Source: Glaciibacter superstes DSM 21135
Lineage (GTDB): Bacteria > Actinomycetota > Actinomycetes > Actinomycetales > Microbacteriaceae
Direction: 5' to 3'
Assembly (NCBI RefSeq): GCF_000421145.1
Contig: NZ_ATWH01000003.1
Location: forward strand, 124,001 to 188,000
DNA length: 64,000 nt
In this document: one piece after another, positions 1 through 64,000 of the stretch
Position numbering within the stretch: position 1 is the first letter of the stretch
How the letters are laid out: each line of letters starts with the position of its first letter
Made by a program: the position numbers and the translations under genes
The notes under the pieces: generated by a model
Databases searched by the model: none
What the model was told of the DNA's origin: nothing
Seen by the model: the letters and a program-made list of their open reading frames with translations, nothing else

Positions 1-509
1 GCCACAAGTTCAGCGGTCGACACCGACAGCCCGCCGGCGCTCGGCCCCTCCACCCGCACGTACCAGTCAGGTTCGAGTGGTGCATCCACCGGAGGGTCGA
101 CGTCGTTCAGCGTGAGGCCGTCCCACACATAATTGGTACCCGGCGGGGTCTCGATACCTCCCGGGTGCCCGATCACGATGGGCGGTGCTCCTGTGGCGGT
201 GGTGATCCTCGCAACAACGTCGGCGATCGGGTCGAAATACCCCATCGACTCGAGGATGTCTCCTGTGCCATTTGTGATCTGCAGTCCGTCGGAGCGCACC
301 AGGATCGTCGTCGGCGCGAGCAGCGGATCCGCGGACGGGGTCGCGGTCGCCGACGATGTGCCCGGCGTCTCCGTGGGCGTCGCCGAACCGATCACCGGCT
401 CGGCATCGATGCCGTCGGCGGAGCCCGCGGGCATGCACCCAGCGAAACTGAGCGCGATCACCACGCTAAACGCGGCAACCAGGACGAGCGGCGTTCTTCG
501 GTTGTCCAT
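1..509 (-). CDS. Lipoprotein of unknown function, 3' end outside window
   Basis: An open minus-strand frame runs from an ATG at 509 to the window edge with no stop, so the C-terminus is missing; about 169 codons are present. The start is supported by an AAGGGGG ribosome site a few bases upstream. The N-terminus is a lipoprotein signal peptide: two Arg, a hydrophobic core and the lipobox S-F-A-G-C with the acylated Cys at residue 25. A Ser/Thr/Pro-rich linker follows (residues about 30-55), then a region starting I-L-V-R-S-D-G that looks like a folded extracellular domain. No family recognised. It should be anchored on the outer face of the cytoplasmic membrane. Confidence 0.75.
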   Translation of the reverse strand, partial: MDNRRTPLVLVAAFSVVIALSFAGCMPAGSADGIDAEPVIGSATPTETPGTSSATATPSADPLLAPTTILVRSDGLQITNGTGDILESMGYFDPIADVVARITTATGAPPIVIGHPGGIETPPGTNYVWDGLTLNDVDPPVDAPLEPDWYVRVEGPSAGGLSVSTAELV

Positions 510-531
510 GTGTCCCCCTTGAGTTGCCGAG

Positions 532-612
532 CTAGGTCGATTGTGCACCCTTGCGAACGGAGGTGCGAACGGCAACACCGCCGGCAAGGATCAGACCGAG
601 AGCGAGAGCCAT
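532..612 (-). CDS. Possible 26-residue membrane peptide
   Basis: A short minus-strand frame begins M-A-L-A-L-G-L-I-L-A-G-G and ends with a basic tail, which would make one membrane segment with an inside-positive C-terminus. It lies 22 bases before the lipoprotein at 509 and could be co-transcribed with it. No convincing ribosome site was seen and a longer in-frame version starts near 735. This is a weak call based only on composition. Confidence 0.2.
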   Translation of the reverse strand: MALALGLILAGGVAVRTSVRKGAQST

Positions 613-774
613 CAGCCGACCGTCTTCGCCGTTACGACACGCAATTCCAGTTGAATCCTGCTCGAACGGGTGCCACCGCGGCATCCGTGGGCCACACTGG
701 GGTGTACCGGAGGGCACGACAAGGCAGTCGGGCACAAGTCAGTCCGCAACTGGGCAAGTCTGGGGGAAGCACAC

Positions 775-3528
775 GTGAGCGAACCGCGCGTCCAACTCCT
801 GGCGCGAATGATTTCCGTGGCGGCGGGAACGCGGACGGGCGCCCCAGTCGTACTGGGGATCAGGGCTGGGATCGGATTCGGAAAGACCTGGCTTCTCGAC
901 CGGCTTGCCGAGCAGCTGCCGCCGGACACGCTGGTACTGCGCTGTGTCGGCCACCCCGCAGAGACAGAGCTGCCGTATGCCGCCGTGCATGCGCTCATCT
1001 CGCCACTGCTCGGCCGACTGGGCGAGCTTCCGGTGAGGCAGGCGGAAGCCGTCACCGCAGCCCTGGCGATTGATCCCGGTACACCAAGGGACCCACTTGC
1101 TCTGTCTGCCGGGCTCCATGGCCTCATCACGCTGGGGGCGGAATCCCGCCCGGTTATCGTCCTGGTCGACGACCTGCAATGGCTCGACGAGCCCTCACGG
1201 CTCGCGCTGACCTTCGCAGCGCGACGATTACGCGCTGACGCCGTATTCATGGTGTTCGCGGGACGCCCGGGTGACGACCGCCCATGGCCGGTCGTCGAAG
1301 AACACGTGATAAACCTTTGGCCCGTTTCTGAGAGCGAAAGTCGTGGCATCCTTGCGGCCGCATACCCTGACCTCAGTGCGGCAGCTGCCAGGGAGTTGTC
1401 CGATCGAGCGGGCGGGCTCCCTTTGGCCCTGGTCCAGCTTCCGGCCGAGTTGAACCAGGCTCAGCGAAGTGGCGAAGAACCGCTGCCGACAGCACTACGG
1501 CTTGGCACACGGCTCGAACAGTTCTATTCGACCAGGATGCGGCATATGGGCCAGGCAGGTCGCGTGGCGCTGGCACTTGCAAGCCTCGAGGAACTCGACC
1601 TGGCCAGCCTGAAGGCCGCGCTCGCTGAGCTCGGCGGCGACCTCACCCTTCTGGCCGAAGCCGAGCGCAGTGGTTTGCTGCAGATCGACGAGTCCGGCTG
1701 TCGCTTCTCCCACCCGACCGTTCGCTCCGCGGCTCAAGCGGCTGTGGGCTACTCGGATATCCAGGCCGCCCGCCGCGCAATCCTTGCTGTCCTGCCAAAG
1801 GATTCGCCCAGGCGAGCCCGACATCTGGATGCCCTGGCGGATGGAATCAATGAAGAGGCAGCTACCGCTCTCGACTCGGCCGCTGCCGACGCCTGGTCGC
1901 GCTCCGCTTTCTCCCAGGCAGCATCGGCGTGGGAGCGTTCAGCCGCTCGAACCAGCGACAGGGAGCGATCCACCCTCAGGCTCGGGCAGGCAGTCGAGGC
2001 ACACCTGCGGGCAGGATCGGGCGCTCCTCTGGTGGGGCTCCTCCAGCGACTCGCTTCCGATGCAGACAGTCCGGAGGAAGAAGCAAAGTGGCTGTCGCTG
2101 CTCCAGGTGACCGGGCTGCACAGCGATCTGGCAACCGGCGCACCCGATCGGGAACGGCAGCTGGCAGCGCACCTGGCTCCGACACAACCGTCCGCCGCGT
2201 CAACCCTGCTCACAACGTGTGCGTTGACCATGGCCATATCCGGTTGGTTCGGCCTGGCCCGAGAAATGATCGACGAACTGCGAACGCTGCTGCCCGATTA
2301 CGAGTTCCCGGCGGCAGAGGCGCTCGTGCACGACATCGTCGACGTACTGACCGGTCGACCTGGCTCCGGTGCGATCCTGCGATCGGACTGGTCGGATGAG
2401 TTGTCAGACGCTGAAGTGAGTTCTCCGGCAACGCCCGTTTCACCGGCGACGACGATTCTCGCCTGGATGGGTGAGAGTGATGACGCCCTCCGCATCATTG
2501 ACCGAGTGCGAACGGTGCTGCACGCACGGGGACAGGTCAGCCTGCTCGGACTCTCCCTCGGCCAGCGCGCCGTCATCCTCGACGCCCGTGGAGAGTGGGC
2601 AGAGGCCGCGGCCAGCTACCAGAGTGCGGTAGAACTGATCCTGGCCGGGGATTTCACCGGACCGCTGCCGCACCTGAGGCTGCGCCATGCCTGGCTGCTC
2701 GCAGCTCGGGGTGAGCACGAACGCGCACGAGAGATTGTTTCCGAAATGAAAAGGAGCGCACAGTTCGAGCTCCCCATCCATCGGCATCTGACCCTCTGCG
2801 TGGAAGGTCAGCTCGAACTCGGAGCGGGCAACGCTGCCGCTGCGGCCGCACGATTGACAGAGGCGGCGGCGTGCGAGCGGGAGATGGGGTTGGTCGAACC
2901 GGCATTCCTGGGGAGATTCGCCGATTATTTCGATGCCATGTGGCGCCTGGATCGTCACGCTGAAGCGGTGTCGGAGCTCGACGACTTTGAGCAGCGCGCC
3001 CACAACGCCGACCGGATCTCGTCACTCGCGATCGCCGCACGGTGCAGGGCCATCGCCGGTGACGCAGCGGGCGCCGATGCCGCCTTCAGCCACGCGCTGG
3101 ATCTGCACGCGGCATCCGGCGATCCGTTCCAGACCGCGAGGACGCACCTGGCCTTCGGTCAAAGCCTGCGCCGCCGCCGGCGCAAAGCGGAGGCCATTGG
3201 TGAGCTGCATTTGGCCAAGCAGATGTTCGAACGGCTCGGCGCCACCCCCTGGCTGGCCATCGTGATCGCCGAACTGACGGCATGCGGTGAGCGACGCGCG
3301 CACGATGCCGGGGCCGCTGGGCCACTCAGCGAGCTCACTCCGCGTGAACTCGAGGTCGCACTCACAGTTGCGGCCGGTGCCAGCAACCCGGAAGCGGCCG
3401 CCCGGCTGTTCATCTCACGCCGTACCGTCGAATACCATCTCGCCGGCGTGTTCCGGAAGCTCGGCGTGACCTCTCGCACCGGGCTCTCCGAGGCGGTGCG
3501 TTCCGCCGAGTCACCCGGGTCCGCCTGA
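775..3528 (+). CDS. LuxR family ATP-binding transcriptional regulator (LAL type)
   Basis: A 917-residue protein with an N-terminal AAA/STAND-like ATPase and C-terminal LuxR helix-turn-helix. The Walker A is A-G-I-G-F-G-K-T (about residues 30-37), the Walker B I-V-L-V-D-D-L-Q-W lies near residue 140, a long helical TPR-like middle follows, and the HTH (L-T-P-R-E-L-E-V ... S-R-R-T-V-E-Y-H-L) occupies the last 65 residues. An in-frame ATG exists at 670, but the GTG at 775 has a GGGGGAAG ribosome site 5-6 bases upstream and starts right before the ATPase domain, so I use it. LAL proteins act as ATP- and ligand-responsive activators; the target genes here are unknown, and the neighbours are lipoproteins. 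Confidence 0.9.
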   Translation: MSEPRVQLLARMISVAAGTRTGAPVVLGIRAGIGFGKTWLLDRLAEQLPPDTLVLRCVGHPAETELPYAAVHALISPLLGRLGELPVRQAEAVTAALAIDPGTPRDPLALSAGLHGLITLGAESRPVIVLVDDLQWLDEPSRLALTFAARRLRADAVFMVFAGRPGDDRPWPVVEEHVINLWPVSESESRGILAAAYPDLSAAAARELSDRAGGLPLALVQLPAELNQAQRSGEEPLPTALRLGTRLEQFYSTRMRHMGQAGRVALALASLEELDLASLKAALAELGGDLTLLAEAERSGLLQIDESGCRFSHPTVRSAAQAAVGYSDIQAARRAILAVLPKDSPRRARHLDALADGINEEAATALDSAAADAWSRSAFSQAASAWERSAARTSDRERSTLRLGQAVEAHLRAGSGAPLVGLLQRLASDADSPEEEAKWLSLLQVTGLHSDLATGAPDRERQLAAHLAPTQPSAASTLLTTCALTMAISGWFGLAREMIDELRTLLPDYEFPAAEALVHDIVDVLTGRPGSGAILRSDWSDELSDAEVSSPATPVSPATTILAWMGESDDALRIIDRVRTVLHARGQVSLLGLSLGQRAVILDARGEWAEAAASYQSAVELILAGDFTGPLPHLRLRHAWLLAARGEHERAREIVSEMKRSAQFELPIHRHLTLCVEGQLELGAGNAAAAAARLTEAAACEREMGLVEPAFLGRFADYFDAMWRLDRHAEAVSELDDFEQRAHNADRISSLAIAARCRAIAGDAAGADAAFSHALDLHAASGDPFQTARTHLAFGQSLRRRRRKAEAIGELHLAKQMFERLGATPWLAIVIAELTACGERRAHDAGAAGPLSELTPRELEVALTVAAGASNPEAAARLFISRRTVEYHLAGVFRKLGVTSRTGLSEAVRSAESPGSA

Positions 3529-3664
3529 CCTGCGCTCGTGGAGTGCCGTCTGGTGTCCTCCTGCGCCGAAACCCCGAAGAAACGTGGCAAGCCCCACGTA
3601 CTGGTGAGGGTCACGGATGACCGGAGCCGCCGCATCCGATTGGCTGGTTCAGTGGAGGGAACCG

Positions 3665-4261
3665 ATGAAACGAACACTCGTATTTCTAGTCCTTATCGGT
3701 GTTGCATTGACCGGTTGCTCAGCCGGCGCCGGTTCCGAGAAGTCTGCGCAGACGAAACCGTCCGCCGCGTCAGATGACGGTAAGTCAGATGAGACTGAAC
3801 CGGTGGAAGCCGAGCCCGCTGACGAACCGGCCGCCGAACCGGCCAAGACGGATGGGTGCCTTGGCATTTCTCCCGACGCCCTGACCCAGCTGGTCGGGTC
3901 CGATCTCGGCGAAGCACAGAAAGGGTCGACCAACGTCACCGTCAACGAGATCAAATGGACCGCCGACCGGTGCGAATGGGGCGACAGGGACACCCTGGAA
4001 GTAATTGTGAGCTCGGCAGACAAGGCCGCATTCCCTGATTCAGCCGTATTCTGTGAGCTGTCAGGGCTCGATCCTGAGCCGGTCAGTGGTATCGGCGAGG
4101 CTGCTTCGTGGGACTTCATGGAGATCAACGGCGCGTCAGGAAAACTTGTCGTATGCACCCAGGACCGCTGGGTGAGCATCCGCATGCGAGCCCCGACCGC
4201 TGATACCGCTGCGTTCCGGGACCAGTCGATAGAACTCGCCCGCCTCGCGCTCGCCGCGTGA
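3665..4261 (+). CDS. DUF3558-like secreted lipoprotein
   Basis: A 198-residue lipoprotein. The ATG at 3665 follows a GGAGGG ribosome site. The signal peptide M-K-R-T-L-V-F-L-V-L-I-G-V-A-L-T-G-C gives an acylated Cys at residue 18. An acidic Glu/Ala/Pro-rich linker (about residues 25-65) leads to a small domain with paired cysteines (D-G-C-L-G, D-R-C-E-W, V-F-C-E-L, V-V-C-T-Q). The size and cysteine layout resemble DUF3558-type lipoproteins, but I would not insist on the family. It stands alone, 136 bases after the LAL regulator. Confidence 0.8.
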   Translation: MKRTLVFLVLIGVALTGCSAGAGSEKSAQTKPSAASDDGKSDETEPVEAEPADEPAAEPAKTDGCLGISPDALTQLVGSDLGEAQKGSTNVTVNEIKWTADRCEWGDRDTLEVIVSSADKAAFPDSAVFCELSGLDPEPVSGIGEAASWDFMEINGASGKLVVCTQDRWVSIRMRAPTADTAAFRDQSIELARLALAA

Positions 4262-4290
4262 AGCCAGTCGACGCCAGTCGACGCCACGCC

Positions 4291-4356
4291 GAGAATCGCC
4301 GTTCACACCGGGAATCGCTGTAGGAGCGGCGATTCGAGGCGTGAACAGCGATTCTG
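4291..4356. repeat. Dispersed palindromic element, copy 1
   Basis: An outer 15-base inverted repeat (4292-4306 with 4341-4355, one mismatch) encloses an inner 7-base perfect one (4312-4318 GAATCGC with 4329-4335 GCGATTC). A homologous element lies at 51998-52065; both share GAGAATCGCCGTT, CGCTGTAG and GCGGCGATTC in the same order. It sits between the convergent ends of the lipoprotein gene and the SHOCT gene. It is followed to about 4435 by simple GGGCG/GCGAG-type short repeats with no coding potential. Its layout resembles a REP/BIME-type element and it could also work as a bidirectional terminator. Confidence 0.75.
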
Positions 4357-4450
4357 GGCGAGCGAGTCAGGCGGGCGGGCGGGCGGGCGAGTCAGGCTAG
4401 CGAGTCGGGCGAGCGAGCGGAGCGGGATCGCTGCCCCGTGCCCGGCGGGA

Positions 4451-4807
4451 CTACTTGGGCGGAATCTGGGTGTCCGGGCGATTGGCCCGCAGCACCTCGA
4501 GCCTGGCACGGTACTCGACCTCGTTGATGTCGCCCTGCGCGAAGCGCTCGGCCAGGGTCTTCTCGGCGCTGCGGGAATCCGCCTGGGCCTGAGCATGCCA
4601 GCCGCCAGGGCCACCGTAGTACTCGCCCGCTACGGCACGACGGCGCCAACGGCGACCGAAGACGGCAAAGAGGGTCACGAAGACGGCGATCCAGAACAGC
4701 GGGATCAGCAGGAAGAGCCAGCCACCTCCGCCTCCGCCACCCCAGCCCCAGCCGTTGTGGGTGGCCAGGCTGGTGGTTGCGGCGGTGAGTAATGCACTGG
4801 AAATCAT
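4451..4807 (-). CDS. Small membrane protein with SHOCT domain
   Basis: A 118-residue protein. A short N-terminal segment leads into a Trp/Gly-rich stretch (W-G-W followed by seven Gly) and one clear transmembrane helix (about residues 38-58, F-L-L-I-P-L-F-W-I-A-V-F), then a basic R-R-W-R-R-R stop-transfer. The C-terminus is a SHOCT motif (K-T-L-A-E-R-F-A-Q-G-D-I ... Y-R-A-R-L-E-V-L), a short helical pair often found at the ends of membrane or stress proteins. The internal ATG at 4807 is preferred over an upstream one at 4906 because it removes a non-conserved extension. It is the last gene after the two-component pair, so it may belong to that regulon. Confidence 0.75.
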   Translation of the reverse strand: MISSALLTAATTSLATHNGWGWGGGGGGGWLFLLIPLFWIAVFVTLFAVFGRRWRRRAVAGEYYGGPGGWHAQAQADSRSAEKTLAERFAQGDINEVEYRARLEVLRANRPDTQIPPK

Positions 4808-4964
4808 GGGGAGTCCAATCGTGGTGTGTCGGTTCGGCTCCGTCTGGAACCGATACCTCCACACTTCCGTCTGGCACGCCGCCGCGAATCTGCCCACGGG
4901 AGGCATTCCGCGTACTCCCCCGGGAGCAGTCTCGCCTAAGAGACGCCTCCCTACAGGCTGGCCT

Positions 4965-5639
4965 TCACTGGCCGGCCTTCACCAGGCCGGCCTCGTACGC
5001 AACGATGACCAGCTGCACTCGGTCCCTGGCCGAAAGCTTCGACATGATGCGCGACACGTGGGTCTTCGCGGTCAGCGGGCTCAGGAACAACCGCGCACCG
5101 ATCTCGGCGTTCGTCAAGCCGCGCCCGACGAGCCCGAGCACCTCCCGTTCGCGGTCGGTGAGCGCATCGAGCGACGGCTTCCGCGCATCGTCCGCCATCC
5201 CAGACGCCATCAGTCCGCTTGCCATCCGCTCCAGCAACCGTCTGGTGACACCGGGAGAAAGCAACCCGTCGCCGGCGGCAACAACGCGCACCGCACGGAT
5301 GAGTTCTGCCGGCTCCGTATCTTTCACCAGGAAGCCGCTCGCCCCCGCTCGAATCGCCCGCGCCACGTACTCGTCGAGCTCGAACGTCGTGACGATCACG
5401 ATGTGCGTGCCCGACAGTCCGGGGTCGGCGACGATCTGCTCTGTCGCCCAGAGCCCGTCGCCGTCCGGCATCCGGATGTCCATCAGCACCACATCGGGCC
5501 GGTGCCTGGCAACCGCATCCACGGCTTCGCGCCCCGTCGCCGCCTGCGCGGCCACCTCGATGTCGGGCTCAGAGCCGAAGAGCGCGGCAAAACCAGCCCT
5601 GATCAGCTGCTGGTCATCAGCGATGACGATCTTGATCAT
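4965..5639 (-). CDS. NarL/FixJ-family response regulator
   Basis: A 224-residue response regulator. The receiver domain starts at residue 1, with the acidic pair D8-D9 and phosphoacceptor D54 (V-V-L-M-D-I-R-M-P); the switch Thr (V-T-T) and Lys (V-K-D) are in place. The C-terminus carries a LuxR-type HTH (L-T-D-R-E-R-E-V-L-G-L-V-G ... A-K-T-H-V-S-R-I-M-S-K-L). The histidine kinase gene ends 10 bases upstream on the same strand, so the pair is one transcript. A GGCCGGCC hairpin (4970-4977 with 4985-4992) lies inside the last codons and may act on the mRNA end. The signal sensed is unknown. Confidence 0.93.
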   Translation of the reverse strand: MIKIVIADDQQLIRAGFAALFGSEPDIEVAAQAATGREAVDAVARHRPDVVLMDIRMPDGDGLWATEQIVADPGLSGTHIVIVTTFELDEYVARAIRAGASGFLVKDTEPAELIRAVRVVAAGDGLLSPGVTRRLLERMASGLMASGMADDARKPSLDALTDREREVLGLVGRGLTNAEIGARLFLSPLTAKTHVSRIMSKLSARDRVQLVIVAYEAGLVKAGQ

Positions 5640-5649
5640 GCTCTGCGCC

Positions 5650-6936
5650 TCATCTCGTGGCAGGCCTCAGCGGCAGGCGGGCATCCACCCGAAAGCCGTG
5701 CTCGTCAGACCGAGTGAAACGCACGCTTCCACCGAGCAGTTCTGCGCGCTCGCGCATTCCGAGCAAGCCCCCGCCGGGAACGAACTCGCCGTGTCCCGCT
5801 GACGGCAGTCCGTCATCCGTCACCGTCAACAGGTAGCTGCCCCGGTCGACGCCGAGATAAACGGATGCGGTGGCCGCCTGGGCGTGCCGCAAGACGTTGG
5901 TGAGCGCCTCCTGGCAGATCCGATAGAGCGCGAGCTGGGTGGCGGCCGGCACTGCGGCTTCTGCGTGCAGCGCATTGACGTCGTCGATGCTCAGCCCTTG
6001 GGCACGGAAGGACTCGATCAGCGCCGGCAGCCCTGCCAGGTCGGGCTCTGGCATCAGCGGAGGTGCGCCGGAGCCCCTGCCGTCAGTACTGTCCGACGTG
6101 TCGGAGCGGAGGATCCCGAGGACCATCCGCACCTCCTGCAGAGCGTTCTTACTCGTGCTTTTGATGCTCGCAAGGGCCTCTGCCGCCTTGTCTGGCTGGC
6201 TCTCGATCAGGTGCAGTCCGACTCCGGCCTGCACGTTGATCTGGGAGAGCGAGTGGGCCAGCACGTCGTGGAGCTCCCTGGCGATTCGCACGCGTTCGCG
6301 CTGTTCGGCGCTCATGCGCCGCTGGTCCATGGCACGTCGCGCTTCCTGGATGCGATCGCTGCGGCGCCGCAGCGTCTCGCCGATCCCCATCAGAATGACC
6401 AGTCCGAGGGTGGTGAGCGCGACACGAAGCGGGTGGTAGAACACTCCGTAGAGACTCGCGAGGGCGACGGTCGCCACCCAGGCGCCGGCGACGGATGCGT
6501 ACACCCAGATCCGTGCGCCACGCACGATCGCGAGGACGATGGCGAACGCCGCCGCCGCGTACGGGAAGCCGATGTCGGGTTGCACCAGGAGCACGATGGC
6601 GATCAGAAGCGCGTTGACGGCCGCAACCGGGCCGGGATGGCGCCGTGCGGCGATCAGCGTGAGGGGGCCGGCGATCGCCAGCGCAAGAACGAGGATTCCC
6701 GTTCCTGACCAGTCGAATCCGGACCAGCCCTGTTCAGACCAGTCCTGTTGAAACCAGCCCTGTTCAGACCTGCCCTGTTCTGACTGGACTCGGCCGCGCC
6801 AGAGTTGGAACAGCACAGCCGGCACCTGCAGGAGGAATGAGATGGCGACGGGAAGCCACAGCCGAACCCCAGGCGGCATGCCGCGGCCGGGCACGCGCTG
6901 GCCCCATGCCGCGTCGCTTGCCCAGGGTGGTGCCAT
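5650..6936 (-). CDS. Two-component sensor histidine kinase (HisKA_3 type)
   Basis: A 428-residue membrane kinase. N-terminal hydrophobic segments (about residues 25-45 and 80-185) give roughly five or six membrane helices. The dimerisation/phosphoacceptor helix A-R-E-L-H-D-V-L-A-H-S-L places the phosphorylated His at 223. The HATPase_c domain shows the N box (L-T-N-V-L-R-H-A) and G boxes (D-D-G-L-P, G-G-L-L-G-M-R-E-R). Between the first two membrane segments (residues 50-78) lies a run of imperfect pentapeptides built on S-E-Q-G-W, encoded by a 15-bp tandem repeat; this small loop is unusual for the family. It pairs with the downstream NarL-type regulator. Confidence 0.93.
   Translation of the reverse strand: MAPPWASDAAWGQRVPGRGMPPGVRLWLPVAISFLLQVPAVLFQLWRGRVQSEQGRSEQGWFQQDWSEQGWSGFDWSGTGILVLALAIAGPLTLIAARRHPGPVAAVNALLIAIVLLVQPDIGFPYAAAAFAIVLAIVRGARIWVYASVAGAWVATVALASLYGVFYHPLRVALTTLGLVILMGIGETLRRRSDRIQEARRAMDQRRMSAEQRERVRIARELHDVLAHSLSQINVQAGVGLHLIESQPDKAAEALASIKSTSKNALQEVRMVLGILRSDTSDSTDGRGSGAPPLMPEPDLAGLPALIESFRAQGLSIDDVNALHAEAAVPAATQLALYRICQEALTNVLRHAQAATASVYLGVDRGSYLLTVTDDGLPSAGHGEFVPGGGLLGMRERAELLGGSVRFTRSDEHGFRVDARLPLRPATR
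6707..6781 (-). repeat. 15-bp tandem repeat within histidine kinase gene
   Basis: Four recognisable copies of gaccagccctgttca (6722, 6737, 6752, 6767) plus one degenerate copy at 6707. Read on the minus strand they encode the S-E-Q-G-W-like pentapeptides in the kinase's N-terminal loop. Because the unit is a multiple of three, copy changes would keep the frame. Confidence 0.85.
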
Positions 6937-7018
6937 CCCTCGATGCTACTTCCCGGCCGGGCACCGCCGCGTCCACCGCCGGGAGCACGCGTCTACTCCC
7001 GAGGGAGTAGACGCTGCC

Positions 7019-8398
7019 TCAGCCCAAGAGGCTGATGGGCTTCACGATGTCGGCGTAGATGAGCAGCAGGCTCATGCCACCGAGCACAATCACGACGGCG
7101 AAGGTCACCGGCATCAGCTTGGCCGTGTCGACCGGCCCAGGCGAGGGCTTCTTGAACAGCTTCGCCCACGCCTTGCGGATGCCTTCCCACAGTGCCCCGG
7201 CGACATGGCCACCGTCGAGCGGCATCAGTGGAATGAGGTTGAACACGAGGAGGGCGATGTTGACAGAGGCGAGCAGGCTGAGCATGCTCGCCACCTTCTC
7301 CACCACAGGGATGGTGTCGATGCTCGCGATCTCTCCCGCCAGCCGGCCGACGCCCACCACGCTGATGGGACCGTTCGGGTCGCGTTCCCCCGGACCGAAC
7401 GCCGCGTTGGCGACGTCGATCAAGCGCTGCGGCAGGTTGAGGATGATGTGGACGACCCCGACGATGTTCTCCCCCACCAACGGGAGAACAGCGGATGCCG
7501 GCTGCCGAACGAGTTCGCCAGCGGCACCGATCCCGACAAAACCGACCTCGGTAGTGACCTGGTTACCCTCAGCATCCTTCACGATCTGGCCGTCGGCATC
7601 CGTCGCGTAACGCTCACTCAGCTTCGGCGTGACGACCAGCGACAGGTCCGTGCCGCCCCGCTCCACCACAACGTCGAGCGGCGTGCCAGGCGATTCGCGG
7701 ATGATCTCGGTCGACTGAGCCCAGCTGTCGATGGCCGTGCCGTTGATGCTGACCAGGCGATCGCCTGGCTTCAGGCCGGCAGCGGCCCCGGGTGATTCCT
7801 CGTCGCCGGCCGCACAGGTCTGCCGCTCACTGGTCGCCGACAGCACACATTCGTTGACGCTGCCGAGGGTCGTCGACACCTGAGCGGTGCCGAAACCCAT
7901 CAGCAGGATTGCGAACAGCACCACAGCGATGACGAGGTTCATGAACGGTCCGCCGAGCATGACGATGACGCGTTTCCAGACCGGAAGCCGATAGAAGGCG
8001 CGGTGGTCTTCTCCGTGGCCGATCGTTTCTGCGCTGGCCTGGCGGGCATCCTCGACCATGGTCGCCAGGGCGCCTGGCTTCTTTTCAGGAGCCCCCTCCT
8101 GCACCAGGGTCTGGAAGAAGCCGGTGCTGGCCTCGCGCGCCGCGCCGCCCGGTTTGGCAGGCGCGAACATGCCGATCATCGAGATGTAGCCGCCGAGCGG
8201 GATGGCCTTCACGCCGTATTCGGTCTCACCCTTGTGTCGTGACCACAAGGTCGGCCCGAAGCCGATCATGTACTGCGTGACCTTCACCCCGAAGAGTTTG
8301 GCCGGAACCAGGTGTCCGATTTCGTGCAGGCCGATCGACAGGGCGAGACCGACGATGACGACGGCGACGCCCAGGATGAACAGCAGCACAGATTCCAC
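7019..8398 (-). CDS. rseP: Site-2 (M50) intramembrane zinc protease, RseP/Rip1-like
   Basis: A 459-residue membrane metalloprotease. The zinc motif H-E-I-G-H is in the first membrane helix (about residues 25-29), and the second metal-binding motif F-N-L-I-P-L-M-P-L-D-G-G lies near residue 395. A PDZ domain sits in the middle (A-A-G-L-K-P-G-D-R-L-V-S-I-N-G). An inserted segment around residues 85-120 is rich in Glu/Ala/Lys. Family members cleave anti-sigma factors and other membrane proteins after site-1 cleavage. In many actinobacteria this gene directly follows dxr; here a kinase-lipoprotein pair on the other strand separates them. Confidence 0.93.
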   Translation of the reverse strand: MESVLLFILGVAVVIVGLALSIGLHEIGHLVPAKLFGVKVTQYMIGFGPTLWSRHKGETEYGVKAIPLGGYISMIGMFAPAKPGGAAREASTGFFQTLVQEGAPEKKPGALATMVEDARQASAETIGHGEDHRAFYRLPVWKRVIVMLGGPFMNLVIAVVLFAILLMGFGTAQVSTTLGSVNECVLSATSERQTCAAGDEESPGAAAGLKPGDRLVSINGTAIDSWAQSTEIIRESPGTPLDVVVERGGTDLSLVVTPKLSERYATDADGQIVKDAEGNQVTTEVGFVGIGAAGELVRQPASAVLPLVGENIVGVVHIILNLPQRLIDVANAAFGPGERDPNGPISVVGVGRLAGEIASIDTIPVVEKVASMLSLLASVNIALLVFNLIPLMPLDGGHVAGALWEGIRKAWAKLFKKPSPGPVDTAKLMPVTFAVVIVLGGMSLLLIYADIVKPISLLG

Positions 8399-8452
8399 AG
8401 GGACAGATTAGTCGCATCAAGCTGCGAACCGGCTGGCTACAGGCTATGCGCT

Positions 8453-8486
8453 TATGCTGGGGCCAATGCCCACTTTCCCGAGGAGG
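8453..8486 (+). promoter_or_regulatory. Putative promoter and strong ribosome site deciding a CTG start
   Basis: A TATGCT -10-like hexamer lies at 8453-8458 and a full AGGAGG Shine-Dalgarno at 8481-8486. The first in-frame codon at the right distance (7 bases) is the CTG at 8494. The in-frame ATG at 8446 lies upstream of this -10 box and would not be transcribed from it. Confidence 0.5.
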
Positions 8487-8493
8487 ACTCGCC

Positions 8494-9900
8494 CTGTCAA
8501 CAGCGAATGAGACCGGACCGATCGGCACTCTGCTGGCCGATCGCTTCCGTGTCGACCGGTTGGTCGGCACGGGCGGGATGGCGGCTGTCTACCAGGCAAC
8601 GGATACGCTGCTTGGCCGCTCTGTCGCCGTCAAGCTGTTCCGCGCAGACTCAGGCGAAGGGGCAGACCCCGAGCGGCAGCGCGGCGAGGTCACCGTACTT
8701 GCCAGTCTCAACCACTTCGCGCTCGTCACGCTCTTCGATGCCGGAATCACCTCGATGAACGGATCGCCGCGTTCCTTCATCGTGATGGAGTACGTCGACG
8801 GGTCAGACCTCCGCAGCAAGATCGCGTCAGGCCCGCTTTCCCCAGCGGAAGTCGCGGCCATCGGTGCGGATATTTCAGAGGCCCTTCACTACGTGCATGG
8901 CAGGGAAATCATCCACCGTGACGTCAAGCCGGCGAACGTGTTGCTCGCACACGGCGGCATGCACGGCCGCACCACTCACGCCAAGCTCGCGGATTTCGGC
9001 ATCGCACGCCTCGTCGACGGCAGCAGGCTGACCGCAACCGGCACGCTGCTCGGCACCGCGAACTACCTGAGCCCTGAGCAGGCGCTCGGTTCGGCGATCG
9101 GCCCGTCGTCGGATGTCTACTCACTCGGTCTGGTGCTCCTGGAGTGCCTCACCGCAGAACGCAGCTACCCGGGCACCGCAGTGGAGTCGGCGATGGCGAG
9201 GCTCCAACGCCAACCGGAGATTCCGGATTCACTCGGCTCAGGCTGGGCAGACGTGCTTGAACGGATGACGCGTCGCGAGCCAGACGAACGGCCGAGCGCC
9301 GAGGTCGCCGCGGAGATACTCCGTGGCCTGGCTGCTGGCGTACCCGTGGCGACGGCATCGCCCGGACCGATGACCGGGGCGACCAAGCCGCTTCCTGTCA
9401 GCGCAGATTCGGTCGGCGCAGATTCGGTCGGCGCAGATTCGGTCGGCGCAGATTCGGTCGGCGCAGATGTGGTCGGCGCAGGGCAGGCGCCACACTCTAC
9501 TGACCCCGCTGATCCCACGGCGCCGACCGTCATGCTCGGTGCGATGGCGCCCGCGGACACCGGTATGGCGCCCGCCGCCGGACGGGGCGCCAACGGGGTA
9601 GGCGACAGTCGTGGCGGCGACTGGACCGGGACAGCAGCCACGGGAATGGTCACACCGACCTCCACTGGCACACCGATCCCCACTGGCAATACGGCCACTA
9701 CTGGTCGCCGATCGGCCAGGCGCAGCACGCGCATACTCCTCTGGCTTCTTGCGCTCGTTGTCGTCGCCATTGCCGTCGTGACCGTGTTGTTCGTGCTGCG
9801 CCCGACTGCCCCAGAGACACAGCCGCCACCGAGTTATCCGGCGGTCGACGGTCCACTCGGCGAACATCTGCAACAGCTCCAGGAGAGTGTGAACCCATGA
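8494..9900 (+). CDS. Membrane-anchored serine/threonine protein kinase
   Basis: About 468 residues. The kinase domain comes first: glycine loop G-T-G-G-M-A-A-V-Y, V-A-V-K-L-F with the catalytic Lys, I-H-R-D-V-K-P-A-N-V catalytic loop and D-F-G-I-A activation segment. A Pro/Thr/Ala-rich juxtamembrane linker contains five G-A-D-S-V repeats, then one transmembrane helix (L-L-W-L-L-A-L-V-V-V-A) and a short external tail with no PASTA domain. I place the start at CTG 8494 because AGGAGG lies 7 bases before it; annotation pipelines may take ATG 8446. Its stop overlaps the start of the lipoprotein gene by 4 bases (ATGA), so the two are translationally coupled and probably work together. Confidence 0.88.
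   Translation: MSTANETGPIGTLLADRFRVDRLVGTGGMAAVYQATDTLLGRSVAVKLFRADSGEGADPERQRGEVTVLASLNHFALVTLFDAGITSMNGSPRSFIVMEYVDGSDLRSKIASGPLSPAEVAAIGADISEALHYVHGREIIHRDVKPANVLLAHGGMHGRTTHAKLADFGIARLVDGSRLTATGTLLGTANYLSPEQALGSAIGPSSDVYSLGLVLLECLTAERSYPGTAVESAMARLQRQPEIPDSLGSGWADVLERMTRREPDERPSAEVAAEILRGLAAGVPVATASPGPMTGATKPLPVSADSVGADSVGADSVGADSVGADVVGAGQAPHSTDPADPTAPTVMLGAMAPADTGMAPAAGRGANGVGDSRGGDWTGTAATGMVTPTSTGTPIPTGNTATTGRRSARRSTRILLWLLALVVVAIAVVTVLFVLRPTAPETQPPPSYPAVDGPLGEHLQQLQESVNP
9401..9475 (+). repeat. 15-bp tandem repeat within kinase linker
   Basis: Five copies of gcgcagattcggtcg starting at 9401, 9416, 9431, 9446 and 9461; the last is slightly diverged (gatgtg). It encodes G-A-D-S-V pentapeptides in the cytoplasmic linker between the kinase domain and membrane helix. 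Confidence 0.95.
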
Positions 9901-10439
9901 GCACGTTCCGCTACCGCATTACCGCTGTCGGCGCCGGGATCCTTCTCATCGCCGCATCCCTCACTGGCTGCGCTCCGACTCCGCCAGCGCTGCAAGCCCA
10001 GGCAGCCGAACAGCTCAGGGCCGGTGTGCTCGCGGTCACGACGGCTGCCGCTGCCGGCGATTACGCGGGCGCGCAAACGGCGCTCGGTTCTGTTCAGGCC
10101 GACCTGCTTGGGGCCGCGGCGGCCGAGGAGGTGACGTCGGCTCGATCGGCGGAAATCCAGGCCGCCATCAACCTGGTTGGTGCCGATCTGGCGGCGGCCA
10201 TTGCCGCGGTCACGCCGCCTCCCGCTCCCCCGTCGGACGACGACGATTCCGAGGAGGATGAAGGGAACGGGAACAACGGCAACGGCAAGGGCAACAACGG
10301 CAACGGGAATGGCAACGGTGGAAACACGTCGACGCCTGCGCCGCCGCCTGAACCGACGGAAGAACCCACGACGGAACCCACCGAACCGCCGGCGTCCGAG
10401 AACCCGGGCGCGGAACCGACGCCCGAAAGCGACGACTGA
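9897..10439 (+). CDS. Lipoprotein paired with the upstream kinase
   Basis: A 180-residue lipoprotein. The signal peptide ends in the lipobox A-S-L-T-G-C with acylated Cys at residue 25. The mature part has a predicted helical Ala-rich region (residues about 30-100), an acidic D-D-D-D-S-E-E-D patch, an Asn/Gly run (N-G-N-G-K-G-N-N-G-N) and a Pro/Thr/Glu tail that could span the peptidoglycan. Its ATG overlaps the kinase stop codon by 4 bases. The family is not recognised. By context it is a likely extracellular partner or substrate-side component of the kinase, which itself has almost no external domain. Confidence 0.85.
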   Translation: MSTFRYRITAVGAGILLIAASLTGCAPTPPALQAQAAEQLRAGVLAVTTAAAAGDYAGAQTALGSVQADLLGAAAAEEVTSARSAEIQAAINLVGADLAAAIAAVTPPPAPPSDDDDSEEDEGNGNNGNGKGNNGNGNGNGGNTSTPAPPPEPTEEPTTEPTEPPASENPGAEPTPESDD

Positions 10440-10497
10440 ACGCGTCGCCTGAACGCGTCGCCTGGGCACAACGGCCTCGAATTCCTCGCCGAGCCGT

Positions 10498-10537
10498 GAG
10501 CTGAGCACCTTCTCAGCGCTGGGAAGGTGCTCAGCTC
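10498..10537. terminator. Bidirectional hairpin between convergent genes
   Basis: A perfect 14-bp inverted repeat (10498-10511 gagctgagcacctt with 10524-10537) around a 12-base loop. There is no T-tract on either side. It lies midway between the convergent ends of the lipoprotein gene and dxr, the expected place for a shared terminator. A 13-base direct repeat (gaacgcgtcgcct, twice) lies just before it at 10439-10464. Confidence 0.75.
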
Positions 10538-10581
10538 ATGGTTCGGCGCAGAGTATCGCGCGGTGCAGGGGCCGCGGGTGG

Positions 10582-11661
10582 TCAGGAAGCGAGCAGCGCG
10601 TCAGCCCTCGTGCGCGCCCACTCTTCGGCGGCGGCGAGCGACTCCAGGCTGAGCGCACCCTCCTGCTCGTGCGCGTCTACCACGCGCCGCACGGTGTCGA
10701 CGATGGTGAGGAACGGGATGCGCCCGGCGTGGAAGGCGGCAACCGCCTGCTCGTTGGCGGCGTTGAAGACCGCCGGGTATGTGCCGCCGGCCCTTCCGAC
10801 CTGCTTCGCGAGCGCGACAGCCGGGAATGCAACATCGTCGAGCGGCTCGAAGGTCCATTCCTGAGGAGTGGTCCAGTCGATCGGGTTGCCGACCGCTCCG
10901 ATGCGATTCGGCCAGTCCAGCCCGAGCGAGATCGGCAGGCGCATGTCGGGCGGCGACGCCTGAGCGATGGTGGACCCGTCGATGAATTCGACCATCGAGT
11001 GCACCAGCGACTGCGGGTGCACCACCACGTCGATGCGGTCGTAATCGACGTCGAAGAGCAGGTGCGCCTCGATCACCTCGAGCCCCTTGTTCACCATGGT
11101 GGCCGAATTGGTCGTGACGACCAGCCCCATGTCCCAGGTGGGGTGCGCGAGCGCCTGCGCCGGGGTGACATCCGTCATCTGGTCACGGCTGCGCCCTCGA
11201 AACGGGCCGCCGGATGCCGTGACAACGAGGCGCCGCACTTCGCGTGGCGTACCGGAGCGCAGCGCCTGGGCGATGGCGGAGTGTTCTGAGTCGACCGGCA
11301 CGATCTGCCCGGGTGCCGCCAGGGAGGTCACGAGGTCGCCGCCGACGATCAGCGATTCCTTGTTCGCCAGAGCCAGGGTGCGGCCGGCCTTCAGCGCTGC
11401 CAACGTCGGACCAAGCCCGACAGACCCGGTGATGCCGTTCAGGACGACATCGGCTTCGACGTCTCGAACCAGTTGCTCAGCCTCTTCCGCCCCGAGCGCC
11501 GTGTGCTCAACCCCGAACCGTTCAGCCTGATCGCCCAGGAGTTCGCGGTTTCGCCCTGCGGACAGGCCGACCACGTCGAAACGCGTTGGGTTGGCCCTGA
11601 TCACGTCGAGGGCTTGTGTTCCGATGGAGCCGGTCGAGCCGAGAATAATGACTGTGCGCAC
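10582..11661 (-). CDS. dxr: 1-deoxy-D-xylulose 5-phosphate reductoisomerase
   Basis: 359 residues, slightly shorter than the usual ~385-400. It catalyses the NADPH-dependent rearrangement of DXP to methylerythritol 4-phosphate, the committed step of the MEP isoprenoid pathway. The N-terminus has the NADPH-binding [15 protein letters not shown] and V-D-S-E-H-S-A-I give the metal/substrate site; T-A-S-G-G-P-F and the H-P-T-W-D-M-G motif are present. The start is GTG at 11661, preceded by TAGCAT-N6, so the mRNA may be leaderless. Confidence 0.97.
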
Positions 11662-11673
11662 GCTCCCATGCTA
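11662..11673 (-). promoter_or_regulatory. Leaderless promoter -10 of dxr
   Basis: On the minus strand TAGCAT (11673-11668) is followed by exactly six bases and then the GTG start. This is the spacing seen before several other starts in the window and predicts transcription beginning at or next to the start codon. Confidence 0.5.
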
Positions 11674-11764
11674 GGCGCAACGACAGAACGGCCGTCGTTC
11701 ACCCGCTGTACATTGAAGCCGCGTAGGCTCCCGCGAGTCCTGCTGTCACGAGAAGATAGGCCAT

Positions 11765-14700
11765 ATGACCCCGCACGACCCCGGACTTCTCCTCGCAGGT
11801 TCGAGAGCGGCAGAGCCGCGCACCCTCGTCGACATCCTGCGCGCGAGTGCCGCGGCCGATCCGCAGGCATCCGCCTTGGCGGACACCGACGGCGCACTGA
11901 GCTATCGCGAGCTTCTTCGGCTGGTGAATTCGGCTGCAGCACAGCTCAGCCTCGCCGGTGTTCGCAGGGGCGACCGGGTGGGGATCCGAATTCCCTCTGG
12001 TACCAGGACGCTGTATATCTCGATCCTCGCCACCCTGGTCGCCGGGGCGAGCTATGTGCCCGTGGATGCAGACGATCCAGACGAACGGGCGGAGCTGGTC
12101 TTTGGAGAAGCGGATGTTGTCGGCGTGATCGGCGCAGACGGCGTATTGGTGCCACGAACCAGGGCCGATGACGGGCCGCTGGTGCAGCGGGATCCGCCCA
12201 CCAGCGGCATCCCGACGCTCGGCACTCCGACCGGCACCTTTCCCGTTGTCGACCTGCCCCGGCCAGATGACGACGCCTGGGTGATCTTCACCTCAGGGTC
12301 GACGGGCACGCCAAAGGGTGTCGCGGTCACCCACCGTTCTGCGGCGGCTTTCGTCGACGCTGAAACCCGGTTGTTCCTGACAGACGATCCGATCGGCCCT
12401 GGCGACAGGGTGCTGGCGGGCCTGTCCGTCGCCTTCGACGCTTCCTGCGAGGAGATGTGGCTCGCCTGGAGGAACGGTGCCTGCCTGGTTCCTGCACCAC
12501 GATCACTCGTCCACTCTGGAGTCGACCTCGGCCCGTGGCTGATCGCGCACGGCATCACGGTGGTCTCAACAGTCCCCACACTCGCCGGGCTGTGGCCCGT
12601 TGAATCGCTGGAACTCGTTCGACTTCTCATCTTCGGAGGCGAAGCCGTGCCGCCTGAGCTCGCCGAACGCCTTGCCGTCGAGGGGCGGGAGGTGTGGAAC
12701 ACCTACGGGCCGACAGAGGCCACCGTCGTCGCCTGCGCCGCCGTGCTCACGGGCGCGCCTCCCGTGCGCATCGGACTGCCGCTGGACGGCTGGGACCTGG
12801 CCGTCGTCGATGCGGCCGGCCAGCCGGTTGCTGAGGGCGAGGTCGGCGAGCTGATCATCGGCGGCGTCGGACTCGCCCGCTACCTCGATCCGGAGAAGGA
12901 TGCCGAGAAGTACGCGGCGATGCCGACCCTCGGCTGGGACCGCGCCTATCGATCAGGTGACCTGGTGAGGTTCGAGGCCGCTGGCCTGGTTTTCATCGGG
13001 CGCGCAGACGACCAGGTCAAACTGGGCGGCCGTCGCATCGAGCTCGGTGAGATCGACGCCGCTCTCGGTGCGCTCGCCGGGGTCGGTGGCAGCGCCGCGG
13101 TTGTGCAGACCACGCCGGCCGGAAACCAGATCCTGGTCGGGTACATCGCGCCGACCGATCCTGCCGCCGAATTCGATACGGATGCCGCGATGGTCACGCT
13201 TCGCTTGGAACTCCCCGCCGCCCTGGTGCCGCTGCTTGCCGTCGTCGACACCATTCCGACACGCACCTCTGGCAAGGTCGACAGGGCTGCCCTGCCGTGG
13301 CCGCTGCCTTCCGCAGTCGCTGCCGGCGACGCCGCCGGCCTTCGTGAAAACCTCAGTGACACCGCTGCCTGGCTCGCCGAACACTGGACCGGAATCCTCG
13401 GTTCACCGGTGACCGGCGAAGACGACGATTTCTTCGCTCACGGCGGCGGTTCGCTCACGGCTGCCCAACTCGTCTCCGCCATCCGCACCAGGTTCCCTGA
13501 CACCCGAGTCTCCGACATCTACGACCACCCGCGCATCGGGGCGCTGGCCACCGAGCTCGATTCCCGCGCCCCTGAACCGGAGCAGGAACCGCGCGTCGTC
13601 TCCCCCACACCGATGCGCACCCAAATCGTGCAGACCCTCCTCGGAATTCCGTTGCACATCCTGGTCGGTCTGCGCTGGACCGTGTACCTGCTCACAGCCA
13701 ACAATGTGCTCTCCCTGTTCACACCGGTGCCGTGGGCGCCGACCGTGCCGTGGTGGTGGATTCTGGCGGGATTTGTTCTGTTCATCACCCCGCCCGGCCG
13801 CATGGCGGTATCCGTTGTCGCGGCGCGGCTGCTCCTCGGCGGGCTGACACCCGGTGATTACCCGCGAGGCGGGAGTGTGCACCTGCGCCTCTGGCTGGCC
13901 GAACAGGTCGCGCACCTGGTCGGCGCCACCAATCTCGCCGGCGCTCCCTGGATCAGCTACTACGCGCGTGCGCTCGGAGCCCGAATCGGCCGCGGCGTCG
14001 ACCTGCATTCCCTGCCGCCGATCACCGGCATGCTCAAGATCGGAAGCGGCGCCTCGATCGAGCCTGAGGTCGATCTCGCCGGGTACTGGATCGACGGCGA
14101 CGTGCTGCGCCTCGGTTCTGTGCAGATCGGCGCAGAAGCCACCGTCGGCTCGCGCAGCACCCTCCTGCCGGGAACCAGGGTGGGCAAGGGTGCGGAGATC
14201 GCTGCGGGCTCCGCCGTGCACGGACGGGTTCCGGCCGGCCAGCTCTGGGCCGGTTCGCCCGCCGAGCGCATCGGCAAAGCCAAACACGACTGGCCCCTTG
14301 AACGCCCGCCGCAGGCTTCACACTGGCTGATTGCCTACGGTGTGGGCTCTGTTGTGCTGTCGATCCTGCCGCTGATCGCTGTCCTGGCCGCTGTACTCGT
14401 CATCTGGCCGGGCCTGTCGGCAGCGTCCACACTGGGTGAAGCTGCGCTCCACGCCCTCATTTGGCTCCCCCTGGCGGTGGCGGCCGGCGGTGTGCTGTAC
14501 GCGCTGCTCGTTGTGGCGTCCGTTCGCCTGCTGGGCATCGGCATCCGCCCAGGCCAGTACCCGGTTCGCAGCCGCATCGGCTGGCAGGTCTGGGCAACGG
14601 AGCGCCTGCTCGATTCCGCCCGCACGGTGCTCTTCCCGTTCTACGCCAGCCTGTTCACCCCGGTCTGGCTCCGGCTGCTCGGGGCGAAGGTCGGCAAGGG

Positions 14701-15727
14701 TGTCGAAGCGTCCACTGTGCTGCTGCTCCCCTCGATGACCACGATCGGCGACTACGCCTTCCTCGCAGACGACACCATGATCGGCTCGTATGAGCTTGGT
14801 CACGGGTGGCTGCGCATCGACGAGGCGAAGGTCGGGCGGCGAGCGTTCCTTGGCAACTCCGGAATGACCGGGCCGGGCCGGTCGGTGCCGAAGAACGGCC
14901 TGGTCGCGGTACTCTCCGCCACACCGCGCAAGGCGAAGTCCGGCTCGTCGTGGCTCGGAAATCCTCCGGTGCGCCTCCGCAGGGCGGTCGCGGAGTTCGA
15001 CGAAACCCGAACCTTCAAGCCTCCGATCAGGCTCAAAGCAGCCCGGTTGCTCTGGGAACTGTGCCGGTTCGTTCCCGTTGTCGTCACCGCCGCCATCGGC
15101 CTCGGCGTTCTGGTCTGCCTGCAGTGGATGATCGGCGCCTGGGGGGTCGGCTGGGCGATCGCCGCCTCCGGGATCGTCCTTCTCGCGGCGGGCGCAGTGG
15201 CCGCGGGTGCGACGACCGTGATGAAGTGGACGCTGGTCGGGCGGATCGCGGTGCGCGAGCATCCGCTGTGGTCGTCGTTCGTCTGGCGAAACGAGGTATC
15301 GGATGCCTTCGTCGAGCTGGTTGCAGCGCCCTGGTTCGCCGTAGCCGCGACCGGCACACCCGCCCTCGCCTGGTGGCTGCGTTCCCTCGGCGCCCGAATC
15401 GGTCGCGGAGTGTGGAGCGAGTCATACTGGCTTCCCGAAGCCGACCTGATCACGCTCGGCGACGGCGCAACAGTGAACCGGGGCTCTGTCGTGCAGACCC
15501 ATCTGTTCCACGACCGGGTCATGCAACTCGACACCGTTGAGCTGGCAGCGGGCGGAACGCTCGGCCCGCACAGCGTCATCCTTCCGGCAGCGGCCATCGG
15601 TGCGGGCGCCAGCGTCGGCCCGGCGTCGCTGGTGATGCGCGGAGAGGTGGTGCCCCCTTCGAGCCGGTGGGCAGGAAACCCGATTGCGCCGTGGAAGCAC
15701 GAACCGTGGAATACAGTGGCGAGGTGA
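11765..15727 (+). CDS. Pls/PosA-family nonribosomal peptide synthetase (poly-amino-acid synthetase type)
   Basis: A 1320-residue membrane synthetase. Residues about 20-525 are an adenylation domain: F-T-S-G-S-T-G-T-P-K-G near 175, F-D-A-S-C-E near 224, Y-G-P-T-E at 314 and the terminal R-T-S-G-K-V-D-R. A carrier domain follows with phosphopantetheine Ser563 in G-G-G-S-L. Then come six hydrophobic segments in three pairs (about 620-695, 855-930, 1095-1160), each leading into a left-handed beta-helix acyltransferase-like domain. This A-T-six TM-triple tandem layout is that of epsilon-poly-L-lysine synthetase and relatives, which activate one amino acid and link copies without a thioesterase. 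By-eye pocket residues (D-A-E-S-I-G-T-V-V-K) include an acidic residue, compatible with a basic amino acid; the substrate is not proven. Overlaps the next gene by 4 bases. Confidence 0.9.
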   Translation: MTPHDPGLLLAGSRAAEPRTLVDILRASAAADPQASALADTDGALSYRELLRLVNSAAAQLSLAGVRRGDRVGIRIPSGTRTLYISILATLVAGASYVPVDADDPDERAELVFGEADVVGVIGADGVLVPRTRADDGPLVQRDPPTSGIPTLGTPTGTFPVVDLPRPDDDAWVIFTSGSTGTPKGVAVTHRSAAAFVDAETRLFLTDDPIGPGDRVLAGLSVAFDASCEEMWLAWRNGACLVPAPRSLVHSGVDLGPWLIAHGITVVSTVPTLAGLWPVESLELVRLLIFGGEAVPPELAERLAVEGREVWNTYGPTEATVVACAAVLTGAPPVRIGLPLDGWDLAVVDAAGQPVAEGEVGELIIGGVGLARYLDPEKDAEKYAAMPTLGWDRAYRSGDLVRFEAAGLVFIGRADDQVKLGGRRIELGEIDAALGALAGVGGSAAVVQTTPAGNQILVGYIAPTDPAAEFDTDAAMVTLRLELPAALVPLLAVVDTIPTRTSGKVDRAALPWPLPSAVAAGDAAGLRENLSDTAAWLAEHWTGILGSPVTGEDDDFFAHGGGSLTAAQLVSAIRTRFPDTRVSDIYDHPRIGALATELDSRAPEPEQEPRVVSPTPMRTQIVQTLLGIPLHILVGLRWTVYLLTANNVLSLFTPVPWAPTVPWWWILAGFVLFITPPGRMAVSVVAARLLLGGLTPGDYPRGGSVHLRLWLAEQVAHLVGATNLAGAPWISYYARALGARIGRGVDLHSLPPITGMLKIGSGASIEPEVDLAGYWIDGDVLRLGSVQIGAEATVGSRSTLLPGTRVGKGAEIAAGSAVHGRVPAGQLWAGSPAERIGKAKHDWPLERPPQASHWLIAYGVGSVVLSILPLIAVLAAVLVIWPGLSAASTLGEAALHALIWLPLAVAAGGVLYALLVVASVRLLGIGIRPGQYPVRSRIGWQVWATERLLDSARTVLFPFYASLFTPVWLRLLGAKVGKGVEASTVLLLPSMTTIGDYAFLADDTMIGSYELGHGWLRIDEAKVGRRAFLGNSGMTGPGRSVPKNGLVAVLSATPRKAKSGSSWLGNPPVRLRRAVAEFDETRTFKPPIRLKAARLLWELCRFVPVVVTAAIGLGVLVCLQWMIGAWGVGWAIAASGIVLLAAGAVAAGATTVMKWTLVGRIAVREHPLWSSFVWRNEVSDAFVELVAAPWFAVAATGTPALAWWLRSLGARIGRGVWSESYWLPEADLITLGDGATVNRGSVVQTHLFHDRVMQLDTVELAAGGTLGPHSVILPAAAIGAGASVGPASLVMRGEVVPPSSRWAGNPIAPWKHEPWNTVAR

Positions 15728-17067
15728 AGGCACGCGATCTCATCCCCGAATCCGGTGGAGCGAGTGCCGGCGATGACTATCTCCCCGGCAGTGGGAACAG
15801 CGGGTATTCGGTGTCGCACTACGCGCTCGAACTCGACTACCGGATGGCGAGCAACCGACTCACCGGCACGGCCGTCATCACCGCGACCGCGTCGCAGCCG
15901 CTCGGTCGGTTCAGCCTCGATCTCACCGGGCTGGTTGCAAGCAAGGTTTCCGTCGACGGGGTGCGGGTGGCGAAAGTAGTCCAGAATACGCAGAAACTCA
16001 CGATCACCCCCGCCAGGCCGATCGAAGCCGGCGCGTCGTTCATCGTCTCGGTGCGGTACGGCGGCTCCCCCGGTCCGCGAAGAAGCCGGTGGGGAGAGGT
16101 CGGCTGGGAGGAACTCGCGGAGGGTGTCATCGTCGCCGGTCAGCCGTGCGGGGCGCCCACCTGGTTTCCCTGCAACGATCATCCTGGCGACAAGGCCACC
16201 ATGCAGCTCGCGATGACCACCGATTCCCCCTACCGAGTTGTCGCCAACGGCACGCTGGTGTCGCGCACGGTGAGGTCGAGCCGAACCCGTTGGGTCTTCG
16301 AGACCACTGAGCCGATGGCCACCTATCTCGCGACAGTGCAGATCGGTTATTACCAGTCGTATGCCCTGCCGCCGGCGCGGATTCCGCAGTATGCGTACAT
16401 CCCAGAGGATCTCGCCGCCGACTTCGGCGCCGACTTCGGCGGCCAGTCGGCGATGATCGAGGTCTTTGAGAAGCTGTTCGGCGAGTTCCCGTTCAGCGAG
16501 TACACCGTGGTGGTGACGGATGACGACCTCGAGATTCCGCTTGAGGCGCACGGTCTGTCTGTCTTCGGTCGCAACCACGTCGACGGGCACCAGGGCGAGG
16601 TGCGACTGATCGCGCATGAGCTCGCCCACTCGTGGTTCGGCAACAGCCTCACGGCGGCATCCTGGAAGCACATCTGGCTGCATGAAGGGTTCGCCTGCTA
16701 CGCCGAGTGGCTGTGGTCTGAGGCGTCTGGTTCGACGAGCGCCGCGCATCTGGCCGAGCACCACTGGACACGGCTGAATGCACTCCCCCAGGACTTCGCG
16801 ATTGGCGACCCGGGCCCGGATCTCATGTTCGACGACCGGCTATACAAACGAGGTGCACTCACCCTGCACGCGCTCAGGGTGACGATCCGCGACGAGGCGT
16901 TCTTCGAGTTGCTGAGAAAGTGGACATTCGAGCACCGCCATGGTTCGGTGACCACCGAGCAGTTCCTTGCCCATGTCAGCGAGTCATCCGACCGGCCAAC
17001 CGGTCCCCTGCTCGCGGCGTGGCTGTTCGACACCGCGCTGCCCAAATTGCCGCCCAGACGTCGGTAA
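15724..17067 (+). CDS. M1-family zinc metallopeptidase with altered exopeptidase motif
   Basis: About 447 residues from GTG 15724, which overlaps the synthetase stop (GTGA); other GTG codons upstream in frame cannot be excluded. The zinc site is H298-E-L-A-H302 with the third ligand Glu321 exactly 18 residues on. The usual G-A-M-E-N substrate motif aligns with I-P-L-E-A, keeping only the Glu (274). The C-terminal helical domain of long M1 enzymes is absent. No signal peptide is visible. In epsilon-poly-lysine producers a zinc aminopeptidase that degrades the polymer is known; the overlap with the synthetase here suggests a similar trimming, self-protection or recycling role (inference). Confidence 0.85.
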   Translation: MKARDLIPESGGASAGDDYLPGSGNSGYSVSHYALELDYRMASNRLTGTAVITATASQPLGRFSLDLTGLVASKVSVDGVRVAKVVQNTQKLTITPARPIEAGASFIVSVRYGGSPGPRRSRWGEVGWEELAEGVIVAGQPCGAPTWFPCNDHPGDKATMQLAMTTDSPYRVVANGTLVSRTVRSSRTRWVFETTEPMATYLATVQIGYYQSYALPPARIPQYAYIPEDLAADFGADFGGQSAMIEVFEKLFGEFPFSEYTVVVTDDDLEIPLEAHGLSVFGRNHVDGHQGEVRLIAHELAHSWFGNSLTAASWKHIWLHEGFACYAEWLWSEASGSTSAAHLAEHHWTRLNALPQDFAIGDPGPDLMFDDRLYKRGALTLHALRVTIRDEAFFELLRKWTFEHRHGSVTTEQFLAHVSESSDRPTGPLLAAWLFDTALPKLPPRRR

Positions 17068-17118
17068 CACTGCCGTCGGTGACACTGCCGTCGGTGACAC
17101 TGCCGTCGGTGACACTGC
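17059..17118. repeat. 15-bp tandem repeat spanning the M1 peptidase stop codon
   Basis: Four copies of cgtcggtgacactgc (17059, 17074, 17089, 17104; the first reads gtaaca). The peptidase TAA stop (17065-17067) lies inside the first copy, where a single base differs from the other copies (gtaaca instead of gtgaca). The array fills the 54-base gap to the convergent phosphopantetheinyl transferase. Confidence 0.9.
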
Positions 17119-17121
17119 CGA

Positions 17122-17823
17122 TCACACGGTCGTGATTCGGATGCGGTACGGCCCCGCATCGAGGATGGCAAGTGCTCCGACGATCCCGCGTGGGAGGTCG
17201 AGCATTTCGATCTGCGGCGGCTGGTCAAGCTGCAACGCGACAGGCCACCTGACGAGTCGTACAACTTCGCTGTTCGCGTGCGCAGCGAAGGTGACGGCCA
17301 GTTCGGCCGGATCAATGTTCAGCCCCCAGCCAGTGGCCTTCAGTATCGCCTCCTTGACGGTCCAGAGCCTGGCAAGTCGGTCGTTCCTGGCTCCTTCGGG
17401 CAGAACGTCCAACGCGGCTTGTTCCAGCGGATGCAGGAGCGCGGCGGCCAGGGGCGCCTTGGCGACGAGGTCTGGGTGTTCGATGTCGAGGCCGATCGGG
17501 CCGGCTCTCGTGCCCCCCACCGCAACCCCCACGGCGACCAAGCCGGACGTCCGGCTGAGGCTCGTGTGAACTCCAGCACCGGATTCGACGCCGTCGGCGG
17601 TCATGATCCTGACCGACGGCTTGCCGTGTTCCTGGCTGCCGCACCGCAGACAGCGGCGAACGATCTTCACCGCGGCCGGGTCGCAGCCGGTCGCCACGGC
17701 GACGGCTTCGGCGAGCGCAGTCTCACCATCGGCAGGGCCGGCCGTCAGAACGATCAGAATGTCACCTGGCACCTGCCCATCATGCCTGCTTCGTATGCCG
17801 CGGCTGACATGCCGCCTGAACAT
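17122..17823 (-). CDS. Sfp-type 4'-phosphopantetheinyl transferase
   Basis: 233 residues, the usual size of the Sfp class. It transfers phosphopantetheine from CoA to carrier-protein serines. Motifs: C-G-S-Q-E-H-G-K-P (P1 region), T-S-L-S-R-T-S-G (usually H-N-x-S-H-S; here diverged), P-I-G-L-D-I-E-H with the Mg-binding acidic pair, and R-L-W-T-V-K-E-A-I-L-K-A-T-G. The ATG at 17823 lacks a clear ribosome site; a GTG at 17772 just before the conserved part is an alternative. It converges on the synthetase operon, the only carrier-domain enzyme in the window, so it is the natural activator of Ser563. Confidence 0.85.
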   Translation of the reverse strand: MFRRHVSRGIRSRHDGQVPGDILIVLTAGPADGETALAEAVAVATGCDPAAVKIVRRCLRCGSQEHGKPSVRIMTADGVESGAGVHTSLSRTSGLVAVGVAVGGTRAGPIGLDIEHPDLVAKAPLAAALLHPLEQAALDVLPEGARNDRLARLWTVKEAILKATGWGLNIDPAELAVTFAAHANSEVVRLVRWPVALQLDQPPQIEMLDLPRGIVGALAILDAGPYRIRITTV

Positions 17824-17848
17824 ACCAACGGATGCATATAACCGGCGC

Positions 17849-17860
17849 TACAGTCGTACG
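17849..17860 (+). promoter_or_regulatory. Leaderless promoter -10 of the acyltransferase gene
   Basis: TACAGT (17849-17854) is followed by six bases and the GTG start at 17861. No Shine-Dalgarno is present, which fits a leaderless mRNA. Confidence 0.55.
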
Positions 17861-18634
17861 GTGACAGATTCCCTCGAAGACGGCAATGATGCCGGTGCGG
17901 CAGAAGCTCCAAAACGGCCGGGATTCGTCTACTTCCTGGGCTACGGGATCATGGCGCCGATTGCACGGTTGGTCTTCAGGCCAACGATCACCGGCCGGGA
18001 GAACATCCCGAAGAACGGCCCGGTCATCCTCGCGAGCAATCATCTGTCGTTCATCGACAGTCTGGTGATTCCCCTCACGGCGCCCCGTCGGGTGCAGTTC
18101 CTGGCCAAGAGCACCTACTTCACCGGAACCGGCCCACGGGGCTGGGTGTCCCGCAACTTCTTCACTGCCATCGGCGCTATCGGTGTCGAGCGCGGGGCCG
18201 GACAAGCGGCCCAGGTGGCGCTGGACGCCGGCAGACGCGTGCTCGAGTCTGACGGCGCATTCGCGATCTACCCAGAGGGCACGCGCTCGCTCGACGGTCG
18301 CCTCTACAGAGGGCGCACCGGAGTGGCCTGGCTTGCCCTCACCACGGGAGCCGTGGTCGTGCCCGTCGGACTCATCGGCACCCAGGAGATCCAGCCGGTC
18401 GGCGCGAAGGTCCCGCGCATCCGCAAGGTCACCGTGGCGTTCGGTGAGCCGATCGACGTCAGCGTGCACGGGTCGGCCGAGTCCGGGAAGGCCAGGCGCC
18501 TGGCCACGGATGAGATCATGGCCGCGATCCACGCGCTGAGCGGCCAGGAACTGGCCGGCGTCTACAACGAGGCCCCGCCGCAGGGAGCCCTGCAGAAGAT
18601 CGCCGACCGGGTCTTCCCGCGCGAACGCCGCTGA
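17861..18634 (+). CDS. plsC: 1-acyl-sn-glycerol-3-phosphate acyltransferase
   Basis: 257 residues. PlsC/LPLAT fold: N-H-L-S-F-I-D is the catalytic NHX4D motif, and Y-P-E-G-T-R-S is the glycerolphosphate-binding motif; V-P-V-G-L-I-G-T follows. The enzyme makes phosphatidic acid for membrane lipids. A hydrophobic segment near residue 25 (F-L-G-Y-G-I-M-A-P) may associate with the membrane. The GTG at 17861 is chosen because TACAGT lies exactly six bases before it; the open frame upstream runs through the phosphopantetheinyl transferase on the other strand and is not coding. Divergent from that transferase across 37 bases. Confidence 0.92.
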   Translation: MTDSLEDGNDAGAAEAPKRPGFVYFLGYGIMAPIARLVFRPTITGRENIPKNGPVILASNHLSFIDSLVIPLTAPRRVQFLAKSTYFTGTGPRGWVSRNFFTAIGAIGVERGAGQAAQVALDAGRRVLESDGAFAIYPEGTRSLDGRLYRGRTGVAWLALTTGAVVVPVGLIGTQEIQPVGAKVPRIRKVTVAFGEPIDVSVHGSAESGKARRLATDEIMAAIHALSGQELAGVYNEAPPQGALQKIADRVFPRERR

Positions 18635-18674
18635 GTCTGAGGGTGAGCGTGGGTGACGCTCAGGATGCGCGACG

Positions 18675-18686
18675 TAAGCTGAAGCC
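18675..18686 (+). promoter_or_regulatory. Leaderless promoter -10 of gabT (first copy)
   Basis: TAAGCT (18675-18680) lies six bases before the ATG at 18687, with no ribosome site. Confidence 0.5.
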
Positions 18687-20015
18687 ATGACTCGTGAGTT
18701 CTCCGTCCCCCAGAAGCGCAAGCTCGTCACCGAACTGCCGGGTCCGGCATCCGTCGCCCTGCAGGAGCGCCGCGTACGCGCCGTTTCGCGCGGCGCCGGC
18801 ACACTGGCCAATATCTATATGGATCACGGTGCGGGCGCCATCCTGGTCGATGTCGACGGCAACCAGCTCATCGATCTCGGCTCCGGCATCGGGGTCATGA
18901 CCGTCGGCCACGCGCATCCGGATGTCGCTGCCGCAGCAGCAGCGCAGGCCGCGAAGCTCACGCATACCCTGTTCACCGTCACGCCGTACGAGAACTACGT
19001 GCGAGTGGCCGAGAAGCTGGCGGAGATCACACCAGGTGACTTCGAGAAACACTCGATTCTCGTCAACTCAGGATCCGAAGCGGTGGAGAACGCGGTGAAG
19101 ATCGCCCGCAAATACACCGGGCGGCGCGCCATCGTCAGCCTCGACCACGCCTTCCACGGTCGCACCAATCTGACTATGGGAATGACCTACCGGCCCTGGC
19201 CGGAGCGGGCAGGCATGGGCCCCGTGCCCGCAGAGCTGTACAGCGTCCCGATCAGCTATCCATACCGCGACGGCCTCAGCGGCGAGGAGGCGGCAGAGAA
19301 GACGATCGATTACATCAACACCCACATCGGCGCGAGCGAGATCGCCGCGTTCTTCGTTGAGCCGATCCAGGGCGACGGTGGCATCATCATCCCAGCGCCC
19401 GGCTACTTCTCGCGGCTCAGCGAATTCTGCACAGAGAACGGCATCGTCTTCGTCGCCGACGAGATCCAGGCGGGCCTCGCCCGAACGGGCGCGTGGTACT
19501 CGATAGAACACCACGGCGTGGTGCCAGACCTGGTCACCTCGGCCAAGGGCATCGCCGGCGGCTTCCCGCTCGCGGCCGTCACCGGCCGGGCGGAGATCAT
19601 GGATGCCGTGCAGCCGGGAGGCATCGGCGGCACGTTCGGCGGCAACCCGGTGTCGACGGCCGCGGCCCTCGCCGTGTTCGACATCATCGAACGCGAAGGA
19701 CTCATTGCCGAGGCCCAGCGCATCGAGAAGACACTCCTGGCGCGCATCGGCGACTGGCCAGACCGGTTCTCCGTCGTCGGTGACGTGCGAGGCAAGGGCG
19801 CGATGTTCGGCGTCGAGCTGGTGCAGCCTGGCACGAAGAAACCGAACCCTGAGGCTCTGAGCGCGGTGCTCAAGCACGCGACGAGCAACGGTGTCATTCC
19901 GCTTGATGCCGGCAGTTGGGACTCCGTACTGCGGATCATGCCGCCGCTCGTCATCTCGGACGAACTGATCGACGACGCGGCATCCGTCATCGAAGAGGCG
20001 CTCGCTACCTTCTGA
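18687..20015 (+). CDS. gabT: 4-aminobutyrate--2-oxoglutarate transaminase
   Basis: 442 residues, normal GabT length. Class III PLP aminotransferase that converts GABA and 2-oxoglutarate to succinate semialdehyde and glutamate. Visible: N-S-G-S-E-A-V-E-N phosphate-binding turn, H-A-F-H-G-R-T, the F-V-A-D-E-I-Q-A-G-L-A-R-T-G cofactor Asp motif, S-A-K-G-I-A-G-G with PLP Lys287, and G-T-F-G-G-N-P. A paralogue with the same N-terminal pattern (V-P-Q-x-R-x-x-V-T) lies 2.1 kb downstream. No succinate semialdehyde dehydrogenase gene is in the window. Confidence 0.93.
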   Translation: MTREFSVPQKRKLVTELPGPASVALQERRVRAVSRGAGTLANIYMDHGAGAILVDVDGNQLIDLGSGIGVMTVGHAHPDVAAAAAAQAAKLTHTLFTVTPYENYVRVAEKLAEITPGDFEKHSILVNSGSEAVENAVKIARKYTGRRAIVSLDHAFHGRTNLTMGMTYRPWPERAGMGPVPAELYSVPISYPYRDGLSGEEAAEKTIDYINTHIGASEIAAFFVEPIQGDGGIIIPAPGYFSRLSEFCTENGIVFVADEIQAGLARTGAWYSIEHHGVVPDLVTSAKGIAGGFPLAAVTGRAEIMDAVQPGGIGGTFGGNPVSTAAALAVFDIIEREGLIAEAQRIEKTLLARIGDWPDRFSVVGDVRGKGAMFGVELVQPGTKKPNPEALSAVLKHATSNGVIPLDAGSWDSVLRIMPPLVISDELIDDAASVIEEALATF

Positions 20016-20032
20016 GCGCCCAACCAGGCCGT

Positions 20033-20089
20033 CGAACCGTGGCAGATCGACCTTCCCGATGCCCGGGAACGTCGATTTCCCACGGTTCG
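20033..20089. terminator. Composite hairpin between convergent gabT and CGNR genes
   Basis: Outer arms 20033-20042 (cgaaccgtgg) and 20080-20089 pair perfectly over 10 bp. Inside them atcgac/gtcgat and ttccc/gggaa arms nest around a short loop. The stem occupies most of the 82-base gap between two converging genes and has no T-run. Confidence 0.7.
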
Positions 20090-20097
20090 GTGCAGTT

Positions 20098-20592
20098 TCA
20101 GGCCTGCTTGGAGCGGAAACTGCGGGCCTTCGCGCGGTTGCCGCAGACCTCCATGCTGCACCACGCGCGGGATCCGTTGCGGGACAAGTCGTAATATGCC
20201 TCGCGGCAGGTGTCGGCCTGGCAGAGCTTCACTCTGCTGATCCGGCCCTGGATGCTCAGTACGACGGTTGCGGCGAGCGCGGCCTCCGCCGCCGTCTCTG
20301 AGCTGAGGCACACTCCGCCCGAATCGCACGACGCGCGCAGGGAGACGCTGGGGAGCTGCGGCTGGCCGCCGGTCACCAGCAGCCGGAGGGCGTCGCGAGT
20401 CTTGCGCGCCTCATCGAGATCCCCGGCGCTGAGCCCGTGTCGGCTTGCCCAGGCGTCGAGCCCGGCCTGGGTCGCCAACTCGTCGGTAGCCGAGTCGGTG
20501 TCGAGGGTGTTCAGGAAGTCGACGAGGAGGTCCTCGTCGCGCTCCTGCGTCAACATCCGGCCATCGCTCGAACTCTTTCCGCCACTTTCCAT
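20098..20592 (-). CDS. CGNR zinc-finger (ABATE-domain) transcriptional regulator
   Basis: 164 residues. The N-terminal half (L-V-D-F-L-N-T-L-D-T ...) matches the ABATE ligand-binding domain; the C-terminus is a CGNR zinc finger with L-C-Q-A-D-T-C ... C-S-M-E-V-C-G-N-R-A-K-A-R and a basic tail. Such proteins are usually repressors or activators of stress or antibiotic-related genes. The ATG at 20592 has TACAAT exactly six bases upstream, so the mRNA may be leaderless; the inverted repeats over this promoter suggest autoregulation and control of the divergent small gene at 20706. Confidence 0.88.
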   Translation of the reverse strand: MESGGKSSSDGRMLTQERDEDLLVDFLNTLDTDSATDELATQAGLDAWASRHGLSAGDLDEARKTRDALRLLVTGGQPQLPSVSLRASCDSGGVCLSSETAAEAALAATVVLSIQGRISRVKLCQADTCREAYYDLSRNGSRAWCSMEVCGNRAKARSFRSKQA

Positions 20593-20636
20593 ATAACCAT
20601 TGTAACCGCTTGAGTGGTTACGATAGGTTATAACCA
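20592..20636. promoter_or_regulatory. Operator-like cluster of TAACC/GGTTA half-sites
   Basis: Five half-sites occur in 45 bases: TATAACC 20592-20598, GTAACC 20602-20607, GGTTAC 20616-20621 and the perfect palindrome GGTTATAACC 20627-20636. GTAACC and GGTTAC form an inverted repeat with 8-base spacing. The cluster covers the predicted TACAAT -10 of the CGNR gene (20604-20599, minus strand), so binding there would block that promoter. Confidence 0.7.
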
Positions 20637-20705
20637 GTAAAACCGATACACCAGTTACGGCGGCGACGACAAAGCAGACGTGACACCAACGCAGGTGAAG
20701 GAATC

Positions 20706-20957
20706 ATGGAATTCTCCGACTACGCCATCCTGAAACTCAACGAAGCGCGCATTGCGGATGCAGAGCGTGCGATCTCCCGCCGCCGCTCGCGGCAGCGGGA
20801 TGACCCGGCTCCGGCCAGGGCGCGTGACGGCCGCTGGGCGGCTGCCATCCATCGGCTGGCGAACAGTCCGGTTGCACCAGAACGCAGCGCACCGCCCGCC
20901 GCTGCGACGGGCAGGACCTCCACCGGCCAGGCAACACTCGGGTGCGCGCCGGCCTGA
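20706..20957 (+). CDS. Small hypothetical protein
   Basis: An 83-residue frame starting M-E-F-S-D-Y-A-I-L-K-L with a good GAAGGA ribosome site 4 bases before the ATG. The first 30 residues form a likely amphipathic helix ending in a basic R-R-R-S-R-Q-R cluster; the rest is Ala/Pro-rich and low in complexity, so the true end might differ. It is divergent from the CGNR gene across the operator cluster, suggesting co-regulation. No family recognised and no membrane segment. Confidence 0.5.
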   Translation: MEFSDYAILKLNEARIADAERAISRRRSRQRDDPAPARARDGRWAAAIHRLANSPVAPERSAPPAAATGRTSTGQATLGCAPA

Positions 20958-20975
20958 GTCGAGCCTGACTGGTGC

Positions 20976-21035
20976 CGGCTGGACTGATGCGGGCCGGGCT
21001 GATGTGGGCCGGGCTGATGTGGGCCGGGCTGAACC
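20976..21035. repeat. 15-bp tandem repeat downstream of small ORF
   Basis: Three copies of gggccgggctgatgt (20991, 21006, 21021, the last ending gaacc) with a degenerate copy before them. It begins 18 bases after the stop of the small gene. The rest of the gap to 21148 holds the hairpin at 21100-21130. Confidence 0.85.
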
Positions 21036-21099
21036 GAGCGCGATTGATGCGAGCCTCGCCAGACCGGCGCGCTGCGCTGACAGCGAAATAGTGCTGATC

Positions 21100-21130
21100 G
21101 TGGCTGATTTCCGGTATGGAAATCGGCCAC
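21100..21130. promoter_or_regulatory. Strong inverted repeat upstream of a beta-helix protein gene
   Basis: 13-bp arms (21100-21112 gtggctgatttcc and 21118-21130) pair with one G-T position around a 5-base loop. It ends 17 bases before the ATG at 21148, just ahead of its AGGGGAT ribosome site. It may be an operator or an mRNA structure controlling translation. Confidence 0.65.
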
Positions 21131-21147
21131 GATACGTTTCAGGGGAT

Positions 21148-21576
21148 ATGAGCAGGATTTTCGAAGAATGGGAAGAGAGCGACGGCACTGTTGTCAAGTA
21201 CCGCCGTCATTCCAACGGCAAGGGGCGGATCGCGCCGGGCGCGCAGGTCGACGAGAGCGCGTATGTGGATGCGAGCGCCTACATCGAAGCTGGCGCCAGG
21301 GTGGGAAGCCGCGCCAGAATCAGCGCTGGAAGCTGGATCGGCAATGACGTCTCACTGTCGGCCGATGTTGTCGTCGGGAGTAACGTGCGCATCGGCGACC
21401 GCACGACAGTAGGGCGCGGTGCGCAGTTCGGCAGTCACACTCGCATCGGTGAAGACTCACAGATCGGTGCGAACGCGCGAGTTCCCGGCGACGTGCAACT
21501 GCCCGCCGGCAGCATCGTCAGAGGATCGGGCCTCCAGGATCACCAGCCGGGCAGCCGGTTCGCCAAGGCCGCATAA
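21148..21576 (+). CDS. Left-handed beta-helix (hexapeptide-repeat) protein
   Basis: 142 residues made almost wholly of imperfect hexapeptide repeats (V-D-E-S-A-Y, V-D-A-S-A-Y, I-E-A-G-A-R, V-G-S-R-A-R, I-S-A-G-S-W, I-G-N-D-V ...), about 15 turns' worth, as in transferase/carbonic anhydrase-like left-handed beta-helices. There is no obvious catalytic His or acyltransferase cap. The ATG at 21148 has AGGGGAT upstream and begins M-S-R-I-F-E-E-W-E-E. Whether it is an enzyme or a structural scaffold is unknown. It ends 4 bases before the convergent OsmC gene. Confidence 0.8.
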   Translation: MSRIFEEWEESDGTVVKYRRHSNGKGRIAPGAQVDESAYVDASAYIEAGARVGSRARISAGSWIGNDVSLSADVVVGSNVRIGDRTTVGRGAQFGSHTRIGEDSQIGANARVPGDVQLPAGSIVRGSGLQDHQPGSRFAKAA

Positions 21577-21580
21577 CCAC

Positions 21581-22054
21581 TCAGTCGCTGGCGACAACGG
21601 TCTCCGGTTCGTGACCGACAGGGAAATTGACGGATGCCGCGATGAAGCAGTTGCGCTCCGCCTCCTCGTGCAGCGACTGGGCCAACGCAACCTGCGAAGC
21701 ATCCGTTATCGTGACGCGTGGACGCAGGGTGGCCGACGTGAAACGCCCGCCGGAGCCCGCCTGCTCCATGACGCCCACCGCGTCATCCGTGTAGTCGGTG
21801 ACCGTGATGCCGTTGGTGACGGCCGCATGCAGGTACGACAACATGTGGCACTGGCTCAGCGCCGCGAGCAGCATCTCCTCCGGGTTCCAGCGTTCTGCGT
21901 CACCGTGGAAGGTCGGATCGGCTGAGCCTTCGATGGCGGGTTTGCCCGTCGCCTCGATGCGATGTTCGCGGCCGTACTCCCGGTAGTGGCTGGTTCCGGT
22001 ACCCCGGTTTCCCGTCCAGGTGACGCGGACGGCGTAATCGTGTGCAGCTTTCAT
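21581..22054 (-). CDS. OsmC/Ohr-family peroxide-detoxifying protein
   Basis: 157 residues. Both redox cysteines are present: Cys69 in L-S-Q-C-H-M-L and Cys136 in R-N-C-F-I-A. The family reduces organic or fatty-acid hydroperoxides using lipoylated or other thiol donors. The W-N-P-E-E-M-L-L-A-A motif of the central helix is typical. A GAAGGAGA ribosome site precedes the ATG at 22054. It is divergent from the second gabT by 92 bases. Confidence 0.9.
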   Translation of the reverse strand: MKAAHDYAVRVTWTGNRGTGTSHYREYGREHRIEATGKPAIEGSADPTFHGDAERWNPEEMLLAALSQCHMLSYLHAAVTNGITVTDYTDDAVGVMEQAGSGGRFTSATLRPRVTITDASQVALAQSLHEEAERNCFIAASVNFPVGHEPETVVASD

Positions 22055-22146
22055 GAGCTCTCCTTCACAATGCGCAGCTTTGAATACGATTCTCGCAGGA
22101 AACCGCTTCGCGTCGACCCCAGAGCGATCGGTAAACTGGGGAGACC

Positions 22147-23562
22147 ATGACTGACACCCTCAACGCCGCTGCATCCACCAACACCGCCTCGTCCACCAAC
22201 ACCGCCTCCCCCGCCGCCACCCCCGCACCGGTCTACACGGTGCCCCAGGAACGGCGCGTCGTGACCAGTGTCCCAGGACCGAAGTCCGTCGAACTGCAGA
22301 AGCGACGACTGGAGAGCGTGTCGACTGGAGTGAGTTCCGTGCTGCCCGTCTACATCGCTTCGGCGAACGGGGCGATCCTGGTCGACGTCGACGGCAACCA
22401 ATTCATTGACCTCGGCGCCGGAATCGGTGTGACCACGATCGGTCACACCGAGGCGAGCGTCGTCGAAGCCGCCGTCGGACAGGTGCAGGACTTCATCCAC
22501 ACCCTCTTCACGATCACGCCATACGAAGAGTACATCCGGGTCGCCGAGCTGCTCGCAGAGCACACCCCTGGCGATTTCCCGAAGAAGTCCGTGCTCATCA
22601 ACTCGGGTGCAGAAGCCGTCGAGAACGGCGTCAAGATCGCCCGCAAATACACTGGGCGCCGTGCCGTTGCCGTGCTCGACCACGCCTACCACGGGCGCAC
22701 GAACCTGACGATGGCGATGAACCACAAAGCCGCGCCATACGCGACCGGCTTCGGGCCACTCGCCGGTGACGTCTACCATGCACCGAGTTCCTACCCGTAT
22801 CACGACGGACTGAGCGGTGCGGATGCCGCGCAGCGCACCATCGAGTACCTCGAGAAGTCGGTCGGAGCCACCGACCTCGCCTGCCTGGTCGTCGAGCCGA
22901 TCCAGGGCGAGGGCGGCTTCATGGTTCCGGCTGAGGGCTACCTGCCCGCGCTGCAGGAGTGGTGCACGGCCAACGGCGTGGTGATGATCGCCGACGAGAT
23001 CCAGAGCGGCATGGCGCGCACCGGCGCCTACTACGCCAGTGAGCACTTCGGCTGGACGCCCGACCTGGTTCTGACCGCGAAGGGCATCGCCGGCGGCCTG
23101 CCGCTTGCCGCCGTCACCGGCCGTGCCGAGATCATGGACGCAGCCCAGCCCGGTGGCCTCGGCGGAACGTTCGGCGGCAACCCAGTGGCCTGCGCGGCGG
23201 CCGTCGCCGTCTTCGAGTCGATCGAGAGCAACAACCTGCTCGTCGAGGGCCGCCGCATCGGGGACTCACTCCGCAGCGGTCTTGAGCAGCTGCAGCACAA
23301 GCACGACATCATCGGCGACATCCGCGGCATCGGCGCCATGATCGCGATCGAGCTCGTGCAGCCGGGCACCGGCGACACGTCGAAGGAACCGAACGCCGCG
23401 GCTGTCACCGCCATCGCGGAGTATGCCGCCCAGCACGGCGTGCTGTTGCTGACCGCAGGCACCTACGGCAACGTGCTTCGCTTCCTTCCGAGCCTCGCTC
23501 TCAGCGACGACCTGATCGCGGATGCGCTCTCGGTCATCGACGACGCTATCGCGGCTCTCTAG
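22147..23562 (+). CDS. gabT: 4-aminobutyrate--2-oxoglutarate transaminase (second copy)
   Basis: 471 residues, longer than the first copy because of a ~30-residue Ala/Ser/Thr/Asn/Pro-rich N-terminal extension (repeats of S-T-N-T-A-S). The core follows the same GabT pattern: N-S-G-A-E-A-V-E-N, H-A-Y-H-G-R-T-N-L-T, M-I-A-D-E-I-Q-S-G-M-A-R-T-G, T-A-K-G-I-A-G-G with PLP Lys312, G-T-F-G-G-N-P. TAAACT lies nine bases before the ATG. Three bases after the stop comes the asparaginase start, so both are probably one transcript. Substrate may differ from copy 1 (other omega-amino acids); not decidable from sequence. Confidence 0.92.
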   Translation: MTDTLNAAASTNTASSTNTASPAATPAPVYTVPQERRVVTSVPGPKSVELQKRRLESVSTGVSSVLPVYIASANGAILVDVDGNQFIDLGAGIGVTTIGHTEASVVEAAVGQVQDFIHTLFTITPYEEYIRVAELLAEHTPGDFPKKSVLINSGAEAVENGVKIARKYTGRRAVAVLDHAYHGRTNLTMAMNHKAAPYATGFGPLAGDVYHAPSSYPYHDGLSGADAAQRTIEYLEKSVGATDLACLVVEPIQGEGGFMVPAEGYLPALQEWCTANGVVMIADEIQSGMARTGAYYASEHFGWTPDLVLTAKGIAGGLPLAAVTGRAEIMDAAQPGGLGGTFGGNPVACAAAVAVFESIESNNLLVEGRRIGDSLRSGLEQLQHKHDIIGDIRGIGAMIAIELVQPGTGDTSKEPNAAAVTAIAEYAAQHGVLLLTAGTYGNVLRFLPSLALSDDLIADALSVIDDAIAAL

Positions 23563-23565
23563 ATC

Positions 23566-24618
23566 GTGTCGATGAACACCGGCGGGGCGAATGCCGGGTC
23601 GATGGGTAGCGCATCCGCACACGCCGTGGCGGGGACTTTCGCCGTCACTGAGGCCGTCGAACTCGCCGTCGTGGAGCGCGGCGGGTTCGTCGAATCGAGG
23701 CATTCAGGCTCCGCCGTTGTGCTCACCGGTGAAGGTGAAGTGCTGCGCACGCTCGGCAACGCAACTGCGCCGGTGTTTCCGCGCTCGGCCATGAAACCGT
23801 TCCAAGCGATCGCCGTGATGACGAGCGGTGTGACGCTGCGCGGTGAGGATGCGGCCATTGCGTCCGCGAGCCACACCGGCACGCAGAAACATGTCGCGCT
23901 CGCCCAGGGCCTCCTCGCCCGTGCGGGCATCCCGGCATCGGCCCTCGCCTGCCCAACCGACTGGCCGGGCGACCGCGCGTCCAGGGACGCACTCGTGCGC
24001 CTCGGCGCCGGCGCAGAGTCGATCTACATGAACTGCTCTGGCAAGCACGCCGCGATGCTCCTGGCGTGCGCGGCGAACGACTGGCCGCTCGAGGGATATC
24101 TCGACCCGCAGCATCCGTTGCAGAAGCGCATTCTCGACGTGCTCGAGCGATTTACCGGCGAACGTCCCTCTGCGACAGCGATCGACGGATGCGGCGCGCC
24201 GGTTCACGCGATCTCGCTCACCGGTCTCGCCAGGGGCATCGCCCGCGTCGCGATGTCGCGGTCGAACTCTCCGTTCGCGATCTACCGCGAGGCCGGCTTT
24301 CTCGCCGAGGCTGTCCGGGAGAACGGCTGGGTTGTCGCCGGGCCGGGGCAGAGCGACACGATCCTCATCGAACGCCTCGGCCTGTTCGCCAAATGTGGTG
24401 CAGAAGGCGTCATGGTCGCCTCCGCTTCAGATGGCACGACGGTCGCACTCAAGATGCTCGATGGCAACCTGCGCGCCGCCCATACTGTGGCGCTCAGCCT
24501 GCTCGCCGACGCGGGAGCCGTGCCACGTGCCGACATCGAGGCGATCGCCGGCGAACTCGACCTCGCCGTGCTCGGGGGCGGGCATCCGGTCGGACAGATC
24601 CGCGCCAGCTACATCTGA
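23566..24618 (+). CDS. AnsII-type L-asparaginase (PF06089 family)
   Basis: 350 residues from GTG 23566 (ATG at 23572 is an alternative); no clear ribosome site, so translation is probably coupled to the gabT gene that ends 3 bases earlier. The protein matches the thermolabile rhizobial-type asparaginase II family: F-P-R-S-A-M-K-P-F-Q, A-S-A-S-H-T-G, N-C-S-G-K-H-A-A-M, I-D-G-C-G-A-P-V-H and G-R-V-like end regions. It hydrolyses asparagine to aspartate and ammonia in the cytoplasm. It converges on the polyamine importer with 15 bases between stops. Confidence 0.88.
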   Translation: MSMNTGGANAGSMGSASAHAVAGTFAVTEAVELAVVERGGFVESRHSGSAVVLTGEGEVLRTLGNATAPVFPRSAMKPFQAIAVMTSGVTLRGEDAAIASASHTGTQKHVALAQGLLARAGIPASALACPTDWPGDRASRDALVRLGAGAESIYMNCSGKHAAMLLACAANDWPLEGYLDPQHPLQKRILDVLERFTGERPSATAIDGCGAPVHAISLTGLARGIARVAMSRSNSPFAIYREAGFLAEAVRENGWVVAGPGQSDTILIERLGLFAKCGAEGVMVASASDGTTVALKMLDGNLRAAHTVALSLLADAGAVPRADIEAIAGELDLAVLGGGHPVGQIRASYI

Positions 24619-24633
24619 CCTGCGGGGTTCCCG

Positions 24634-25521
24634 TCAGCGACGGGCCAGCCGCTTGGCGCGCGCAGCCGACGAGACCTGCGCGGCGACAACGATTACCAGC
24701 GCGAGGATGAATACCGCTGAGGCGACCACGTTCGCCTCGGCCGGAATGCCCCGCGACGCCGAGACGTAGACGTACTTCGGGAAGGTCATCACGGAGCCGG
24801 AGTTGAAATTCGTGATGATGAAGTCGTCAAAACTGAGTGCGAACGACAACAGGGCGGCGGCGAGCACACCCGGCAGCAGAAGCGGGAAGGTGATCCGCCA
24901 GAACACCTGCTGCGGCGCACCGTAGAGGTCCCTGCCCGCCTCTTCGAGCGCTGGATCGAGGCTGGCGACCCTCGCTTTGACGGTCACGACCACAAAACTG
25001 ATGCAGAACATGGTGTGGGCGATGATGATCGTGATCATGTCCTTCGGTACCCCGACCGCCAGGAACTGTGCGGCCAGGCCGGCGCCGAGCACCACCTCTG
25101 GAGTCGCCATCGGGAGGAACAGCAGGAGACTGATCGCCGAGCGCGCCTTGAACCGGTAGCGCACCAGCGCGATGGCGATCATGGTTCCGAGAGTGGTGGC
25201 GATCACGGTCGCGACCACCCCGATCAGCATGCTGTTGCCAAACGCCTCGCAGACTGCGCCATTTTGCACGGCGCACACGTTCAGCCACTTGTCGAGGGTG
25301 AACCCGCGCCAGGCGATGTTCGACTTGATCGAATCGTTGAACGAGAACACGAAGGTGTAAATGATCGGGATGAGCAGGAAGATGAAGGCGAGAATCACAT
25401 AGAGCGGCAACAGCCACGAGCCGAGCGTGACGCGTGTGCGACGTGGGCGCGGCGGCGTCGGCCGCTGTTCGGTTTCGACGAGTCCGCCGACGACGGCACC
25501 CGCCTGCGCCTCGCCGCTCAC
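24634..25521 (-). CDS. potC: Spermidine/putrescine-type ABC transporter permease (PotC-like)
   Basis: 295 residues with six membrane helices and the permease EAA-type loop (D-P-A-L-E-E-A-G-R-D-L-Y-G-A). An N-terminal soluble extension is Pro/Arg-rich. The start GTG overlaps the potB stop (GTGA at 25521-25518). It is the last gene of a potD-potA-potB-potC operon and forms the membrane channel together with PotB. Confidence 0.9.
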   Translation of the reverse strand: MSGEAQAGAVVGGLVETEQRPTPPRPRRTRVTLGSWLLPLYVILAFIFLLIPIIYTFVFSFNDSIKSNIAWRGFTLDKWLNVCAVQNGAVCEAFGNSMLIGVVATVIATTLGTMIAIALVRYRFKARSAISLLLFLPMATPEVVLGAGLAAQFLAVGVPKDMITIIIAHTMFCISFVVVTVKARVASLDPALEEAGRDLYGAPQQVFWRITFPLLLPGVLAAALLSFALSFDDFIITNFNSGSVMTFPKYVYVSASRGIPAEANVVASAVFILALVIVVAAQVSSAARAKRLARR

Positions 25522-26432
25522 AGCAGGTCCTCCGTTCCGCTGCGTTTCACGTAGATGCTCACCATGATGAGGATCACCGCCATCAGGATGATCGACAGCG
25601 CCGCCGCCGCGGGATAGTTGAGCAGAACGAGGAAGTTCGCCTCGATCACGTTGCCCATCATCTGCGTGTCAGGCCCGCCGAGGAAGTCCCTGCTGGCGTT
25701 GATGTAGTCGCCCGCCGCCGGGATGAAGGTCAGCAGCGTACCGGCGACGATGCCCGGCATCGACAGCGGCACCGTCACTTTGCGGAAGACCGTGAACGGC
25801 CCGGCATACAGGTCGCTGCCCGCCTCGAGGTAGCGAGTGTCCAGGCGTTCGAGCGCCGAGTAGAGCGGCAGGGTCATGAACGGGATGAAGTTGTACGTGA
25901 GCCCGAAGATCACGGCAACCGGGGTCCCGGTGAAGTGGGCGTCCGGGGCCAACAGGGAGAGCGCCTTGAGGGAGGTGATCACCACCGACTCGTCGGAGAG
26001 GATCTGCTTCCAGGCGAGGGTGCGAAGGAGGAAGCTGATGAAGAACGGGGCGATCACCAGCACCAGCATCAGGCTCTGCAGCAGAGGCCAGCGGCGGGCT
26101 TTGACCCCGATGAAGTACGCCAGGGGGTAGCTGAACAGAAGAGCGAACACCGTCGCTGCCAGGGCGTACCCGAACGAGCGCAGAATGTGCGGCAGGTAGT
26201 CGTCGATCACGGTGACGTAGTTCTGCCAGTTGAACGCGTAGTCGTACTGGCCGATGTCGCCGAACTCCCGCGGCGCCTGCAGCGAGGTGAGCAGCAGCGA
26301 GATCAGCGGCGTGAGGAAAAATAACACCAGGTACAGGATGCCGGGCAGCAGCAGGAAGAGGGCCATCCGGCTGCGTCGCCGCGGTGCAGCTTCTACCGGT
26401 GCGGCCTGCGTGGCGAACGCGGCGAAGGCCAT
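25518..26432 (-). CDS. potB: Spermidine/putrescine-type ABC transporter permease (PotB-like)
   Basis: 304 residues, six membrane helices (first: F-L-L-L-P-G-I-L-Y-L-V-L-F-F) and the EAA-type loop D-T-R-Y-L-E-A-G-S-D-L-Y. An external loop with Y-D-Y-A-F-N-W-Q-N-Y after helix 1 is typical of PotB. It starts one base after the potA stop, so the two are co-translated. Confidence 0.9.
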   Translation of the reverse strand: MAFAAFATQAAPVEAAPRRRSRMALFLLLPGILYLVLFFLTPLISLLLTSLQAPREFGDIGQYDYAFNWQNYVTVIDDYLPHILRSFGYALAATVFALLFSYPLAYFIGVKARRWPLLQSLMLVLVIAPFFISFLLRTLAWKQILSDESVVITSLKALSLLAPDAHFTGTPVAVIFGLTYNFIPFMTLPLYSALERLDTRYLEAGSDLYAGPFTVFRKVTVPLSMPGIVAGTLLTFIPAAGDYINASRDFLGGPDTQMMGNVIEANFLVLLNYPAAAALSIILMAVILIMVSIYVKRSGTEDLL

Positions 26433-26433
26433 G

Positions 26434-27651
26434 TCAGCCTTCCTCGAGCTCCGAGATCAAGGCATCCCGTTTCTGGGCGGCGATACTCCTGGTGTCGGTG
26501 TCTGCGGGGAACTTCGGCGCCTCAGCGTTGACGTCTGCCGGGTCGTCCTCCAGCCCGAAACCGTGCTCGATGTTCCAGCTCAGCCAGACCTCTGTGCCCT
26601 CTTGAGCGACGGGGCCGAATGCCATGTTCTGGGCGAACACCACCATGGTGCCGACTCCAGGGACGGCGACGAGGTACTGGGTGCTCACGCCGCTGAACGA
26701 CACGTCGATCACCCGGCCGGGCCCAACGAGGTTGCGCGCGGCATCCGTCACCGGCTTATCGAGGTGCAGGCTCACCTTTTCGGGGCGCACGCCGATCGTG
26801 ACGTCGCCGGTGTGCCGATGTGCCCGTGGCAGCGCAACAATGATGGGCTGCCCATTGATGTCAACGGAGATGGCCTCGCTTGTGGTGCCGGCGACCTGGC
26901 CGGTGAAGAGGTTCGACTGGCCCAGGAAGTTCGCGACGAATGCAGTCTTCGGCAGTTCGTAGAGCTGCTCAGGCGCGCCCAGTTGCTCGATCCTGCCCTT
27001 GTTCATCACGGCGACGGTATCGGCCATGGTCATGGCTTCCTCCTGGTCGTGGGTGACGTGCAGGAAGGTGAGGCCCACCTCCTCCTGGATGGACTTCAAC
27101 TCCAGCTGCATCTGTCTGCGCAGCTTCAGGTCGAGTGCCCCGAGTGGTTCATCGAGCAGCAGGAGCGCTGGACGGTTGACGATCGCCCTGGCGAGGGCGA
27201 CGCGCTGTTGCTGTCCTCCTGAGAGTTGCTGCGGTTTGCGCTGGGCGAGGTGGTCGAGTTCGACCAGCCTGAGCGCTTCGTGCGCCTTGCCTGACGGATC
27301 GGGGATCCGACGTCTCCGGAGTCCGAATGCGACGTTCTCGATGATCGACATGTGCGGGAAGAGTGCGTAACTCTGGAATACGGTGTTCACCGGTCGCTGG
27401 TGCGGCTTCTGCCCGGTGACGTCTGCACCGCCGATCAGGATGCGTCCGGCCGTCGGTTCTTCGAGCCCAGCGACCAGCCGGAGCGTCGTGGTCTTTCCGC
27501 AACCGGACGGCCCGAGCAGGGCAAAGAACGATCCGGCCGGAATCGTGAGGTCAAGGTTCTCGATGGCCGTGAAACCGGGGAAGCGCTTCTGAATGCCGAC
27601 CAGTTCAAGGTCGGCTCCGCGTTCCGCGAATGCACCGGCAGGCATCCTCAT
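26434..27651 (-). CDS. potA: Polyamine ABC transporter ATPase (PotA-like)
   Basis: 405 residues. Walker A G-P-S-G-C-G-K-T-T, Q-loop, signature L-S-G-G-Q-Q-Q-R-V-A, Walker B L-L-L-L-D-E-P-L-G-A-L-D and switch H-V-T-H-D-Q-E-E-A are intact; the C-terminal TOBE/OB domain (about residues 250-370) is present. It powers import of polyamines or similar cationic compounds. The ATG overlaps the potD stop by 4 bases (ATGA). Confidence 0.93.
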   Translation of the reverse strand: MRMPAGAFAERGADLELVGIQKRFPGFTAIENLDLTIPAGSFFALLGPSGCGKTTTLRLVAGLEEPTAGRILIGGADVTGQKPHQRPVNTVFQSYALFPHMSIIENVAFGLRRRRIPDPSGKAHEALRLVELDHLAQRKPQQLSGGQQQRVALARAIVNRPALLLLDEPLGALDLKLRRQMQLELKSIQEEVGLTFLHVTHDQEEAMTMADTVAVMNKGRIEQLGAPEQLYELPKTAFVANFLGQSNLFTGQVAGTTSEAISVDINGQPIIVALPRAHRHTGDVTIGVRPEKVSLHLDKPVTDAARNLVGPGRVIDVSFSGVSTQYLVAVPGVGTMVVFAQNMAFGPVAQEGTEVWLSWNIEHGFGLEDDPADVNAEAPKFPADTDTRSIAAQKRDALISELEEG

Positions 27652-28859
27652 GCCCCCAGCAGTACGCTCTGGAACTCGGCGTTGTATTTCTGCTCCTCAG
27701 CACCGGTGAGCGCGCGGAACACGTGGGCCTGCGCGAGCGTCTCGGCGTTCGGGAAGATCAGCTGGTTCTCGGCGAGTTCGGGGTCGATGGCCATGGCCGC
27801 TTCCTTTGCGCCTTCGACGGGAGTGATGAAGTTCACCCAGGCCGCCACCTCTGCTGCGACCTCCGGCTCGTAGTAATAGTTGATCAGCGCTTCGGCGTTG
27901 GCCTTACGGGGAGACCCGATCGGCACGAGGAAGTTATCGTTCCACAAGGTTCCACCCGCGGAGGGAAGCGCGAACTGCCACTTGTCGCCAGCTTCGGCGT
28001 TCAGCACCGTGATGTCGCCAGACCAGCAGATCGCCGCCAGGGTGTCTTCGTTCTTGAGGTCTTCCAGGTAGGAGTTGCCCTTGATGTTGCGCACCTGACC
28101 GTCGTCGACCTGCTTGGCGAAGACGTCGTTCGCTGCGGTGAAGTCCTCGTCGCCCCAGTCACCGGAGATGTCAACGCCGTTCTGGAGCATGAGCAGCCCG
28201 ATCGTGTCGCGCATCTCGGAGAGGACGCCGACTCTGCCTTTGAGTGCTGGGTCCCAGAGGTCGTCGACGGAGGTGATGCCGCCCGGCACCTTCTCGGTGT
28301 TCCAGCAGACACCGGCGAATCCGCCCTGCCAGGGCACCGAGTACTCTCGCCCTGGGTCGAAGTCGACGTCGACCAGACTCGGAGTGAGATTGGCCAGGTT
28401 CGGGATATTCGAGTGGTCGAGTTTCTGGGTGTAGCCGAAGCGGATCCAACGGGAGACCATCCAGTCGGTGAGACAGACGAGGTCTGCACCGATCTCCTTG
28501 CCGAGCGCCAGTTGGTCTTTCACCTTCCCGTAATAGGTGTTGTTGTCGTCGACCGCCACATCGTAGTTGACCTCGATTCCAGTCTCCTCCGTGAAGGCCA
28601 CCAGTGTCGGGTATGCGCCGGCATCGTCTTCGTCGATGTATGCCGCCCAGTTGGCCCACGTCAGGGTCTTGTCGCTCTCCGACTTGTCTGTCGCAGCCAC
28701 CGGTTTTGCGCTGGAGCCGGAGCCGCAGGCGGCGAGGGCAAGCGCTGCAGCGCCCGCACCGGCGCCCGCCAGAACAGAGCGACGGGCGACCTGGGCCGCT
28801 CCCGCCCGACGGATGAGCTGCAAGATCTTGGGATCTGTAGGCAGTGGCCGTGACTTCAT
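27648..28859 (-). CDS. potD: Polyamine ABC transporter substrate-binding lipoprotein (PotD-like)
   Basis: 403 residues. The N-terminus has a twin-arginine motif (R26-R27) before a hydrophobic stretch and the lipobox L-A-A-C with Cys45, so export is probably by Tat with lipid anchoring. The mature part is a periplasmic-binding-protein type II fold: L-T-W-A-N-W-A-A-Y-I-D, D-L-V-C-L-T-D-W-M, Y-S-V-P-W-Q-G-G and I-C-W-S-G-D. GGGAGA lies before the ATG. First gene of the importer operon and divergent from ald. The exact substrate (putrescine, spermidine, GABA) cannot be told by eye. Confidence 0.92.
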   Translation of the reverse strand: MKSRPLPTDPKILQLIRRAGAAQVARRSVLAGAGAGAAALALAACGSGSSAKPVAATDKSESDKTLTWANWAAYIDEDDAGAYPTLVAFTEETGIEVNYDVAVDDNNTYYGKVKDQLALGKEIGADLVCLTDWMVSRWIRFGYTQKLDHSNIPNLANLTPSLVDVDFDPGREYSVPWQGGFAGVCWNTEKVPGGITSVDDLWDPALKGRVGVLSEMRDTIGLLMLQNGVDISGDWGDEDFTAANDVFAKQVDDGQVRNIKGNSYLEDLKNEDTLAAICWSGDITVLNAEAGDKWQFALPSAGGTLWNDNFLVPIGSPRKANAEALINYYYEPEVAAEVAAWVNFITPVEGAKEAAMAIDPELAENQLIFPNAETLAQAHVFRALTGAEEQKYNAEFQSVLLGA

Positions 28860-29107
28860 GGGCGGGTCTCCCTGTCAATTCGTAACGGAGCGGGGCTCGG
28901 TGTCATCAATCGCCGTCGCAACTTTGTGAGTGATTGATACTTGCACAATGCTCGCCGCCAGCACACCCCCGAGTGGCCAAATCGTTAACTTTCGGTACGA
29001 TTCATGTCGGAATCAGTACCTCGCCCGGGCATCGGCCTCTGAAAACAGCAGTTATCCCCCTGTAGGCTGGCCTCTTGGACAGTGTTGTCCTCGTCCGAAG
29101 GAGCCCG
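28860..29107. promoter_or_regulatory. Divergent control region of potDABC and ald
   Basis: A 248-base gap, locally AT-richer than the genes on either side. A TAGGCT -10-like box at 29063-29068 precedes ald by 39 bases. No convincing -35 or palindromic operator was found; the potD promoter was not located. Confidence 0.4.
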
Positions 29108-30223
29108 ATGAGAATTGCAATCCCCACAGAGGTCAAGAACAACGAGTTCAGAGTGGCGATCACCCCGGCCGGCGTACACGACCTGGTAGCGAACGGGCAC
29201 GAGGTTCTGGTTCAGTCCGGAGCAGGTCTCGGATCTTCCCTCACCGATGAAAGCTACGAAGCGGCCGGCGCCACGATCCTCCCCGATGCCCAGGCGATCT
29301 GGGCGAGTGCGGAGCTCCTGCTCAAGGTGAAAGAGCCCATCGAGAGCGAATACGGCTACTTTCGCGACGATCTTGTGCTCTTCACCTACCTCCACCTGGC
29401 GGCCGCGCCGAAGCTCACCACCGCGTTGACGGATGCCGGTGTCACGGCGATCGCGTATGAGACCGTTCAGCTGCCCTCACGTGCGCTCCCCCTGCTTGCC
29501 CCAATGAGCGAGGTGGCCGGTCGGCTCGCCCCTATCGTGGGCGCGAATGCGATGCTGAAGCCCAACGGTGGGCCTGGCCTGCTGGTTCCCGGCGTTCCTG
29601 GCACGCATCCGGCGAAGATCACGGTGCTCGGCGGAGGGGTGGCAGGCACTGCGGCAATGCAGGTCGCGCTTGGCCTCGGAGCAGAGGTCACCGTTCTCGA
29701 CACCAATCTGTTTCGTCTCCGGGAGCTCGATGCCCTGCACTTCGGCAGGGTCAAGACGATCGCGTCGAACAGCTTCGAGATCGACAAGGCCGTCGTCGAC
29801 TCCGACATGGTGATCGGCTCCGTGCTCATCCCGGGGGCAAAGGCTCCGAAACTGGTCAGCAACGAGCTGGTGTCCCGGATGCGCCCCGGCAGTGTGCTCG
29901 TGGACATCGCCGTCGACCAGGGCGGGTGCTTCGCCGATTCTCACGCCACCACGCACGCCGACCCGACGTTCACCGTGCACAGCTCGCTGTTCTATTGTGT
30001 GGCGAACATGCCGGGGGCGGTTCCGCACACCTCAACCTACGCGCTCACCAATGCGACGCTCCCGTACGTGCGCTCGGTTGCCGGGCGTGGCTGGAAAGAG
30101 GCACTCAGGGTCGACGCGTCCCTGGCGCTCGGGCTCAATACCTTCGGCGGTGACGTCGTGAACAGCGCGGTTGCCACAGCCCACGGGCTGGAACACCGCG
30201 AGCTGGCGGACATCCTGAACTAG
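29108..30223 (+). CDS. ald: Alanine dehydrogenase
   Basis: 371 residues, the usual length. It interconverts alanine and pyruvate plus ammonia with NAD. The N-terminus M-R-I-A-I-P-T-E-V-K-N-N-E-F-R-V is the family signature; L-L-K-V-K-E-P, the NAD-binding G-G-G-V-A-G and D-I-A-V-D-Q-G-G-C are present. An AAGGAG site precedes ATG 29108. Its place beside polyamine import and transaminases fits ammonia/alanine handling downstream of amine catabolism. Confidence 0.96.
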   Translation: MRIAIPTEVKNNEFRVAITPAGVHDLVANGHEVLVQSGAGLGSSLTDESYEAAGATILPDAQAIWASAELLLKVKEPIESEYGYFRDDLVLFTYLHLAAAPKLTTALTDAGVTAIAYETVQLPSRALPLLAPMSEVAGRLAPIVGANAMLKPNGGPGLLVPGVPGTHPAKITVLGGGVAGTAAMQVALGLGAEVTVLDTNLFRLRELDALHFGRVKTIASNSFEIDKAVVDSDMVIGSVLIPGAKAPKLVSNELVSRMRPGSVLVDIAVDQGGCFADSHATTHADPTFTVHSSLFYCVANMPGAVPHTSTYALTNATLPYVRSVAGRGWKEALRVDASLALGLNTFGGDVVNSAVATAHGLEHRELADILN

Positions 30224-30237
30224 AGCCCTCACGACAT

Positions 30238-30256
30238 CCGGCTCCCAGTCAGCCGG
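30238..30256. terminator. Weak hairpin between convergent ald and FtsK-like genes
   Basis: CCGGCT (30238-30243) pairs with AGCCGG (30251-30256) around seven bases. It sits in the 50-base gap between two converging genes; no T-run. Confidence 0.4.
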
Positions 30257-30273
30257 TGCAGGGTTCAGCGCGG

Positions 30274-33192
30274 TCAGAGTTCAGCGCGAATGGCGGTCCC
30301 GTCCGGCTGCAGCAACCACACTTTGTCGCCTCCTCGAGACAGTGGTGGTGGCAGTTCTCTTCGTCTGCTGATTGATCGGTAGTCGGCGAGGCTGCACCCA
30401 TCGAACACGATGCCACAGCTGCGTCGAAGCGTACCCAGCAGCGTCCAGTTCGCCTGCCAGGCATCCGGGTCGCCGAGGAAGACAGTGTCAACGGATGCCT
30501 GCGGCACGTCGATCTGCACGCGGGCGTCCCCTGGTGCGCTGAGATCGACCACGGCACGATCCGGCCAGCGAGAAGCCAGTCGATCCAGGGTGCGGACCGG
30601 AGCTGATGTCACGACGACGAGGGGTCCGGTGTCACGGGGCAGAGCGAGCTGCGCGGGCGACGCGCCGATCGACACTGGTTCGAGCTCGGGCCCCAGGAGC
30701 TGGAAGCGCAGTCCGTCCCAGCTTCCTCCGCCAGGCGGCATCGCCGGGTCGAACAGCTCTGGGAGGCCTCCCGCGGCGAGGTGTTCATCTCGGTTCGGCA
30801 CACCGAGGAGCATCCGGCGGGGGAAGAGCGCTGCGATGGGCTTGACCGCGCTGGTCAGGCGCTGCACGGTGACGACCATGGCGTGGGCGCCCCTCCCCCG
30901 CAGCAGTCCAGCCAGCAGGTCGGCTGCCGCGAGCTGGTAATCGAGATCCCACTGCGCGTAGGCGGCGTCGAAGTCGTCGAGGAGCAGAAGTTCAAGCCGT
31001 GCAGAAGAACCCAAACGTGCGGATTGTGCACGAACCAGCGTGTCCCACACCTCCTCCGGGCCAGATACGATCTGCAGTCCAGACACGATCTCCGGGCCAG
31101 ACACGATGCTTTCGCCGGCCTCGCCCACCGCGTGGCACTGCGACGCCAGCGAACGCACCAGTCCGCTCTTTCCGGAGCCTGCGCCACCGATGACGAGCAG
31201 GTGCCCGTCGCTGGCAGGGTCCCAACGGGCCACCCGGTAGCGCTGATGCTCTGGGTCGTCGATGATCCCGAGTCGGAAGCCGGCCTCGTCGCGATCAGCA
31301 GATCCCCCGACAGCTCCCCCGACAGTGCGCTCGACAGCATCCACGGCTGCGACGTCTGCCGCAGTGATCGTCGCGGGGAGCGGGTCAAGCCAGGGTCTGC
31401 GAACGAGTGCGCCGACCGGTGTCTGGTCAGCGACATGACGGATGTCGGCGGTCGTGCAGGTGGCGACCTGGAAGGCAGTCAGGCCACCGACTCCATTCTC
31501 GATAATGCACCGACCCGGCGTCGACGCAGAGATCGCAGCCGCGTCATCCGCACCGATGACGGCCTGGCTGTCTGCGCGGTTGTTGACCCGAAGTGAGATG
31601 CGCAGGCTGCAGTTGGCGAGCAGCGCATCGCGCACCACTCCGGCCGGTCGCTGGGTGCACAGGATCAGGTGTATCCCGAGCGATCGACCGCGTGCTGCGA
31701 TATCGACGAACAGCGTATGCAGCTGGGGGAATGTGTCGAGCATTGCCTGGAATTCGTCGACTACAATTACCAGGCGCGGAAGCGCACCGGCCAACTGCGG
31801 ATCACTGACATCGCGGGCGCCGGCATCCCGGAACACGCGCTCGCGGAACCGGATTTCAGCCTTCAGGCTTGCCAGCGCCCGTGCGGCCTCCCCCTCTGCG
31901 AGGTCGGTGATGAGGCCGACGCAGTGCGGAAGGACGCGCAGGGCGGAGAACGCTGCGCCGCCTTTGAAGTCGACGAGGAGGAAGGTGACCTGTGACGGCG
32001 GCAGGGTGCTCGCCAGCGCGGTGATCCAGGTCACCAGCAGCTCGCTCTTTCCGCTGCCGGTCGTGCCTCCGACGACGGCGTGTGGGCCGGAAGCTGCGAG
32101 GTCGACGGTGACAGCACCGTGCAGTCCGACTCCGATGACGCAGGCGAGCGAGGTGGCTGTCTGCCGCTGTGACCTGTCGACAGGCGGATCGACGGTCGCC
32201 GGCCGTAACGCGGCGAAGGGAATCGATGCCGGCAGTGCTTCGGCGTAGCCCAGCAACCCTGCCTCGGCGGCCTGCCGGTGCAGCCGTTCGGCAAATCGCG
32301 CAGCCTCAGCACTTCCGATCAGGTCGGGCGTGAGCCGAAGGCCGGCTTCATAATGTGGTGAGCGCACGACCTCGGCAGCCCGTGAACCGTGCAGCTGCAG
32401 TATCGTCGCGCAACCGGCCGGAAGGCCGGCGACACTGTGAGAGAGCGCGATGACGGGCTGGCCGGGCAGAAGGGGCCCGCCACCGTTCAGATCTCGTTCG
32501 ACGACGGCGATCTGCTGTCCCGCCGGCTCCTGGCCGTTATAGGGAAGTGCGCCGACCCAGGCCCACGATGCCCCGTGCACCTCGAACGATAGCCGGCCAG
32601 GGGGCACGGCTCGCGCGAGTTGAATCAGGATGCCACGCGCCACTCCGCGGGTGAGCTCTGAGGGTCCGACGATTCCGATTCCTGCCCCGGCATCGGCAAT
32701 GATGGGAGCATCGTTCAGCGTTGTCGCCTGCGCCCAGAGTTCCGGCTCGTCATCCGGGCGACCGCCTTCGAGTCGAATCGACGAACGGATGCTTCCGCTT
32801 CCGATCGAGACGGAGGTTCCGGAACCCGGCGGCCACGGCGGAGAATCGACGTCGGTTTCGGCCACAATCCGCGACGCTCGTGGCTGGCGTTGCCACGCGG
32901 CCGATCGCTCTGCGGAATGGCGTTCCGCCACGGATGTCCACGCTGCGTCGAGGGCGTGCTGGTACTCGGCGGCATCTTTCTTTTGGTTCCTACGGTTGGA
33001 TCGACGCCCGTCGAGCAGGCTCGCGACGGCGATGACAGGGCCAAGTGCTGCAAACAGCAGGACGAACGCCGATCCGGTGATTGCCCAAATCACACCAGAG
33101 ACCACCAGCGGCGCAACGCTGGCGATCACCGGGAAAGGCGCGGGAGCGGGGTCGGCTGGCCGGGTGGGCAGCCTGACCGGTTCGTCGATCAT
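30274..33192 (-). CDS. FtsK/SpoIIIE-family ATPase (EccC-like)
   Basis: 972 residues if it starts at ATG 33192 (GTG 33198 is equally possible). Near the N-terminus two membrane helices (S-V-A-P-L-V-V-S-G-V-I-W-A and A-F-V-L-L-F-A-A-L-G). A first FtsK ATPase domain has G-G-T-T-G-S-G-K-S-E and V-I-V-V-D-E-F; a second, more divergent one has G-G-A-G-S-G-K-S-G and L-L-L-L-D-D-F. Two or three such domains in a membrane protein are the mark of type VII secretion motor proteins, but no WXG100 substrate gene is seen here. It ends the surface-protein operon though it has its own 430-base upstream gap. A longer frame to 33447 exists but looks non-coding. Confidence 0.85.
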   Translation of the reverse strand: MIDEPVRLPTRPADPAPAPFPVIASVAPLVVSGVIWAITGSAFVLLFAALGPVIAVASLLDGRRSNRRNQKKDAAEYQHALDAAWTSVAERHSAERSAAWQRQPRASRIVAETDVDSPPWPPGSGTSVSIGSGSIRSSIRLEGGRPDDEPELWAQATTLNDAPIIADAGAGIGIVGPSELTRGVARGILIQLARAVPPGRLSFEVHGASWAWVGALPYNGQEPAGQQIAVVERDLNGGGPLLPGQPVIALSHSVAGLPAGCATILQLHGSRAAEVVRSPHYEAGLRLTPDLIGSAEAARFAERLHRQAAEAGLLGYAEALPASIPFAALRPATVDPPVDRSQRQTATSLACVIGVGLHGAVTVDLAASGPHAVVGGTTGSGKSELLVTWITALASTLPPSQVTFLLVDFKGGAAFSALRVLPHCVGLITDLAEGEAARALASLKAEIRFRERVFRDAGARDVSDPQLAGALPRLVIVVDEFQAMLDTFPQLHTLFVDIAARGRSLGIHLILCTQRPAGVVRDALLANCSLRISLRVNNRADSQAVIGADDAAAISASTPGRCIIENGVGGLTAFQVATCTTADIRHVADQTPVGALVRRPWLDPLPATITAADVAAVDAVERTVGGAVGGSADRDEAGFRLGIIDDPEHQRYRVARWDPASDGHLLVIGGAGSGKSGLVRSLASQCHAVGEAGESIVSGPEIVSGLQIVSGPEEVWDTLVRAQSARLGSSARLELLLLDDFDAAYAQWDLDYQLAAADLLAGLLRGRGAHAMVVTVQRLTSAVKPIAALFPRRMLLGVPNRDEHLAAGGLPELFDPAMPPGGGSWDGLRFQLLGPELEPVSIGASPAQLALPRDTGPLVVVTSAPVRTLDRLASRWPDRAVVDLSAPGDARVQIDVPQASVDTVFLGDPDAWQANWTLLGTLRRSCGIVFDGCSLADYRSISRRRELPPPLSRGGDKVWLLQPDGTAIRAEL
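31062..31115 (-). repeat. 18-bp in-frame tandem repeat in FtsK-like gene
   Basis: Three copies of cagacacgatctccgggc-like units (31062, 31080, 31098) encode I-V-S-G-P-E / I-V-S-G-L-Q / I-V-S-G-P-E hexapeptides inside the second ATPase domain, a short insertion after its Walker A helix. Confidence 0.8.
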
Positions 33193-33621
33193 GGTCACGG
33201 TTTCGAGTAGACCAGAACTCTCACGCGGGGCGGAGCGGGAGAACTCAATCGGTGGATGAATCGTCTCGCCGCCCTTCTGTGGAGGGCGGGACGGTGCCTC
33301 GCCGCTGAGCAGGCCGCTATTCGCCCAAAAGAAGGTTGAAAGAACTAGTCGAACATACTTTCGGATGTGGGAAGCTTGCGGCATGGATCGCCGGCGAGAT
33401 CGCCCGGCGGTCGTTCCGGGAGCTGGGGTATGGGCCTGGCTGCCCACTCATCACCCGAGCCCGAGGCTCCGACCGTCAGAAACAAGCCGGCTGAGTCGCC
33501 CGGGAGAACTCTGCCCAGGCCCGTGTTTTAGAGGGACTTCGGTTCCACAGGCCGGGCCGCCGGATTTCTGAGACTCTCGCTGGCGCTCGCTCCGGGGCCA
33601 GCAGAGATCCGGGCGCGTGAG
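33193..33621. other. 429-base gap upstream of the FtsK-like gene
   Basis: The stretch 33330-33365 is clearly AT-richer than its surroundings (aaaagaaggttgaaagaac and following) and is the most likely promoter region for the FtsK-like gene. Open frames in it (both strands) have no ribosome site or recognisable product. No WXG100-like gene was found here, although such a gene would be expected next to a type VII motor. Confidence 0.4.
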
Positions 33622-34299
33622 TCAGGTGACGACGAAGAACTGGTCCGCGATCTCCACCCGCGAACCGCGCGGTACCAGATAGCGTCGCCCCGGCTCACAC
33701 CGCAGCGACGTTCCGTCACTCCGGCGCACGACGGTGCCGTTTCCGGAAAACCGGTCGCTGACCCAGAGCTCGCCGTCGTGCTGGCCGAACTCCAGATGGC
33801 TCTTCGACACCGACATCCCGACATCGGCGACCTGGATGAGGTGATCGAAGTACTCGGTCGGCTGCGGGAGCGGACGTCGCCCGATCAGGCCAGACCCTGT
33901 CACCGACACAGTCTCGCCAGTGCTGAACTGCAGCACGAACGTCTCACCTGCCGGCCCAGACGCGACCGGCACGACGGCGGGCGTCGCCACGGGAACATCC
34001 GGCACCTGAACATCCTGTACTGGAACGCCCGCCACCTCGACGCCTGGCACTGGCGCAGCCGGAACCTGAGCGCCCGGCAGCGGCGCCTCTGATGCCGGCA
34101 CATCGAACGTCGGCGTCGGCACCGGTACCTCCACTGGCACCGAGATGAAAGCCGGTGGCAGCGGCAGGATGATCGTCGTGTCAGACGGACGCGGGTCTGG
34201 GCGCTTCCTCGTCAGCGGAGTCGCCGTCGTAGAGCTGCCGCACTCGCCGCAGAACATCGCACCGACCGGTAGTTCAGACTGACAAATCCGGCACTTCAC
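33622..34299 (-). CDS. Zinc-ribbon and FHA-domain protein
   Basis: 225 residues. The N-terminus is a zinc ribbon (C-R-I-C ... C-G-E-C), then a long Pro/Val/Ala-rich linker with V-P-V/V-Q-V-P-D repeats (about 45-115), then a C-terminal FHA domain (G-L-I-G-R-R-P, S-V-S-K-S-H-L-E-F, N-G-T-V-V) able to bind phosphothreonine. It probably reads phosphorylation by the cluster's kinase. The ATG overlaps the stop of the transglutaminase-like gene by 4 bases (ATGA 34299-34296). Confidence 0.9.
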   Translation of the reverse strand: MKCRICQSELPVGAMFCGECGSSTTATPLTRKRPDPRPSDTTIILPLPPAFISVPVEVPVPTPTFDVPASEAPLPGAQVPAAPVPGVEVAGVPVQDVQVPDVPVATPAVVPVASGPAGETFVLQFSTGETVSVTGSGLIGRRPLPQPTEYFDHLIQVADVGMSVSKSHLEFGQHDGELWVSDRFSGNGTVVRRSDGTSLRCEPGRRYLVPRGSRVEIADQFFVVT

Positions 34300-36716
34300 G
34301 GCCGCGCTCCTTCTCCGCCGGTACCGGCACTGTCTTCACCTGCACTGTGTTCACCGGCACCGTGTTCACCGAGTCTGCCTGCGCTCGGACTTCGGGTAAC
34401 GGAACCACCGGCATCTCCAGCGTACCCACGGAACGAGCGCAGCGAGAGCCGCGCCCGGAGGCGCTGGACGCGCGTGCGTCCTTCGCCGAACGACCGGCGC
34501 AACTCGTCCACCGTGCGCCACACTTCGTCGGCGTCCGCTCCGGTTCCTCCCTCCGGCGAGAATACGGCACGATCGACAACGGATGCCAGTACCAGCGGCC
34601 GCATACCGCCGGCGGCTTCTGCAAACTCGGTTCGTGTCGCGGCGGCGGGCGCTTCGATGCCGTAGTCGACGGCGGTGTCCGCGAACTCTCTCCACCCACC
34701 GCTGATGCGACGCCCGGTGTCCGACTCCGTGGAGCGGAGTCTCCTGCGCCGCACCTTGGCGGCGATGACCGCCAGGAACGGCGCGAGCAGGATAGCCAGT
34801 GCGAGAATCGACCAGCCGGCGACGACGAGGGCTGTGCCGAGGAATGCCAGCCACGGATTCGGTGGCGCAGGCGGATCCTTCTGTGTGTTCTCCGGCGGAG
34901 TCAGGTCGCGTTCAGGGAGCGGGTCCTCGGCGGGGGGCGGCACGACAGATTGCGGCCTGGCCACAACGGTGGGGTCGTCGGGCTCCTTCGCCGGAACATC
35001 TCGCACGGGTGGTGTCGGGTCGATGGCCAGCCAGCCCGCCCCTGCGGCCTGGACTTCGATCCAGGCACTGATGTCTGCACCGGTCATCGTGACAGGGGCG
35101 TCTCCCGCTGCATCTGGTGCGAAGCCGATGACGACCCTCGCCGGAAATCCGAGCTCGCGGGCGATCAGTGCGGCGGCCACTGAATACTGTTCCTCGTCGC
35201 CGAGCATCGGCCGTTCCGCGAACAACTGGGCAATGCGGTCGGCACCGTGTCCTGATCTGCTGACCGGTTCGTGGTCACCACCGTGGCTGATGTACCCCTC
35301 GGCGCGGAGTCCGTCGATGGCGGCCTGGAGCTGAACGCCGGGAGGGTCATCGGCGTTGACGTACCGTGCCACGGCGTCACTGACGCCGGCAGGCAGGATC
35401 CCGATCTCCGGTACGGTCGCCGTCCCCGGCCGCAGGCGAGAGAGATCATCTGGCGCAGTGGGGACGACCGACTCGCTCTTGTAGCGATCCCCAGCGTGCA
35501 GTCCGCCGAGCACAGCCGCCGTGCCGCTGTTGTCGTTGTAGTAGAAGGAATCCTGTCGCGCTTCGGCGGAGTCCCCCGTGAACTCAATGCTCTGCAGCTG
35601 GCCGATGCCGGGAACCCAGGCGCCGGAGTATCCGTCGACGGTGACATCAACGCGCACCGTGATCCCGTCCACTCCGCTCTGGTCGAGTCGGTACGGCAGG
35701 CGCGTGAACGAACCGGACGCACTGTCGACCTCCTCACTGCCGACTGCGTAGACGACCCCGTCGTAGCTGTCGAGCGTCGCTATACGCAGTCGCGCTCCGG
35801 CCGGCAGCCCGTCAACCGTGAGCAGGGGCTCATCGGCAGACCCTGACTGCAGGTAGGCGCGAAAGCCGCTGAGGGGACTCGGGTAGTCTCGCGGGTCGAA
35901 CGGCTGTTGAACCCTCGCACGCACCACGTCTCGCTGCGCCTGCGCCGGAAGCGCAATCGCCCCTGCAGCACCTGCCGCGAGTGCGATGGCGATGATGATG
36001 GCGGCACTGACGAGCGACCGGGCAGCGGCAAGCCGTCGATCGGCCGGCGATTCGATCGTGCCGGGAGACTGCTGCATGGTCATTCGCACTGCAATGCGCC
36101 GCTTCTGCCAGCGCAACCACAACAGCCAGGAGAGTACGCCGACGAGCAGGGCGAGGCCGACCTCCACCGGAAATGATGCCTCGGTTGGGCCGAGTGCGAT
36201 GCCGGCCAGGAACACCGCGATGGGCGCCAGTACCGCCAACTCGCCGTGCTGTGAACGCACGGCGATCGACAGTCCGATCACCGTCGAAACAAGCACCAGG
36301 ATGAGAAGGGGCACCAGCAGGGACTGGTAGTCACCGACCGGAAGCACGATCGTCACCAGCTGCTTCCAGCTGAGAGCGCTCGCGGCGATCAGCTCGACAA
36401 TTCCGTCAGCGGACGGCAAGACCTTCCCTATCGCGAGCCCGGGGATAGCGAGCGGAACGCCCACGAGCAGGTAACCACCGACGGTCGCCGCAACGCTCGC
36501 CCACCCCGGCCAGCCCCAGGCCGCGCCGAGGATGGCAATCAGCGCGCCGAGCGCGAAAGCCGCAGCCACCACGACGACAAACTGGCTGCTCTGGTACACC
36601 GGCCAGAAGGTCCAGGCCGCGACCATTGTCGTCACGGCCAGGGCGATGGTGTTCCCCACGACCAGACCCCCGTTGTGCCTGCGCCTGGCCTTGCGTTGCG
36701 TGCGGCGTCCGGTCAT
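34296..36716 (-). CDS. Transglutaminase-fold membrane protein lacking catalytic residues
   Basis: 806 residues from ATG 36716, which overlaps the DUF58 stop (ATGA); a longer frame to 36905 lies inside the DUF58 gene and is rejected. About seven membrane helices in the first 280 residues and another near 660 frame an external transglutaminase-like domain (about 400-580). The motif that normally holds the catalytic Cys (G-x-C-x-Q) reads G-D-E508-E-Q, and the normal H-A-W reads S550-A-W; only the Asp (D566, A-I-D-P-T-P) remains. The domain is therefore probably non-catalytic, a binding or structural module. C-terminal cytosolic tail is followed by a Gly/Glu/Ser-rich repeat. Part of the kinase-Fn3-AAA-DUF58-transglutaminase operon. 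Confidence 0.9.
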   Translation of the reverse strand: MTGRRTQRKARRRHNGGLVVGNTIALAVTTMVAAWTFWPVYQSSQFVVVVAAAFALGALIAILGAAWGWPGWASVAATVGGYLLVGVPLAIPGLAIGKVLPSADGIVELIAASALSWKQLVTIVLPVGDYQSLLVPLLILVLVSTVIGLSIAVRSQHGELAVLAPIAVFLAGIALGPTEASFPVEVGLALLVGVLSWLLWLRWQKRRIAVRMTMQQSPGTIESPADRRLAAARSLVSAAIIIAIALAAGAAGAIALPAQAQRDVVRARVQQPFDPRDYPSPLSGFRAYLQSGSADEPLLTVDGLPAGARLRIATLDSYDGVVYAVGSEEVDSASGSFTRLPYRLDQSGVDGITVRVDVTVDGYSGAWVPGIGQLQSIEFTGDSAEARQDSFYYNDNSGTAAVLGGLHAGDRYKSESVVPTAPDDLSRLRPGTATVPEIGILPAGVSDAVARYVNADDPPGVQLQAAIDGLRAEGYISHGGDHEPVSRSGHGADRIAQLFAERPMLGDEEQYSVAAALIARELGFPARVVIGFAPDAAGDAPVTMTGADISAWIEVQAAGAGWLAIDPTPPVRDVPAKEPDDPTVVARPQSVVPPPAEDPLPERDLTPPENTQKDPPAPPNPWLAFLGTALVVAGWSILALAILLAPFLAVIAAKVRRRRLRSTESDTGRRISGGWREFADTAVDYGIEAPAAATRTEFAEAAGGMRPLVLASVVDRAVFSPEGGTGADADEVWRTVDELRRSFGEGRTRVQRLRARLSLRSFRGYAGDAGGSVTRSPSAGRLGEHGAGEHSAGEDSAGTGGEGARP
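34332..34373 (-). repeat. 15-bp tandem repeat near the 3' end of the transglutaminase-like gene
   Basis: gtcttcacctgcact, gtgttcaccggcacc, gtgttcaccgag start at 34332, 34347 and 34362. They encode a Gly-Glu-His/Asp-Ser-Ala-type tail shortly before the stop codon. Confidence 0.75.
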
Positions 36717-38017
36717 GCCGCGCTCCGCCTGGCGAGACTCTTCTGGAGGTCTTCCAGGAAGCCGATGGTGAGCACGCTCAGTTCGGCGACCCGGTTCATG
36801 CGGGGAACTGCTTCCGGCTCGCAGACCACCGCAACAACCTCGACGCCCGATGGGAACCGGGTCGAGGCGGCACGGAGCTGAGTGAGGGTCGTCGCCGAAC
36901 CGCACACCAGGAACGCCACGGAGATACCACCGACGCTCTCCGCCGCCACGCTCGCCAGCCCGGTGAGCGGGAGGGCAGCGTTCGAAAGGTCGACGATGCT
37001 CAGGTCGTCTAGGAGCCGAGTGCGCGTCACTGTGCTGAGCTGCTGCATCGTGTGCACCTGGCGCCTGGCGAATTCCGGAGTGAGCGCGCTGGCCACTACC
37101 GACACCGTCCTGGCATCGCGGATCGCGCGCACACCGAGCGAACCGGTGACGCTCACAGCCAACTCGAACTCGTCATCCGTCACGTAGTCAGACTCGGCCA
37201 GGCTCAGCGCAACCATCAGGTGGCTTCGACGGGACTCCTCGAACTGCCGCACCATGTACCGGCCGGTCTTCGCCGTGCTCTTCCAGTGGATCGTGCGCCG
37301 CTCATCCCCCGGCATGTACTCGCGCAGGGCGTGGAACGAGACGTCGCTCGGGGTGAGGTCCCTGGTCGGAATCCCCTCAAGGTCGCGGATGAACCCCGTG
37401 CTCATGCTCGGAATCGGAATGGTGCGCGGGTGCACGTACAACGAGATCCGCTCTGCCCAGACGCGTTCCTTGCGAAACAGCCCGATCGGGTCGCCGCGAA
37501 CTGTTCGCACCGGTCCGATTCCAATCACACCGCGCCGGCGCGTCGGCACGATGAACACGTCTTCGAACTCTGCCCCGTGCCGCAGGCTCGGCATGAGGAA
37601 CTCCGCAAGCCCGGTGCCGATCGGAACTTCGACCTTCACACCCGGCAGCCGGCCTTTGGTCGGGTTCACCACACTCACCTGGCCGAGAACCCTGTCGCCG
37701 ACGACGGCCCTGGTCTCCGGCAGGGACAAACGGATGCTGTACGCGTTGCGCCCGATCAGGTAAAGCACCGTCGCGAGAACAAGGACCAGCCCGGCCCAGG
37801 CGATCGCAACGAGTTCGAGCCAGCCGAGCGTGTACCCGAGCACAAACGACACCACGACGGCGGCGAGCACGCTCCAGCCCATCCCCGTGACAACTGACCC
37901 GACAACGCGCGCACCGGTGGTGACCAGCGTCCTGGCTGAGCGCCAGGCTCGCACGCAACGAACGACGGCGTCGGCCAGGAAGCCGTCGCCGCCAGAGGTC
38001 GCCGCAGCCTGGCTCAC
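36713..38017 (-). CDS. DUF58-domain membrane protein
   Basis: 434 residues. Two membrane helices near the N-terminus (about residues 45-90), then a beta-rich part and the DUF58 hallmark F-H-A-L-R-E-Y-M-P-G-D-E-R-R-T-I-H-W-K (about 245-265). DUF58 proteins resemble von Willebrand A domains and are nearly always next to a MoxR ATPase, with which they act as chaperone/assembly systems. The GTG start overlaps the moxR stop (GTGA 38017-38014), which is expected for that pair. Confidence 0.93.
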   Translation of the reverse strand: MSQAAATSGGDGFLADAVVRCVRAWRSARTLVTTGARVVGSVVTGMGWSVLAAVVVSFVLGYTLGWLELVAIAWAGLVLVLATVLYLIGRNAYSIRLSLPETRAVVGDRVLGQVSVVNPTKGRLPGVKVEVPIGTGLAEFLMPSLRHGAEFEDVFIVPTRRRGVIGIGPVRTVRGDPIGLFRKERVWAERISLYVHPRTIPIPSMSTGFIRDLEGIPTRDLTPSDVSFHALREYMPGDERRTIHWKSTAKTGRYMVRQFEESRRSHLMVALSLAESDYVTDDEFELAVSVTGSLGVRAIRDARTVSVVASALTPEFARRQVHTMQQLSTVTRTRLLDDLSIVDLSNAALPLTGLASVAAESVGGISVAFLVCGSATTLTQLRAASTRFPSGVEVVAVVCEPEAVPRMNRVAELSVLTIGFLEDLQKSLARRSAA

Positions 38018-38985
38018 ACCTGGGGCCGTTCATTCGGCGGCGGGGTCTCGAGCAGGATCTGGGCGATGACACTCGATGCGGTGACCCCGTCGAACTCAGC
38101 CTCAGCGTCGAGAACCAGCCGGTGAGCGAGAACAGGCTCAGCCAACGCCTTGACGTCGTCTGGGATGACGTAGTGCCTGCCGTTTGCCGCTGCGAGCGTC
38201 TTCGCCGTCCGCACCAGGGCGAGTGCGCCGCGCACGCTGGCGCCGAGCCTCGTCTCCCGTGCAACGCGGGTTGCCTCGATGAGCCTCGACACGTAGTCGT
38301 TGATCGCGGCGTCGACGAACACCGTGCGAGCAAGCGCTGCCAGTTCGACGACCGACTCGGCGGAGATCACCGCGGGCACGACAACATCGTGGGCGCGTTG
38401 ATCGGCTCCCTCGAGAATTCGGATGGTCGACGAGTGGTCAGGGTATCCGATCGAAGCCTTCATGATGAAACGGTCGAGTTGCGCCTCAGGCAGGCGGTAG
38501 GTGCCCGCCTGTTCGATCGGGTTCTGGGTGGCGATCACCATGAACGGTGCCGCCACCGGGTGAGTCACGCCATCAGCGGTGACCTGGCCCTCCTCCATCA
38601 CCTCGAGTAGTGCCGCCTGGGTCTTCGGGCTCGCGCGGTTGATCTCGTCGGCGAGCACGATGTTCGCGAACACCGGTCCACGGTGAAACTCGAACGCCCC
38701 GGTCGACTGGTCGTAGATGCTCACTCCGGTGATGTCGCCAGGGAGGAGGTCAGGCGTGAACTGCACGCGGTTGCCGATCCCCCGCACGCTCTGGGCCATG
38801 GCTCTGGCCAGCGAGGTCTTCCCCGTGCCTGGCACATCTTCGAGAAGCAGGTGACCCTCGCTGAGCAGCGCGGTGAACGACAGTCGGATGACGTGCTGCT
38901 TGCCCAGCAGCACCTGGTCGACCCCGCGCACCAGCCGTTCGAAGACGTCGGCGAACTGGGTGGCCTGCTCTGGGGTCATCATCAT
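38014..38985 (-). CDS. MoxR-family AAA+ ATPase
   Basis: 323 residues. Walker A D-V-P-G-T-G-K-T-S, Walker B I-V-L-A-D-E-I-N-R-A, sensor 1 A-T-Q-N-P-I-E-Q and the lid region (L-D-R-F-I-M-K) are all present. MoxR ATPases remodel or load vWA/DUF58 partners; here the DUF58 gene follows with a 4-base overlap. It starts 54 bases after the Fn3 surface-protein gene. Confidence 0.95.
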   Translation of the reverse strand: MMMTPEQATQFADVFERLVRGVDQVLLGKQHVIRLSFTALLSEGHLLLEDVPGTGKTSLARAMAQSVRGIGNRVQFTPDLLPGDITGVSIYDQSTGAFEFHRGPVFANIVLADEINRASPKTQAALLEVMEEGQVTADGVTHPVAAPFMVIATQNPIEQAGTYRLPEAQLDRFIMKASIGYPDHSSTIRILEGADQRAHDVVVPAVISAESVVELAALARTVFVDAAINDYVSRLIEATRVARETRLGASVRGALALVRTAKTLAAANGRHYVIPDDVKALAEPVLAHRLVLDAEAEFDGVTASSVIAQILLETPPPNERPQV

Positions 38986-39038
38986 TGCGCGGTATCTCTC
39001 GTCTCGCTGGGTCCGTCGAGTGCGTACGTCGGCCGGGG

Positions 39039-42000
39039 TTACTTGTCGTAGTCGAAGGACTGACCGTCGACGGTTACGCTCAGCCGTACTGTACCCGTTG
39101 TCGGGTACGGTCCTGGCACGGTGCAGGTCGTGGCGCCGTCAACGGCGGTACCGACAGCATCCGGCGCATCCAGCGCGAAGCACCGGTAGTCGGCGACCAT
39201 CCCTGGATTGGCGGGCCCGTTGGTCCAGCTGACGACTCCCGTTGCAGGGTCGTACGCGACTCCGGTCACCGTCAGGTCGACTGAGGCCTCGTCTGCGGTG
39301 AACGTGGTCCAGTCCCCACAGCTTCCCCAGAAGGTGCAGCCGCGCAGTTGGAACTGGGCAGCGGCACCGAACGGCAGTCCGAGGATCTCCCGTGGCCAGC
39401 CGCTACCGCTGAACTGCGCGCCATCACCGGTGTCGGCCACCTTGCGAATGCGGTAGCTGCTGAAACCTCCGGAGACGCCGGTCACCTGGTAGTCCCACGC
39501 CTGGCCCCTGTTTGCCATGCTGCCTTCGACGCCTTCCACCGGTCCGGGCGCGGGGCGGAGGACAACCCGTTCGGTGACCGGGGAGTTCACACAGGCCGCG
39601 CCGTTGTAACCCCAGACGACGAAGTAGTAGGTGGCGCCGGTCGTCGTAAGATTCGTGAACTTGTAGCTTGTCGTATCCCCGGAGACAGTCGCCTGTTCCT
39701 CGACCGCACCACCTATGGTCGGCGCTTTCACGGTCCCAGGCGCAGGTGTGCCGACCGCGCACGCCTGCGGGCCGGTCGGCACCTGACCGCTCGACAGCCG
39801 TTGCACGTAATAGCCTCCGACGGCGTTGCCATTGGGGTCGAACCGATCCCACGACACCGTTACGGTGCCGTCGCCCGCGTTGCTGTCCGCCCAGATTCGT
39901 GCGGCGCGCGGGGCACCGTACGGTATGCCATTCGCGTCTGCGTGGTTCCAGGCGGCGAGCGCCGGGTACGCGTCGTTCATCGGTGTGACGGAAACCGGCA
40001 CTTCGGTGCCGTTGGACAGTCCGCCGACATCGATGCTGCAGGATGCCGCGGTGCACGACGGGCCACTGGCGGCGACCTGCTGTTCTGCACCGTTCACGAT
40101 GACCTGGTACCTGCGTACCGCAGTACCCGCCCCGGCAACCGCGACGGTGTCCCAACTCACCCGGAGCGCGCCGTCGAGTGGAGCCGCCTTCATGCCGGTG
40201 GGTGCGGCCGGCACAACGTCAGACCAAACCGGACTGCCCAGCGTCGTCGGCGCAGACAGACCGATGGCGTTGCGGGCGGCAACGGACACGGTCACGGCGT
40301 TGTCCTGGCCATTGCCCCGGGTGGTTATGGTGCAGGTCGTCGACTGGCAGACTGTGGTGCCGACCGGGTTGCCTGACATGCCCCGCAGCGTGACCTCGTA
40401 CCCGCTGATCGGCGAGTTGTTGTAGGCGCCGGGGTTGAACGCCAGAGTGAGCGTGCCGTCCCCGAAGCCGGTCATTCGCAGTCCGGTCACCGGGTCCGGC
40501 TTGTCCTGCACAGAGATGCGCACCGTGCCCCATGCGTATCGGTCCGGGTCCCCGGTGGCATCTGCAACCTGGTATTGCAGGTTGGTGTCAACGGCCGGCG
40601 CGTCGTCGGCCACCCGAACGGAGAGGGTGCTGTTGTCGGCGCTCGGCGTGATCGCGACACCCGCAGGCAGCGAGGCGCTGTCAAGGCCTCGCACTGCTAC
40701 CACGGAGAGAGGGACAGCTGGGAACGGGTTCGTTGCGCCGTCATTGGCGAGTACGTCAACCGGGGTGCTCTGGCCTCGCGGTGCAATGGCCGTGTCGGCC
40801 GCTGGTACTGCCAGGGGTCGCGTTGAGGCGACGACGCGCAGGTCTATGCGCCCCGCCCTGCCATCGCCTGCGTCGTCGGAAACGCCGATGGTCAGGGCGC
40901 TCTGTGACCCCTTCCGCGTTCCCGCCACTGCCTTGATGGTCAGCTTCTGCCCGTCGAGCGACCAGGTGAACCCTTCGGGCTTCGGCTCGAGAACCTGATA
41001 TCGCAGGGCCGCCAGGTCGTCGGGGTACGGGTAGGTTGTGAGCTTGACCAGGTCGAGCACCCGCTCCCCGTCTGGCTGAACCTCGATGAGTGCCCCGCCG
41101 AATGCCGGGGGCTGGTTGTCGCGCGGAGTGACCTCGATCGGCAGGACGATCGTTGCCGTCCTGGCATCCTTCGCGTCGGCCGATGCGCCGTCAGTGACTT
41201 CAAACGAGATGGATGCCGGTCCGAAATACTTGTCGGCACTGGCGAAGACCAGCGTTCCGGCATCCTTCACCAGCGACGTTCCGTCTGCGTGCGTCGCCCG
41301 CACAATGCTGGCGTCGGTCAGGCGCACCTTCTTGCCAGACGCCGCAACGACAAAGTCGTTGACCGCGATGGTGAGCGTCGACCCGCTCGGAATCCGAAGA
41401 TCCTTGGCATCCTTCTTCAGTTGCGGAAGGGCATCATCGAAGCCGGGAACCCAGATGAAGGCGTAGGAGACCACCGAAGCGTCGTCTGGGTGGCTGACGG
41501 CGAACGGAACGATCTGGCTCTCATCTGCGATGGTCACCCTGACCCGCCCTGCTGCCGTGATGGACGCCCGTTCGCGATATCCGGGCAGCACCGACAGTTC
41601 GAGGCTGGACGACGGGCCGTCGGCAAAGAAGACATTGGCGAGTACGTCGACGTCGATAGTCTTGCGGTCCAGGATGTCGGAGAGCCCGAGCACGGTGTCG
41701 TGGGCATCTGGCCTGGCCAACGGCGCATCCGCGCTCGCCACCACCGTGAGGAAGTTCGAACTCGTGCCTCCACGCTCGTTCTGGATCTCGTAGATGAAGC
41801 CGTAACGGCCTTCGGTTTTCGGCACGCTGACCTTGACGGCGTCGCCGTCAACCGAAGCAGTGCCATCGGAGGCAGAGCCGTCGGATCCTGCGGCTTCCAC
41901 CTCCGTCACCACCAGTTCGCCGCCGTCCGGGTCTGAGTCGTTCCCGAGCACGCGCACCCAGACAGTCCCGCCTGGCCGGGCCAGAACCTCGTCTGGTGCG

Positions 42001-44924
42001 GCGACGGGGTTGCGTGCTCCGTCCTGCCTGGGGCTGATTCCCACCCTGACCGTACCGCTCGCCCTGGCACCGAGGCCGTCGATGACCGTGTAGGTGAACG
42101 AGTCGGTTCCTGCGGAGTACTCGCCAGGCTGGTAGGTGATCGAATCAGTACCGACCTCAGTGACAGCGCCCTTCTCCGGGTTGGTTTCCTGGCCCAGGAG
42201 CTTCACGGAGTCCCCGTCTGGATCGATCCCGGCCAACGGAATCGGAATGCGCACCTTCTCACCTGCCAGCACCCGCGCCGTCACGGCCTTCGGCGCCGGC
42301 GGATTGTTCGACGCGGCATCGATCTCCCGCACCGAGATCTGCACCTGGGCGCTGGCGAACTGGCCGTCCGGCGCATCCACGCGGTAGACGGCCGTGAAAT
42401 TGCCCGGTTTGTCGGGAGCGAGATAGCGCAGCACCGTACCGGAGGTGAACAGCAGTCCGGAACCCGGTTCTGGTTCTGTCGTCAGTGTCGAGTGCAGCGA
42501 CAGCGCCTCACCGTCCGGGTGCTCGTCGTTGGCCAGCACCGGGATATCAATGGCATCCCCCATTCGTACCGTCACCGTGTCAGCCGTGGCGATCGGGGCC
42601 TGGCTCTCCGGCCGCTCGGGGATCTCGATCAGGGTGACGATGCCATCCGCCTCGGCGAAGCCGTTGCTCACCCGGTACCCGAACGAGGTGGTTCCCGTCT
42701 CGAGCGGCCTCGTCAGCGTCACCCGGATCAACCGCTGGTCGAGGATCTCGACACGGATGCCGCCCGCTGCAGAGACATCGGTGGTTCCGGTGACGAGGAG
42801 AACACCACCGGCGGGGTCGAAGTCCGTAGCCAGTACGTCGACGAGCGTGGCGCGCTGGCCGCGCACGAATGCCGTGTGCGGAACGGTGATCGGGGTGCTG
42901 TTGGCGTCGGGCACAGGTGCGACATCTACCCTGACCTGGCCGGCGGCCGTGGCCTCTCCGTCCGTGACGGCGTACTCCACGTAATACACGCCTGGGGCCG
43001 GTGCAAGGAATCGGAAGGTGCCCTGGTTGAAGTTGGGGGCGATCGTGACGTCGGGCTTGGACGGGACGCTGCTGAGCTTCAGGGGGGCCGATCCGCCGTG
43101 CGCGTGTTCGAGCGGGGACACCGTCACCTCGGTTCCCGCCGTCGCGGTGGCCAGGAACGACTCCGCAATGATCGGCACGGAACCAGCAGGGCGGACGGTC
43201 ACGACGAGCGACCCCGAGCCGATGTCGGTGCCGTCGGAGACGACGAGTCCCACGTGTCGTTCCTCCTCGGCGGCGCCCATGTCGGTAAAAACGACAGAGC
43301 CCTCAGGGGTGTAGACGACCTGGTCGGCGCCCGACGCCGCAGCAGACGCCAGATAGTACGGGTCGCCGTCCGGGTCGACCCAGTCTCCGAGTACATCGGT
43401 GTCGACCCGCCCATCGCTCTGCACGCTCGCGTGCGTGGCGCGAGCCTGGGCCGGCGGGGAATTCTCATCGTCTCCACGCACCGTGACGGCCACGGTTGCG
43501 GTTGCCTCCCCGCCGCGCCCGTCGGTGATGGTGTAGGTGAACGACACGATTCCGGATGCCGACGCCGGCAGTTTCAGCTGCAGCTGCTGGCCATCACCGA
43601 CGACTTCAAGGCTTCCCTGTTCGGCTGGAAGAGCGTCAGTGCCGGCGATGCCCAGCACATCATTGTTCGCGTCGTAGTCGTTCAGCAGCACAGGGAGCAC
43701 GGTCGACCTGCCTGGTCTGGCCCCGAATTCGTCGGCTTCGGCAACCGGCGGTTGCTGCGCCTTCTCCAGCTCTGGCGGAATGTCGTCGCGGTTCTCTTCG
43801 ACCTGTTCCTCATCCTGGTCGGCGTCGATCAGCTCGGCCCAATTGTCGATGAGCTGATTGTTCTGCTGCACGGCCCAGGCATCGCCGGTATGGGCGTCGT
43901 TGAGCACCAGCGCCTCGCCGTTGACGCGGAATTCGAGTCTCGCGTCGCCCGCAACCGAATCGAGCGTCGCCACGTCGCTGCTCGACTCAGCTCCCCGGCA
44001 GGATCGCCAGGCACCGGCATCCGTCCACGCGGCGTACGAGCACTTCTCAAGCACAACAGGTGCGGCCGGTTCTCCATCTCGGTCGGAGACGATCACTTCC
44101 GGCGGCGAACCAGACAGGCTCACGTCGACCAACCCACCGCGGTGCGCGATCAACACGTGACCGACCACGCTGCTCGGCTGCTGGAGGACGGGGTCGCTTC
44201 CTGGGCCGATGAGGCCGGAGACGTCCTGGTCACCGCCCGGGTAGTACAGCATGCCGGTCGTGACGTTCAGCAGAACCCAGTCGTCTCCCGTGCTCGACAG
44301 CTGATATTCGTCGTCGGCCGAGCCGGCCTTCACGTCGGTCGTGTCGGAGACGGTGTCGCCTTCGCCCGTGTCGAAGCGCGAGAGTATCCCGGTCGACGGG
44401 GTGAACGACGAGTAAATGCCGGTCGCACCCAGACTTGCGACGGAACCACTGCCGAGGGAGAGGTCTGGTTCTGACGCGCTGTCGAAGGTCTCCAGCTGTT
44501 GCACTGGAAGGGTCCAGACGTTGCCATCTGAGGCGATGACCGCCCTGTCGTCCGCCAGCATCACCGCGGGGTCATCTGGGGGAAGGGGAACACTCGCCGC
44601 GATTTCAGCCGTGGCAGGATCAATGATGTCGATGGCGCTGTTGCCACGATCGATGACAACAACACTGTGGCCGTCCTGCACCACATCGAGTGCCGTGCTC
44701 CCGGCCGCGACGACGGTGTTGAGTTCGTTGACCTCAGTATTGGCCCGCCCAAGCACCTGGCGAACTTCGTTCGTCACCCAGACGGCGGCGTCACCCAGGT
44801 CCACCCGCTGCGCGGTGTACCCGCCGGAGGTGAGTGCAACCGAAGCGACCACCGCCACCACGGCGCTCACACTGGTCGCCGTGATGAATCCCGACCGATG
44901 GGCCCTGAACCATTGTCGGATCAC
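39039..44924 (-). CDS. Giant Ig/cadherin-like and fibronectin III surface protein
   Basis: About 1961 residues from GTG 44924, whose GTGA overlaps the kinase stop. One N-terminal membrane helix (about residues 14-36) with no cleavage site suggests a type II anchor with the rest outside. Residues ~50-330 look like a beta-propeller (V-V-V-I-D-R-G-N, I-D-I-I-D-P-A-T-A-E-I). Residues ~390-1450 are repeated Ig/cadherin-like units, each marked V-L-x-N-D-x-D-P-D-G or close variants, about ten in number. The last ~500 residues hold three or four fibronectin III domains (P-V-T-G-L-R, A-P-T-G-M-K, A-P-R-A-A-R) and a Cys-rich end. It is the cluster's likely adhesin or cell-wall component; the extracellular part may be the target controlled by the kinase. 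Confidence 0.9.
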   Translation of the reverse strand: MIRQWFRAHRSGFITATSVSAVVAVVASVALTSGGYTAQRVDLGDAAVWVTNEVRQVLGRANTEVNELNTVVAAGSTALDVVQDGHSVVVIDRGNSAIDIIDPATAEIAASVPLPPDDPAVMLADDRAVIASDGNVWTLPVQQLETFDSASEPDLSLGSGSVASLGATGIYSSFTPSTGILSRFDTGEGDTVSDTTDVKAGSADDEYQLSSTGDDWVLLNVTTGMLYYPGGDQDVSGLIGPGSDPVLQQPSSVVGHVLIAHRGGLVDVSLSGSPPEVIVSDRDGEPAAPVVLEKCSYAAWTDAGAWRSCRGAESSSDVATLDSVAGDARLEFRVNGEALVLNDAHTGDAWAVQQNNQLIDNWAELIDADQDEEQVEENRDDIPPELEKAQQPPVAEADEFGARPGRSTVLPVLLNDYDANNDVLGIAGTDALPAEQGSLEVVGDGQQLQLKLPASASGIVSFTYTITDGRGGEATATVAVTVRGDDENSPPAQARATHASVQSDGRVDTDVLGDWVDPDGDPYYLASAAASGADQVVYTPEGSVVFTDMGAAEEERHVGLVVSDGTDIGSGSLVVTVRPAGSVPIIAESFLATATAGTEVTVSPLEHAHGGSAPLKLSSVPSKPDVTIAPNFNQGTFRFLAPAPGVYYVEYAVTDGEATAAGQVRVDVAPVPDANSTPITVPHTAFVRGQRATLVDVLATDFDPAGGVLLVTGTTDVSAAGGIRVEILDQRLIRVTLTRPLETGTTSFGYRVSNGFAEADGIVTLIEIPERPESQAPIATADTVTVRMGDAIDIPVLANDEHPDGEALSLHSTLTTEPEPGSGLLFTSGTVLRYLAPDKPGNFTAVYRVDAPDGQFASAQVQISVREIDAASNNPPAPKAVTARVLAGEKVRIPIPLAGIDPDGDSVKLLGQETNPEKGAVTEVGTDSITYQPGEYSAGTDSFTYTVIDGLGARASGTVRVGISPRQDGARNPVAAPDEVLARPGGTVWVRVLGNDSDPDGGELVVTEVEAAGSDGSASDGTASVDGDAVKVSVPKTEGRYGFIYEIQNERGGTSSNFLTVVASADAPLARPDAHDTVLGLSDILDRKTIDVDVLANVFFADGPSSSLELSVLPGYRERASITAAGRVRVTIADESQIVPFAVSHPDDASVVSYAFIWVPGFDDALPQLKKDAKDLRIPSGSTLTIAVNDFVVAASGKKVRLTDASIVRATHADGTSLVKDAGTLVFASADKYFGPASISFEVTDGASADAKDARTATIVLPIEVTPRDNQPPAFGGALIEVQPDGERVLDLVKLTTYPYPDDLAALRYQVLEPKPEGFTWSLDGQKLTIKAVAGTRKGSQSALTIGVSDDAGDGRAGRIDLRVVASTRPLAVPAADTAIAPRGQSTPVDVLANDGATNPFPAVPLSVVAVRGLDSASLPAGVAITPSADNSTLSVRVADDAPAVDTNLQYQVADATGDPDRYAWGTVRISVQDKPDPVTGLRMTGFGDGTLTLAFNPGAYNNSPISGYEVTLRGMSGNPVGTTVCQSTTCTITTRGNGQDNAVTVSVAARNAIGLSAPTTLGSPVWSDVVPAAPTGMKAAPLDGALRVSWDTVAVAGAGTAVRRYQVIVNGAEQQVAASGPSCTAASCSIDVGGLSNGTEVPVSVTPMNDAYPALAAWNHADANGIPYGAPRAARIWADSNAGDGTVTVSWDRFDPNGNAVGGYYVQRLSSGQVPTGPQACAVGTPAPGTVKAPTIGGAVEEQATVSGDTTSYKFTNLTTTGATYYFVVWGYNGAACVNSPVTERVVLRPAPGPVEGVEGSMANRGQAWDYQVTGVSGGFSSYRIRKVADTGDGAQFSGSGWPREILGLPFGAAAQFQLRGCTFWGSCGDWTTFTADEASVDLTVTGVAYDPATGVVSWTNGPANPGMVADYRCFALDAPDAVGTAVDGATTCTVPGPYPTTGTVRLSVTVDGQSFDYDK

Positions 44925-46354
44925 TGACTGCCGGCCTCCGGCGTCTCGACACACTTCTCACCGCTCGGCGCCCCGGTCTTGCCTGCACGGTTGACGGCCA
45001 CGGTGATGCAGACACGGGAAACGTCTGCGGCGTCGATGCTGAACTCGCGGGCGCGCTGGATACTGCTCGCCCCGTCTGGCAGTGTGACCACATAACTGTC
45101 GTCCGCAGCGACACCGGGGTCCGGCCAGGTGAATACAACTGTGTCACCCGATGCGACGCCCTCAATATTGTTGACGGCAGGGATCGGTCCGGCGCTGGCG
45201 CGAACAAAGAGGAACACCGCGGTCGCCGCGATGACAACAACGAGCACGGCCGCGGCAAGCAGGCTCCGGGTCGCGGCGGTGCGCCGAGGCTTCGTCCTCG
45301 TGCGAGTGAGCGAATTGCTTCCAGGCGCCGAACCGCCGAGCATGCTCCGTCCGCGCGAAGACCCTGCCCCTCCTGCTGCTTGGGCCGGTTTCCGCCTGCG
45401 TCGCTGAACATGGGGGTCAATCGAGTTCATGCCGGTGATGCGGGTCTTGTCATCCGCATCCGCTGGGGTGTGGTTCGCCCAGTCGGCCATCGCGACCTCG
45501 AGCTGCGTCTGGGGGAGATCGAGTTCCGCCTCGACGGACTGCAGCTCCCTGATCAGCTCGAGAACGCTGCGCGGACGGGCGTCCGGACGCCTGGACATCG
45601 CCCTGGTCAGGATCAGTTCGAGGCGCGCCGGCACATCCGCCCGTCCGATCGGCGGTACCCGGGCTTTGACGATGCGGGACATCAGCTCCGCAGAGGTGTT
45701 CTGGCTGCCAGCCTCCTCGAAGGGCGAACGCCCAGCGAGGAGGGAGTACAGGGTGGCGGCGATCGACCAGACTTCTGCCGCGACCGAACCGGAGACCTCT
45801 TCAAGCAGCACCTCCGGCGCCGACCAGGGTATCGACAGCCCAACCGCCTCTGCGTTGTCTGCTTCGCTGAGGGTCGCCGCGATGCCGAAGTCGGAGAGCA
45901 CCGGATGCCCATAGGCCGTCACCAGGATGTTCGAGGGTTTGATGTCGCGGTGAAGCACACCGCCGCGGTGTGCCGTCTCGACCGCGCTGGCGATCCTGAT
46001 CCCGATGCGGAGCACGTCCGGCACCGCGAGCGGTTCGGTGCGGTATTGCTGACTGAGCGTTGACGAGCAGTACTCCATGACCAGGTACGGCCGACCGTCC
46101 GCCGAGACACTCGCCTGGAAGACCGTCAGGATCGCCGGGTGCGAACTGAGCTGGGCCATCAGATTCGCCTCGGCCTGGAACAGCTGCCTGACCTGGTCGT
46201 TGACGACTTCGGCCAGCAGCACCTTCACCGCAACCTGCCGCCGTGGCATGTTCTGCTCGAACAGGAAGACGTCGGCGAAGCCGCCGGAACCGAGTGCCCG
46301 CACGTAGGAGAAGCCCGGCAGGTTCGGGGGCGCTGACGGCAGTCTTCTGGTCAC
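44921..46354 (-). CDS. Membrane serine/threonine kinase with external Fn3-like domain (Pkb2-like)
   Basis: 477 residues. Kinase core: glycine loop G-S-G-G-F-A-D-V-F, V-A-V-K-V-L, H-R-D-I-K-P-S-N-I catalytic loop, S-D-F-G-I-A and A-P-E-V-L. A basic Gly/Ser-rich linker precedes a single membrane helix (about 370-390, S-L-L-A-A-A-V-L-V-V-V), and the external C-terminus is a small Fn3-like domain (F-T-W-P-D-P-G ... Y-V-V-T-L-P-D-G) rather than PASTA repeats. GGGGAGG precedes the GTG at 46354. Gene order places it with the Fn3 surface protein, matching the pkb2 gene of the bifidobacterial cluster. Confidence 0.92.
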   Translation of the reverse strand: MTRRLPSAPPNLPGFSYVRALGSGGFADVFLFEQNMPRRQVAVKVLLAEVVNDQVRQLFQAEANLMAQLSSHPAILTVFQASVSADGRPYLVMEYCSSTLSQQYRTEPLAVPDVLRIGIRIASAVETAHRGGVLHRDIKPSNILVTAYGHPVLSDFGIAATLSEADNAEAVGLSIPWSAPEVLLEEVSGSVAAEVWSIAATLYSLLAGRSPFEEAGSQNTSAELMSRIVKARVPPIGRADVPARLELILTRAMSRRPDARPRSVLELIRELQSVEAELDLPQTQLEVAMADWANHTPADADDKTRITGMNSIDPHVQRRRRKPAQAAGGAGSSRGRSMLGGSAPGSNSLTRTRTKPRRTAATRSLLAAAVLVVVIAATAVFLFVRASAGPIPAVNNIEGVASGDTVVFTWPDPGVAADDSYVVTLPDGASSIQRAREFSIDAADVSRVCITVAVNRAGKTGAPSGEKCVETPEAGSQ

Positions 46355-46478
46355 TGCCGCCTCCCCGTTCGTCGATACAAGTGGTTCAAACGAATGCTGA
46401 CGGTCCGTAACGGGTGCACCGAACGCGTCCCGACAATTGTAAGCAGGTCACCAGCGCGTTTCGGTCCGGTATGGCTGG

Positions 46479-47300
46479 TTAACCCAGCTCCTCTGCCCCC
46501 AAGACGGGGGCCAAATCGTCGCCCACGGCGAGCACGTCGAGAACGATGACGGTGACGTTATCGCGCCCGCCGTTCTCGAGCGCAGCATCGACGAGCGCGT
46601 GAGCCGCTGCATCCGCCGACGCGTTGGACAGCAGGAAATGACGGATGCCGTACGGCGTCAGTTCTTTGGTGAGACCGTCGGAGCAGATGAGGATGCGCAT
46701 GCCCGGTCGCGCGGGGATGATACGAAAGTCTGGAACCGGTGGCTCGTGGAAACCGACGGCCCGCGTAATCACGTTGCCGTCTGGGTGCACATCGGCTTCT
46801 TCCCTCGTGATTCGGCCGGCGTCGACGAGTTCCTGAACAACGGAGTGGTCGGTGGTCACCTGCTCGAGAACGCCGGACGTGAGCTGGTAGACGCGGGAGT
46901 CGCCGATGTTGAAGATGACCCACTGGGCAGTCCCTGACACCACGGACAGCGCCACGCCCGTGACGGTGGTGCCGGTTCCGAGGTCGGTGACCCCCGCGCC
47001 AGCTGCCATGTCGTCGACGGCGTGACCCAGCGCCTCCGTGATCATCGGCGCGTCAAGGCCGGGGCGTTCAGCCCATTCAGCCAGTCGTGCGACGACGGCG
47101 GAGCTGGCTACGTCGCCCGCCGAATGCCCGCCCATACCATCGGCAACCGCGAACAGTGGAGGGAGGGCGACGACGCTGTCTTCGTTGACCGCACGACGAT
47201 GGCCCGTCTCGCTGAGCGCCGCCCAAGCGAGACTCACCGGCTGTGCTGGTGTACCGAGATCGACGGTGAAACCGGTCGAACTCTGACCGATCTGCGTCAC
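46479..47300 (-). CDS. PP2C-family serine/threonine phosphatase
   Basis: 273 residues, the entire PPM catalytic domain: V-N-E-D-S, F-A-V-A-D-G-M-G-G-H-S-A-G, N-I-G-D-S-R-V-Y, C-S-D-G-L and G-G-R-D-N-V-T-V. All metal-binding Asp residues are in place. It should reverse the kinase encoded next. Its GTG overlaps the FHA gene stop (GTGA 47300-47297). A 124-base gap separates it from the kinase gene, where a promoter could lie, but none was clearly seen. Confidence 0.95.
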   Translation of the reverse strand: MTQIGQSSTGFTVDLGTPAQPVSLAWAALSETGHRRAVNEDSVVALPPLFAVADGMGGHSAGDVASSAVVARLAEWAERPGLDAPMITEALGHAVDDMAAGAGVTDLGTGTTVTGVALSVVSGTAQWVIFNIGDSRVYQLTSGVLEQVTTDHSVVQELVDAGRITREEADVHPDGNVITRAVGFHEPPVPDFRIIPARPGMRILICSDGLTKELTPYGIRHFLLSNASADAAAHALVDAALENGGRDNVTVIVLDVLAVGDDLAPVLGAEELG

Positions 47301-48388
47301 TGTGCCTGCCTTACGCTCGCGGGGAGGATCTCGATGATATTACCGTCCCCGATGTCGACGGTCGTACCGGGCACCACAACGAGCGACTGGCCGGGCGCCA
47401 GTCGTGTGGTGCGTCCGCCCGGCGGACTGACCATCGTGCCGTTCGTCGAGTCGAGGTCGGTGACGACCACTGCATCCCCCTCCTGACGGATCTCGACGTG
47501 GGTCGACGAGACGGCAGCCGTCGGTGAAGCAACGCTCAGTAGCCTAGGCAGCCGCCCACCGGTGATCCGCGGCGATCGCGGATTGCGGCCGAGGTAGTAG
47601 ACAGAATCAAGCTGGCGTTCTTCGCCGGAGAGGCGGAAACCGTAACGCGGCGACGGAGACGGTGGCCCTGGCGGAGCAGGCGCTCGCCGGCGCTCACGCG
47701 AGGTGCCGATGCCGTTTCCCGCGCCTTCGCCCGCTGCCGCAGCCGGCGGATGCGATCCCGTCTGGTTTCGGTGCCGGCGGCGCAGGATCACCGTGTCATC
47801 GGCATCCGCCGTCGGAACCCGGAGGATGGTATCGCCCTCCGCCTCTGCCCGTCGGGGAACGTTCAGTACAGTGTCGTCGATGCCTGGTTCCGGCCAGGAC
47901 CAGTAGAGCGTGCCGGCCGGCACCGCTCCGATTCCGATTGCCGTGCCGCCCTCTCGCCAGCGCCCATCTGCACCGGCGGCTTCGTCGGCTTCGGCGGCGC
48001 CGATCACGACCCCGATGACCGATTGGAAGTCGGACAACAGCCACGGTCGGATGCCGCCAGCGGAGAATCGCCGCGAGCCGCCGACAGAGTACACGTCGAC
48101 AGCGATATCGCCTCGAACCACCACAGAGACCATCACTTCGGTGGATGAATCGGTCTCGCCCCGCACCAGGACGGCGAAACTCTCGACCTCGCCCTGACCG
48201 GCCAGCGGCAGCAGGGAGAGCAGCGCCTCGATCCCGACCGACGACTCACGCACCAGGGCGGTGAGCGCGGCCACGACCGATTGTGTCGTGTCGTGCGGAA
48301 CAGCGACCAGGAAGCTCCGCCCGACGATGAAGGTCCACGCTGGAGACACGCCAGGAAAGACGGCACAGGCAACGCGACCCGAGGTCAT
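47297..48388 (-). CDS. FHA-domain protein heading the cluster
   Basis: 363 residues from ATG 48388, chosen for the AAGGAGG ribosome site 4 bases upstream; a longer frame to 48472 lacks one. A unique N-terminal domain (about 1-200; beta-rich, no family recognised) is followed by a low-complexity linker with P-P-G-P-P-S-P-S-P and a C-terminal FHA domain (Y-Y-L-G-R-N-P, S-S-T-H-V-E-I-R, D-L-D-S-T-N-G-T-M). The FHA part should bind phosphothreonine, probably on products of the kinase below. First gene of the minus-strand cluster. Confidence 0.9.
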   Translation of the reverse strand: MTSGRVACAVFPGVSPAWTFIVGRSFLVAVPHDTTQSVVAALTALVRESSVGIEALLSLLPLAGQGEVESFAVLVRGETDSSTEVMVSVVVRGDIAVDVYSVGGSRRFSAGGIRPWLLSDFQSVIGVVIGAAEADEAAGADGRWREGGTAIGIGAVPAGTLYWSWPEPGIDDTVLNVPRRAEAEGDTILRVPTADADDTVILRRRHRNQTGSHPPAAAAGEGAGNGIGTSRERRRAPAPPGPPSPSPRYGFRLSGEERQLDSVYYLGRNPRSPRITGGRLPRLLSVASPTAAVSSTHVEIRQEGDAVVVTDLDSTNGTMVSPPGGRTTRLAPGQSLVVVPGTTVDIGDGNIIEILPASVRQAQ

Positions 48389-48417
48389 CCAGCCTCCTTG
48401 CCGGTTGTGATGCTGTC

Positions 48418-48443
48418 GTTTATGATGCCCGTTTACGATGCCC
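48418..48443. promoter_or_regulatory. 13-bp direct repeat upstream of the surface cluster
   Basis: gtttatgatgccc (48418-48430) is immediately followed by gtttacgatgccc, a 12/13 match, 30-55 bases before the ATG of the first cluster gene. The position suits a promoter or the binding site of a regulator of the whole operon. Confidence 0.5.
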
Positions 48444-48594
48444 GTGTGGCCCTCGAAGCCCCGCATCGACAAGTCTTTACCGTACTCGGATTCCTACTGG
48501 CCGTCGTACGGACCCACCCTGGCCGACGTTCGTGTGGTGATCCACAAACACCTGTGGATTCCGCAGCATTTTGCTTCACTTGCTACGGAATCAC

Positions 48595-48629
48595 TTGCAA
48601 GAACCATGTTTGACTGTCACAATCGATAA
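48595..48629 (+). promoter_or_regulatory. Leaderless promoter of the Lrp/AsnC regulator gene
   Basis: -35 TTGCAA (48595-48600), a 17-base spacer, -10 CACAAT (48618-48623) and six bases to the ATG at 48630. This is the most complete promoter in the window and has no ribosome site, so the mRNA is predicted leaderless. Confidence 0.65.
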
Positions 48630-49109
48630 ATGAGTGCACCGGTACGCAGCCTGACAAAACCCGTGGCGCTCGATGACGTTTCAAAGAAGATCATCGAGCA
48701 GCTGCAGGTCGACGGACGGCGTTCCTATGCCGAGATCGGCAAGGCCGTCGGGCTGAGCGAGGCAGCGGTGCGCCAGCGGGTGCAGAAGCTGACGGATGCC
48801 GGTGTGATGCAGGTCGTCGCCGTCACCGACCCGATGCAATTGGGTTTCTACCGGCAGGCGATGATCGGGATCCGCGCGTCGGGTGACACCAGGGTGTTGG
48901 CCGACAGCCTGGCTGCCCTTGACGCCGTCGACTACGTGGTGCTCACGGCAGGGACGTTCGACATTCTGGCCGAAGTCGTCTGTGAGGACGACGACGAACT
49001 GATCGCCCTGCTCAACTCCGAGATCCGAAACCTCGATGGAGTTCTCTCCACCGAAACGTTTGTCTATCTCAAACTCCACAAACAGCTCTACAACTGGGGA
49101 ACACGGTAA
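48630..49109 (+). CDS. Lrp/AsnC-family transcriptional regulator
   Basis: 159 residues. N-terminal winged HTH (I-I-E-Q-L-Q-V-D-G-R-R-S-Y-A-E-I-G-K ... E-A-A-V-R-Q-R-V) and C-terminal RAM ligand domain (F-D-I-L-A-E-V-V-C-E-D-D-D). Members sense amino acids and usually regulate the gene beside them. Here a class III aminotransferase starts 2 bases after its stop, so the likely target is amine/amino-acid catabolism, possibly including the pot and gabT genes 20-30 kb away. Confidence 0.93.
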   Translation: MSAPVRSLTKPVALDDVSKKIIEQLQVDGRRSYAEIGKAVGLSEAAVRQRVQKLTDAGVMQVVAVTDPMQLGFYRQAMIGIRASGDTRVLADSLAALDAVDYVVLTAGTFDILAEVVCEDDDELIALLNSEIRNLDGVLSTETFVYLKLHKQLYNWGTR

Positions 49110-49111
49110 TC

Positions 49112-50575
49112 ATGACCATTTCAGAACAGGCCGTCATGGCGACGAAGCCACCCGCAGTATCCGGCGGCATCGGTGCCCCCGGCGCCTACAGCGAAGCTGA
49201 CAACGCCCGCATGCAACAGCAGGCGAAAGACCACCTCTGGATGCATTTCAGTCGCCAGTCGGTGCTCGAATCCGGCGCGGGCGTGCCGATCATCACCAAG
49301 GGCAGCGGCCACCACATCTGGGACTCGAACGGCAAGAAGTACATCGACGGCCTCAGCGGCCTGTTTGTTGTCAATGCCGGCCACGGCAGGAAGCGGCTCG
49401 CCGAGGTCGCCGCGAAGCAGGCGGAGGAGCTGGCCTTCTTCCCGATCTGGTCGTATGCCCACCCGAGTGCCATCGAGCTCGCAGACCGGCTTGCCGGCTA
49501 CGCCCCAGGCGACCTGAACCGGGTGTTCTTCTCCACCGGCGGCGGTGAAGCCGTTGAGACCGCGTTCAAGCTCGCGAAGTACTACTGGAAGCTTCAGGGC
49601 AGACCGACGAAGCACAAGGTCATCTCCCGTGCTGTCGCCTACCACGGCACTCCTCAAGGGGCACTGGCCATCACCGGCATCCCCGCCATGAAGGAGATGT
49701 TCGAGCCGGTCACCCCGGGCGGATTCCGGGTGCCGAACACCAACTTCTACCGTGCAGACGAAATGGGGTCGGGCCTCGGCGACGACCTCGAAGCATTCGG
49801 GCTGTGGGCGGCCAACCGCATTGAGGAGATGATCGAGTTCGAAGGCCCGGAGACCGTTGCCGCGATCTTCCTGGAACCGGTGCAGAACTCGGGTGGCTGC
49901 TTCCCGCCGCCTCCCGGCTATTTCCAGCGGGTGCGCGAGATCTGCGACAAGTACGACGTGCTGCTCGTCGCGGATGAGGTGATCACCGCGTTCGGGCGCA
50001 TCGGCAACATGTTCGCATCGACGACCTTCGGCTTCCAGCCAGACATGATCACCTGCGCCAAGGGCATGACCAGCGGGTACTCCCCCATCGGGGCGACCAT
50101 CGTGAGTGACCGCATCTACGAGCCGTTCAAGCACGGCGACATCGCTTTTTACCACGGCTACACCTTCGGCGGCCACCCGGTCTCGTCGGCTGTGGCGCTG
50201 GCCAACCTCGATATCTTCGAGGAGGAGAAGCTCAACGAGAATGTGCGCGAGAACTCGCCGGTGTTCCGGGCGGAGCTCGAAAAGCTACTCGACCTGCCCA
50301 TTGTCGGAGACGTGCGCGGTGAGGGGTATTTCTTCGGTATCGAACTGGTGAAAGACAAAGGCACGAAGGAGACGTTCAACGACGAGGAGTCGGAGCGACT
50401 GTTGCGCGGCTTCCTCTCCAAGGCGCTCTTCGATGCCGGCCTGTACTGTCGCGCAGATGATCGCGGAGACCCGGTGGTACAACTCGCGCCACCGCTGACC
50501 ATCGGTCCAGCCGAGATCCGCGAGATCGGCGATATCCTGCACGGCGTGCTCTCCGAGGCCACCAAGCATCTCTAG
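49112..50575 (+). CDS. Class III aminotransferase (putrescine/beta-alanine type)
   Basis: 487 residues. Omega-amino acid or diamine:pyruvate aminotransferase type. N-terminal H-L-W-M-H-F, F-F-S-T-G-G-G-E-A-V-E-T-A, Y-H-G-T-P-Q-G-A, L-L-V-A-D-E-V-I-T-A-F-G-R-I-G, C-A-K-G-M-T-S-G-Y with PLP Lys317, and Y-T-F-G-G-H-P-V. It differs clearly from the two GabT copies in these motifs. With the Lrp-type regulator it forms an operon; the polyamine importer in the window would supply substrates such as putrescine. Exact substrate not assignable by eye. Confidence 0.9.
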   Translation: MTISEQAVMATKPPAVSGGIGAPGAYSEADNARMQQQAKDHLWMHFSRQSVLESGAGVPIITKGSGHHIWDSNGKKYIDGLSGLFVVNAGHGRKRLAEVAAKQAEELAFFPIWSYAHPSAIELADRLAGYAPGDLNRVFFSTGGGEAVETAFKLAKYYWKLQGRPTKHKVISRAVAYHGTPQGALAITGIPAMKEMFEPVTPGGFRVPNTNFYRADEMGSGLGDDLEAFGLWAANRIEEMIEFEGPETVAAIFLEPVQNSGGCFPPPPGYFQRVREICDKYDVLLVADEVITAFGRIGNMFASTTFGFQPDMITCAKGMTSGYSPIGATIVSDRIYEPFKHGDIAFYHGYTFGGHPVSSAVALANLDIFEEEKLNENVRENSPVFRAELEKLLDLPIVGDVRGEGYFFGIELVKDKGTKETFNDEESERLLRGFLSKALFDAGLYCRADDRGDPVVQLAPPLTIGPAEIREIGDILHGVLSEATKHL

Positions 50576-50641
50576 GCCCCGGCGCGGGAGTCTCCGGAGC
50601 GGTTACCCGAGCCGCCCGGGGGTGCCGTGCCGCAGCCGTTT

Positions 50642-50683
50642 GTCACGAGTCGGTTGTCACGAGTCAGATGTCACGAGTCAGTT
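50642..50683. repeat. 14-bp tandem repeat spanning a stop codon
   Basis: Three copies of gtcacgagtcggtt / gtcacgagtcagat / gtcacgagtcagtt (50642, 50656, 50670). The TGA stop of the DUF4192 gene (50673-50671, minus strand) lies in the last copy. The rest of the gap from 50576 holds only GC-rich sequence. Confidence 0.85.
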
Positions 50684-51873
50684 GGCACCGCGTAGGCCCA
50701 ATCGGGCAGGTGACCCGTGCTGAACATAGTGTTCAGCAGGATCGCCATGCTGTAGGTCGGATCCTCGGCGAGCGCTTTGTCGACGAACATTCCACCGACC
50801 GAGCCGCGACCGAGTGCCCACGAGAGCCAGGCAAGCATGCAGAGCGGTGCGGGCCGCGCGGCGCGTGGCGAGAGCGCGATAATCTTCTTCAGCACGTCGA
50901 TTGCGTGCTGGATCCGCTCCGGGTCCGGCCGCTCGTTGCTCCACCCCACCATGCGGTCGGCCATTCGAACTCCACCGATTCCCTTCGGTGACTCCTGCTC
51001 GGAGCTTCTGAGGCGTAGCTCCTCTGCAATGACGATCTCATCCATGCTGAGCCCGGTCGCCCGTTGTATTGCGGCATAGCGCACGTTGACGTCGTAGGTC
51101 TCTTCGCCGACCTCGCGCCCGAACGCGATCTGCAGCATGATTTGGTCCCGAATCGGAGGCTCCTGCACGAGAAAGAGCAGGCCGGCAGCTTCGTCCGGGT
51201 CGAGCTCAGCGGAATCCCAACCGAACAGGGCCTCCGCGATGTCGATCGAATCGAGGACACCGGTCGCGTCGAGGAGGCCCTGGTCTGCGCCCGGTTCCCA
51301 CGCCAGACGCTGGTAACGGCGGAGAGCTCGACCGAATTGCTCTTTCGCCGCCCGTTCAACACGTGGAAGCTCAGCGCCGTCGCGCAGGGTGGCCAGTTCT
51401 GTGGAGGTATCGCACTGAGGCAAAAGCAGGGCGGCCGACGTCTCGATCTCAGCGAGCGGACGCCCCTGGCTCGGGCACTCCGGGTCGTCGTATGACCCCC
51501 ATCCGTCCGCGGCGACGCACAACACGTCTTTGACGCGGAATCCCGACAACTCAGCGCGTCGTGCGAGAGTCTCGGCGAACCGGCGCCCTGGCAGTCCGCC
51601 CGGCGACACGAACGGATCGCCGGTGTACGCGACGACAACCACGCCGTCGACGCGCGGAATCTTGCAGATCGTGCCGATGAGCGTGGTGGCGATGCATTTG
51701 TGCACCTTCTCTGGAGCGGTATCGACTGGCATATTGAAACGCAGGGCGCCGCAGGTGCGGTTGCCGCGGAACGCGACGAGCACCATGCTCTGCTCCGGAA
51801 GGAATCCGAGGAGCTGCGGAACGAGGGCCAGGAAGTCCTGGGGTCGTGCTGTCTTCACGATGGTCGGTTGCAT
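50671..51873 (-). CDS. DUF4192-domain protein
   Basis: 400 residues from ATG 51873 (M-Q-P-T-I-V-K-T-A-R-P); the longer frame to 52020 has no conserved N-terminus. The domain matches DUF4192, found only in actinobacteria and of unknown function: F-L-A-L-V-P-Q-L-L-G-F-L-P-E-Q-S near the N-terminus, repeated acidic and helical segments, and C-terminal W-L-S-W-A-L-G-R-G. Cytoplasmic, no membrane segment. CAGAGT lies six bases before the ATG, a weak leaderless-type -10. Neighbours offer no clue to its role. Confidence 0.88.
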   Translation of the reverse strand: MQPTIVKTARPQDFLALVPQLLGFLPEQSMVLVAFRGNRTCGALRFNMPVDTAPEKVHKCIATTLIGTICKIPRVDGVVVVAYTGDPFVSPGGLPGRRFAETLARRAELSGFRVKDVLCVAADGWGSYDDPECPSQGRPLAEIETSAALLLPQCDTSTELATLRDGAELPRVERAAKEQFGRALRRYQRLAWEPGADQGLLDATGVLDSIDIAEALFGWDSAELDPDEAAGLLFLVQEPPIRDQIMLQIAFGREVGEETYDVNVRYAAIQRATGLSMDEIVIAEELRLRSSEQESPKGIGGVRMADRMVGWSNERPDPERIQHAIDVLKKIIALSPRAARPAPLCMLAWLSWALGRGSVGGMFVDKALAEDPTYSMAILLNTMFSTGHLPDWAYAVPTDS

Positions 51874-51997
51874 GCGCCAACTCTGGCGTGGCCGGCTAGC
51901 CCGGTGTTCCCAGAACGTCGATTCTGGGGATAACTCCACTGGTCGCCCCCTGTGTATAACTCCGGTCCGAGAGCGCTCGCCCGACCGAAGTCCAACT

Positions 51998-52065
51998 CGA
52001 GAATCGCCGTTTGCGCCCACTGACGCCGCTGTAGCGGCGATTCTGGGCGCAAATGGCGATTCTCG
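51998..52065. repeat. Dispersed palindromic element, copy 2
   Basis: Outer 21-bp inverted repeat (51998-52018 with 52045-52065; 20 of 21 pair) encloses an inner perfect hairpin CGCCGCT-gt-AGCGGCG (52024-52039). It is homologous to the element at 4291-4356. It lies in the gap between the start of the DUF4192 gene and the end of the ABC exporter gene; the remaining ~50 bases to 52120 are GC-rich. Confidence 0.85.
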
Positions 52066-52119
52066 GGGGCGGGGCGGCGCTGCGCGGGCGGGGACGAGGA
52101 CGAGCGCGCGCGGCGCGCG

Positions 52120-54092
52120 CTACACCTCGTCGGTGACAGGGGCGGCGAACTGCGCGTTGTAGAGGTCGAAGTACGCGCCCTCCGCAGCAAGCAGCTCAGC
52201 ATGGGTTCCCTGCTCCACGATCTGGCCCGACTCCATCACCAGGATGAGGTCGGCATCACGGATCGTCGACAGCCGGTGCGCGATCACGAAGCTCGTGCGG
52301 TCGGCGCGGAGAGCTTTCATCGCCTGCTGCACCAGCACCTCGGTGCGGGTGTCGACCGAACTCGTCGCCTCATCCAGGATGAGCACGCTCGGCTGCGCGA
52401 GGAATGCGCGCGCGATGGTGAGGAGCTGCTTCTCCCCAGCGCTCACATTGCCCCCCTCGTCACCCAGTACCGTGTCGTAGCCGTCTGGCAGCGAGTGCAC
52501 GAAGCGGTCGACATAGGTGGCGCGCGCCGCCTCAAGAATGTCCTCCTCAGAGGCATCCGGTCGCCCGTAAGCGATGTTCTCGCGAATGGTGCCGTCGAAC
52601 AGCCAGGTGTCCTGCAGCACCATCCCCATGCGCGAGCGCAGGTCAAGGCGCGTCATCTCTGCCACATTCACGCCGTCGAGCGTGATGCGTCCTGAATCGA
52701 GCTCGTAGAACCGCATCATCAGGTTGACCAGGGTCGTCTTACCCGCGCCGGTCGGCCCGACGATGGCGATCGTCTGGCCTGGCTCCGCGACCAGGTTGAG
52801 GTCGTCGATCAGCGGCTTGTCCGGCGTGTAACGGAACGAGACATCCTCGAATACCAGGCGACCGTGCGACTGAATCGGACTCTCGGCCGGGTCGGGGTCA
52901 GCGCCCTGCTCTGGGGCGTCGAGCAGCTCAAAGACGCGCTCAGCGGATGCCACGCCAGACTGAAGCAGGTTGGCCATCGACCCGAGCTGGGCGAGCGGCT
53001 GCGTGAACTGCCTGGAGTACTGGATGAACGCCTGCACATCTCCGAGTTGCATCGCGCCGGTTGCGACCTGGAGCCCGCCGACGACGGCGATGGCCACGTA
53101 AACGAGATTGCCGATGAAGGTCATCGCCGGCATGATCATGCCGCTGACGAACTGCGCACCGAAGCTCGCCTTGTACAGCTCGTCGTTCTTCTGCCTGAAC
53201 CGTTCCTCAACCTCGCGCTGGCGGCCGAACACCTTCACCAGCGCGTGGCCGGTGAACGTCTCTTCAATCTGGGCGTTGAGGGTTCCGGTGTGGGTCCATT
53301 GCGCAACAAAGAGCTTCTGTGATCTCTTGGCGATCACCGTCGTTATCACCAGGGTGAGCGGCACGGTGACCAGCGCGATCAGCGCGAGGAGCGGCGAGAG
53401 GATGAACATCATCACAATCACGCCCACGACGGTCAGCAACGAGGTGACGGCCTGCGCAAGGGTCTGCTGGAGGCTCTGCGAGATGTTGTCGACGTCGTTC
53501 GTCACACGACTGAGCAGCTCACCGCGCTGCATCGTGTCGAAGTAGCGAAGCGGAAGCCGGTTGACCTTGGCCTCGACATCCTCGCGCAGGCGGTACACGG
53601 TGCGCTGGACGACGCTGTTGAGCACATAGGCCTGCATCCAGCTGAAAACGGATGCCAGGATGTACAGCGCCAACACCCAGAACAACACGCTGGAGAGCGC
53701 TCCGAAATCGATGCCGAAACCGGGAGTCAATGGCATCCCGCTGAGCAGGTCTGCCCTCGCATCGTCACCAGACGCCCTGAGCTGGTCGATGATCTCACTC
53801 TTGCTGACGCCGGCCGGGAGGGTCTTCGAGATGACCCCGGAGAAGATCAGGTTCGTTCCCTCACCGAGCAGCTTCGGCCCAAGCACGGAGAACGTCACAC
53901 TGATCACGGCGAGTGCCAGCACGAGGGTCAGCCACAGTCGCTCCGGACGAAGTTGTCCGAGCAGCCGCTTGGCGCTCGGCAAGAAGTTCATCGCCTTCTC
54001 TGCCGGAGCGCTCATGCCGCCGAACGGTCCACCGCCCCGCGGCCCGCGCGCGGCCGGCGCAGCTGCCGGTGTCTTGGTTTCGTTCGACTCAC

Positions 54093-54096
<4 letters not shown>
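52120..54096 (-). CDS. ABC exporter half-transporter (canonical ATPase site)
   Basis: 658 residues. Six membrane helices (about 55-360), then an ATPase domain with Walker A G-P-T-G-A-G-K-T-T, signature N-V-S-A-G-E-K-Q-L-L, Walker B L-I-L-D-E-A-T-S-S-V-D and switch I-A-H-R-L-S. The first external loop is long (about residues 75-130). A Pro/Gly/Ala-rich N-terminus precedes the first helix. It overlaps the partner gene by 4 bases (ATGA 54096-54093) and forms a heterodimeric multidrug-type exporter with it, under the TetR regulator upstream. Confidence 0.93.
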
Positions 54097-55826
<1,730 letters not shown>

Positions 55827-55835
55827 GTGATTCTC

Positions 55836-56459
55836 CTAGTTCGTGGGTGAGTCTGTGGAGACGGAGATGGTCGTTTCGGCTGGGCGGCCCGCGATGCCGT
55901 AGAGGATGATTGAGGTGATTTCATCCGTGCTGATCTCCGCGTCGTTCAGGTGGGGAACGGATGCCGCGAGCGTCACCATGCGGATGACCTGGGCAGCCCG
56001 CTCCGGACTGACACTCAGCCGTTCGAGGTCTGGCGCAAGGGCTCGCGCCATGATTTCGCCGAACTCGCGCCGCTCTTCTTGCGGGGGCGGGCCACCTCGC
56101 CTGCCGAGCGCCATCATGAGGTTGAACACCAAGGTGAACCTCTCCTGCAAGAGGGCGACGATCGTGCGGATGCGTTCCTCGAGGGGCATGTCGAGGTCGA
56201 CTTCCCGAAGCCCGGCACGAAAGGGTTCGGGGTCGAGGCGGCGCTCGACGGCGGCGTTGATGAGCTCTTCTTTGGTGCCGAAGGCCCGGAAGATGGTGCC
56301 CTCTGCGATGCCCGCGCACTCGGCGATCTGCCGCGTCGTCACCGCCTGCCCGTGTTCGAGCAGCAACGGAGTAATGGCGTCAAGAATCATGTCCTGGCGG
56401 TCTTCGACCGAGAGTGGACTCGCTCGTCCTGCTTTTTCGCTCACCGTGGTTTTGCTCAC
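55836..56459 (-). CDS. TetR-family repressor of the ABC exporter
   Basis: 207 residues from GTG 56459. The N-terminal HTH (T-T-R-Q-I-A-E-C-A-G-I-A-E-G-T-I-F-R-A-F-G) is complete; the C-terminal ligand domain is typical of multidrug sensors. TAGATT lies exactly six bases before the GTG, so the mRNA is probably leaderless, and a perfect 16-bp palindrome lies 4 bases upstream of that hexamer, a natural autorepression site. It heads an operon with the two exporter halves, which it likely represses until a substrate binds. Confidence 0.93.
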   Translation of the reverse strand: MSKTTVSEKAGRASPLSVEDRQDMILDAITPLLLEHGQAVTTRQIAECAGIAEGTIFRAFGTKEELINAAVERRLDPEPFRAGLREVDLDMPLEERIRTIVALLQERFTLVFNLMMALGRRGGPPPQEERREFGEIMARALAPDLERLSVSPERAAQVIRMVTLAASVPHLNDAEISTDEITSIILYGIAGRPAETTISVSTDSPTN

Positions 56460-56465
56460 CGAAGC

Positions 56466-56490
56466 AATCTACCGGAGTGAGCGCTCACTC
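56466..56490. promoter_or_regulatory. TetR promoter and 16-bp palindromic operator
   Basis: GAGTGAGCGCTCACTC (56475-56490) is a perfect palindrome. On the minus strand the -10 TAGATT (56471-56466) follows it, so the operator overlaps the -35 to -10 spacer of the regulator-exporter operon. Confidence 0.8.
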
Positions 56491-56513
56491 ACAAGTGGAT
56501 TCGTGGCACAACT

Positions 56514-57476
56514 TCAGGCGAAGAGGTCAGAGATCCAGGCAACGTCGTCAGGTGTCGGGTGCCAGGCGGTCGCGGCATCCGCGTTCGCCACGATCTGCTC
56601 TGGCCGGGTCGCTCCGGCGATCACGCTGGTCAGGCCGGGCTGGGCGAGCAGCCAGGCGAACGTCGCTGCGAGCATGGTGACTCCCCGCTCAGCGCAGAAA
56701 GCCTCGTATCGTTCGATGAGGTCCCACGGAGCCTGCTCCAGCAGGTGAGAACGTGACCGCATGATGCGGCTGTCCGCCGGCCCGCCGTCGCGTGTGAACT
56801 TGCCGGTGAACAACCCGTTGTAGAGCGGGAAGAACGGCAAGAAGCCCAGACCGTATGCGTTCACCGCCGGCAGCACCTCGTCTTCAGCATCGCGCACAAG
56901 CAGGCTGTATTCGTTCTGCGAGGAGATGAACTTCGGATGCCCGTGCAGTCGCGCCGTGAATTCGGCCTCCGCAATCTGCCAGCCGGCCAGGTTCGAGTGA
57001 CCGATGTAGCGAATCTTGCCCTCAGTGATCAGGTCGTCCAGTGTGGCGAGCGTCTCCTCGATCGGGGTGTTCTCGTCTGGCCGGTGCAGCTGGTACAGGT
57101 CGATCCAGTCGGTCTGCAGGCGTGTCAGCGAGGCCTCGACGGCCAGCCTGATGTAGCGGCGGGAGCCCCTGGCATTCCAGTCCGGACCGTTGGACCCTGC
57201 CATGTCCATTCCGAACTTCGTGGCGAGCACGATCCGGTCGCGCTTGCCCTTCAGCGCGTTGCCCATCAGGGTTTCGCTGAGGCCGCGCTCTGCCCCGTAG
57301 ATGTCCGCGGTGTCGAGCAGGGTCACCCCGGCGTCGACGGCGGCATCGATCACCGCATTGGTGCCATCCTGCGTCTCGGTTGCCGTTCCCAGGCGGCCGA
57401 AATTGTTGCACCCGAGCCCGATCGACGAGACGATGAGCCCGGAGTTACCGAGCCTCTGAAAATCGATGTCTGCCAT
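56514..57476 (-). CDS. Aldo/keto reductase
   Basis: 320 residues. TIM-barrel oxidoreductase of the AKR5/YdhF-like kind: G-L-G-C-N-N-F-G, D-T-A-D-I-Y-G, A-T-K-F-G, L-Y-Q-L-H-R-P-D, S-S-Q-N-E-Y-S and the NADP motif A-G-A-T-R-P-E-Q. I use ATG 57476 rather than the GTG just before it, because TAGTCT lies exactly six bases upstream of the ATG. Natural substrate unknown. Confidence 0.92.
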   Translation of the reverse strand: MADIDFQRLGNSGLIVSSIGLGCNNFGRLGTATETQDGTNAVIDAAVDAGVTLLDTADIYGAERGLSETLMGNALKGKRDRIVLATKFGMDMAGSNGPDWNARGSRRYIRLAVEASLTRLQTDWIDLYQLHRPDENTPIEETLATLDDLITEGKIRYIGHSNLAGWQIAEAEFTARLHGHPKFISSQNEYSLLVRDAEDEVLPAVNAYGLGFLPFFPLYNGLFTGKFTRDGGPADSRIMRSRSHLLEQAPWDLIERYEAFCAERGVTMLAATFAWLLAQPGLTSVIAGATRPEQIVANADAATAWHPTPDDVAWISDLFA

Positions 57477-57488
57477 CACCCCAGACTA
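57477..57488 (-). promoter_or_regulatory. Leaderless promoter -10 of the aldo/keto reductase gene
   Basis: TAGTCT (57488-57483, minus strand) and six bases before ATG 57476. Confidence 0.5.
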
Positions 57489-57525
57489 TTCCGCGCGAGC
57501 CAGTGGCACGGACTATTGCGCCCGA

Positions 57526-58536
<1,011 letters not shown>

Positions 58537-58758
58537 CGAGCTGTGCCACGAAAGTAGGAAAACTGATCACGAGAGGGCAGTTCTTTCCTCGTTTCAGCGC
58601 TCTGAGCACGATTCTTCCTACGTACAGCCAGCGGACCGGGCGATCCCCGCCCCGCTGTTCCACCCTCCTCCACTGTCCCACCCTCCTCCACAGGGGCGGT
58701 TGACGATGAGTTGTGCACCGATGCCGGGATTCTGCCGCAACGGGTAAGCGCGCGTGGT

Positions 58759-58770
58759 TACAGTCGCCTC
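58759..58770 (+). promoter_or_regulatory. Leaderless promoter -10 of ogt
   Basis: TACAGT (58759-58764), six bases, ATG 58771. The preceding 230-base gap from mdh contains a short Pro-coding-like repeat (ccaccctcctcc, 58662-58690) and otherwise nothing recognisable. Confidence 0.55.
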
Positions 58771-59268
58771 ATGACCAGTACAGCCACCGCCCTGATGCGG
58801 ATTCCCAGCCCTGTTGGGCAGCTCGAGATCACGGCAGATTCTGATGCCATCCTCTCGCTCACGATCGAACAGAACGGCCGACTCCCTTTTGACGGCGCTC
58901 CAGAGAAACCAGCGACGCTGCTTCGGCGAGCCCACAAACAACTCGACGCGTATTTCGCCGGCAGGCGGAAGACCTTCGACCTGCCGCTGCGATTCGAGAC
59001 CGGGACTGAGTTCCAACACAGCGTCTGGAACCGACTCGCCGAGATCGAGTTCGGAGAAGCGGTGTCGTATGGCTCGCTCGGCCAGGACATCGGCCGAGCA
59101 GGTGCAGGGCGCGCCGTCGGGAGCGCGGTCCGCGCCAATCCGCTTCCACTCCTGGTCGGCTGCCACCGGGTGCTCTCCTCTGACGGGCGCATCACCGGCT
59201 ACAGCGGCGGCAACGGCATCCCGACCAAAGCCTGGCTGCTCGACCACGAGGGCATCGCACATCGCTGA
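58771..59268 (+). CDS. ogt: Methylated-DNA--protein-cysteine methyltransferase
   Basis: 165 residues. Repairs O6-methylguanine by irreversible transfer to its own cysteine. The active site is V-G-C131-H-R-V, where the usual P-C-H-R-V proline is replaced by Gly; the HTH and arginine-finger region (Y-G-S-L-G-Q-D-I-G-R-A ... R-A-V-G-S-A-V-R-A-N-P) and C-terminal W-L-L-D-H-E are intact. The ATG at 58771 is chosen by the TACAGT-N6 promoter. A tandem repeat starts across its stop codon. Confidence 0.93.
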   Translation: MTSTATALMRIPSPVGQLEITADSDAILSLTIEQNGRLPFDGAPEKPATLLRRAHKQLDAYFAGRRKTFDLPLRFETGTEFQHSVWNRLAEIEFGEAVSYGSLGQDIGRAGAGRAVGSAVRANPLPLLVGCHRVLSSDGRITGYSGGNGIPTKAWLLDHEGIAHR

Positions 59269-59376
59269 CCGGGCTGGATGCTGACCGGACTCGATGCTGA
59301 CCGGCTCGCTGCTGACCGGGCTCGGTTGCGAATCGGCCTCGGTTCGCGCATCGGCCTCAGTTCGCGCATCGGCCTC
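59264..59376. repeat. Short tandem repeats spanning the ogt stop codon
   Basis: First block: gctgaccgggctggat-type units of 15-16 bp (59264, 59280, 59296, 59311); the ogt TGA (59266-59268) is inside unit one. Second block: gttcgcgcatcggcctca-type 18-bp units (about 59325, 59342, 59360). Together they fill the 126-base gap to yaaA. Confidence 0.85.
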
Positions 59377-59394
59377 ACACGGATCAGCGGGAGA

Positions 59395-60159
59395 TCACCG
59401 AGCAGCGATGATCTCCTCCACCACCAGCTCGAGTTCACCATCGGCAGAGCGACGGAGTATGAAACCGGCGCCGTCTGCCCACTCCAGGAGTTCGGGGGCG
59501 GAGGAGAAATCCACTCCGTTCTGAACTATCGCGCGAGTGAACTCGCCCTTCGACTTCTTATTGAAGTGGTTGAGCGCTCGGGTACGGCCATCGGCGGCCT
59601 CTGTAACCACACGAAGGTAGTACGACCCCGCTCGCGCGGGCGCTGCACCGAACGACACATATGCCTCGGAACGGAAATCCAGCACGAGCCCATCGGAGCC
59701 CGCCAGGACTTTGCTGATCGAATCGCCCCAGTGCTTACCGAGTGAAATCTCCGGAAGACGCGAGTTGTGCGACATGCGGTATGCGGGCAGCGGATCCAGC
59801 GCACCGATCGGCCCGAAGAGGGCGGAGTGCACCACCACGTGGGCACCGGCGAACTCGCGCTCAGACTCGCTCAGTCCCGGCGCATCGAGCGCGTCGTAGA
59901 GCACACCCGTGTACCTGTCGATGGCCGGCATCGTGCCGGAGGTGGTCAACGCACGGTTGCGAGCAATCTCGCCGCGCTGCGTCCGCCCCAGTTTCAGGGC
60001 GGCGGCAGCGGCATCCGCGTCGCGTGAGAGCGCCTTCAACGCACGCACCAGCGCGCGACGACGCGAATTCAGCTGAGGATACGCCAGCGCATGAAAATCG
60101 AGCGGCGCTCCGTCGCCGCCGTCGCGCTTTGTCTCAGACGGAGGAAGCAGTACCAGCAC
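59395..60159 (-). CDS. yaaA: Peroxide stress protein YaaA (DUF328/UPF0246)
   Basis: 254 residues. Characteristic N-terminus L-V-L-L-P-P-S-E-T-K, then L-F-G-P-I-G-A-L-D-P-L-P-A-Y-R and C-terminal A-L-N-H-F-N-K-K-S-K-G. In E. coli YaaA protects DNA during hydrogen peroxide stress by lowering free iron. GTG 60159 is the start; ribosome site weak. Follows atpC after 19 bases on the same strand, so it may be read from the ATP synthase operon. Confidence 0.92.
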   Translation of the reverse strand: MLVLLPPSETKRDGGDGAPLDFHALAYPQLNSRRRALVRALKALSRDADAAAAALKLGRTQRGEIARNRALTTSGTMPAIDRYTGVLYDALDAPGLSESEREFAGAHVVVHSALFGPIGALDPLPAYRMSHNSRLPEISLGKHWGDSISKVLAGSDGLVLDFRSEAYVSFGAAPARAGSYYLRVVTEAADGRTRALNHFNKKSKGEFTRAIVQNGVDFSSAPELLEWADGAGFILRRSADGELELVVEEIIAAR

Positions 60160-60178
60160 TGCAGTACCAGTCCTGACG

Positions 60179-60442
60179 CTAAACGAGCTCTGCTTTGCGC
60201 GCCACGATCGTCACGGTGTCGTTCTCAACCGAGAGGAACCCATCCGCCGCCTCGGCGACGATCTTCTCGCCGCCGACGAGCGTCACCCGCACCTGGCCAC
60301 TGGCCAGGATCGCGAGCATCGGCTCGTGGCCGGCGAGAATACCGATCTCGCCCTCCGTCGTGCGGGCGATCACCATGGTCGCGTCGCCGGAGAACACTTC
60401 GTGGTCCGCCGACACCACGCTGACGTTGAGGGCCGAAGCCAT
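60179..60442 (-). CDS. atpC: F0F1 ATP synthase subunit epsilon
   Basis: 87 residues, a short epsilon: only the N-terminal beta-sandwich domain (V-S-A-D-H-E-V-F-S-G-D-A, G-E-I-G-I-L-A-G-H-E-P) with no C-terminal helical inhibitory domain, as in several actinobacteria. ATG 60442 follows AAGGAGA and starts 3 bases after the atpD stop. An in-frame ATG at 60475 lies inside atpD and is rejected. Confidence 0.95.
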   Translation of the reverse strand: MASALNVSVVSADHEVFSGDATMVIARTTEGEIGILAGHEPMLAILASGQVRVTLVGGEKIVAEAADGFLSVENDTVTIVARKAELV

Positions 60443-60444
60443 GG

Positions 60445-62828
<2,384 letters not shown>

Positions 62829-62870
62829 GTTTCTCTTCCTGTGTTAGTCGGTAGTCGAGCCGGTCGTGAC

Positions 62871-62894
62871 GGGCTCAATCGCGTGATCGAGCCC
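62871..62894. promoter_or_regulatory. Intergenic hairpin between atpA and atpG
   Basis: gggctcaatc (62871-62880) pairs with gatcgagccc (62885-62894) with one mismatch around gcgt. Its place inside the operon, between atpA stop and atpG start, suggests an mRNA stability or translation-tuning structure rather than termination. Confidence 0.55.
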
Positions 62895-62902
62895 GCCCTG
62901 AC

Positions 62903-64000
62903 CTAGCGCTTCTGCTTGACGATCTTTTCCTGGTTGACGTCTTCGACGGCGATGGCCTCGAACTTCTCGCTGCCGACGGAGGCGAGCGGCTTGCCCTCGC
63001 CCGTCTGGAACTCCAGCTTGAACTTGTCGACCTCGGCATCAAGCGAGGCGATGAGGTCGTCGCCGAGCTTGCTCGTCTCGCGGATCTTCGTCAGCACGTC
63101 GGTGTTACGGGCGAGGTGGTCGAGAAGCTCACGCTCGAAGCGCAGGATGTCTTCGACCGGAACCTCGTCGAGCTTTCCCTTGGTGCCTGCCCAGATCGAC
63201 ACGACCTGGTCTTCGACCGGGTACGGCGAGTACTGCGGCTGCTTGAGCAGCTCGGTCAGGCGCGCGCCACGGGCGAGCTGGCGGCGGCTGGCCGGGTCGA
63301 GGTCTGAGGCGAACATCGAGAAGGCCTCGAGCGAGCGGTACTGGGCCAGCTCGAGCTTCAGGGTTCCTGACACCGACTTGATCGACTTCAGCTGGGCGTC
63401 GCCACCGACTCGCGACACCGAGATTCCGACGTCGACCGCCGGACGCTGGTTGGCGTTGAACAGGTCGGACTGCAGGAAGATCTGGCCGTCGGTGATCGAG
63501 ATCACGTTGGTCGGGATGTAGGCGGACACGTCGTTCGCCTTGGTCTCGATGATCGGCAGGCCGGTCATCGAACCGGCCCCGAGCTCGTCGGAGAGCTTCG
63601 CGCAACGCTCGAGAAGGCGGGAGTGCAGGTAGAACACGTCGCCCGGGTATGCCTCGCGACCCGGTGGGCGGCGCAGCAGCAGCGAAACGGCGCGGTAGGC
63701 CTCTGCCTGCTTCGACAGGTCGTCGAACACGATCAGAACGTGCTTGCCCGCGTACATCCAGTGCTGGCCGATGGCCGAACCGGTGTATGGGGCGAGGTAC
63801 TTGAAGCCGGCGGGGTCTGAGGCCGGTGCAGCAACAATGGTGGTGTACTCCATCGCTCCCGCGTCTTCCAGCGCGCCCTTGACCGAGGCGATGGTCGAGC
63901 CCTTCTGGCCGATGGCGACATAGATGCAGCGCACCTGCTTGTTGGTGTCGCCGGACTCCCAGTTGGCCTTCTGGTTGATGATGGTGTCGATCGCGATCGC
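62903..64000 (-). CDS. atpA: F0F1 ATP synthase subunit alpha, 5' part outside window
   Basis: The frame is open to the window edge; visible residues start [11 protein letters not shown], mid-protein, so the N-terminal third with the Walker A is missing. Present are [12 protein letters not shown], the D-D-L-S-K-Q-A and [16 protein letters not shown] motifs, [13 protein letters not shown] and the C-terminal helical bundle. ATG at 63934 is internal, not the true start. Confidence 0.97.

Follow-up and report, generated by a model that had tools for sequence, protein, structure and literature searches.

A probable epsilon-poly-L-lysine locus in Glaciibacter superstes: a Pls-type synthetase overlapped by a leaderless M1 peptidase

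Comparison with characterised relatives makes it very probable that the synthetase encoded in this Glaciibacter superstes locus makes epsilon-poly-L-lysine. The overlapping gene encodes an M1 metallopeptidase that is predicted to break this polymer down. Directly observed are the order of the genes, the layout of the domains, the identity of the pocket and the conservation of the pls-M1 pair. The locus belongs to a known kind of system, not a new one, and is a well-formed example of it. It lies in a window of 64,000 nucleotides, the whole stretch of DNA that was analysed, and comprises the following features.

11765..15727, plus strand: pls-like gene, encoding an A-T-membrane-domain synthetase of the Pls/PosA family (1320 aa)
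11840..13294, plus strand: adenylation (A) domain, with pocket residues D225, A226, E229, S268, I289, G291, T313, V321, V322 and K504
13370..13552, plus strand: carrier (thiolation, T) domain, Pfam PP-binding, with the predicted attachment serine S563 at 13451-13453
13628..15685, plus strand: membrane polymerisation domain, TIGR02353 match
15724..17067, plus strand: pldII-like gene, encoding a two-domain M1 metallopeptidase (447 aa, GTG start; Pfam M1 and M1_N)
16615..16686, plus strand: zinc site HELAH-X18-E (H298 to E321), read from the sequence
17122..17823, minus strand: Sfp-type 4'-phosphopantetheinyl transferase gene (233 aa; Pfam ACPS at 48.3 bits, cut-off 25)

The M1 gene starts within the synthetase gene, with the four bases GTGA common to its GTG start at 15724 and to the pls stop, and the Sfp-type gene converges on it from 54 bases beyond its stop. 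The coordinates, frames, gene order, four-base overlap and convergent transferase given by an earlier sequence-only reading were all confirmed on the sequence. A 15-base unit, GTCGGTGACACTGCC, repeated about four times, fills the stretch from the M1 stop to the end of the Sfp gene (17062-17121). Upstream, a divergent gene named dxr from its sequence (10582-11661, minus strand) is separated from pls by 103 bases (11662-11764), and because the gap is of this size the two genes may have a common promoter region.

The neighbourhood was compared across the named loci, which are the best 80 of 581 and therefore lean to close relatives. Counting matches at 45% identity or more in the flanks retrieved for these loci (best 80 of 581), a dxr-like neighbour occurs in 3/80, rseP in 3/80, a plsC-like gene in 1/80, gabT in 3/80 and a kinase in none of the 80; dxr and rseP were named by reading the sequences, plsC-like and gabT by profile matches. 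A wider conserved cluster was rejected on these counts. Recent lateral import was also rejected, as a quick tree of 52 rows, with SH-aLRT support only, places the window within Microbacteriaceae, beside Compostimonas (support of 86 for this pair and 100 for a set of seven).

The synthetase matches TIGR02353, 'Pls/PosA family', at 757 bits (cut-off 423.1) over residues 622-1307, which corresponds to model positions 2-695 of 695. Pfam places an AMP-binding domain at residues 26-372 and a carrier at 536-596; at E ≤ 0.001 it gives AMP-binding, PP-binding and hexapeptide matches only, with neither a condensation nor a thioesterase domain. The column of S563 holds serine in 200 of 201 aligned rows and a gap in the remaining one. 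These rows are the window, PDB 7wew, the 80 named loci (best 80 of 581) and 119 homologues (best 120 of 7996 candidates).

Epsilon-poly-L-lysine is in use as a food preservative, and the A domain of a synthetase that makes it has been solved (7wew). Aligned with this structure, the window's A domain is identical in 318 of 471 columns, and phmmer scores 625 bits to it vs 196 to PosA (8g95). The pocket positions, assigned from core motifs, read DAESIGTVVK, which agrees with 7wew at 10/10 positions in the alignment; the code earlier picked out by eye was therefore correct. The same code stands in 199 of the 201 aligned rows, with V for I in two. Agreement with 7wew at all ten pocket positions makes epsilon-poly-L-lysine the likely product of the synthetase, although a pocket code is a predictor of substrate only. 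As described in PMC10522769, code position 2 is Ala in lysine enzymes, Met in ornithine enzymes and Phe where the product is PDAP or PDAB, and the published codes of PosA (DMEHNGTVSK) and of an epsilon-poly-beta-lysine enzyme (DGESISVVNK) differ from that of the window. A polymer of ornithine, diaminobutyrate or beta-lysine was ruled out as first choice, since the published pockets differ. The same source describes pocket codes as degenerate, and other pockets occur in family members, in Microbacteriaceae too, where two copies carry DFECLSVVTK; even so, a synthetase of this family with a different basic substrate (ornithine, diaminobutyrate, diaminopropionate or beta-lysine) is highly improbable beside the full pocket identity with 7wew and the differing codes. 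Comparison with characterised Pls and PosA enzymes thus bears out the family and the basic substrate proposed earlier, and narrows the product from a 'cationic or related homo-oligomer' to epsilon-poly-L-lysine.

The remainder of the synthetase forms the polymerisation domain. In an AlphaFold model of residues 605-1320 (mean pLDDT 77, pTM 0.81, 34 rows), three pairs of long helices lie at about 617-652/663-690, 853-886/890-923 and 1102-1126/1128-1158, with beta-helix strands following each pair. In other words, the model contains six TM helices in three pairs together with three beta-helix (C1-C3) blocks, of which blocks 1 and 3 are weak, with many ten-residue pLDDT means of 50-60. Plain hydropathy does not single out helix pair 1, whose peaks (1.63 and 1.59) are lower than one of the peaks in the A domain (1.84). 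The model agrees with the one described for PosA (PMC10522769), and the expected A-T-six TM-three C-terminal domain layout is confirmed by Pfam, TIGR02353 and the structure model. Plain acetyltransferases fused to an A domain, the case that the sequence-only reading had named against itself, were ruled out: the Pls/PosA match is full-length, and among solved structures the closest folds, for the most part hexapeptide acetyltransferases, reach a best E of 4.8e-4 and a query TM of 0.07-0.17 among the 50 matches listed.

The model of the overlapping peptidase has a two-domain M1 fold (pLDDT 91), and its whole fold is common with the Deinococcus radiodurans M1 metallopeptidase PDB 6a8z (query TM 0.88, 30% identity). 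The 32 aligned M1 rows show no variation at E274, H298, E299, H302, E321 and Y374, and HEXXH-X18-E is present in 79/79 neighbouring M1 peptidases of the named loci (best 80 of 581). The window's M1 has both the zinc motif and the adjacency to pls expected of a degrading partner.

The pairing of the two genes is consistent. Among 199 genomes sampled from Microbacteriaceae, the family indicated by the window's named relatives, the synthetase occurs in 80, and these are also the genomes with an M1 at E ≤ 1e-60; the 119 that lack the synthetase have none. The M1 lies directly downstream of pls on the same strand in 80/80, with 32-161 bases between the matched ends; some of these M1 matches are interrupted by a stop codon and could be broken copies or extend past the gene start. 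The pls-peptidase gene pair is already known and is common in Microbacteriaceae. In a phylum-wide draw, a TIGR02353 match at E ≤ 1e-100 was found in 10 of 198 genomes, one of them the genome that contains the window. Among the named loci (best 80 of 581), an M1 gene was found in 79, the exception (L049) ending 1.3 kb after pls. It lies within 100 bases of the pls stop except in five of the 79 (L059, L065, L068, L069 and L070, at 298-2107 bases), and a start with a four-base overlap is possible in 37/79 (best 80 of 581).

Departures from this arrangement exist as well. Three extra TIGR02353 copies in one Microbacteriaceae genus are without such an M1, which is therefore not a constant requirement of the domain; two of the three were read, and both carry DFECLSVVTK, which is not lysine-type by the Phe rule. 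Second Pls/PosA-family synthetases with this pocket, 29% identical to that of the window, are located at 3109-7329 of L120 and 4680-8921 of L121 (one Microbacteriaceae genus), with no M1 partner; the 12-15 kb stretches that contain them also include an Sfp-type gene. In two Streptomyces-like genomes (L034 and L035), a protein of about 850 aa combines a carrier-like start with TIGR02353 and has no A domain in frame; as stand-alone carrier-plus-polymerisation enzymes, these would need a separate loading enzyme.

The M1 protein could alternatively be a general aminopeptidase merely carried on the pls message and inactive on the polymer. Its nearest structure, the Deinococcus enzyme, was crystallised with ordinary amino acids and a tripeptide, and the available literature text yielded no published assay of a coryneform partner. 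This alternative is nonetheless unlikely, given the strict co-occurrence and adjacency with pls, the absence of M1 from both DFE-pocket copies read, and the description of S. albulus PldII, encoded at the same position, as an epsilon-PL-degrading enzyme (PMC8117764; PMC9223678). The polymer-degrading zinc peptidase partner proposed by the earlier reading is accordingly borne out by sequence comparison as the probable role. The suggestion that the enzyme also trims the product is weaker. Trimming is contested in S. albulus, where a review states that inactivation of Pld and PldII left chain length unaffected (PMC8506220) and a knock-down is reported to have changed the length distribution (PMC9223678); moreover, the window's M1 has no recognisable export signal.

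The localisation of the peptidase was addressed by a screen that combines hydropathy with an arginine-pair pattern, and is not a trained predictor, on start codons set by rule. The window's M1 has no arginine-pair leader and no hydrophobic stretch, its 13-residue hydropathy peak being -0.14. The arginine pattern is absent from the M1 of all 79 named loci (best 80 of 581), and hydropathy exceeds 1.2 in 2/79, namely L046 (1.22) and L068 (2.01, with a doubtful start); in 13 of the 80 leaderless rows, where the conserved block was not found, the score covers the first 20 residues only. For comparison, 392 genomes of a Streptomyces-like genus gave seven A domains matching 7wew at E ≤ 1e-240, of which five (87-94% identity) were read and two (80%) left out. 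PldII of these S. albulus-type loci has an N-terminal arginine pair and a hydrophobic stretch in 5/5 (hydropathy peak 1.63-1.92), which together resemble a twin-arginine leader. A second pls group in the same genus has three partner peptidases that are also leaderless (0.18-0.45), and no peptidase was found in the 5-kb locus of its fourth member.

By this simple screen the absence of a leader predicts a cytoplasmic M1 in the window. PldII activity, on the other hand, is reported at the cell surface (PMC9205021). Having no recognisable export signal, the window's M1, unlike PldII, would not reach secreted polymer, and it is therefore called PldII-like here and not PldII. The leaderless peptidase is the one unsettled feature of an otherwise well-formed known system.

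The third gene is recognised as Sfp-type because its product has the size of an Sfp enzyme and an ACPS match above cut-off. Three genes of the genome encode an ACPS domain: that of the window, a 131-aa frame on contig 10 and an Sfp-sized frame on contig 13. The last of these is followed, about 2 kb on, by an adenylation domain truncated where contig 13 ends. The start of contig 15 likewise truncates an adenylation domain, and this contig holds two more full ones and a further start; these contig ends, with the Sfp-sized gene, are possibly one NRPS cluster split between contigs.

An Sfp-type gene stands near pls in 33 of the 80 named loci (best 80 of 581), with families assigned from genus names as follows: Microbacteriaceae 19/23, Micrococcaceae 13/14, other Micrococcales 1/1 and all others 0/42. 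The true counts may be higher, because these transferases are only about 30-49% identical among themselves. One locus counted as lacking the gene (L073) extends just 1.9 kb beyond pls. The neighbour has the opposite orientation to pls in 30 of the 33 loci (best 80 of 581), where it begins no more than 3 kb past the pls stop. Among the 80 Microbacteriaceae pls genomes, a match to the window's Sfp is convergent within 1.5 kb of the M1 end in 45, elsewhere in 10 (three of these, from one genus, just upstream of pls on the same strand) and lacking at E ≤ 1e-5 in 25.

These distributions bear on whether the transferase serves the synthetase or is a mere neighbour that serves other carrier proteins. 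The second possibility has some weight but is the less likely one. It would fit the loci outside Micrococcales, where no Sfp is within reach in any of the 42 (best 80 of 581), the 25 pls genomes without a match, and four Microbacteriaceae genomes that have a match and no pls. It fits poorly with the 33 of 38 Micrococcales loci with the gene near pls (best 80 of 581), with the presence of pls in 55 of the 59 Microbacteriaceae genomes that have a match, 45 of them in the convergent arrangement, and with the fact that the contig 13 gene near the adenylation domain has little similarity to that of the window (best E 0.011). The available literature text, PMC8117764 included, was found to mention no transferase next to pls, which is not proof that the arrangement is unpublished.

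The following course of events would be expected from the families involved. An Sfp-type transferase, likely the neighbouring one, would add phosphopantetheine to S563. The A domain would activate L-lysine and load it onto the carrier, and the membrane domain would form one bond after another between the lysyl carboxylate and an epsilon-amine, either of lysine or of the chain being built. The M1 enzyme, which is likely made from the pls message, would hydrolyse the polymer. Without a leader, it would do so inside the cell and not at its surface, in self-protection or in recycling of unexported polymer.

If such operons work, epsilon-polylysine would be a very widespread actinobacterial polymer and not a Streptomyces speciality, as a lysine-coded pls with its own peptidase, often with an adjoining transferase, is present in 80 of the 199 sampled Microbacteriaceae genomes. 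A more speculative proposal, and probably not the right one, is that the pls partner is cytoplasmic outside the S. albulus-type group, so that most actinobacterial pls operons, the window's included, would run an internal make-and-break cycle of epsilon-polylysine (self-immunity or a lysine/nitrogen reserve), and surface degradation by exported PldII would be the speciality of that Streptomyces group. Comparison of the leaderless and exported kinds makes the purpose of the pls partner, whether self-protection, trimming or recycling, testable.

Among known systems, antiSMASH NAPAA clusters are listed in Subtercola and Herbiconiux, also Microbacteriaceae (PMC9287328, PMC10303725, PMC10011130); the available text of these papers gives them without analysis of substrate, peptidase or localisation. 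PosA, the delta-poly-L-ornithine synthetase of Acinetobacter, has its family and membrane-domain architecture in common with the window's enzyme but differs in its pocket and in its single-gene operon (PMC10522769), and its A domain is much more distant than that of 7wew.

In coryneforms a pls-peptidase operon has been published, with Microbacterium and Arthrobacter among the genera listed (PMC8117764). The Corynebacterium variabile operon, compared by its description, has the A-T-six TM-three C layout and a peptidase gene, as in the window. Its gene, expressed in S. coelicolor, gave a product proven to be epsilon-PL, and C. variabile itself had no detectable epsilon-PL in culture (PMC8117764). 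The word 'phosphopantetheinyl' is absent from the main text of that paper. The identity of the window synthetase to five Streptomyces Pls proteins (54-55%) is higher than that given for the C. variabile enzyme (51%; PMC8117764).

The S. albulus pls-pldII pair, for which a 4-nt overlap is published (PMC4361855), has domain layout, pocket (10/10), gene order and this overlap in common with the window, and the overlap recurs in 5/5 S. albulus-type loci. The peptidase is 41-44% identical to the five S. albulus-type proteins and lacks their twin-arginine-like leader, so a PldII role at the same place is not assured. The five S. albulus-type 8-kb stretches hold no match to the window's Sfp at E ≤ 1e-4. 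Overall, the analysis makes two additions to the known system: an Sfp-type neighbour in Micrococcales loci and an M1 peptidase without the S. albulus-type leader.
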